DNA of 39,747 nucleotides. It comes from Candidatus Anaerotruncus excrementipullorum. GTDB taxonomy: Bacteria > Bacillota > Clostridia > Oscillospirales > Ruminococcaceae. The stretch lies in the NCBI GenBank assembly GCA_019114825.1, contig DXES01000033.1, positions 1 to 39,747 on the forward strand, given 5' to 3'. Shown here piece by piece: positions 1-39,747 of the stretch. Under the pieces are notes generated by a model. That model did not search any database. It worked only from the letters and a program-made list of their open reading frames with translations, and was not told where the DNA came from. A program made the position numbers and the translations under genes. Positions within the stretch are counted from its first letter, which is position 1. Each line of letters begins with the position of its first letter.

Positions 1-4
1 CGCT

Positions 5-1831
5 TTGGAGGGCACCCAGATCGTCACCAGCTCGGTGGTCGCCTCCACCATCACCACCATCGTGGTGTTCCTGCCCATCAGCCTGATGGAGGGCATGTCC
101 GGCCAGCTGTTCAAGCAGCTGGGCTTCACCATCGTATTTGGCCTGTGCGCCTCCTTGGTCTCCGCCCTAAGCCTGGTGCCGCTGCTCTTCTACCGCCTGA
201 CCCCCCGGGAGAAGGAGGGTTGGCCGGTGTCCAAATATCTGCTGCGGATTGAGGACGCCTATGGCCGGTTCCTAAAGAAAACCTTCCACCACAAGGGGTT
301 GGTGGTCTTGGTTTCGGTGGGGCTGTTGGTCTTCTCCTTTGCCATGATGCCCTTTATCCACATGGAACTGATGCCCGATGTGGACCAGGGCATGGTCTCC
401 ATCGAGGTGGACACCAAGCCCGGCCTCAAACTGGAGGAGTTGGATAAGACCCTGCGCTCTTTGGAGGAGCTGGTGTCCGCCTCCCCCGATGTGGACCGGT
501 ACTCGGTCTCCGGCGGCGGTGGGTCGATGTTCTCCACCAGCACCGCCGGGTCCTCCCTCACCGTCTACCTGAAGGAGGACCGGGAAAAATCCACCGACGA
601 GTGGGTGGATATCTGGCGGGAGCAGACGGCGGACTACCGCAACTGCGATGTGAGCGTCTCCGCCCAGAGCATGATGTCCTCCTACACCGGCGGCGGCAAC
701 GCCCAGGTCAACCTCCAGGGCAACGATCTAAACGTGCTGCGGGAAGCCTCCCGCCAGGTGGAGGATTTGATGCACCAGCATCCGGACATCGTCCGGGTTT
801 CCTCCTCCCTCACCTCCGGAAATCCCCAGGCAGAGGTGGTGGTGGACCCGATCAAGGCCACGGCCGCAGGGTTGACCCCCGCCCAGGTGGTCTCCTCGGT
901 CTACGGGGTTCTGTCGGGCACCACCCCGGATACCCTGCGGATGGATGGGCATGAGTATGACATCACCGTGGAGTTCCCCGAGGGCAGCTATGAGACGGTG
1001 GCAGACCTGTCCGGGTTGATGATCAGCGCCCCCAGCGGGCGGCAGATCCCCCTATTGGATGTGGCCTCCATCGAATACTCCAATGCCCCCCAGAGCATCG
1101 ACCGCAAAAATAACCAGTATGTGGTGACCATCACCGGCCAGCCCACCACCGCCGCCCAGCTCACTGCGGCGGCAGAGATCAACCAGCAGGTTGCCCAGAT
1201 GGAGCTGCCCGCCGGCGTCTCCATCACCCAAAACGAGATCACCGAGAGCATGAACGAGGAGTTCTCCGCCCTATTCGGCGCGCTGGCGGTGGCTGTCTGG
1301 CTGGTATTTATGGTCATGGCCATCCAGTTCGAATCCATGCGGTTCTCGATCATCGTCATGATCTGCATCCCCTTCTCCCTGGTGGGTTCGCTGCTCCTGA
1401 TGCTCACCTCCCAGGTGACGCTGAGCATGGTCTCCATCCTGGGCTTCCTGATGCTGGTGGGCACCGTGGTGAACAACGGCATCCTGTTTATCGATACCGC
1501 CAACCAGTACCGCAGCAGTATGGACGCGGAGACCGCCCTGGTCTACGCGGGCAAGAGCCGCCTGCGCCCCATCCTGATGACCACCCTGACCACCGTCCTC
1601 TCCATGATCCCCATGGGTCTGGGGATTGGCGATGGCGCGGAGATCATGCAGGGTATGGCGGTGGTAATCATCGGCGGCCTGACCGCCTCCACCATCCTGA
1701 CCCTGCTATTGCTGCCCACCTTCTATCTGCTCTTCCGCGGCAAACCCCACAAGGAATATGAGAGCCCCGAGGACAAAGAGGCCAAAAAGCCCAAGCCGGA
1801 GCTCACCCAGGAGGAGCTGATCACCCAATAA
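5..1831 (+). CDS. RND-family efflux transporter permease (AcrB/HAE1-like), C-terminal part, truncated by window start
   Basis: Long ORF open at the 5' window edge; RND motifs (TSSVVASTITTIVVFLPI, FMVMAIQFES, GTVVNNGILFIDTAN, GKSRLRPILMTTLTTVLSMIPMGLG). Confidence 0.93.
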   Translation: MEGTQIVTSSVVASTITTIVVFLPISLMEGMSGQLFKQLGFTIVFGLCASLVSALSLVPLLFYRLTPREKEGWPVSKYLLRIEDAYGRFLKKTFHHKGLVVLVSVGLLVFSFAMMPFIHMELMPDVDQGMVSIEVDTKPGLKLEELDKTLRSLEELVSASPDVDRYSVSGGGGSMFSTSTAGSSLTVYLKEDREKSTDEWVDIWREQTADYRNCDVSVSAQSMMSSYTGGGNAQVNLQGNDLNVLREASRQVEDLMHQHPDIVRVSSSLTSGNPQAEVVVDPIKATAAGLTPAQVVSSVYGVLSGTTPDTLRMDGHEYDITVEFPEGSYETVADLSGLMISAPSGRQIPLLDVASIEYSNAPQSIDRKNNQYVVTITGQPTTAAQLTAAAEINQQVAQMELPAGVSITQNEITESMNEEFSALFGALAVAVWLVFMVMAIQFESMRFSIIVMICIPFSLVGSLLLMLTSQVTLSMVSILGFLMLVGTVVNNGILFIDTANQYRSSMDAETALVYAGKSRLRPILMTTLTTVLSMIPMGLGIGDGAEIMQGMAVVIIGGLTASTILTLLLLPTFYLLFRGKPHKEYESPEDKEAKKPKPELTQEELITQ

Positions 1832-1852
1832 GCCTCCCCTTCCCACTGCATA

Positions 1853-1895
1853 GCAGACAGCCCGCCCGCCGGTACCCGGCAGGCGGGCTGTCTGC
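1853..1895 (+). terminator. Strong inverted repeat after RND gene (GCAGACAGCCCGCC...GGCGGGCTGTCTGC)
   Basis: 14-bp perfect arms directly downstream of the stop codon; no clear U tract. Confidence 0.6.
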
Positions 1896-1991
1896 CATCC
1901 AGGCATAACGCCGCCGCCCCGGGAATATGTATGGGACAGGCAAAACAAGCCTGTTGAGACCGGAAAACCAGGGGAAAGGACGGAAAGTGGT

Positions 1992-4649
1992 ATGGAAAAA
2001 CTGCAGGGGCTCACCCAGCGCCAGGCGCAGGAGCTTTTGAAGGAATATGGGGAAAATGTGATCCGCTCCTCTGCCAAGGCGGGGGCGCTGCGGCTATTTG
2101 CAGGGCAGTTCAAGGACGCGATGGTGCTGATTTTGTTGGCCGCCACAGCCCTCTCCGCGCTGTTGGGGGAGATCAACGAGGCGTTCACCATCATCGTCAT
2201 CGTGCTGTTGAACGCACTGTTGGGCTTCCTGCAGGAATTTCGCACCGAACGGACGCTGGAAAAGCTGGGGGAGCTGGCCGCCCCTACCGCCTCGGTCATC
2301 CGGGAGGGCCAGCTGGCCACCATCCCCGCCGCACAGGTGGTCCCCGGGGACCTCTTCTGCCTGAAGGCCGGGGACCGGGTGCCCGCGGATGGGCTGGTGG
2401 TGGAAGCCCAGGAGCTGGGGTGTGACGAATCCATGCTCAGTGGGGAATCGATCCCGGTGGAAAAACGCCCCTGCCCCGGGCTGGCTGAACCGCCCAAGGC
2501 CGGCCAGGTGTATATGGGCACCATGGCCACCCGGGGCAGGGCGGTATGCCGGGCCAGGGCCACCGGCGCCAACACCGAGATGGGCCGGATCGCCGACCTA
2601 TTGGGCGGGATCGAGGCCCAGCCCACCCCGCTTCAAAAACGGCTGGCCCATATGAGCCGGGCCATCGGGATCGGCTGCCTGCTCATCTGCCTGGTGGTGG
2701 CAGCGGCGGGCATCCTGCGGGGGGAGGACCCGTTTTCCATGGTGCTGGTGGGCATCTCTTTGGCGGTGGCGGCCATCCCCGAGGGGCTGCCCGCCGTGGT
2801 CACCATCGCCCTGGCCCTCTCGGTGGGGCGGATGGTCCGCAGGGGGGCGCTGATCCGGCGGCTGCACGCGGTGGAGACGCTGGGCTGCGCCAACGTGATC
2901 TGCTCCGACAAGACCGGCACCCTCACCGAAAACCGCATGACCGTCCGGGCGGTGCGCACCCCTGGCCTCTCCCTGGAGGTGGGCGGCGGCGGCACCGAGG
3001 CCCATGGGCAATTCACGCTGGAGGGCAAACCGGTCCGGCCGGCCAGCTATCCAGATTTGGCGCTGCTCTTGGATATCGCGGTCCTCTGCAGCAACGCCGC
3101 CATCTCCCCCATCGGCCAGGACGGCGCTCAGCTGCGCCTGGAGGGGGAGCCCACCGAGGCTGCCCTGTTGGTGCTGGCCGCCAAGGCGGGGATCTGGCGG
3201 TCCGCCCGTCCCTACCGGCCCGGCAAGGAGGTCCCCTTCGACTCCACCCGCAAGATGATGAGCTTGGGGGTCCGCCGGGAGGATGGGCAGGCGTTCCTCT
3301 TCTGCAAGGGCGCCCCTGATCTGCTGTTGGACCGGTGTACCCACTACCTGGAAAACGGCCACACGCGCCCCCTCTCCCCCGCCATGCGCAAAAAGATCCT
3401 CCAATGGAACGACCAAATGGCCGCCCAAGCGCTGCGGGTACTGGGGTTTGCCTTCCGCAAGGCGGGCTCGGAGGGGGATGTGGCCGAGCAGAACCTGGTA
3501 TTTGTGGGGCTGGCGGGAATGATCGACCCGCCCCGTCCGGAGGTATTGGAGGCGGTGCGCAAATGCCGCCAGGCGGGGATCCGGCCGGTGATGATCACCG
3601 GCGACCATGCCATCACCGCCCGCGCCATCGCCGGTGACCTGGGGATCTGCCCACCCCAGGGCCGGGTGGTCACCGGCAAGGAACTGGATGCCATGAGCGA
3701 CGACCGGCTGGCCCGGCAGATCGCTGAGATCCCGGTGTTCGCCCGGGTTACCCCCGCCCACAAGCTGCGGATCGTCCGGGCGCTCAAGCGCCAGGGCAAT
3801 GTGGTGGCTATGACCGGGGACGGGGTCAACGACGCCCCCGCCGTCAAGGAGGCGGACATCGGCGTGGCCATGGGGATCACCGGTACCGATGTGACCAAGG
3901 AGGCCTCCTCGGTGGTACTGATGGATGACAACTTCGCCACACTGGTGGCGGCGGTGGAGGAGGGGCGGGTGATCTATCAGAACATCCGCAAGTTCATCCG
4001 CTACCTATTCTCCTGCAACATCGGCGAGGTGGTCACCATGTTTTTCGCCATGCTCATGGGGATGCCGGTGCCGCTACTGCCCATCCAAATTCTATTGGTC
4101 AACCTGGCAACCGACGGCCTGCCCGCCATCGCCCTGGGGCTGGAACCGGCGGAGGAGGATGTGATGCGCCAAAAGCCCCGCCGGGCGGAGGAATCGGTCT
4201 TCTCCAATGGGCTGGCGTTCACCATCGCCATCCGGGGGCTGCTCATCGGGCTGTGTACGCTGGGGGCTTTTGTCTCCCTCTACCGCTCCTCCCAGGGGGA
4301 TGTGGCGCTGGCACGCACCGGGGCGCTGTCCGCGCTGGTGCTCATGCAGCTGATCCATGTGTTCGAGTGCAAGAGCGAAACCAAAGGGCTGTTTTCCATC
4401 CCATTTTTTAACAACTGGAAACTGATCGGGGCCACCGCCATCTCGGTGGGGCTGCTCTGTCTGGCAGTGTGGCATCCTGCCGTCTCCGCCCTCTTCCAGA
4501 CATCCCCCCTCACCCTATCCCAGCTGCGGACGGTACTCTGCTACTGTCTGGCCGTGCCGCTGGTGTCCGGCGTCCTGCTGGCTCTGCGGCGGCGGGGGCG
4601 GCTGCGGCCGCAGCCCTCCGCTCAGGAAGCCCTCTCCGCCCCCCACTGA
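1992..4649 (+). CDS. Cation-transporting P-type ATPase (calcium-transporting, PacL/PMCA-like)
   Basis: [15 protein letters not shown] phosphorylation motif, [27 protein letters not shown]-terminal cation ATPase domain. Confidence 0.95.
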
Positions 4650-4655
4650 TCCCCC

Positions 4656-4699
4656 ATACAAAAAACCGCCGGTATGGCCTACCGGCGGTTTTTTTGTAT
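4656..4699. terminator. Bidirectional intrinsic terminator between convergent genes
   Basis: ATACAAAAAACCGCCGGTA-TGGCC-TACCGGCGGTTTTTTTGTAT; poly-A/poly-T on both sides. Confidence 0.9.
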
Positions 4700-4709
4700 A
4701 GAGCAAAAT

Positions 4710-5384
4710 TCAGCCCTCCCGCAGGAGGAACCGAAGCCCCTTTTCCAGGCGTACATCCCCATCCACATAGTGGCTGCCCCGGTTGCGCTCAAAGCAGGTC
4801 TCGATCCCCTGCGCCCGGAACAGCGCCTCCGCTTGACGGGTACAGTCCTCCACCTGGCGCATCCGAGGGTTGGTGGTGTACTTTTCCCGGTCCCCCACCG
4901 AAAAATAGGCCCGCTGGATCGCGGGTGGGATCGGATGGGCGGCTAGGTAATCCAAAAAGCCATCGTACCACAGGGAGCCGGAGACCGAGCAGACCTGGGA
5001 GAAGCCGCCGGTCTTGACCGCGGCATAGACGGCAAACAGGCCCGACAGGGAGATCCCCGCGATCCCCCGGGGCAACCCGCCGGCGCCCAGGCGGTTCTCC
5101 GCCAAAGGCAGCAGCTCCCCCATCAGGCGCTCCAGATAGCGGTCCGCACAGCCGCCGAACGGCTCCCGCCGGTCGAATACCCCCGGCGCAGGCCAAGGGG
5201 TCAGGTCGTTGTCCCAGTTTTCTCCCAGGATGCAGACGCAGATGGTCCCCATCCGCTCCAGCAGCTCCTCCGGCAGTTTCTGCCCCTCCACAGGGCTGTG
5301 GAGGTAGAGGATCCCCCTGGGCGGAGTCCGGGGGATGGCGCAATCTAAGGTGTAGAGGCCTTTTTCCAGAGTGACAGTTTTCAT
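4710..5384 (-). CDS. Alpha/beta hydrolase, putative esterase (esterase D/Fes-like)
   Basis: GIAGISLSGLFAVYA nucleophile elbow and the layout of the putative esterase family. Confidence 0.75.
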   Translation of the reverse strand: MKTVTLEKGLYTLDCAIPRTPPRGILYLHSPVEGQKLPEELLERMGTICVCILGENWDNDLTPWPAPGVFDRREPFGGCADRYLERLMGELLPLAENRLGAGGLPRGIAGISLSGLFAVYAAVKTGGFSQVCSVSGSLWYDGFLDYLAAHPIPPAIQRAYFSVGDREKYTTNPRMRQVEDCTRQAEALFRAQGIETCFERNRGSHYVDGDVRLEKGLRFLLREG

Positions 5385-5418
5385 ATCGTCCCCTCCCCAG
5401 CTTTTGAAAGATGGGAAA

Positions 5419-5447
5419 GCGGGCGAAGGGGAATCCCCAACGCCCGC
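5419..5447 (-). terminator. Possible hairpin terminator downstream of HIT gene
   Basis: GCGGGCG-aa-GGGGA-a-TCCCC-aa-CGCCCGC inverted repeat with internal loop. Confidence 0.4.
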
Positions 5448-5468
5448 CGGTTGCTGAAAAGATCGCCG

Positions 5469-5810
5469 TCAGCCCGGAGGCCAGCCCAACTCCCGTCCCG
5501 CCAGGACATGGAAGTGCAGATGATTCACCGACTGGCCGGCCTTGGGGCCGCAGTTGGTGACCACCCGGTAGTCATCGCCGCAGCCCAGCTCCTTGGTGAT
5601 CTGCGCGATCACCTGGAAGGCATGGCCCACCAAATCGCCGTTGGTGGCGTCAATTTTGTTGGCGCCGGTGATGTGCTGCTTGGGAATCACCAGAAAATGG
5701 ATGGGGGCCTGGGGGTCGATGTCGTAAAAGGCATAGACCCGGTCGTCCTCATACACCTTTTTGCTGGGGATCTCCCCTGCAATGATTTTGCAAAACAGGC
5801 AGTCGTCCAT
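5469..5810 (-). CDS. HIT family (histidine triad) nucleotide-binding protein
   Basis: CLFCKIIAGEIPSKKVYEDD and HLHFHVL histidine triad. Confidence 0.95.
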   Translation of the reverse strand: MDDCLFCKIIAGEIPSKKVYEDDRVYAFYDIDPQAPIHFLVIPKQHITGANKIDATNGDLVGHAFQVIAQITKELGCGDDYRVVTNCGPKAGQSVNHLHFHVLAGRELGWPPG

Positions 5811-5846
5811 GGAAAACCCTCCTTTCTGCTGAGATTGTTGAGGTGG

Positions 5847-8492
<2,646 letters not shown>

Positions 8493-8556
8493 GTTTTTTC
8501 CGCTCCTTTAAATTGTTGCAAAATCTTTGGCGGCAGCTTGCCGCGCCCGGGCGCGC

Positions 8557-8596
8557 AAAAAGGCGCTTTTCGCCCCTCTCTGGGACGAAAAGCGCC
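8557..8596 (-). terminator. T-box intrinsic terminator
   Basis: Minus strand GGCGCTTTTCGTCCC...GGGGCGAAAAGCGCCTTTTT. Confidence 0.9.
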
Positions 8597-8795
8597 AACT
8601 TTCCGCGGTACCACCCAAATTGCGCGGGAAACTCCCGCGCCGCTCGCCAGGAATAACGCTCACACCGCGTCCGGCTCCTCGCCGGAAGGCTCCGGGATGG
8701 CCCCCATCGGTTTCCACGGCGGCTTTCAGCCAAGGCCGCCTCTCTTGGGAGGAAAACCGAAGGTTCTTTCCCTTCATCGCCCACTGTAACAGTAG
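8557..8795 (-). promoter_or_regulatory. T-box leader of alaS
   Basis: Minus strand carries TGGGTGGTACCGCGGAA (8602-8617), AGAGAGGCGG stem I element, antiterminator region, then terminator at 8562-8596. Confidence 0.93.
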
Positions 8796-8853
8796 CAGTA
8801 TAGCCTTTTCCGCCGGGATTGTCAACTCCTGGGCCCGGGAAAAACACAATTTT

Positions 8854-9561
8854 TTAACGGCATAGCCCGGCCAGCAGCTCCTGGGGAAAGCCGCAGAAGT
8901 CCGGCAGCACCGCCGACACCCCCTCCAACTGCGCCAACCCCGCCGGATCGCCGCCGGGCGCGATCGCCACGATCCCACCCGCGCCTGCCGCCTGGGCGGC
9001 GCGGATGCCCATGAGCGAGTCCTCCACCACCAGGCAGTCCCCTGCCGGCAGCCCCAATTTTGCCGCCGCCCGCAGGTAGACCTCCGGATGGGGCTTTCCG
9101 GGGAAGCTGCCGTCATCGCAGACCACCCGGTCCCGGTCGAACCACCGGTCCAGCCCAAACCACTGGAAGTAGGCGTCCACGTTGCTGGCCACCGCACTGG
9201 TGGCGATTGTGCGGGGGATTCCCGCCGCCTTTAGCCGGTCCAGCAGGGCGGGCAGCCCTCTCACCAGGTGCTGCCCATCCGGGTCCTCCAGGCAGAGGCA
9301 GCGGTAAAACGCCTCCTTGCGCTCCGAAAGCGCCCAGGCCTGGGCGGGCGGCAGCGGATGGCCCAAAAAACGCTCCAGAATCTGTCCGTTGGGCATTCCC
9401 ATCATCGCCTGGACCTCCGGGACGGTCACCGGGCGGCCCACCAGCTCCTGGCCCAGCTGGCACCAGGCGCGGATGTGTTTTTCCGAATCGAAGAACATGG
9501 TCCCATTGAAATCCAACAGGACCCCATGAAGCCCCGCCATGGCCGGCCTCATAGGGACCAC
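8854..9561 (-). CDS. HAD-superfamily hydrolase (beta-phosphoglucomutase-like)
   Basis: DFNGTMFFDSEKH (motif I variant), TSAVASN, GKPHPEVYLRAAAKLG, VVEDSLMGIRAAQAAG. Confidence 0.9.
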   Translation of the reverse strand: MVPMRPAMAGLHGVLLDFNGTMFFDSEKHIRAWCQLGQELVGRPVTVPEVQAMMGMPNGQILERFLGHPLPPAQAWALSERKEAFYRCLCLEDPDGQHLVRGLPALLDRLKAAGIPRTIATSAVASNVDAYFQWFGLDRWFDRDRVVCDDGSFPGKPHPEVYLRAAAKLGLPAGDCLVVEDSLMGIRAAQAAGAGGIVAIAPGGDPAGLAQLEGVSAVLPDFCGFPQELLAGLCR

Positions 9562-10106
9562 ACCACCAGCCGTGCCCGGCGCAGCGCCCGGTGGAGCGCC
9601 ACAGCCAGCAGGCTGGAGAGGGCCGCTTTCAGCAGATCAAAGAGGGCAAAGGGAATGACCGCCAGCCCCAGGGCCTCCCAAAGGCCGCTGCCGGTGAGGG
9701 CCATCAGCTGGAGGGTACCACAGGTATAACAGATCAATAGGCCCGCCGCCATGGCGCCCAGCATCCGCAGAAAGCCCCGGCCCCAGCGGGCGGTCAGCCA
9801 GGCGGTGGCCGCCGCCATCAGCGGATAGGCCAGCAGGTAGCCACCGGTGGGGCCCACCAGTTTGGCAGGCCCCGCCCCAAAATAGGAGAACACCGGCACA
9901 CCCGCCAGCCCCAGCAGCAGGTAACAGCCCTGGGCCAGCAGGGCGGTTTTCCAGTCCAGCACCGCGCCGGTGAGGAACACCGCCACAATCGCCAGGCTAA
10001 AGGGCACCGGCGTAAACCACAGGGGGAGCACCATCTGGGCCATCAGGGCGGTGAGGGCGGCAAACAGGGCCGCCAGCGTCAATCTCTTTGTCTTCTGGTT
10101 GTGCAA
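9549..10106 (-). CDS. bioY: Biotin transporter BioY (ECF S component)
   Basis: LAGVPVFSYFGAGPAKLVGPTGGYLLAYPLMA is diagnostic for BioY. Confidence 0.93.
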   Translation of the reverse strand: MHNQKTKRLTLAALFAALTALMAQMVLPLWFTPVPFSLAIVAVFLTGAVLDWKTALLAQGCYLLLGLAGVPVFSYFGAGPAKLVGPTGGYLLAYPLMAAATAWLTARWGRGFLRMLGAMAAGLLICYTCGTLQLMALTGSGLWEALGLAVIPFALFDLLKAALSSLLAVALHRALRRARLVVWSL

Positions 10107-10136
10107 AAGGTTCCCTCCAAGCTCTTTTCACCGCGC

Positions 10137-11846
10137 TTATTCCACGCTGATCACAAAGTAGTAGACCGGCTGGCCGCCATTGATGAGCGCCACCTCCAGG
10201 TCATCCGGCAGCTTTGCGGTCACCGCATCGCACACCGTCTGGGCCAGCTCCTCGGAGATCTCCTCCCCGTAGAGCAGGGTCACAAAGCTACTGTCCCGGT
10301 GGACCAGGGATTTGGCCAGCCGCACCACTGCCTTGGTCAGATCCCGCTCGGTAAAAGCCAGCTTGCCATTTTCCAGGGCCAACAGCTCCCCTTCCTTGAT
10401 CTTGTGGCCGTCGTAGTCGCTGTCCCGGGCGGCGAAGGTCACCTGGCCGGTGCCCACCCGCTCATAGGCCTTCTGCATATTGATCTGATTCTCCGCCGCA
10501 GGCAGCTCCTGGTCGAAGGCGATCATGGCCGCCAGCCCCTGGGGGATGGTGCGGGTCTGCAGGACGATCACCTGCCGGTCGGCCAGCTTGGTCACCTGCT
10601 CCGCCGCCATGATGATATTCTTGTTGTTGGGCAGCACAAAAACCGTCTTGGCCGGGGTGGCATGGACCGCTGAGAGGATATCATCGGTGGAGGGGTTCAT
10701 GGTCTGACCTCCGCTGACCACATTGTCCACCCCCAGGTCCTGGAACAGCTTTTTGACCCCCTCCCCGGCGGCCACCGCCACAAAGCCGTAGGCACGGGAG
10801 GGGTCCACCGGCGCATAGGTGAAGCCCTGGTCCGACTGGGCCTCCACCACGCTGGCCCGCTGGGCCTCGTACTGCTCCCGCATATTCTCGATCTTCAGGT
10901 TGGTCAGGTGGCCATGGCCCAGCGCCGCCTCCAGCGCCTGGCCGGGATGGTCGGTATGGACATGGCATTTGATGATCTCATCGTCATCCACCACTACTAC
11001 GCAGTCCCCAATCGTCTCCAAATAGGCCCGCAGCACCTCGGGGGTGGGGTTCTTCTCCTGCTCCTTCACCACCAAAAACTCGGTGCAGTAGGTAAAGGTG
11101 ATCTCCCCAATATACTCCCCTGCTGCATTGCGGTCGGGATGGATCGACTGGGAATCGGCGTAGGCCTGCTGGCGCTCCTCCTCCATGGGCAGGATACCCT
11201 GGCCGTCGAAAACCTGGGCCATCCCTGCAAAGATCACCACCAGCCCTTGGCCGCCGGCATCCACCACGCCCGCCTTCTTCAGCACCGGCAGCAGCTCGGG
11301 GGTCTGCTCCAGCGCCTGCTGGGCGGCATCCAGGATCACATGCCAGATCTCCTGGGGGGTGGTTTCGGGGGTAAGCGCCTGGCGGGCGCTGGTGGCGGCC
11401 AGCCTCGCCACCGTGAGGATGGTGCCCTCGGTGGGCTTCATCACCGCTTTATAGGCCGACTCCACCCCTTTTTCCAACGCATCCACCAGCTGCTCCGCAT
11501 TGGCCTCGGTCTGGCCCTTGAGCCCCCGGGAGAAGCCCCGGAAGAGCAGCGAGAGGATGACACCGGAATTGCCCCGGGCCCCCCGCAGCAGCGCGGAGGC
11601 ACACACATCCGCCACCTGGGAGACGGGGGCGTTATCCGGCACCCGTTTGAGCTCCCGCTTGGCGGCGGAGGAGGACATGGACATATTGGTCCCGGTGTCG
11701 CCGTCCGGTACCGGAAAGACATTGAGGGCGTCCACAAGCTGACGCTGGTTGGCAATGTTGTTTGCGCCGGATATCAGAGCATCCCGAAGTTGTTGTCCTG
11801 TGATCACGATTGTTAAACCCCCATCAATTTCCATTTTTCCGCCCAA
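10137..11846 (-). CDS. DAK2-domain / DegV-associated kinase protein (YloV/FakA-like)
   Basis: LRDALISGANNIANQRQLVDALNVFPVPDGDTGTNMSMS, N-terminal Dak phosphatase-type domain. Confidence 0.92.
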   Translation of the reverse strand: MGGKMEIDGGLTIVITGQQLRDALISGANNIANQRQLVDALNVFPVPDGDTGTNMSMSSSAAKRELKRVPDNAPVSQVADVCASALLRGARGNSGVILSLLFRGFSRGLKGQTEANAEQLVDALEKGVESAYKAVMKPTEGTILTVARLAATSARQALTPETTPQEIWHVILDAAQQALEQTPELLPVLKKAGVVDAGGQGLVVIFAGMAQVFDGQGILPMEEERQQAYADSQSIHPDRNAAGEYIGEITFTYCTEFLVVKEQEKNPTPEVLRAYLETIGDCVVVVDDDEIIKCHVHTDHPGQALEAALGHGHLTNLKIENMREQYEAQRASVVEAQSDQGFTYAPVDPSRAYGFVAVAAGEGVKKLFQDLGVDNVVSGGQTMNPSTDDILSAVHATPAKTVFVLPNNKNIIMAAEQVTKLADRQVIVLQTRTIPQGLAAMIAFDQELPAAENQINMQKAYERVGTGQVTFAARDSDYDGHKIKEGELLALENGKLAFTERDLTKAVVRLAKSLVHRDSSFVTLLYGEEISEELAQTVCDAVTAKLPDDLEVALINGGQPVYYFVISVE

Positions 11847-11850
11847 GCGG

Positions 11851-12210
11851 TCAGTTGCCCTCGGTCTTCATGGCGTCCACAAAGACGTTGACTTTGGCGA
11901 CCTCCAGGTTGGTGGCCTGCTCCACCGTATAGCGCACCTTGTTGACAATGCTCTTGACCACCACCGCAATGTTCACGCCGTAGAGCACCGCGATGTGCAG
12001 GTCGATCACCAGCTGTTCCCCGGCAGTGCGCACCCGCACCCCCTGGTCCAGCCGGTTGCGGTTGCCCTGCAGGGCCGCCGCAATCCCTTCCGCCCGGGAG
12101 CTGATCATCCCCGCCACACCGAAGCATTCGGTGGCGGCCTTCCCCACCAGGTTGCTGAAATATTCCTGGGAAATTTCAATGGACCCGTATTGGTTTTCCA
12201 AATTGATCAA
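11851..12210 (-). CDS. Asp23/Gls24 family envelope stress protein; TTG start proposed
   Basis: IEISQEYFSNLVGKAATECFGVAGM; AAGGGAGG ribosome site lies just upstream of TTG at 12210, making the 12270 start unlikely. Confidence 0.85.
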   Translation of the reverse strand: MINLENQYGSIEISQEYFSNLVGKAATECFGVAGMISSRAEGIAAALQGNRNRLDQGVRVRTAGEQLVIDLHIAVLYGVNIAVVVKSIVNKVRYTVEQATNLEVAKVNVFVDAMKTEGN

Positions 12211-12237
12211 CGCGATAACCTCCCTTGATCCTATAGT

Positions 12238-12258
12238 AAAACGGGGCACCGCCCCGTG
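12238..12258 (-). terminator. Intrinsic terminator/attenuator between SBP gene and Asp23 gene
   Basis: Minus strand ACGGGGC-GGT-GCCCCGTTTTAC. Confidence 0.6.
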
Positions 12259-12263
12259 CGGCA

Positions 12264-13802
12264 TCACCAATCGGTTATATTATAAAAAATATCCTGCGAG
12301 GTTGCAACCATTTCCGATGGAAAAGTCAAATTGGAGGAGACGAGCCCCGTGCGGAAGACCAGGGGGATCAACGGCTGCACCTCCTGGAAGCGGGCGCAAA
12401 GCCCCACAATCCCCTGGCCGGTGGCCCGGTAGTTGGCCTCCAATTCCGCCAGCTCCTGGTCGTAGGGGGTACCAAAATCCAACGAGCCGCCGGAAAGCAG
12501 CATGGAGAAGTCCCAGTTGGGCAGCAGCCGTACCTCCCCGATGTACAGGTCGTAATCATGGGCCGCCAGGCTGGCCTGATACTGCTCAAACGGCTGGGAG
12601 ACCACTTCAATCTCCACCCCCAGCTGGCGCAGCTGCTCGGCAATCAGGGTGGCGGCGGCGTTACGGCTGGCGTTTTCGCTGTTCACCAGCAGCTCCAGCT
12701 GGACCGGCTGGCCATACCGCAGCCGGTAACCCCGGCTGTCGGTCTCCTCCAAGCCCAGCGCATCCAGAATCCGGTCCGCCTGGGCCAGCTGCCGGGGGGT
12801 GGACTGGTCGGTTCCGGCCAGCCGCCAAAAGTCCGGGTGGAAGGGATAGAGGGTCCCCCGGGCGCGGGTCACATATGCCTTGGCCACCAGCTCATCCCGG
12901 TGAAGGGCTTTAGAGAGGGCCTGGCGGAATTCCGGCTGGGCCAGCAGGCCGCTCTGGCCGTTGATCCCCAGGTAGACCAGATCGGTGAGGGGGACCTGGA
13001 GGTTCACCGGTGCAGAACCGGACATGTCGTTGTCCGGCCGCTCTGAATAGGCCAGGTCGATATCGCCGGTGCGCAGATTAAAGCTCAGGGTATCCGGGTC
13101 GCTGGATTGGACCAGGTAGATCCGCTGGACATGCTGGATCTCCTTCCAATAGAGGGGATTGGCGGAGAGGGTCACCCCGTTTTCCCAGGTGCCGCTCACA
13201 TAGTATTTGCTGACGCCGGTGGGGAAGTCCTCCCCTGCGGTGCCATATTTGACAACCGGGAAGTTGAGCAGGGCGGCAAAGTCCGCATCTGCGCGCCCCA
13301 GTTGGATGAGCACCCGCCCCTCCCCATCCACCGAGGCGGAGACCGCGTTCTCCAGCGCCGTAGCCCAGTTGGTCTGGGACTGCTTGGCGGTATTCAGCGA
13401 ATAGATCACGTCCTCGCCGGTGACATAGGTGCCATCGGAAAATTGGACATTGTGCTTCAGGATGACCGTGCAGAGGGTGCCCTCCACCGTGATCTGCTCG
13501 GCCAGCAGGTTTTCCGGCAAAAAATCCGGCCCCAGGTGGGTCAGCCCATCATAGAGCAACGGCGCCAGCTCCCGGTTGATCTGGGTCTGGGCCAGGTAGG
13601 GGTTCAGGGAATCGGCGGCGCTGTAGGCCAGGCGGATCTGGTTGGCCGCCTGGCGGGGGGGCTCCTCCGGCTCAGCTGCCGCAGAGGAGCTGGAGGAGCT
13701 CTGGCTGGCCACCTCCAGCTGCTGGTCGCTCAGCCCGGCGCCGGGTGTGCAGCCCCCCAGCACCATCACCGCCGCCGCCAGCGCAAGTATCCTTCTTTTC
13801 AT
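12264..13802 (-). CDS. ABC transporter substrate-binding lipoprotein, family 5 (peptide/nickel type)
   Basis: Lipobox VLGGC; SBP_bac_5 features (ELAPLLYDGLTHLGPDF, VKYGTAGEDFPTGVSKYYV). Confidence 0.85.
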   Translation of the reverse strand: MKRRILALAAAVMVLGGCTPGAGLSDQQLEVASQSSSSSSAAAEPEEPPRQAANQIRLAYSAADSLNPYLAQTQINRELAPLLYDGLTHLGPDFLPENLLAEQITVEGTLCTVILKHNVQFSDGTYVTGEDVIYSLNTAKQSQTNWATALENAVSASVDGEGRVLIQLGRADADFAALLNFPVVKYGTAGEDFPTGVSKYYVSGTWENGVTLSANPLYWKEIQHVQRIYLVQSSDPDTLSFNLRTGDIDLAYSERPDNDMSGSAPVNLQVPLTDLVYLGINGQSGLLAQPEFRQALSKALHRDELVAKAYVTRARGTLYPFHPDFWRLAGTDQSTPRQLAQADRILDALGLEETDSRGYRLRYGQPVQLELLVNSENASRNAAATLIAEQLRQLGVEIEVVSQPFEQYQASLAAHDYDLYIGEVRLLPNWDFSMLLSGGSLDFGTPYDQELAELEANYRATGQGIVGLCARFQEVQPLIPLVFRTGLVSSNLTFPSEMVATSQDIFYNITDW

Positions 13803-13910
13803 CCGTTCACCCCATCCCCCTGGGCCGCCGGGCGGCCTGTTCTATCTCCAGTATACCCTGGAATCCCTGGAAATTCAATGCAAGTTTATGAACAGCCGGG
13901 CCGCAGGGCA

Positions 13911-13955
13911 AAAAAAGGCGCAGGCTCTGCGCAACTGTGCAGAGCCTGCGCCTGG
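13911..13955 (-). terminator. Intrinsic terminator downstream of YmdB-like gene
   Basis: Minus strand GGCGCAGGCTCTGC-ACAGTTGC-GCAGAGCCTGCGCCTTTTTT. Confidence 0.9.
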
Positions 13956-13965
13956 GGCGGTTCCC

Positions 13966-14739
13966 CTATGCCGGAACAACCACCCGGCTGATCCGCTCCA
14001 CCCGACCGGGACGGCCTCCAAACTCCAACAGCACCCCGTGCAGCTCCACCGCCTCCGGGTCGTTGACAAACCGGGTGGGCAGGCCGGTGCGCAGCCGCTC
14101 CACCGCCCGCTCCCGGCTGACCCCCAAAACCGAATCCCGTCCGCCGCACATGCCCGCATCTGTGATGTAGGCAGTGCCCTGGGGCAGCAGCCGCTCATCC
14201 GCCGTCTGTACATGGGTGTGGGTACCCACCACCGCCGAGACCCGCCCATCCAAATAGAACCCCAGGGCCAATTTCTCCGCAGTGGCCTCCGCATGGAAGT
14301 CCACCAGGATATTGGGGCAGCTGATTTTGGGCAACAGCTGGTCCATGCAGTCAAAGGGGTTCCCCCCTGCCTGGTCCAGATACACCCGCCCTTGTAGGTT
14401 CACCACCGCCAGCGGGAAGCTGGGCAGGTCGTAGAGGTACCAGCCCGCCCCCGGCGCAGAGGGGTGATAGTTGGCTGGGCGGATCACCTGGGGATGGGTA
14501 TCCAGATAGTCATAGATCTCCCGGCGGCGCAGGCCGTGGTTGCCGGTGGTGATCACATCCACGCCGCTGTCCAGCAGATGGTTGGCGCTGTGGGGGGTGA
14601 TGCCGTTGCCCTCGGCGGAGTTTTCCCCGTTGACCACAACAACCCCTGCCGAAAGTTCCCGCTTTAGCCGGGGCAGCTCCCGGCGCAGCTTGTCACAGCC
14701 CGCCTGGCCCACCACGTCCCCAAAAAACAACACATTCAT
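13966..14739 (-). CDS. TIGR00282/YmdB-like metallophosphoesterase
   Basis: MNVLFFGDVVGQAGCDKLRRELP, VVNGENSAEGNGITP, TTGNH, VGTHTHVQTADERLLPQGTAYITDAGMCG. GGAGG precedes ATG at 14739. Confidence 0.93.
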   Translation of the reverse strand: MNVLFFGDVVGQAGCDKLRRELPRLKRELSAGVVVVNGENSAEGNGITPHSANHLLDSGVDVITTGNHGLRRREIYDYLDTHPQVIRPANYHPSAPGAGWYLYDLPSFPLAVVNLQGRVYLDQAGGNPFDCMDQLLPKISCPNILVDFHAEATAEKLALGFYLDGRVSAVVGTHTHVQTADERLLPQGTAYITDAGMCGGRDSVLGVSRERAVERLRTGLPTRFVNDPEAVELHGVLLEFGGRPGRVERISRVVVPA

Positions 14740-14814
14740 TCCATTTCCTCCCACAGCAGCAAAAGACACGGCTCCCGCCATGTCCTTTTGCTGAAACATC
14801 TTCTCTTTTCTTTT

Positions 14815-15567
14815 TCACAGCACCTTGGACAAAAAGTCCTGCAGGCGCGGATTTTTGGGGTTGCCAAAGAATTCCGCCGGGGGATTCTGCTCCAAGATCT
14901 GCCCCTCATCCATAAACAGCACCCGGGTGCCCACCTCCCGGGCAAAGCCCATCTCGTGGGTGACCACCACCATGGTCATGCCATCCTCCGCCAGCTGGCG
15001 CATGAGGCTCAGCACCTCCCCCACCATCTCCGGGTCCAGGGCAGAGGTGGGTTCGTCAAACAGCATCACGTCCGGGTTCATGGCCAGCGCCCGCACAATG
15101 GCGATCCGCTGCTGCTGGCCGCCGGACAGCTGGGAGGGGTAGGAGGACGCCTTGTCCGCCAGGCCGATCCGGTCCAGCAGCTGGTGGGCCCGGTCTTTGG
15201 CATCCGTGGGGCTGAGCACCTTCAGCTTCACCGGCGCCAGGGTGATGTTCTCCTCCACCGTCAGGTGGGCGAAGAGGTTGAACTGTTGGAACACCATGCC
15301 CATCTTTTGGCGGAGCTTGTTGATGTCGCACCGCTTATCCAGGATGTTCTGCCCCTCGAACCAGATCTCCCCGGAGGTGGGCTCCTCCAGGCGGTTGAGG
15401 CAGCGCAGGAAGGTGGATTTTCCCGAGCCGGAGGGCCCGATGATGACCACCTTCTCCCCCTTATGGATCGTCTCGGTGATCCCCTTGAGCACCTGGAGGT
15501 TCTTGAAGGATTTTTGCAGATTCTTAACCTCGATCACTGCGCGCCAGCCTCCTTTCCAAACGGGCAA
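14815..15567 (-). CDS. Polar amino-acid ABC transporter ATP-binding protein (GlnQ-like)
   Basis: [49 protein letters not shown]. Confidence 0.96.
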
Positions 15568-16213
15568 ATAGATGGGAAAGCCCCAGTGTCAGGCACAGGT
15601 AGATGACCGCGGCCGCCAACAGCGGCACCCAGGCGTTGAAGGTGGCGTTGCGGATCATGTCGCTGGCCTTGGTCAGGTCCACCAGAGCGATGTAGCTGGC
15701 CACGGCGGTCTCCTTGATGAGCACCACGAACTCGTTGGTATAGGTGGGCAGCACCGCCTTTACCGCCTGGGGGATCACGATCAGGTACATGGTCTGGGTT
15801 TTATTGAGGCCCAGGGAGCGCCCGGCCTCCTTCTGGCCCAGGGGCACCCCCTGGATGCCCGCCCGGAAGATCTCTGCGCAGTAGGCCCCGGAGTTCACGC
15901 CGAAACTGATGGTGGCAATCATCAGCTTGGGCATATCCACCGGCGCAAAGATGATGAAGTTGAAGATCATCAGCTGGGTCACCATGGGGATGCCGCGGAT
16001 CACCGTGACATAGACCTTGGCGATCCCTTGGAGCAGGCGGTTGTCCGAAACCCGCATCAGGGCCATCACGACGCCGATGACGGTGCCGATCAAAATCGCC
16101 CCCAGGGCGATGAGCAGCGTATTGCCCAGGCCTTGGAGCAGCAGCAGCCACCGGTCCTTGGCAACCAGGTTCTGATAGAGCGCTTGTGTCAGGGAAACCA
16201 AAAATTCCGGCAT
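15524..16213 (-). CDS. Polar amino-acid ABC transporter permease
   Basis: HisM/GlnP-type: [55 protein letters not shown]. Confidence 0.95.
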
Positions 16214-16285
16214 CTCAAACCCTCCGTATAGAAAACGCGGGGCGGGACCAGCGGTCCCACCCTGCGCTTCCAAAAATTCTGTCGC

Positions 16286-17152
16286 TTACTTCTTGAGGAT
16301 GACAACCTGCTTGGAAGAATAGTAGGGGTCGGAGAAGTCCACGCTCTGGCGGCGCTCCTCGGTGGCGGTCATGCCGGCGGCCACAAAGTCCACCACGCCG
16401 GTGTCCAGGGCGGACAGCAGGCTATCGAACGCCATGTCCTCCACCTGCAGCTGGCGGCCCATATCCAGGGCGATCTGCTCGGACATGGAGATATCGAAGC
16501 CCACGACCTCGGTGCCCTCGGCATACTCAAAGGGCTTGAAGGCGGCGTTGGTGCCCATCTTGATCACTTCGCCCTCGGTGGCCACCTTCTCGGGGATCAC
16601 GATGGCGTCGTCGCCCTCGGCGGGCATGAAGGCGTTCACCAGAGCCTCATAGGTGCCATCCTCCTGCATCCGCTGGATGGTGGCGTTGATCGACTCCAGC
16701 AGCTCGGTATTGCCCTTCTTCACGGCGATGGCATACTCCTCGGTGGCCAGATCCAGGTCCAGGATGGTCAGGTCGTCGTTCTGGGCGACAATCGACTGAG
16801 CCGGCAGCTCATCCAGAACCACCGCGTCCAGCTTGCCGTTCTTCAGATCCAGGGCGGCATCCATGCCGGACTTGTAGCTGCCCAGCTCGGCGTCGGGGTA
16901 GTTCTCCTGCACAAAAATCTCCCCGGTGGTGCCCGCCTGGACGCCGATGCGCTTGTCGGCCAGGTCGTCGGCGGTGGTGATGGCGCCGGACGCCTCCTCA
17001 CCCTCGGCGGCCTCGCTGGCGGCTTCCTCCGCGGCGGAGGAGGCGGGGGCGGCGGAAGAGGTCTCCGCCTCGGAGCTGGTGGAAGAGCCGCCGCAGGCGG
17101 CCATGGAAAGCATCATGGTGGCGGCAAGCGCCAAAGCTACGAATTTCTTCAT
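16286..17152 (-). CDS. Polar amino-acid ABC transporter substrate-binding lipoprotein
   Basis: MKKFVALALAATMMLSMAACGGSS lipobox; GFDISMSEQIALDMGRQLQVEDMAFDSLLSAL; GGAGG 8 nt upstream of this ATG. Confidence 0.94.
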   Translation of the reverse strand: MKKFVALALAATMMLSMAACGGSSTSSEAETSSAAPASSAAEEAASEAAEGEEASGAITTADDLADKRIGVQAGTTGEIFVQENYPDAELGSYKSGMDAALDLKNGKLDAVVLDELPAQSIVAQNDDLTILDLDLATEEYAIAVKKGNTELLESINATIQRMQEDGTYEALVNAFMPAEGDDAIVIPEKVATEGEVIKMGTNAAFKPFEYAEGTEVVGFDISMSEQIALDMGRQLQVEDMAFDSLLSALDTGVVDFVAAGMTATEERRQSVDFSDPYYSSKQVVILKK

Positions 17153-17273
17153 ATTCATTTCCTCCAAATCCAGCAGGTTTCCGTCCTGCTGCATATTTCC
17201 TCATCATTATACAACAGTATCTGGATATTTCAAGGGGAAATATGAAAAAATATTCACTTTATAAAATCTTTAT

Positions 17274-18152
17274 CTATTTTTCACAGCTTCCACAGGGAAA
17301 AGTCAGAAGCTTTTGCATATCTTGGGGCAGCGGCGCCTCCACGGCCACCCACTTTTTGGAAACCGGATGGACGAAAGCCGCCTTGGCGCAGTGGAGCGCC
17401 TGGCGCTGGAGCCGCCCGGTGGGGCCGCCGTAGAGGGCGTCCCCCAGCAGCGGATGCCCCAGATGGGCCAGATGCACACGGATCTGGTGAGTGCGCCCCG
17501 TCTCCAGCCAGCAGCGCACCAGGCTGTACTCCCCCAGATCCTCCAGCATCTCATAGTGGGTCACCGCCGGTTTCCCGTCCGCCAGCACCTGCCGGTGGGG
17601 ATCCGCCCGGGAGAGCTGCCCGATGGGGGCGTTGATCACGCCGCTGGGGGGCTGGGGCGCCCCGGCGCACAGGGCCAAATAGGTCTTTTCCACCCGCCCG
17701 GTGAGGGCTGCGGCGGCAAAGGCATTCTTGGCGATCACCACCGCGCCGGAGGTGTCCTTGTCCAGCCGGCCAATCGACCGGCAGGGGACCCCGCACCGGC
17801 GGGCAAACACGTTGGCCAGGGTGTCCTGCTGGAGGGTCTTGGCCTGGTGGCAGGCCATACCCGCCGGCTTGTTGTAGACGATCAGGTCCGCATCCTCATA
17901 GAGCACCGGCACCTCCAGGGCGCTCTGCTGGGCCTGCCAGGGGGCGTCCCAGAGGGTGATGGAGACCACATCCCCCGGCTTGAGCCGGTCGATCACCCGG
18001 GCATGGACGCCGTTGAGCAGGATGCCCTCCGGCTTGGTCTTTAGGGAGCGGACCAACCCGTAGGAGCAGCCCGCCTCCCCCCGCAAAAAGTGCAGCAGCT
18101 TGCGCCCGGCATAGCTGTCGGGCACCTGATAGTCGATCCGGCGGGGGGTCAA
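17274..18152 (-). CDS. RluA-family pseudouridine synthase; exact start uncertain
   Basis: IGRLDKDTSGAVVIAKN, ETGRTHQIRVHLAHLGHPLLGDALYGG. Homology appears to begin at LTPRRIDYQVPDSYAG (TTG at 18152). Confidence 0.88.
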   Translation of the reverse strand: MTPRRIDYQVPDSYAGRKLLHFLRGEAGCSYGLVRSLKTKPEGILLNGVHARVIDRLKPGDVVSITLWDAPWQAQQSALEVPVLYEDADLIVYNKPAGMACHQAKTLQQDTLANVFARRCGVPCRSIGRLDKDTSGAVVIAKNAFAAAALTGRVEKTYLALCAGAPQPPSGVINAPIGQLSRADPHRQVLADGKPAVTHYEMLEDLGEYSLVRCWLETGRTHQIRVHLAHLGHPLLGDALYGGPTGRLQRQALHCAKAAFVHPVSKKWVAVEAPLPQDMQKLLTFPCGSCEK

Positions 18153-18331
18153 ACCTCCTCGCCGTCCTGGTCGTCCTCTGCCCAGCAGCCGTCGGCGGGC
18201 AGGTTCCCATAGCGGTTGCCGCTGTAGTTGCCGCAGTAGATCCCCTTTTTGATGGGCGCCAGCAAAAAGCCCAGGATCACGCCTGCGAACAGGCAGGCAG
18301 CCGCCAAAAGCCACTTTTCAGAAATTTTCAT
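18149..18331 (-). CDS. 60-aa single-pass membrane small protein, unknown function
   Basis: MKISEKWLLAAACLFAGVILGFLLAPIKKG..., stop codon overlaps the proposed RluA TTG start. Confidence 0.6.
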   Translation of the reverse strand: MKISEKWLLAAACLFAGVILGFLLAPIKKGIYCGNYSGNRYGNLPADGCWAEDDQDGEEV

Positions 18332-18881
18332 CGAAAGTCCCTTCCTTTCTCTGCCGCGCCTGGTAAGCCGCGGCGGTCAACCGGTAGATCCGGTGGGGCA
18401 GCGGCCTGCCCCGGTACCACTTATCGAATAGTCCCTCCGGCTCCATGCCCAGGGCCTGGGCCACCCGGATGGAGGCCAGGTTTTCCGGGCGGATGTCCGC
18501 CGCCACCTGGGGTTCCCCCAATTCCCGGAAGGCGTAGTCCAGGCAGGCGGCAGCCCCCTCCCGGGCCAGCCCCCTGCCCCACCGGTCCCGGCGCAGGATA
18601 TAGCCCAAACAGACGGCAACCTCCCCCGGTAGCTGTTCCCGGGCCAGGCCGATGGAGCCCACCAGCTCCCCGGTCTGCCGCTCCACCGCCGCCAGGTAGC
18701 CCATCCCCTCCTGGGCGTAGCGCCGCCGGCTGCGGCTGATCCACCCGGCGACCTCCTCGTCCGAAAAGCCGTGCTCCCAGGCGTACATCACCTGGGGATC
18801 CCCCAGGGTCTGCCGGAGGGCGGCCAGGTCCTCTGGCACAAACGGCCGCAGCAGCAGCCGCGGCGTCTCCAACTGGATCAT
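18318..18881 (-). CDS. GNAT family N-acetyltransferase (RimJ/RimL-like)
   Basis: IQLETPRLLLRPFVPEDLAALRQ, GSIGLAREQ, GYILRRDRWGRGLAREGAAACLDYAF; AGGAGG upstream of ATG 18881. Confidence 0.9.
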   Translation of the reverse strand: MIQLETPRLLLRPFVPEDLAALRQTLGDPQVMYAWEHGFSDEEVAGWISRSRRRYAQEGMGYLAAVERQTGELVGSIGLAREQLPGEVAVCLGYILRRDRWGRGLAREGAAACLDYAFRELGEPQVAADIRPENLASIRVAQALGMEPEGLFDKWYRGRPLPHRIYRLTAAAYQARQRKEGTFDENF

Positions 18882-18894
18882 AGGCCCCTCCTGA

Positions 18895-18934
18895 TACAAA
18901 AACACAGCCGCAAAAGAACTTCTGCGGCTGTGTG
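18895..18934 (-). terminator. Intrinsic terminator downstream of rpmE
   Basis: Minus strand CACAGCCGCAGAAGTTCTTTTGCGGCTGTGTTTTTG. Confidence 0.85.
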
Positions 18935-18955
18935 TCTTGTAGATCTTTCCGGCAA

Positions 18956-19165
18956 TTACTTCATGCCAAAACGCTTCTTGAACCGGTCCACGCGGCCGCC
19001 GGTGTCCACCAGCTTCTGCCGGCCGGTAAAGAACGGATGGCACTTGGAGCAAATCTCAACGCGGATATTCTCCTTGGTAGACCGAGTATGGATGACCTCA
19101 CCGCAGGCACAGGTGATGGTGGTATCCACATACTTCGGATGGATTCCTTCTTTCACTTGTTTCAC
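18956..19165 (-). CDS. rpmE: 50S ribosomal protein L31
   Basis: [67 protein letters not shown]. Confidence 0.98.
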
Positions 19166-19277
19166 CTCTTTCTGGCATCGGCTCTAGATGCCATAGTTGT
19201 AACGGAAGTATGATACCACACTTCGTACAGAAAAGCAAGAGAAAATTTTTCTATTTTGCCGGTTTTCCAAGCGGTTT

Positions 19278-20993
19278 TCAGCCCACACCCATCAGGCGCT
19301 CCATATCCGCTTTGAGCGGCCCGCCCCGCTGCTGGGCTTCCTGCTGGGTGCGGCCCACCAGGGAGAGGTAGAGCTTGATCTTGGGCTCGGTGCCGCTGGG
19401 GCGGACGATGGCGGTGCACCCATTCTCCAGCCGGTACTCCAGCACGTTGGATTTGGGCAGGTCGATGGGCTCCGCCCTCCCCTGCTGGTCCACCGACTGG
19501 GAGAGCTTGTAGTCCTTGCGGCAGACCACCCGGCTGCCGGCAATCTCCGCCGGCGGGTTCTGGCGCATGGTCTCCATAATCTGGGCCATCTTGGCCATGC
19601 CTTCGGCGCCCTCAAATTGGAAGTTGGCCACCTGCTCCTGGTAGTAGCCGAACCGCTGGTAGAGCTCCTCCAGGGCATCCACCAGGCTCTTACCCTGCTG
19701 TTTATACCAGGAGGCCATCTCCACAATCAGCATGGAGGCCACTACGCCGTCCTTGTCCCGGGCATGGGTGCCGCTGAGGTAGCCATAGCTCTCCTCGAAG
19801 CCAAACAGGAACCGCTCGGGGTGGCCCTGGGCCTCCGCAATGGCGATCTGCTCCCCAATATACTTAAAGCCGGTAAGTACAATGGCCATATGCACCCCAT
19901 ACGCCTGGGCGATGGCGGTGGCCAGCTTGGTGGAGACGATGGTGGTCACCGCAAACGCCCCTTCGGGCATGGTGCCCCGCTCCTTCCGGTTGCGGCAGAT
20001 ATAGTCCAAAAGCAGAGCGCCCACCTGGTTGCCGGTGAACAGGCGGTAGTCTTCCCCGTCCTTTACCGCAATGCCCACCCGGTCGCAGTCCGGGTCGGTG
20101 GCCAGCATCAGGTCGGCCCCTACCTGCCGGGAGAGCTGCAGGCCCAAGGAGAGGGCGTCTTTGATCTCCGGATTGGGGAACGGGCAGGTGGGGAAGTTGC
20201 CGTCCGGGTTCTCCTGCTCCGGCACCACCGTCACATCCGCGGCGCCGATCTCCCCCAGCACCCGGCGCACCGGTTTGTTGCCGGTACCGTTGAGGGGGGA
20301 GTAGACCAGCTTGAGCCCCGCAGAGGCACAGACGCCGGGGTTCACCTGCTGGGCCAGCACCGCCTGGACAAATTTGTCCTCTACCTCGCCGGGGATGTAG
20401 GAGATCAGCCCCCGCTCCAAGCCTTCTTCAAAGGGCATCTGCTTGGCGCCCTCCAGGATGTCCAGGGCATTGATCTGGGCCAGCACCGCGTCCGCCGCAT
20501 GCTCGGTCATCTGGCAGCCGTCGGGGCCGTAGACCTTGTAGCCGTTATACTTGGCGGGATTGTGGGAGGCGGTGACCATGATGCCCGCATCGCAGTGCAG
20601 CTCCCGGGTGGCAAACGACAGGCAGGGCACCGGCATCAGCTGGGGATAGATGCTGACCCGGATGCCGTTGGCGGCCAGCACCCCCGCCGCCTGGCGGGCG
20701 AACAGGTCGGATTTGATCCGGCTGTCGTAGGAGATTGCCACATGGGGCGTCCTGTTGGCGGCCAGCAGGTAGTTGGCCAGGCCCTGGGTGGCCCGGCGCA
20801 CGGTGTAGACATTCATCCGGTTGTTCCCCGCGCCCAAAACGCCGCGCAGGCCAGCGGTCCCAAACTCCAGATCCCGATAGAACCGGTCCAAAATCTCCGC
20901 GTCATTCCCTTGGATCCCCTTCAGCTCCTCGGTCAGGTCCGGGTCATCCAGCTGGGCGGAAAGCCATCTCTCATACAGCGCGGTAGGATTCAT
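19278..20993 (-). CDS. Phosphoglucomutase/phosphomannomutase (alpha-D-phosphohexomutase)
   Basis: GIMVTASHNPAKYNGYKVYG, DPDCDRVGIAV, FEESYGYL, RPSGTEPKIKLY. Confidence 0.97.
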   Translation of the reverse strand: MNPTALYERWLSAQLDDPDLTEELKGIQGNDAEILDRFYRDLEFGTAGLRGVLGAGNNRMNVYTVRRATQGLANYLLAANRTPHVAISYDSRIKSDLFARQAAGVLAANGIRVSIYPQLMPVPCLSFATRELHCDAGIMVTASHNPAKYNGYKVYGPDGCQMTEHAADAVLAQINALDILEGAKQMPFEEGLERGLISYIPGEVEDKFVQAVLAQQVNPGVCASAGLKLVYSPLNGTGNKPVRRVLGEIGAADVTVVPEQENPDGNFPTCPFPNPEIKDALSLGLQLSRQVGADLMLATDPDCDRVGIAVKDGEDYRLFTGNQVGALLLDYICRNRKERGTMPEGAFAVTTIVSTKLATAIAQAYGVHMAIVLTGFKYIGEQIAIAEAQGHPERFLFGFEESYGYLSGTHARDKDGVVASMLIVEMASWYKQQGKSLVDALEELYQRFGYYQEQVANFQFEGAEGMAKMAQIMETMRQNPPAEIAGSRVVCRKDYKLSQSVDQQGRAEPIDLPKSNVLEYRLENGCTAIVRPSGTEPKIKLYLSLVGRTQQEAQQRGGPLKADMERLMGVG

Positions 20994-21139
20994 AAATTAC
21001 CCCTCCAATGTCATAAAAATGTCCATGGCGGCCGCGGATTTGATATGCTAACTCTATGATAAACGCGCGGCGGCCCAAAGTCAATGCCCGCCTGCCCCCA
21101 ACGGCAAATGTTCCGGCAAAAAACAGGAAAAATAGGGGC

Positions 21140-21168
21140 TTGCCTTCCGAGGGCGGAAATGTTATACT
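21140..21168 (+). promoter_or_regulatory. Sigma-A-like promoter of mntP leader
   Basis: TTGCCT - 17 nt - TATACT. Confidence 0.7.
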
Positions 21169-21179
21169 GGGTAAAGTTC

Positions 21180-21310
21180 CGCATGGGGGAGTAGTTTGCA
21201 CGTCCGGCTGGGCGTGTGGCTGGTCAACATTCTGGCCCAATGGGCCTGGCCTGCCTGAAAGAACAAGACTCATGGACGGCTTTGAAAGGCCTGTCCATGA
21301 GTCTTTTTTG
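21180..21310 (+). promoter_or_regulatory. yybP-ykoY (Mn2+) riboswitch with intrinsic terminator
   Basis: GGGGGAGTAG..., GGTCAACATTCTGG..., GGCCTGCCTGAAAGAACAAGACTC and hairpin GACTCATGGACGGC...GCCTGTCCATGAGTCTTTTTT (21267-21309), directly upstream of mntP. Confidence 0.88.
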
Positions 21311-21352
21311 TCCCGCCGGCTCCCCGCGGCAGATAGAGGAGGATTGTGTTTT

Positions 21353-21925
21353 ATGGGAACGACCACGCTGTTTTTCATCGCCCTGGGACTCTCCATGGAC
21401 GCCTTTGCGGTCTCGATCTCCAACGGCATGTGCTACCAAAACTTCGGCCGCCGCCAGGCGGTGGCCTGTTCCTTCGCCTTTGGGCTGTTCCAGATGCTGA
21501 TGCCCATTGCCGGCTACTTCGCCGGCCGCAGCTTCAGCGATATCATCCAGTCCGCCGACCACTGGGTCGCCCTGATCCTGCTGGCCGCCATCGGCGGGAA
21601 GATGGTTCGGGACGGCATCCAGGAGCTGCGCTCTCCCGAGAGCTGCAGCCCTGAAAAGGTATTTAGCTTCCGGGTGCTGGTGCTCCAGGCGGTTGCCACC
21701 TCCATCGACGCTCTGGCCATTGGCATCAGCTTTGCGGTGTTGCAGGTGCAGATCTTCACCGCCGCCGGGTTCATCGGCTGCATCACCTTCCTCTGCTGCC
21801 TGGTGGGCAACCGGCTGGGGCACCGGTTCGGCCTGATTCTGGGCACCCGGGCGGAAATTTTGGGCGGATGCATCCTGATTGGGATCGGGCTGAAGATCTT
21901 TTTGGAGCATACGCTGGGGCTTTGA
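21353..21925 (+). CDS. mntP: Manganese efflux pump MntP
   Basis: TLFFIALGLSMDAFAVSISNGM and second repeat VLQAVATSIDALAIGISFAVL; AGGAGG at 21338 precedes ATG. Confidence 0.95.
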   Translation: MGTTTLFFIALGLSMDAFAVSISNGMCYQNFGRRQAVACSFAFGLFQMLMPIAGYFAGRSFSDIIQSADHWVALILLAAIGGKMVRDGIQELRSPESCSPEKVFSFRVLVLQAVATSIDALAIGISFAVLQVQIFTAAGFIGCITFLCCLVGNRLGHRFGLILGTRAEILGGCILIGIGLKIFLEHTLGL

Positions 21926-21975
21926 GCCGCAGGGGCCGCCTGCCGGATGTTCCGGCGGGCGGCCCCTTTTTCCGC

Positions 21976-22302
21976 TTATAGGTCTTGGATGTCCATCCGC
22001 TCCCGCTGCCGCTTCCGGCTCCAACGGCGGCGGCAGATGAGGTAGGGCGCCAAAAACAGCAGTGTGGGCAGGTTCCCCATGCAGAAGGTGCCCAGCGCCG
22101 CCAGCGCCAGCTCCCCCGCCCCTCCGGAGGCCGACAGGTTGAAGAGCAGCAGCAGGGAGTGTAGGAAAAAGATGCCCGGCAGGATTAACCCCGGCCACCA
22201 GCTCTCCCGCCAGGACAGGAATATTTGCAGGCATACCCCCGCCGCGGCCACCACTGCCACGATCAGCAGGGCCAGCCACAGAACACTAGTTGCAATCGCC
22301 AT
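21976..22302 (-). CDS. Small integral membrane protein, unknown function
   Basis: 108-aa ORF with several hydrophobic segments, overlapping the end of the DUF2089-like gene. Confidence 0.6.
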   Translation of the reverse strand: MAIATSVLWLALLIVAVVAAAGVCLQIFLSWRESWWPGLILPGIFFLHSLLLLFNLSASGGAGELALAALGTFCMGNLPTLLFLAPYLICRRRWSRKRQRERMDIQDL

Positions 22303-22618
22303 GCTTCTCCTCCTCTTTTTGCCGGTTTTGTTGGTTCCGATAGACTTTAATCAGCAGCTTGGCGGTCTCAAAGTCCAGCTTTTCGTCCAGCGCCAGCCGC
22401 TTGATCAGCGCCACATAGGGCTCCTCCGAAAAGTCCTCCGCCATCCTGACCTTCTGGATCAGCCGGTCCAGGCGCAGGCGCACGGTGGGATAGGTGACCC
22501 CATACTGGCGGGCGATCTCCTTGAGGGAGCCGGAGGCCAGCAAAAAACGCTTTATAAATGTTACGTCCTCCTCTTCCAGATCCCGCATCCAGGCGGGCAC
22601 CACCTCGATGGCCACCAT
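22286..22618 (-). CDS. DUF2089-like wHTH regulator
   Basis: VVPAWMRDLEEEDVTFIKRFLLASGSLKEIARQYGVTYPTVRLRLDRLIQKV; ATG at 22618. Confidence 0.8.
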   Translation of the reverse strand: MVAIEVVPAWMRDLEEEDVTFIKRFLLASGSLKEIARQYGVTYPTVRLRLDRLIQKVRMAEDFSEEPYVALIKRLALDEKLDFETAKLLIKVYRNQQNRQKEEEKHGDCN

Positions 22619-22641
22619 CTCCCCTCCTTCGCCAAAGACTT

Positions 22642-22681
22642 TACTAATATTTAGTATAAAATTTAATTTTATTAAAGTCAA
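22642..22681 (-). promoter_or_regulatory. Promoter of the DUF2089-like gene with a palindrome over the -10
   Basis: Minus strand TTGACT - 17 nt - TATACT; TACTAAATATTAGTA inverted repeat at 22642-22656. Confidence 0.65.
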
Positions 22682-22831
22682 GATCAAATTTATATTTTTA
22701 TATTTTTGAAGGCAGAGCCGGGCGCGGAAGAAATTTCGTGGAATTTGCCGGACGAGGCCCTCCGGCCATTTGCAAGCGGGGAAAAATGTGGTATGCTGAT
22801 GGGGACAAGATTGGCGGGAGGCGTGGCGCAA

Positions 22832-24364
22832 ATGGTTGCAAAAATTCAGAGCATGGGCCTTCTGGGGATCGAACCGTTCCCCATCTCCATCGAAGTGAAC
22901 CTGGTGCGGGCGATCCCCTCCTTCGATATTGTGGGGCTGCCCGACCTGGCGGTGCGGGAGTCCCGGGAACGGGTGCGCGCCGCCGTTTTGAGCAGCGGTT
23001 TCCCGTTCCCCGAGGGTCGGATTGTGGTGAACCTGGCCCCCGCCAACGTGCGCAAGGTCGGCTCCCTCTATGACCTGCCCATCCTGGTGGGCATCCTGCA
23101 GGCCCAGGGAGTGCTGCCCGATCCGGAGGTCCCCAGCGCCTTTTTGGGGGAGCTCTCCCTCTCCGGGGAGGTGCGCCAGGTCAACGGCGTCCTACCCATG
23201 CTGCTGGATGCCGCCCGAATGGGGGTCCGCCGGGCGTTTATCCCCTTCGGCAACGCCCAGGAGGCCTCCGCTGTCCAGGGGCTGGAGATCTATGCAGTGC
23301 GCCAGGTGCGGGAGCTGGCAGACTTTTTGCAGGGCAGCGGGGAGCTGCCCCTGGTCTCCCAGCTGCCCACCCAGCCCACCCCCGCCCCGGAGCTCTTGGA
23401 TTTCAGCGATGTGAAGGACCAGCACCTGCCCAAAAGGGCGCTGGAGGTGGCGGCGGCCGGCGGGCACAATGTGCTGCTCATCGGCAACCCCGGCACCGGC
23501 AAAAGCATGCTGGCCAAACGGCTGCCCTCCATCCTGCCGGAGATGAGCCTCCAGGAGTCGGTGGAGACCACCAAAATCTATTCGGTCTGCGGCCAGCTGC
23601 CCCAGGGGGTCTCCCTGATCACCCGGCGGCCGTTTCGGGCGCCCCACCACAGCACCTCCGCCGCCGGGCTGTGCGGCGGCGGGTCGGTGCCCCAGCCAGG
23701 GGAAATCTCCCTGGCCCACAACGGGGTGCTGTTTTTGGATGAGCTGCCCGAGTTCAACCGCCAGGCGCTGGAATCCCTGCGCCAGCCCTTGGAGGATGGG
23801 AAGGTCACCCATGCCCGGGCCAGCGCCCGGCTCACCTACCCCGCCCGGTTTATGTTGGTGGCGGCCATGAACCCCTGCCCCTGCGGCTATCTGGGGCATC
23901 CGGTACGCAAATGCACCTGCACACCCCAAAAGGTCTCTGCCTATCTCAACCGGATCAGCGGCCCGCTGCTGGACCGGATGGATGTGATGGTGGAGGTGCC
24001 GCCGGTAACCTACGACAAGCTGGCCGCCGCCAACGGCCAGGAGGAGACCTCCGCCCAGATCCGGGAACGGGTGAACGCCGCCTGGGAGATCCAGAAGAAG
24101 CGGTTCGCCGGGTCGGATATCTTCCAGAACGCACTGATCCCGCCCGCCCTGCTCAATGAGCTCTGCCCCATGGACAGCCAGGCCCAGGGGATGCTGCGGA
24201 GGGTATTTGAAAAGCTGGGGATGTCCGGCCGGGCTTACGACCGGATCCTGAAAACCGCCAGGACAATCGCTGACCTGGACGGCAGCGAGATCATCCGGCC
24301 GCCCCACCTGTCGGAAGCGGTCCAGTACCGCACGCTGGACCGAAAGTATTGGAACCAGGGATAA
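22832..24364 (+). CDS. YifB/ComM family Mg-chelatase-like AAA+ ATPase
   Basis: IEVNLVRAIPSFDIVGLPDLAVRESRERVRAA, GNPGTGKSMLAKRLPSILPEM, FRAPHHSTSAAGLCGGG, MNPCPCGYLGHP. Confidence 0.96.
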   Translation: MVAKIQSMGLLGIEPFPISIEVNLVRAIPSFDIVGLPDLAVRESRERVRAAVLSSGFPFPEGRIVVNLAPANVRKVGSLYDLPILVGILQAQGVLPDPEVPSAFLGELSLSGEVRQVNGVLPMLLDAARMGVRRAFIPFGNAQEASAVQGLEIYAVRQVRELADFLQGSGELPLVSQLPTQPTPAPELLDFSDVKDQHLPKRALEVAAAGGHNVLLIGNPGTGKSMLAKRLPSILPEMSLQESVETTKIYSVCGQLPQGVSLITRRPFRAPHHSTSAAGLCGGGSVPQPGEISLAHNGVLFLDELPEFNRQALESLRQPLEDGKVTHARASARLTYPARFMLVAAMNPCPCGYLGHPVRKCTCTPQKVSAYLNRISGPLLDRMDVMVEVPPVTYDKLAAANGQEETSAQIRERVNAAWEIQKKRFAGSDIFQNALIPPALLNELCPMDSQAQGMLRRVFEKLGMSGRAYDRILKTARTIADLDGSEIIRPPHLSEAVQYRTLDRKYWNQG

Positions 24365-24492
24365 GGGGCCGGAAAAGGGGAGCATTCCGCTTATTTTTCT
24401 ATTGTGTCCCAGGCGAATTTGTGTTAGAATAAGGTAACCAAGCCGATACCGCCCCCACTGCGGGGGTATCCGAACCGACAGGGAGGATTTGT

Positions 24493-24867
24493 ATGCAGAT
24501 TCATGAATCCGCAGAGGACTATCTGGAGGCCATCCTGGCCATCAAGGAGGAAAAAGGGCTGGTCCGTTCGGTGGATGTGGCCCAGCGGCTGGGGGTCTCC
24601 AAGCCCAGCGTCAGCCGGGCCATGGGGTTATTGCGGGAAAACGGCTACATCACCATGGGCCGGGAGGGCTGGCTGGAACTGACCCCCGCCGGCTATGAGA
24701 TCGCCGACCGCATCTATGAGCGGCACCGGATTCTCTCCCGCTGGCTGGCCAGCCTGGGGGTGCCGGAGGAGGTGGCCGCCCAGGACGCCTGCCGGATGGA
24801 GCACGACATCAGCGCCATCACCTTCCAGCGGTTGAAGGAGCATATCCTCGCCAATTCCCAGGGGTGA
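24493..24867 (+). CDS. DtxR/MntR family metal-dependent transcriptional regulator
   Basis: ESAEDYLEAILAIKEEKGLVRSVDVAQRLGVSKPSVSRAM and metal-ligand helix DACRMEHDIS. Confidence 0.93.
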   Translation: MQIHESAEDYLEAILAIKEEKGLVRSVDVAQRLGVSKPSVSRAMGLLRENGYITMGREGWLELTPAGYEIADRIYERHRILSRWLASLGVPEEVAAQDACRMEHDISAITFQRLKEHILANSQG

Positions 24868-24885
24868 AAAATTTTTCCACCTCTC

Positions 24886-24943
24886 TTGACAGTTTGGTTA
24901 GCGTATGCTAATATATGGGTGAGTTAGTAATAACTAACTCACC
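24886..24943 (+). promoter_or_regulatory. Promoter 1 with two palindromic operator-like sites
   Basis: TTGACA-17-TAATAT; TTAGCGTATGCTAA (24898-24911) inside the spacer/-10; GGTGAGTTAGT-AATA-ACTAACTCACC (24918-24943). Confidence 0.85.
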
Positions 24944-25098
24944 GGGCGCCCCGGCCGATGGCCACAGGCCGGAGCCCTTCCCTGCAAGACATTCTCACTG
25001 CCATGGGAACGGTACCCAAACACGCAAGCCCACAGCCGTCCGCAACAGCGGCTGTGGGCGTCCTCCTGCCCTGGAGGACTGCTTAGGAGGAACGCAAC

Positions 25099-25503
25099 AT
25101 GTGTCTCAATGCTTTGGCGCGCTATCTGCTGGCGGTTTACCAGCTGAGTGCGGACGGCGCCGCAGTGCGTTCGGTGGAGATTGCCAACGCCCTGGGGGTC
25201 AGCCGCGCCAGTGTGGTGAAGAGCTTGAAAAAATTGGCCGAGGGGGGCTTTGTGCAAAAGGAATATTACGGCAGCGTGCATCTCACGCCCCAGGGACTCC
25301 GGGAGGCCGGGCGGCTGCACAGGGAGTACACCCTGCTGAGCTCCTACTTCACCAGCTGCCTGGCCTGTCCAAAGGCCGCCGCCGAAAAGGATGCCCTCTG
25401 CGCCCTCTGCCGGTTTTCGCCGGAGAGCAAGGAGCAGATGATCCGGCTGGCCCAGGCCCAGGCGGGGAAATCTTTTTTTCCGAAAAAGCAAAATACCCCT
25501 TGA
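25099..25503 (+). CDS. Divergent DtxR-like wHTH protein with C-terminal four-cysteine motif
   Basis: LARYLLAVYQLSADGAAVRSVEIANALGVSRASVVKSLKKLAEGGFV matches the DtxR wHTH; canonical ligand helix replaced by CLAC-X10-CALC; AGGAGG upstream. Confidence 0.8.
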   Translation: MCLNALARYLLAVYQLSADGAAVRSVEIANALGVSRASVVKSLKKLAEGGFVQKEYYGSVHLTPQGLREAGRLHREYTLLSSYFTSCLACPKAAAEKDALCALCRFSPESKEQMIRLAQAQAGKSFFPKKQNTP

Positions 25504-25554
25504 CTTTTCAGTTAGCATATGCTAATATATGTTCATGAGTTAGTTTAAACTAAC
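25500..25554 (+). promoter_or_regulatory. Promoter 2 with the same two-palindrome layout as promoter 1
   Basis: TTGACT-17-TAATAT; perfect TTAGCATATGCTAA (25512-25525); perfect GTTAGTTTAAACTAAC (25539-25554). Confidence 0.85.
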
Positions 25555-25710
25555 CAAAGAGAACCGACACCTCATTCTCCATCCCGTTGGGATGTCCCAC
25601 CCAGCAAAGGGACCTCCCACCCTCTAAATTTGCCTGACTTCTTCAAAATACTTCTTTCATGTCCGTATCCCTGGGCAAAAGGCCGGAAGCAATTCCGGCC
25701 TTTTGCCTTG
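25535..25710 (+). ncRNA. Candidate metal-responsive small RNA
   Basis: Promoter 2 upstream, strong terminator at the end, no substantial ORF, C-rich tracts; predicted only. Confidence 0.5.
25675..25706 (+). terminator. Intrinsic terminator
   Basis: GCAAAAGGCCGG-AAGCAATT-CCGGCCTTTTGC. Confidence 0.85.
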
Positions 25711-25739
25711 GTAAATTTCCCTTTCCCCCTTTGCCGCCC

Positions 25740-25768
25740 TTGAAAACCGCCCGTTTTTTGTCTATAAT
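25740..25768 (+). promoter_or_regulatory. Sigma-A-like promoter of the NitT/TauT-type ABC operon
   Basis: TTGAAA - 17 nt - TATAAT. Confidence 0.75.
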
Positions 25769-25802
25769 GTAGAAAGCCATTTGGCTGAAAGGATCTGATG
25801 AA

Positions 25803-26951
25803 ATGAAAAAGTTGTTTGCTGTTCTTCTGTCGGCCGCCCTGTTGGCCGTCTCCGCGGCGGGCTGCTCCAGCGGCGCCAGCGGAGCTGCCTCCAGCCAGGC
25901 CGCCTCCAGCCAAGCTGCCAGCGAGGCCGCCGAGCCCGCTGCCAGCGAAGCTGCTGAACCTGCTGCCAGCGAAGCCGCCGAACCTGCCGCCAGCGAGGAG
26001 GCCAGCGAGGAGGCCACCGGTGAGGCCGGCACCTCCGAGGATCTGACCATCCGCGTAGGCGCCTTCAAAGGCCCCACCGCCATGGGTATGGTCAAACTGA
26101 TGGAGGACAACGAGGCTGGTACCTCCGCCAACCACTACGAGTTCACCGTCATGGGTTCGGTGGATGAGGTCACCCCCAAGCTGCTCCAGGGGGAGCTGGA
26201 TATTGCCGCCCTGCCGGCCAACCTCTCCTCGGTGCTCTACAACAACTCCAATGCCGGCATCCAGGTGACCAACATCAACACCCTGGGCGTCCTCTACATT
26301 GTGGAGACGGGGGATACCGTCCACTCGGTGGCCGACCTGAAGGGCAAGACGATCTATGCCAGCGGCAAGGGCGCCACCCCTGAGTACGCCCTCAACTACC
26401 TGCTGACTCAGAACGGCCTGGACCCCGCCACCGATGTGACCATCGAATGGAAGAGCGAGCACACCGAGTGCGTGGCTGCCATTGCCCAGGCGGAAAATGG
26501 GATCGCCATGCTGCCCCAGCCGTTTGTGACCACCGCCCAGGCCCAGAACCCGGACATCCGGGTGGCGCTGGATATGACCCAGGAGTGGGAGACGCTGCAG
26601 GCCAGCGCCGAACATCCCAGCGCGCTGCTCACCGGTGTCACAGTGGTGCGCACCGAGTTTGCCCAGGAGCATCCCGAGGCGGTGGACGCCTTCCTGCAGG
26701 AGTATAAAGCTTCCACCGAATACGTGAACGCCAATGTGCCCGAGTCGGCCGCTCTGCTGGAGAAGTTTGATATCTTCCAGGCGGCGGTGGCGGAGAAGGC
26801 CCTGCCCGCGTGCAACATTGTCTACATCGATGGCGACCAGATGAAAGACCAGTTGGGCGGCTATCTGGCTGTCCTGCTGGAGCAGAACCCCAACTCGATC
26901 GGAGGCGCTCTGCCCGGTGATGACTTCTACTACACCCCCGCGCAGGAATAA
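25803..26951 (+). CDS. ABC transporter substrate-binding lipoprotein (NitT/TauT/NMT1-like)
   Basis: MKKLFAVLLSAALLAVSAAGCSSG lipobox; LLQGELDIAALPANLSSVLYN; ABC permease and ATPase follow. Confidence 0.9.
   Translation: MKKLFAVLLSAALLAVSAAGCSSGASGAASSQAASSQAASEAAEPAASEAAEPAASEAAEPAASEEASEEATGEAGTSEDLTIRVGAFKGPTAMGMVKLMEDNEAGTSANHYEFTVMGSVDEVTPKLLQGELDIAALPANLSSVLYNNSNAGIQVTNINTLGVLYIVETGDTVHSVADLKGKTIYASGKGATPEYALNYLLTQNGLDPATDVTIEWKSEHTECVAAIAQAENGIAMLPQPFVTTAQAQNPDIRVALDMTQEWETLQASAEHPSALLTGVTVVRTEFAQEHPEAVDAFLQEYKASTEYVNANVPESAALLEKFDIFQAAVAEKALPACNIVYIDGDQMKDQLGGYLAVLLEQNPNSIGGALPGDDFYYTPAQE
25912..26010 (+). repeat. In-frame tandem repeat encoding (A)ASEAAEP linker
   Basis: About three diverged 24-nt units GCTGCCAGCGARGCYGCYGARCCY. 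Confidence 0.85.
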
Positions 26952-27684
26952 GATCCGCCTTTGGGCGGTCCTCATCTGGCTGGCGGTCTGGCAGGCCGCC
27001 AGCCTGTGGGTGGGGGAGGCGATTCTGCTCGCCTCCCCCATCTCTGTTTTCCTGCGCCTAATCCAGCTCTGCCAGACCGGGGAGTTCTGGGGGTCCATCC
27101 TCTTTTCCCTGGTGCGCATCCTCTGGGGATTTCTGCTGGGGGCGGGGCTGGGAGGGCTGTTCGCCGGGCTGGCCGCCCTGCTGCGACCGGTGGAGGAGCT
27201 GCTCTCCCCACTGATGCTGGTGATGAAGACCACGCCGGTCACCTCCATCATCATTGTCTGCCTGATCTGGATCCCCTCCCGGAACCTCTCGGTGTTCACC
27301 GCCTTTTTGATGGTCTTCCCCATCCTATACACCAACCTGCTGGAGGGGATCCGAGCCACCGATCCCCAGCTGTTGGAGATGGCGGAGCTGTTCCAGGTGC
27401 CCCGGTATAAACGGGTGCGGTATATCTACCTCTCCCAGCTGATCCCCTACCTGCGGTCGGGATTTGCAGTGGCGGTAGGCCTCAGCTGGAAGGCGGGGGC
27501 TGCCGCCGAGGTGATCGGCATCCCCAAGGGGTCGATCGGCGAACACCTCTACGACGCCAAGCTCTTCTTGGATACCCCCAGCCTGTTCGCTTGGACGGTG
27601 GTGATCATCTGCATGAGCATCCTGTTCGAGCGGGTGTTCCTGTGGGGGCTCTCCAAGCTGCTCAAGCGGCTGGAAAGGATGTGA
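26917..27684 (+). CDS. ABC transporter permease (SsuC/TauC-like)
   Basis: Multi-TM; EELLSPLMLVMKTTPVTSIIIVCLIW, VAVGLSWKAGAAAEVIGIPKGSIGEHLY. Start overlaps the SBP end; exact start uncertain. Confidence 0.9.
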   Translation: MMTSTTPPRRNKIRLWAVLIWLAVWQAASLWVGEAILLASPISVFLRLIQLCQTGEFWGSILFSLVRILWGFLLGAGLGGLFAGLAALLRPVEELLSPLMLVMKTTPVTSIIIVCLIWIPSRNLSVFTAFLMVFPILYTNLLEGIRATDPQLLEMAELFQVPRYKRVRYIYLSQLIPYLRSGFAVAVGLSWKAGAAAEVIGIPKGSIGEHLYDAKLFLDTPSLFAWTVVIICMSILFERVFLWGLSKLLKRLERM

Positions 27685-27690
27685 GCGGCC

Positions 27691-28266
27691 ATGATCGCGG
27701 TGGAAAATCTATCCAAATCCTTCCAAGGGCTTCCGGTATTGGAGGGGCTGAACCTCTCCTTCCCGGAGGGGGTGGTCTCCTGCATCATGGGGGAGTCCGG
27801 CTGCGGCAAAACCACCCTGCTGCGGATCCTCATGGGGCTGGAGCCGCCGGACAGTGGCCGCATCCTGGGGTTGGAGGGAAAGCGCCTCAGCGCGGTCTTT
27901 CCGGAGCACCGGCTGTGTGAAAACCTCAGCCCCCTCTCCAACCTAAAGCTGGTGTGCGGCGGCAGCCGCTCCCGGCAGCAGCTGCTCCAGGACCTGGAGG
28001 CCACCGGGCTGGAGGACTGCTTCCACAAGCCGGTACGGGAGCTGAGCGATGGGATGCGCCGCCGGGTCTGTATCGTCCGGGCGCTGGAGGTCCCCTTCGA
28101 CCTGCTTTTCCTGGATGAGCCGTTCCGGGGGCTGGATGCTGCTACCCGCCTGCGCACAATGGCGCTGGTCAAAGAGCGGGCGGCCGGAAGGACGGTGATC
28201 ATGGTCACCCATGACCCGGAGGAGCCCGCTTTGATGGGAGCAGTCCAGACGATTCAACTGGATTGA
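27691..28266 (+). CDS. ABC transporter ATP-binding protein (SsuB/TauB-like)
   Basis: GESGCGKTTLLRILMGL, ELSDGMRRRVCIVRAL, LLFLDEPFRGLD. Confidence 0.93.
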   Translation: MIAVENLSKSFQGLPVLEGLNLSFPEGVVSCIMGESGCGKTTLLRILMGLEPPDSGRILGLEGKRLSAVFPEHRLCENLSPLSNLKLVCGGSRSRQQLLQDLEATGLEDCFHKPVRELSDGMRRRVCIVRALEVPFDLLFLDEPFRGLDAATRLRTMALVKERAAGRTVIMVTHDPEEPALMGAVQTIQLD

Positions 28267-28270
28267 AGGC

Positions 28271-28313
28271 AAAATAAGCGGGGGTGCGTCCCGATAGACG
28301 CACCCCCGCTTTT
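28271..28313. terminator. Bidirectional terminator between convergent genes
   Basis: AAGCGGGGGTGCGTC-CCGATA-GACGCACCCCCGCTT flanked by A/T runs. Confidence 0.85.
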
Positions 28314-28323
28314 ACCGTCTCGG

Positions 28324-28575
28324 TCAAACGCCGGCCCGCTCCTGCTCCTCCAGCCAACTGCGCAGCTGCGCCAGCCCCTCCTGGGTCAGCGGGAAGGCCG
28401 CCTGACCCAGGATGCCTCCATGCTCCTGGCAGTACTCGAAACAGTAGACCCGGTAGGCCCACACCTGCACCTGGTCCCCATCCGGCTGCAGCTTGTAGCG
28501 AAAATCCCCTTGGCTTCCGGTATAGCAGTTCTTCTCCCGCAAAAAATCCAGCATGGGCAGTTCCATGGCGTCCAT
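28324..28575 (-). CDS. Hypothetical protein, 83 aa
   Basis: ORF between terminator and FprA gene on the same strand. Confidence 0.6.
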   Translation of the reverse strand: MDAMELPMLDFLREKNCYTGSQGDFRYKLQPDGDQVQVWAYRVYCFEYCQEHGGILGQAAFPLTQEGLAQLRSWLEEQERAGV

Positions 28576-28638
28576 CCTTTCTATGGAAAAGAGGGACGGC
28601 GATATCCGCCGCCCCTCCCCTATGTGTGGAAGCTGGTA

Positions 28639-29847
28639 TTAGGCCTGGTTCAGAGAGGCCACCAGGGCATCCCGCAGCTGGAGCATCGAGTCCAGCTGGG
28701 ACTCCTTCATGCTGGAGGCCAGGCAGACGCCGTTTTCCAACACGGTCATATTCTTCATCTCGCCCAGCAGCCCCCGCATATGTTTGCCGGAGGCGCAGGC
28801 CCAGGTGCCGTTTTCGATCACCGCCACCGTGCGGTTCTGCAGGTTCAGAGCCTTCATATCCCGCAGGAACGACTCCATGGGCGGATAGAGGTTCATATTG
28901 TAGGTGGGGGCAGCCAGCACCAGGTGGCTGCACCGCCAGGCCTCGGCGATCAGGTGGGAGACATGGGTGCTGGAGACATCGTAGGCAGCGATGTTTTTGA
29001 CCCCCGCCTCGGAGAGCAGGTTCATCAACAGGTTGGCCGCGTTCTCGGTGTGCCCGTAGATCGATCCATAGAACACCGCCACCGCCCGGTCCTCCGGCTC
29101 ATACCGGCTCCAGCGGTCGTATTTCTCCAAAAACCAGCCCAGATTCTCCCGCCAGATGGGCCCATGCAGCGGGCAGATCATGTTGATCTCCAGGCCAGCG
29201 GCCTTTTTGAGCACCGCCTGGACCTGGGGACCGTATTTGCCCACGATATTGGTGTAATACCGGCGGCTGTCGTCCAGCCAATCCCGCTCAAAGTTCACCT
29301 GGTCGCTGAACAGGTTGCCGTTGAGGGCGCCGAAGGTGCCGAAGGCATCCGCGGAGAAGAGGATCTTCTCCTTGAGCTCGTAGGCCAGCATCACCTCCGG
29401 CCAGTGGACCATGGGGGCCATCACAAACTGCAGGGTGTGGGCGCCCAGGCAGAGCTGATCCCCCTCCTTCACCAGGTGGGTGCGGCCCTCCAGGTCGAAA
29501 TCATAGAACTGGCGGATCATCTGGATCGTCTTGGCGTTCCCCACGATCTGCATCTGGGGATAGCGCAGGGCCAGCTCCCCGATGGTGGCGCAGTGGTCGG
29601 GCTCCATGTGGTCCACCACTAGATAGTCCAGCGGCCGCCCATGCAGCAGATGGGCCAGATTCTCCAGCAGCTGGCCGCCCACCGACCGGTCCACGGTATC
29701 CATCAGGGCGGTTTTCTCATCCAAAATCAGATAGGCATTGTAGGAGACGCCCCGGGGGATAGGGAACAGGTTTTCGAACAGCGCCAGCCGCCGGTCCTCC
29801 GAACCCACCCAATAGATATCCTCACAGATTTTGCGTGTGCAGTACAT
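28639..29847 (-). CDS. FprA-type flavodiiron protein (A-type flavoprotein)
   Basis: VDHMEPDHCATIGEL di-iron ligand motif, HLHGPIWR-like (CPLHGPIWREN), flavodoxin domain VFYGSIYGHTENAANLL. Confidence 0.95.
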   Translation of the reverse strand: MYCTRKICEDIYWVGSEDRRLALFENLFPIPRGVSYNAYLILDEKTALMDTVDRSVGGQLLENLAHLLHGRPLDYLVVDHMEPDHCATIGELALRYPQMQIVGNAKTIQMIRQFYDFDLEGRTHLVKEGDQLCLGAHTLQFVMAPMVHWPEVMLAYELKEKILFSADAFGTFGALNGNLFSDQVNFERDWLDDSRRYYTNIVGKYGPQVQAVLKKAAGLEINMICPLHGPIWRENLGWFLEKYDRWSRYEPEDRAVAVFYGSIYGHTENAANLLMNLLSEAGVKNIAAYDVSSTHVSHLIAEAWRCSHLVLAAPTYNMNLYPPMESFLRDMKALNLQNRTVAVIENGTWACASGKHMRGLLGEMKNMTVLENGVCLASSMKESQLDSMLQLRDALVASLNQA

Positions 29848-30096
29848 TTTCTTCCACCTTTCTTTATCGAAAGCTCAGATCTTCTTACCGGTTTGATCTT
29901 TGAAAAGCCGTTTTTTGGCAACCAATTTATTATAGCATGCCCTTTTTTGCCTTTGCAAGAGGGCCTTTGCCCCGGCAGCGTATTTTCTCCGTATTATACG
30001 GATTCCGGCGGAAATTTCCCGGCGGAAAACCGCCTTCCGACAAAAAAGTTGCCGTCCCTCCCCTTCCAGCCGGGGGGATGGAAGGATTTTCCCAAT

Positions 30097-31674
30097 TTAA
30101 GACTGGCGCTGGAGCACCAGATCCCGGTAGAGCTTATACTCCATGGAATCGGACAGGGCGTGCATGGAGGCGTTGATGATATCGGTGGAGACCCCCACCG
30201 TCGTCCAGACGTTCTCCCCGTCCGAGGACTCGATGAGCACCCGCACCAGGGCCGCTGTGGCCTTGGTATCCATGACCCGCACCTTATAGTCGATCAGCCG
30301 CACCCCGGCCAGGCTGGGATAGAACACCTCCAGTCCCTTGCGCAGCGCCCGGTCCAAGGCATGGACCGGGCCATCCCCTTCATCGGCGGTGATCTCATAG
30401 CGGTCCCCCACCCGCAGTTTCACCATGGCGGAGGACATATGCCGGTCGGCGCAGTCCTGCTCACCAATGATCCGGAACAGCTCCAGGTGGAAAAACGGGG
30501 TGAACCGGCCCAACTCCCGGAGCACCACCAGCTCAAAGCTGGAGGTGGCAGCCTCAAACTGATAGCCCTGGAATTCCAGCTCCTTCAGCCGCTCCACCAG
30601 CATCCCCAGCTCAGGGGAATTTTTGGACAGGTCGGGCACCACCTCGTGGACCTTGGCCAACAGCGCCGTGCGGCCGGAGACCTCCGACAGCAAAATCTGC
30701 CGTTGGTTGCCCACCCGCTCGGGGCTGATGTGTTCAAAGGCGGCGGTGTTCTTCTTTACCCCGTCCACATGCATCCCCCCCTTGTGGGCAAAGGCGCTCT
30801 TGCCCACATAGGGCATGGCGTGGGCGAGCTGCATGTTGGACACCTCGGAGATATACCGGGCGGTGCGGGTCAGCTGGGGCAGCCGGTCCTCCGGAATACA
30901 GCTGCAGTCCCGTTTGAGCTGCAGGTTGGCGATGACGGTGGCCAGGTTGGTGTTACCGCACCGCTCCCCAAAGCCGGTGCAGGTGCCCTGCACCTGCACC
31001 GCCCCCGCCTGCACCGCAGCCATCGCCCCCGCCACGGCGCAGCCCATATCGTCGTGGCAGTGGATACCGATCCGGCCGGGAAACTGGCGGTGCATCCGGC
31101 CGGTGATCTCCCCGATCTCCTCCGGAAAGCAGCCGCCGTTGGTGTCGCAGAGCACCAGCCGCTCCGCCCCCGCCCGGCGGGCCACCTGGAGCACCTGCTC
31201 GGCGTAATAGGGGTCCTGTTTGTAGCCGTCAAAGAAGTGCTCCGCGTCAAAGATCACCAGCTTGCCGGCGGCAGTGAGGTAACGGACGGTGTCCTCGATC
31301 ATCTCCAGGTTCTCCTGGGGGGAGGTCTCCAACACATGCTCCACCTGCCAACGGGAGCTCTTGCCGAAGATGGTCACCCACTGGGTGCCCGCCGCCAGAA
31401 GCGCCGCGCAATTGCCGTCCTCCTGGGCGGTCATACCCCGGCGGCGGGTGGAGCCGAAGGCGGTGAGCTTGGCATGCTCCAGCCCCAGGGCGGGGGCACG
31501 GCGGAAAAACTCCGCGTCTTTGGGGTTGCTAAACGGGTTGCCCGCCTCGATAAAATCCACCCCCAGTTGGTCCAGCGCCCGGGCGATGTTGCACTTGTCC
31601 TCCACCGAAAAGGAGACGTTTTCGCTCTGGGCCCCATCCCGGAGGGTGGAGTCAAAAATCTCAATCTTTCTCAT
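30097..31674 (-). CDS. cimA: Citramalate synthase (alpha-IPM synthase family, TIGR00977-like)
   Basis: IFDSTLRDGAQSENVSFSVEDKCNIARALDQLGVDFIEAGNP, GIHCHDDMGCAVAG, C-terminal LeuA dimer-like domain. Confidence 0.92.
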   Translation of the reverse strand: MRKIEIFDSTLRDGAQSENVSFSVEDKCNIARALDQLGVDFIEAGNPFSNPKDAEFFRRAPALGLEHAKLTAFGSTRRRGMTAQEDGNCAALLAAGTQWVTIFGKSSRWQVEHVLETSPQENLEMIEDTVRYLTAAGKLVIFDAEHFFDGYKQDPYYAEQVLQVARRAGAERLVLCDTNGGCFPEEIGEITGRMHRQFPGRIGIHCHDDMGCAVAGAMAAVQAGAVQVQGTCTGFGERCGNTNLATVIANLQLKRDCSCIPEDRLPQLTRTARYISEVSNMQLAHAMPYVGKSAFAHKGGMHVDGVKKNTAAFEHISPERVGNQRQILLSEVSGRTALLAKVHEVVPDLSKNSPELGMLVERLKELEFQGYQFEAATSSFELVVLRELGRFTPFFHLELFRIIGEQDCADRHMSSAMVKLRVGDRYEITADEGDGPVHALDRALRKGLEVFYPSLAGVRLIDYKVRVMDTKATAALVRVLIESSDGENVWTTVGVSTDIINASMHALSDSMEYKLYRDLVLQRQS

Positions 31675-31819
31675 GCCGGTTCACCTAGCTCTCTTGGGAT
31701 GCTTGCATAGATTTCGCAGACCTATTTTAGCACAAACTTCCCCAAGTTACAACCTTGCGCAGGCGGCCTGGCGGTGCTATGATGGAAGTGAACAAAATCC
31801 CCGAAAGGAGTTGGAAGAA

Positions 31820-32326
31820 ATGGATGGTTCCCAGTTGATTCGCGCCCGGCGCAGTATCCGCCGCTATAAGCCGGGGGTACAGATCCCCCGGGAGGAGATC
31901 CAGCTGATGCTGGAGGCGGCCATGATGGCCCCCAGCGCCCGGAATAGCCGCCCCTGGGAGTTCGTGGTGGTGGAGAGCCCGGCGGTGAAACAGCAGCTGA
32001 TGGAGGCCCACCCCTACTGCGGGATGCTGGCTACCGCCTCCCTGGCGGTGGTAGTCTGCGGCCGGCCCGACCGGCAGGAGGGCTGGGAGTCCCAATTTTG
32101 GCCCCAGGACTGCGGCGCAGCCATTGAAAACCTGCTGCTGCAGGCGCTGGAGCTGGGGTACGGCAGCTGCTGGTGCGGCTGCTACCCGGCTTTGGAGCGG
32201 GTGGAGAAGCTCCAGAAGATCTTGGGGGTCTCCAGCCTGCCGGTGGCCATTGTGGCGGTGGGCGTCCCCGACGAGCATCCGGATGCACGGGGTTATTTTG
32301 ACCCCCAGCTGGTGAAATATCTCTAA
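31820..32326 (+). CDS. Nitroreductase family protein
   Basis: IRARRSIRRYKPG, MLEAAMMAPSARNSRPWEFVVV, AAIENLLLQALELGYGSCWCG; ATG 31820 after GGAG. Confidence 0.93.
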   Translation: MDGSQLIRARRSIRRYKPGVQIPREEIQLMLEAAMMAPSARNSRPWEFVVVESPAVKQQLMEAHPYCGMLATASLAVVVCGRPDRQEGWESQFWPQDCGAAIENLLLQALELGYGSCWCGCYPALERVEKLQKILGVSSLPVAIVAVGVPDEHPDARGYFDPQLVKYL

Positions 32327-32724
32327 ATAGCGGCTCCTGCATAAAAACTGCTCCCCTGGGAGCCGTGGGGACGGAGGTTTTTTCTTTGACCCCACAACAA
32401 ACAACAAAAAGACCACAACAACCCGGCGGGCACCGCCGGGTTGTTGTGGCAGTAGGGGTAAAGGTTCAGGCCCAGCGGATCCTCCACCACATATTGCTTC
32501 TTCTCCTCGTCCCGGAATACGCCGCCCACCAGTGCCGCGTCCGGATAGTATCCATATGGGTCGTAGACGTTCATCTTCCGGGTCCGGGTCACATCCTCCG
32601 TGGTGAACCGGCCGGTCATAGGGTCCAGATACCGTGCCCGCAGGTAGTAGTCCCCGGTCTCCCGGTCGTAGTACTCCCCACCGTAGCGGAAAGTGCTCCG
32701 GGCACCGGTCGAGGAGCACTTATT
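32323..32724 (-). pseudogene. RHS/YD-repeat core C-terminal remnant
   Basis: Minus strand reads CSSTGARSTFRYGGEYYDRETGDYYLRARYLDPMTGRFTTEDV...DPLGLNLYPYCHNNP, the RHS core end motif; in-frame TAG immediately upstream, no N-terminal part. Confidence 0.85.
32413..32449. repeat. Perfect inverted repeat (17-bp arms) at the RHS core end
   Basis: CCACAACAACCCGGCGG-GCA-CCGCCGGGTTGTTGTGG; T-rich on the minus-strand 3' side. Confidence 0.9.
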
Positions 32725-32744
32725 CGGCTACTGCAATCCACGCC

Positions 32745-33072
32745 TCAATACGGGACATAGGTCCATTTCTTCCCCTGCTGGATATAACGCCCGTTTAAGT
32801 ATTCAATCTTTTTATCAGGAGGAATCAGTTTTAAAATTTGAGGAACTCTTTTATCCCAATTTACAACACAATATGTAAAATCGAGTGAGGTAATTTTTGG
32901 GGATAGCCTCCAGATTCTTTTTGAATTTATTGGCGTGGACGAGATAGAAAAAAATATATAAGTTTTGTGCTTATTGGATTGACAGAGATCCTTATCTATT
33001 TCTATATAGATGCCCTGTATTTTTTCCCAAGCAGCGTTAAACCATTCCTTTCCCCGGATACTGCATCATGGT
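32745..33072 (-). pseudogene. Start-less open reading frame (C-terminal fragment), unknown
   Basis: Minus strand CSIRGKEWFNAAWEKIQGIYIEIDKDLCQSNKHKTYIFFSISSTPINSKRIWRLSPKITSLDFTYCVVNWDKRVPQILKLIPPDKKIEYLNGRYIQQGKKWTYVPY* with TGA directly upstream and no ATG/GTG/TTG seen in frame. Confidence 0.55.
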
Positions 33073-33111
33073 GCGGTGTTAGGTATAAAATCTTGAAATT
33101 AGGCTTTTTGT

Positions 33112-34002
33112 GTGAGAAAATACTTTTATAATATTCTGCTTTTCATAAAGGAGAATTTCAAAATGGGGAGAATATGTATAGTTGTCTTTACATGGATTTT
33201 TTCCTTTTCGCTCTTTTTGCCTCCTCTCAAGTCTATGTATCTATCGAATGAAGCTCTATCTTTAATTGAAACATTTGAAAATGTCGCTGTACAAGAAAAC
33301 TCTGATACTTTTTCTGCCACAATCGTAGAATACAAGCCATTAAAAGAAAACATTTATTTTGAAGATTCTGAATTTTACTTATTAGAGGCTATTCCTGAAG
33401 AAAAAATTTATATTTATAGATGTAAAAATCCACACATTATGGAAGGTGTTCTTTTGCAATGTGGATCGTATCTATACAAGTTAAACTGGCCATTATTTAG
33501 AAATATCCTTCGAATTTCTTATGGAGATTATGATTTCGATCAAAAAAAAGAACTAGCGGTTGCTAATTGTACCGCTGCTGGGAATATTGTTTCTTATGAA
33601 GACCTCCATATTATTGAATTTTTAAGTAATCATAATATCCAGGATTTCCGTATGTCAGAAAATTTGTTTAAAGATTCTTTTGCTGAAGATTTAAGGATAT
33701 CTCTTCTCCCTGAAAAAAATCAAATCACAATTCAAATGGGTAACTTTAGTCCTGTTATATTTTCGTCTTTTCCCAGTCTTCCACAAAATTTAAATACCGC
33801 TAATTACACATTGGATATTGGAGAAAAACGCAACTATATTTTGGAATCAACTTCTATAAGAGGAATTTATAGTGTACAAATTTTGTGTGATGGGATGACT
33901 TTCCCAGATCAAACTGCATTTATAGAGGCCAATATTTTTTATTCCAATGGAAATTTTTCTGTAAAGCCCATAAAAATAGGAATCTTGGAACATAAAAATT
34001 AA
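33112..34002 (+). CDS. AT-rich orphan ORF, predicted secreted or membrane-anchored, unknown function
   Basis: 296 aa; N-terminal hydrophobic segment ICIVVFTWIFSFSLFLPPL; DYDFDQKKELAV resembles an FG-GAP/VCBS-type Asp loop. Confidence 0.75.
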   Translation: MRKYFYNILLFIKENFKMGRICIVVFTWIFSFSLFLPPLKSMYLSNEALSLIETFENVAVQENSDTFSATIVEYKPLKENIYFEDSEFYLLEAIPEEKIYIYRCKNPHIMEGVLLQCGSYLYKLNWPLFRNILRISYGDYDFDQKKELAVANCTAAGNIVSYEDLHIIEFLSNHNIQDFRMSENLFKDSFAEDLRISLLPEKNQITIQMGNFSPVIFSSFPSLPQNLNTANYTLDIGEKRNYILESTSIRGIYSVQILCDGMTFPDQTAFIEANIFYSNGNFSVKPIKIGILEHKN

Positions 34003-34045
34003 TGAGGAGAGGGAAATACAAGATTTCCCTCTCCTCATTAATTTT
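33995..34045. terminator. Bidirectional terminator-like perfect inverted repeat
   Basis: AAAATTAATGAGGAGAGGGAAAT-ACAAG-ATTTCCCTCTCCTCATTAATTTT, 23-bp perfect arms between convergent ORFs. Confidence 0.9.
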
Positions 34046-34051
34046 AAATGA

Positions 34052-34411
34052 TTATTCCCCAAACCAGCTGTTACCGATATGGATATAATATGTATTATTT
34101 CCCTGGGGCCCTCCCATATAGCGAACTACATCTGTCGGATTTCTGGCCAATCCTTCAAAAGGATTTTCACCTAATGTGTCATCCATAAATGCTTCTGCTA
34201 ATGCCACAGCATTTAACCAACTTTCCTTTGTTGGGCGACCTCCTGCATCAATATACGATTCATCCCAAACTGTAACAGTCTCTAAATATTCATACGGTCT
34301 AAAGAAGATATCAACATTATGAACCCACGGCGCACCTTCTACCATATTATAATTTAAAATGATATCTCGTGCACTTTCTCCCCATTTATTCACCCTATTT
34401 AAGGATGGCAA
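34052..34411 (-). CDS. AT-rich orphan ORF, unknown function, possibly the C-terminal part of a longer protein
   Basis: 119 aa, listed start is TTG; reading frame continues upstream (RSATTNW) to a TGA near 34433. Confidence 0.5.
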   Translation of the reverse strand: MPSLNRVNKWGESARDIILNYNMVEGAPWVHNVDIFFRPYEYLETVTVWDESYIDAGGRPTKESWLNAVALAEAFMDDTLGENPFEGLARNPTDVVRYMGGPQGNNTYYIHIGNSWFGE

Positions 34412-34489
34412 CCAATTGGTGGTTGCGGATCTTCAAAAACTTCTTGTTCCAAGCGATATACCGCTTTATTCTTTTGAAAAACGAAAGGA

Positions 34490-34539
34490 CCATGTTCAAA
34501 CGGGGAGGTACTGATTCATGCCTCTCCGTTTGAACATGG
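34490..34539. repeat. Inverted repeat, 19-bp arms with one mismatch
   Basis: CCATGTTCAAACGGGGAGG-TACTGATTCATG-CCTCTCCGTTTGAACATGG. Confidence 0.85.
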
Positions 34540-34791
34540 CCAATCGCATGCTACAACGCTGTCTCCAAGCAAATTTGTACCCGCAGATCGAGTAGCGGCA
34601 TAGAAAATTTAATATCCTTTCCAGATCGCCTCCTGCGCATACCATCCGGCCCCTCAACCAAACCACCCATTCCGCCAGTGGTTGCAGGGCCTGCAAACCT
34701 CCACTGCACCGCCTGCCACCCTGCCACAGCAACGGCAACAGCTGCCTACAAGAAATCACCCAACGGGCTCCGGTAAAGGGGAGGGGTACGC

Positions 34792-35433
34792 TCAACCCAA
34801 CCGGTAGAGCAGGGCATTCACAATGGCGGCGGCTACGTTGCTGCCCCCCTTGCGCCCCCGGGCCACGATGTGGGGCAGCCGGGACTGCAAGATCAGCTCC
34901 TTGGCCTCCACCACATTCACAAACCCCACCGGCACGCCGATCACCAGCGCGGGCTGCAACGCCCCCTCCTCCGCCAGCTCATAGAGCCGGGCCAGGGCAG
35001 TGGGGGCGTTGCCGATGGCGAACACCGCCGGCCGGCCGCCCAACACCCGGGCGGCCTTCTCTATGCTGGCCGCCGCCCGGGTGGAGCCCGCCTGGGCGGC
35101 CTGGGCGGCCACGTCCGGGTCGGACATAAAGCAGAGGGCCTCCCCGCCCAGGCGGGCCAGGGCCCTTTTGTTGACCCCCGCATGGGCCATCTGGGTATCG
35201 GTGACCACCGTGGCACCCGCCTTGAGGGCCGCCAGCCCCAACTCCACCGCCTGGGGAGAAAAGGCCAAATTCCGGGCGTAATCGAAGTCGGCGGTGGTGT
35301 GGATTACCCGTTTGACCACCGGAGCCAGCTGGGGTGGAAGGGTAATCCCCCGGGCATCCAGCTCCTGTTGGATCAACTCCATGCTGCGCTGCTCAATCTC
35401 CTGGGGCAGCACCCGTTCCAGCTGCACCTTCAA
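34792..35433 (-). CDS. cbiC: Precorrin-8X/cobalt-precorrin-8 methylmutase
   Basis: RVIHTTADFDYARNLAFSPQAVE, TDTQMAHAGVNKR, AIGNAPTALARLYEL, GVPVGFVNVVEAKE, GRKGGSNVAAAIVNALL. Confidence 0.96.
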   Translation of the reverse strand: MKVQLERVLPQEIEQRSMELIQQELDARGITLPPQLAPVVKRVIHTTADFDYARNLAFSPQAVELGLAALKAGATVVTDTQMAHAGVNKRALARLGGEALCFMSDPDVAAQAAQAGSTRAAASIEKAARVLGGRPAVFAIGNAPTALARLYELAEEGALQPALVIGVPVGFVNVVEAKELILQSRLPHIVARGRKGGSNVAAAIVNALLYRLG

Positions 35434-35951
35434 AACTCGATCCCCTCCCTGGCAGAAATTCCCCGGTCATAGGGGTGGCGGCGGCAGACCATCTCGGTAA
35501 TATAGTCCGCCCGCTCCAACACCCAATCCGGCGGGTTGCGGCCGGTCAGCACCAGCTCCACCGCCTCCGGCAGCCCCTCCAGCAGATGGCGCAGCAGGTC
35601 CTCGTCCACCAACTCGCAGGAGAGGGCAGCAAAAATCTCGTCCAGGACCACCAGGCTGTAGCCCCCTACCCGCACCTGCTCCTGGACGGTGAGCAGGTTT
35701 TTCGTATTGAGGTCGTAGGTCTGCTGCAGCTCCCGCTCGTCCATCTGGAAGGTGAATTTTTCGCTGGCCTTCCCCCGCAGCACAGTGACTTCCGGGATGC
35801 GCGCCAGGCTGGCCAGCTCCCCGGTGGGCTGGCCCTTCAAAAACTGCACCAACAGCACCCGTTTCCCATGGCCCGCTGCCCGCAGGCAGAGCCCCAGGGC
35901 CGCAGTGGTCTTGCCCTTCCCATCCCCGCAATAGACCTGTACCATATTCAC
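35430..35951 (-). CDS. cobO: Cob(I)yrinic acid a,c-diamide adenosyltransferase
   Basis: VQVYCGDGKGKTTAALGLCLRAAGHGKRVLLVQFLKG, LVVLDEIFAAL, LTGRNPPDWVLERADYITEM. Confidence 0.96.
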   Translation of the reverse strand: MNMVQVYCGDGKGKTTAALGLCLRAAGHGKRVLLVQFLKGQPTGELASLARIPEVTVLRGKASEKFTFQMDERELQQTYDLNTKNLLTVQEQVRVGGYSLVVLDEIFAALSCELVDEDLLRHLLEGLPEAVELVLTGRNPPDWVLERADYITEMVCRRHPYDRGISAREGIEF

Positions 35952-37444
35952 ACGCCCCTCTCCAAAATTTCGTAGACCTTTTCCATGTCCAGGCTCCGGC
36001 GGACCCCCGCGGCCAACCTGTCGTACTGCTCCTGCTTGTAGGCATCCAGATCCCGGGGGCGCAGAGCCTCCCAGGCGATCCCCTTATGCTGGCAGAGCGC
36101 CCGCAGCAGCCCCTCCACCACCTCCGGCCGGTCAAAGAGGCCGTGGACATAGGTGCCCAGCACATTTTGAGCGGCCGCTCCGTCCGGATGGGGGGCCTCC
36201 CCTTGGGGGGCAAGCTCCACGGCGGGGGCAGTGGATTCTGTCCGGCCCATATGGATCTCATATCCCGCCAGCGGCACCCCCGAAAGGGGGGCGAACAGCC
36301 CCTGGAGCGGCAAAAAGCGTCCGGTGGCCTGGGTGCGGGTCTTTTGCGGGGCAAATTCGGTCTCCACCGGCAGCAGGCCCAAGCCGGCCATCCGGCCGCC
36401 ATGCTCCACCCCCAGGGGGTCCCGCAGCTCCCGGCCCAGCATCTGGTAGCCGCCGCAGATCCCCAGTACCGGGCCGCCCCGGGCGGCGTGCTTCTGGACG
36501 GCCGCCTCCAAGCCGTTTTGCCGCAGCCAGGCCAGATCCCCCATCGTGTTTTTGGTCCCCGGCAGAATCACCAGGTCCGGCTCCCCCAGCTCCCGCAGTT
36601 GGGAGACATACCGCAGGGACACCCCCTCTACCCGCTCCAGGGGGTTGAAATCGGTGAAGTTGGACAGATGGGGCAGGCGAATCACCGCAATCTCCAGGAC
36701 GCCGGGGGCGCTGTGCTGGGTGAGGCGCTGGGAGAGGCTGTCCTCGTCGTCCAGATCCACCGGCATCCAGGGGATCACCCCCACCACCGGCCGGTGGACC
36801 ATCTCCTCCAGCTGGCGCAGGCCGGGGGAAAGGATGGCTGGGTCTCCCCGAAACTTGTTGATAATGATCCCCTGCACCAGCTCCCGCTCCCAGGGCTCCA
36901 GCAGCAGCATAGTGCCCGCCAGGGAGGCAAACACCCCGCCCCGGTCGATATCCCCGCACAGGAGTACCGGGGCCTTGGCCCGGGCGGCCATGCCCATATT
37001 CACCAGGTCCTCCGATTTCAGGTTGATCTCCGCAGGGCTGCCCGCCCCCTCCAGCACCAGGATGTCATACTGGGCGGCCAGCTGCCCATAGGCCGCCATC
37101 ACCTGGGGGATCAGCTCCCGTTTGCGGCGAAAATATTCGGCGGCGGACATCTGACCCACCACCTCCCCATTGACGATCACCTGGGAACCGGTGTCGCTGG
37201 AGGGCTTGAGCAGGATGGGGTTCATGAGCACCGAAGGGGCAATCCCCGCCGCTTCCGCCTGCATCACCTGGGCCCGGCCCATCTCCAGCCCCTCGGCGGT
37301 GATAAACGAATTGAGCGCCATGTTCTGGGCCTTGAAGGGGGCTGCCCGGTAGCCATCCTGGTGGAAAATGCGGCAGAGGGCCGCCACCAAAAAGCTCTTC
37401 CCCGCGCTGGAACAGGTCCCCTGGACCATAATCGCCTTTGCCAT
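35948..37444 (-). CDS. cobQ: Cobyric acid synthase
   Basis: MVQGTCSSAGKSFLVAALCRIFHQDGY, PFKAQNMALNSFIT, GDIDRGGVFASL, glutamine amidotransferase ICGGYQMLG. Confidence 0.97.
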   Translation of the reverse strand: MAKAIMVQGTCSSAGKSFLVAALCRIFHQDGYRAAPFKAQNMALNSFITAEGLEMGRAQVMQAEAAGIAPSVLMNPILLKPSSDTGSQVIVNGEVVGQMSAAEYFRRKRELIPQVMAAYGQLAAQYDILVLEGAGSPAEINLKSEDLVNMGMAARAKAPVLLCGDIDRGGVFASLAGTMLLLEPWERELVQGIIINKFRGDPAILSPGLRQLEEMVHRPVVGVIPWMPVDLDDEDSLSQRLTQHSAPGVLEIAVIRLPHLSNFTDFNPLERVEGVSLRYVSQLRELGEPDLVILPGTKNTMGDLAWLRQNGLEAAVQKHAARGGPVLGICGGYQMLGRELRDPLGVEHGGRMAGLGLLPVETEFAPQKTRTQATGRFLPLQGLFAPLSGVPLAGYEIHMGRTESTAPAVELAPQGEAPHPDGAAAQNVLGTYVHGLFDRPEVVEGLLRALCQHKGIAWEALRPRDLDAYKQEQYDRLAAGVRRSLDMEKVYEILERGV

Positions 37445-38499
37445 CAGCCTGCCTCCCCCAGTGCCCGCTCCAACGCCTGGAGCAGCCGTTCGTTTTCCGG
37501 CCGGGTGCGCACCGCCACCCGGTTGTAGTGGGCGCTCAGTCCCCGGTAATTTTCACAGCTGCGGATCAGCACCCCCTGCCGCTCCATCCGGGGGGACAGG
37601 GGGGCGGGCTGATCATAGCGGAAAAACAGATAGTTGGCCTCGCCCCCCAGCACTGCCAAGCCCAGGCGCTCCAGCTGTTGCCGCAACCAGGGACGCTCCC
37701 GCCGGATGAGCGCCAGGCTCTCCTCCAGATAGCCGGTATCCCCCAGCGCAGCCAGCCCCGCCGCCTGGGCGGGGGCGGAGATGCTCCAGCTGGGGGAACA
37801 GGCCTCCAGCCGCTCCAAGAGCGCCCGGTCGGCGCAGAATAGATATCCCAGCCGCAGCCCCGCCATGGCATACAGCTTGGTGAACGCCTTTAAGAGCAGC
37901 AGATTGGGGAACTGCCCCAACAGCGGCTTCAGCGTGTGGGCCTCCGGACGGTCCAAAAAGGGGTTGAAGCACTCGTCCACCAATAGGAGGGCCCCCAGCT
38001 CCCGGCACCGGACAAGGATCCGGCGCAGTAGGGATGGGTCCGCCGTACGGCCGGTGGGGTTATTGGGGTTGCAGAGGATCACCAGGTCAAACCCTTCCTC
38101 CAAATGGGGGAGGAGCGATCCATCCAGCGCAAACCCCGCCTCCGCCTGCAACGGGTGGTAGTCCACCCGGCATCCGGCAGCTGCCAAAGCCGCCCCATAT
38201 TCCGAAAAGGTGGGGGCCAGGGTGAGCGCCCGGCGGGGCCGCAGCCCCAGCGCCACCCGAAAGATCAGATCCGCCGCCCCCGGCCCCAGCTGGATCCACC
38301 GGGCGGGTACCCCCTCCGCAGCGGCCAGCGCCTTCGTCAGGGCGCTGGCGTGGGGGTCCGGGTAGGCGCTCCAGGTATCGATGGAGGCCGCCAGTGCCTC
38401 TTTGGCTTTGGGCGGCAGCCCCAATGGATTCAAATTGGCAGAAAAATCCAACATTCCCCTAAGCCCTTTGGGGTTCCCCCCGTGTTCTCTGGGCCCCAT
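37444..38499 (-). CDS. cobD: Threonine-phosphate decarboxylase / histidinol-phosphate aminotransferase-like (CobD)
   Basis: HGGNPKGLRGMLDFSANLNPLGLP, CNPNNPTGR, LLVDECFNPF, LKAFTKLYAMAGLRLGY; sits in a cobalamin operon. Confidence 0.93.
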   Translation of the reverse strand: MGPREHGGNPKGLRGMLDFSANLNPLGLPPKAKEALAASIDTWSAYPDPHASALTKALAAAEGVPARWIQLGPGAADLIFRVALGLRPRRALTLAPTFSEYGAALAAAGCRVDYHPLQAEAGFALDGSLLPHLEEGFDLVILCNPNNPTGRTADPSLLRRILVRCRELGALLLVDECFNPFLDRPEAHTLKPLLGQFPNLLLLKAFTKLYAMAGLRLGYLFCADRALLERLEACSPSWSISAPAQAAGLAALGDTGYLEESLALIRRERPWLRQQLERLGLAVLGGEANYLFFRYDQPAPLSPRMERQGVLIRSCENYRGLSAHYNRVAVRTRPENERLLQALERALGEAG

Positions 38500-38512
38500 A
38501 TGCCCTCCTCCT

Positions 38513-39478
38513 TTACCATAGCCAGATCAACAGCAGCCGCACCGCCCCAAAAGCCGCCAGCGCCAAAAACGAGGTCCCCCACATCAGTTTTACCGCCCGC
38601 CAGATGTCCTGCGGGCAAATGGGGCGGCGGCAGTCCCCCAGGGTGGGTTTCTCGTGGAGGACGCCGCCATAGTAGGCGGGACCGGCCAGCTGCACCCCCA
38701 ACGCCCCGGCGCAGGCGGACTCGGTCTGGGCGCTATTGGGGCTGGGGTGCTTTCTGCGGTCCCTCCGCCAGATGGCGGCAGCCCCCCGGCCGTCCTCCCC
38801 TATCAGGAAAGCCGCCAGGATCATCAAAAGGGCGGCCAGACGGGCGGGAAGCCAGTTGGCCAGGTCGTCCAGCCGGGCGGAGCAGCGGCCGAAGTCCAGA
38901 TACCGCTCGTTGCGGTAGCCCACCATCGAGTCCAGGGTGTTTACCGCCTTGTAGCAGAGGCCCAGGGGCGCGCCCCCCACCAGCAGCCAAAAGAGGGGGG
39001 CCACCACCCCATCGGAGGTGTTCTCCGCCACCGTCTCCACCGCCGCCCGGGTCACCCCCGCTTCATCCAAATTTTGGGTGTCCCGGCCTACAATCCGGCC
39101 TACCGCCCGGCGGGCAGCCGGCAGCCCCTCTGTTTTTAGGGCATGCAGCACCGCCAGCGACTCCGAGGCCAGGGAGCGGGCCGCCAGGCATTGGCAGCAG
39201 ACCCAGGACTCCAACAAAAACCCCGCCAGCGGGTGCAGCCGCCCGGCCAAGCTCAACGCCCCCCAGCAGAGCAGCCCGGCAGGCAGCACCGTCCCGACGG
39301 CCAACAGGCAGCCCGCCGCCCGCAAACTTTTAGGGGTATCCGGGAAACGGCGGCGCAGCGCCCGCTCCAACCAGGCGATCCAGCGCCCCATCCAGCGGAC
39401 CGGATGGGGCATCCAGAGCGGGTCCCCCAGCACGAGATCCAAAAGGCAGCCCAAACCGACCGCCAACAATATCCTCAT
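38513..39478 (-). CDS. cbiB: Adenosylcobinamide-phosphate synthase CbiB
   Basis: LLDLVLGDPLWMPHPVRWMGRWIAWLE, GRDTQNLDEAGVTRAAVETVAENTSDGVVAPLFW, KAVNTLDSMVGYRNERY. Confidence 0.97.
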   Translation of the reverse strand: MRILLAVGLGCLLDLVLGDPLWMPHPVRWMGRWIAWLERALRRRFPDTPKSLRAAGCLLAVGTVLPAGLLCWGALSLAGRLHPLAGFLLESWVCCQCLAARSLASESLAVLHALKTEGLPAARRAVGRIVGRDTQNLDEAGVTRAAVETVAENTSDGVVAPLFWLLVGGAPLGLCYKAVNTLDSMVGYRNERYLDFGRCSARLDDLANWLPARLAALLMILAAFLIGEDGRGAAAIWRRDRRKHPSPNSAQTESACAGALGVQLAGPAYYGGVLHEKPTLGDCRRPICPQDIWRAVKLMWGTSFLALAAFGAVRLLLIWLW

Positions 39479-39487
39479 CGCGCTTTC

Positions 39488-39747
39488 TCACTCCCATTTT
39501 TTGCAGTTGCTTAGGCGCACCGGCGGGGCCTCCCCCACTCTCCAAACCGCCTGGGCAGCCCAGCCGCCGCCATTTTTTGCCTGCCAATGGTAAAAGGGCT
39601 GGGGCGGGTCGGCCAACATTTCCAGAAGGGCCATCATGACGCCGCCGTGGATTAAAAACGCCGCCCGCTCCACGCCGTCCTTCCGGCAGCTTGCCAACGC
39701 CTGCAAAAAGGAGTCCAGGCAGCGGCGGCGAAACGCCGGAGGCGTTT
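39488..39747 (-). CDS. Histidine phosphatase family protein, probable alpha-ribazole phosphatase, C-terminal part (runs off window)
   Basis: AAFLIHGGVMMALLEML...FYHWQAKNGGGW; open reading continues to the window edge; operon context. Confidence 0.7.
   Translation of the reverse strand, partial: TPPAFRRRCLDSFLQALASCRKDGVERAAFLIHGGVMMALLEMLADPPQPFYHWQAKNGGGWAAQAVWRVGEAPPVRLSNCKKWE

What the first reader, a model, noticed from the sequence alone, without database searches (positions are those of the whole stretch)
25535..25710. Candidate metal-responsive small RNA with anti-Shine-Dalgarno C-rich tracts
Seen directly: promoter 2 (TTGACT-17-TAATAT) carries two palindromes and is followed by about 170 nt with no ORF longer than a short 11-codon frame, then a strong terminator (25675-25706). 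The next ABC operon has its own promoter (TTGAAA-17-TATAAT at 25740-25768), so this unit looks self-contained. It contains GUCCCACCCAGC and ACCUCCCACCCUCU (around 25594-25625), the latter complementary to GGGUGGGAGGU-type ribosome sites; a small stem CATCCC-GTT-GGGATG sits at 25580-25594. Established knowledge: B. subtilis FsrA and S. aureus IsrR are iron-regulated sRNAs that act through C-rich single-stranded motifs. Inference: this is an analogous, unannotated metal-sparing sRNA controlled by a DtxR-type regulator.
Basis: partly seen in the sequence, partly recalled or inferred. Interest (0 to 1): 0.72.

Follow-up and report, generated by a model that had tools for sequence, protein, structure and literature searches.

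The report
Iron-repressed small RNA candidate, Anaerotruncus-like bacterium

Summary
The described unit is real: a sigma-70-type promoter (25500-25528), two DtxR-type palindromes (25511-25526, 25539-25554; 0.01 sites expected per window by chance), no credible ORF, a strong hairpin terminator (25674-25707) and a separate downstream promoter. The same palindrome lies in front of feoA, feoB and flavodoxin genes in the genus, so it marks an iron regulon. Only one other genome has the unit, a sister Anaerotruncus MAG, with the same order and length. There a 40-nt stretch just before the terminator is identical, although fourfold-degenerate sites of flanking genes are only 38-54% identical, and the terminator stem carries a compensatory change. 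I judge an iron-starvation-induced small RNA most likely. The C-tract argument is weak: only CCTCCC is shared, and it is predicted paired in both species; the conserved pyrimidine-rich, mostly unpaired block is the likelier pairing region. A small target test on Fe-S genes was negative. The sister promoter P1, 600 bp upstream, transcribes a separate covarying hairpin with a UCCUCCU tail: ten copies, found only in this genus, each downstream of a DtxR-type palindrome. Function remains inferred; there are no expression data. New member of a known kind (IsrR, FsrA, MrsI), not homologous to them.

The parts
24493..24867 (+). DtxR-family metal-dependent repressor gene (124 aa), the likely regulator
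   Evidence: Pfam Fe_dep_repress 4.9e-14 and Fe_dep_repr_C 7.2e-16
24886..24914 (+). promoter P1 (TTGACA-17-TAATAT) with DtxR-type palindrome 24897-24912; a second palindrome GAGTTAGTAATAACTAACTC is read at 24921-24940
   Evidence: conserved in sister species
25025..25067 (+). R1 element in the P1 leader: 11-bp hairpin, conserved loop UCCGCAA(A)CA, tail UCCUCCU
   Evidence: ten strong copies in the genus, stem covaries, each downstream of a DtxR-type palindrome
25099..25503 (+). short DtxR-like protein (134 aa; N-terminal DNA-binding domain matched, metal/dimer domain not detected)
   Evidence: Pfam Fe_dep_repress 2.9e-10 only; 55% identical relative at another locus in the sister species
25500..25528 (+). 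promoter P2 (TTGACT-17-TAATAT) of the candidate sRNA
   Evidence: conserved in L005/L099
25511..25526 (+). DtxR-type operator 1, overlapping the -10 region
25539..25554 (+). DtxR-type operator 2, just downstream of the expected start
   Evidence: palindromic in the sister species with a different centre
25535..25711 (+). candidate small RNA, about 175 nt (start inferred from the promoter)
   Evidence: no credible ORF, fold z -5.9, same order and start-to-block distance in the sister species
25594..25625 (+).
25635..25674 (+). 40-nt block identical in the sister species, pyrimidine-rich, mostly unpaired: likely functional core
25674..25707 (+). intrinsic terminator hairpin of the candidate sRNA, compensatory G-C to A-U change in the sister species
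25740..25768 (+). promoter P3 (TTGAAA-17-TATAAT) of the downstream ABC operon
   Evidence: conserved in L099
25803..28266 (+). ABC transporter operon (substrate-binding protein, permease, ATPase), substrate unknown
   Evidence: Pfam

Best explanation
The region is an independent small-RNA gene repressed by an iron-loaded DtxR-type protein, probably the one encoded just upstream. When iron is scarce the repressor leaves the two operators, P2 fires, and a terminated RNA of about 175 nt accumulates. It most likely acts in trans by base-pairing with mRNAs through the 40-nt conserved, mostly unpaired pyrimidine-rich block before the terminator, with the CCUCCC tract as a possible accessory site, so as to reprogramme translation under iron limitation. 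Shown: anatomy, operator family and its iron-gene company, conservation in one sister species. Inferred: transcription, iron response, trans action, targets.
For: Promoter and operators present far above chance. The same box precedes feoA, feoB and DUF3793-flavodoxin genes, a DtxR-like gene and a gene beside dtxR in the genus. The sister species keeps promoter, paired operators, start-to-block distance (block begins at position 102 in both) and terminator with a compensatory change. The 40-nt identical run compares with 38-54% identity at fourfold sites in four neighbouring genes; the longest run in 20,000 simulations was 25. No coding match. The downstream operon has its own conserved promoter. 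Known parallels: IsrR has two Fur boxes, C-rich regions and a terminator (PMC9410917); MrsI has a site for IdeR, a DtxR-family regulator, near its start (PMC11188477).
Against: Only two genomes carry it; none was found in the other genus members, 398 family genomes, 67 substrate-binding-protein loci or viral contigs. No expression data. A limited target test on Fe-S gene starts gave no convincing signal, and the best conserved candidate (a ferredoxin-domain hydrogenase-like mRNA) was no better than for shuffled sRNA (P = 0.21) and equally good in relatives that lack the sRNA. C tracts are mostly not conserved.
Confidence: 0.55

Rival explanations
1. P2 is a second, DtxR-controlled promoter of the ABC operon and the noncoding stretch is its leader; the hairpin is a conditional attenuator, and the conserved block is the sensor or antiterminator part.
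For: The unit lies directly upstream of the operon in both species; strongly conserved leaders next to terminators are typical of attenuators.
Against: The operon has its own conserved near-consensus promoter after the hairpin; no mutually exclusive antiterminator is evident in the folds; no Rfam riboswitch match; more distant family members have the operon without the unit.
Confidence: 0.17
2. The conserved block is a DNA site or upstream element for regulation of P3, and the P2 RNA itself has no function.
For: The block lies 65-105 bp upstream of the P3 -35 element and only two species are available.
Against: It is 40 nt long without palindromic symmetry; P2, both operators and the terminator would not need to be kept, and the compensatory change in the terminator stem speaks for RNA.
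Confidence: 0.12
3. Remnant of a decayed iron gene (for example feoA) whose DtxR promoter and terminator survive.
For: DtxR-box promoters in the genus usually precede protein genes.
Against: No Pfam match in the two small frames tested; in the sister species too the unit is noncoding, of equal length, and shares a block of 40 identical bases, which decay would not leave.
Confidence: 0.05
4. A short peptide gene or dual-function RNA (37-codon frame from 25659).
For: The ATG of the frame lies in the conserved block.
Against: No ribosome site by eye; the frame runs through the terminator, changes at non-synonymous sites between species and has no Pfam match.
Confidence: 0.04

Closest known systems
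IsrR (Staphylococcus, Fur-regulated iron-sparing sRNA; PMC9410917)
   Same: About the same layout: promoter with two metal-repressor boxes, small hairpins, C-rich stretches, intrinsic terminator, presence limited to one genus.
   Different: DtxR-type instead of Fur operators; IsrR is kept across its genus and keeps its C-rich regions, while this RNA is in two species and keeps a U/C-rich block instead; no known targets.
MrsI (Mycobacterium, IdeR-regulated iron-sparing sRNA; PMC11188477)
   Same: Control by a DtxR-family iron repressor near the transcription start; intrinsic terminator.
   Different: Unrelated lineage; MrsI is about 100 nt with a 6-8 nt seed and defined targets (bfrA, fprA).
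FsrA (Bacillus subtilis, Fur-regulated, 84 nt; PMC12871923)
   Different: Different regulator, about half the length, no Rfam hit in the window, action not shown here.

Membership tests
Iron-starvation-induced trans-acting sRNA (functional class: RyhB, FsrA, IsrR, MrsI) | iron-repressor operator at the promoter | tested here: met
   two DtxR-type palindromes over P2, family shared with feo and flavodoxin genes; binding itself not tested
Iron-starvation-induced trans-acting sRNA (functional class: RyhB, FsrA, IsrR, MrsI) | self-contained noncoding transcript with terminator | tested here: met
   transcript itself not observed
Iron-starvation-induced trans-acting sRNA (functional class: RyhB, FsrA, IsrR, MrsI) | pairs with and represses mRNAs of iron-using proteins | tested here: inconclusive
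   16 Fe-S-motif gene starts against 120 others: no consistent signal; best candidate not better than shuffles
Iron-starvation-induced trans-acting sRNA (functional class: RyhB, FsrA, IsrR, MrsI) | RNA level rises under iron limitation | not testable with these tools
   needs RNA data
IsrR / FsrA (homology) | sequence and structure match | tested here: inconclusive
   no Rfam match above threshold in the window and no relevant weak match, but whether both families are in this Rfam copy was not checked
IsrR-type C-rich-region RNA | conserved, single-stranded C-rich regions | tested here: not met
   only CCTCCC shared with the sister species and predicted paired in both
R1 element (this work) | hairpin with CCGCAAAC-like loop and UCCUCCU tail | tested here: not met
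   P2 RNA does not match model R1; only the P1 leader does

The most novel reading that the evidence does not exclude
The locus carries two neighbouring DtxR-controlled RNAs of different ancestry that both set a hairpin before a CCUCC anti-Shine-Dalgarno tract: the P2 RNA and the P1-borne R1 module. R1 is a genus-specific RNA module copied onto several iron-regulon transcripts (leader of a DtxR-like gene, 3' UTR of flavodoxin, free-standing), which could turn ordinary iron-starvation mRNAs into sources of a shared translation-blocking RNA.
Probability: 0.25. Interest if true: 0.62.

Novelty: new member of a known kind. Interest (0 to 1): 0.45.

Why it matters
Iron-sparing small RNAs are known from Proteobacteria, Bacilli and Mycobacteria. 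A DtxR-controlled one in anaerobic gut Clostridia, whose metabolism leans heavily on iron-sulfur enzymes, would extend the principle to a lineage for which a brief literature search here found none described. The R1 module, if functional, would show one RNA element spread over several transcripts of the same regulon.

Tried and rejected
Rfam at gathering and relaxed thresholds: only a distant T-box in the window. Homologues of the conserved block in 398 family genomes: only 17- to 24-mers; those inspected lie in what look like protein genes (KKYFE-type codons, antisense). 67 loci of the substrate-binding protein in named genomes: only the sister MAG has the block. Exact scan of viral contigs: none. 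P2 RNA as a member of the R1 family: rejected. Weak family-wide R1 hits: those inspected look like ordinary terminators. Targets: a hydrogenase-like mRNA with a tempting 8+3+6 bp match in both species was rejected because dinucleotide-shuffled sRNA does as well (P = 0.21) and relatives without the sRNA give equal energies. Peptide and feoA-remnant readings: no support.

Full report
What the window is. The window is contig C143 of a 79% complete MAG. The closest genome with the same locus is G010 = CAJFPF010000052.1, an uncultured Anaerotruncus sp. MAG, whose flanking proteins are 81-88% identical. The neighbourhood reads dtxR (24493-24867), P1, short DtxR-like gene (25099-25503), P2, noncoding stretch, hairpin, P3, ABC operon.

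Observation. The region has three promoter-like sites against 0.4 expected. The palindrome GTTAGYNNRNRCTAAY occurs four times in the window (one site counted on both strands) against 0.01 expected, all over P1 and P2. Two points need correction: 37-codon frames overlap the terminator, and the C-rich tract is partly paired in the predicted fold.

Operator identity. In five genomes of the genus the same palindrome lies in front of feoA (L079, Pfam FeoA 6.7e-20), feoB (L093, read by eye), a DUF3793-flavodoxin operon (L080, L086, L095), short DtxR-like genes (L081/L084, L094), a DUF2325 gene next to dtxR (L090) and, in the window's own genome, a Fur-family gene followed by rubrerythrin (L082). Flavodoxin and feo genes are classical iron-limitation genes (general knowledge), so P2 is very probably iron-controlled, although binding was not tested and DtxR proteins can also sense manganese.

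Conservation. In the sister species the P2 unit lies in the same place and has the same order: promoter, palindromic pair, small hairpin, CCTCCC, 40-nt block, terminator, P3. The 40 nt before the terminator are identical. Fourfold-degenerate sites in four neighbouring genes are only 38-54% identical, and in 20,000 simulated alignments with 55% identity the longest run was 25. One terminator pair changes from G-C to A-U. The distance from the expected start to the block is unchanged (position 102 in both). The block is mostly unpaired in both predicted folds (0.70), whereas CCTCCC is mostly paired (0.25 and 0.17). So the part under selection is the block, not the C tracts. More distant relatives have the ABC operon without the unit, and no homologue of the block was found elsewhere.

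Coding potential. Two 37-codon frames have no Pfam match, change at non-synonymous sites between the two species and run through the terminator.

Targets. I collected 136 gene starts from both genomes, 16 of them with Fe-S motifs. Duplex energies did not separate iron genes from the rest in the window's genome (p 0.44-0.99), and did so only marginally in the sister genome (p 0.03-0.07, uncorrected). Gene starts were called by a rough script, and false starts in G+C-rich DNA add noise. A hydrogenase-like mRNA with a match around its ribosome site in both species failed controls. Target function is therefore open.

The neighbouring P1 transcript. A BLAST search with the P1 leader found a recurring element: an 11-bp hairpin with the loop UCCGCAAACA and the tail UCCUCCU. 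A model of it (R1) finds ten strong copies, all in seven genomes of this genus, and in the family sample only weak hits outside it, which on inspection look like terminators. The stem pairs in 110 of 110 cells, with five pairs changed on both sides (0 of 500 shuffles reach that). Each of the ten copies lies downstream of a DtxR-type palindrome: the leader of the short DtxR-like gene (window, G008, G009, and G001 where it also follows flavodoxin), the 3' region of flavodoxin (G010 twice in tandem, G008), or a noncoding stretch (G010 P1, G003, G004). In some copies a T run follows, so a terminator role is possible, but the conserved loop and tail suggest more. P2 RNA is not a member of R1, yet both set a hairpin before a CCUCC tract.

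Comparison. The layout is closest to IsrR: two repressor boxes, hairpins, C-rich stretches and a terminator, limited to one genus (PMC9410917). The closest regulatory parallel is MrsI, with a site for IdeR, a DtxR-family protein, near its start (PMC11188477). FsrA is a shorter, Fur-controlled RNA (PMC12871923). It works like them by inference; homology is not supported by any match found here.

Verdict. A DtxR-controlled independent small RNA is the best reading; that such a discrete RNA exists I put near 0.75, and the full trans-acting statement at 0.55. The specific iron-sparing, anti-Shine-Dalgarno mechanism is plausible but not shown.

Noticed in passing
25025-25067, and L173, L195, L200, L178, L194, L180, L181, L207: R1: genus-specific covarying hairpin with conserved loop and UCCUCCU tail on DtxR-box transcripts; ten strong copies.
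   Followed up: yes
24985-25025 and relatives: A second small hairpin (GGGGAA...TTCCCC type) precedes R1 in most copies and seems to vary in a compensatory way; judged by eye only.
   Followed up: partly
25099-25503: Short DtxR-like paralogue in which the metal-binding/dimerisation domain is not detected, itself behind a DtxR box; possibly a modifier of the full-length repressor. In the sister species it sits at another locus.
   Followed up: partly
8578-8786 (- strand): T-box leader, Rfam RF00230, 99.8 bits.
   Followed up: no
L082 (own genome, contig C114): DtxR-type palindrome upstream of a Fur-family regulator and rubrerythrin.
   Followed up: no
L178 and L194 (G003, G004): In these genomes R1 and a DtxR box stand a few hundred bases upstream of what reads as a serine recombinase gene, so the element may sit beside a mobile element there.
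   Followed up: no
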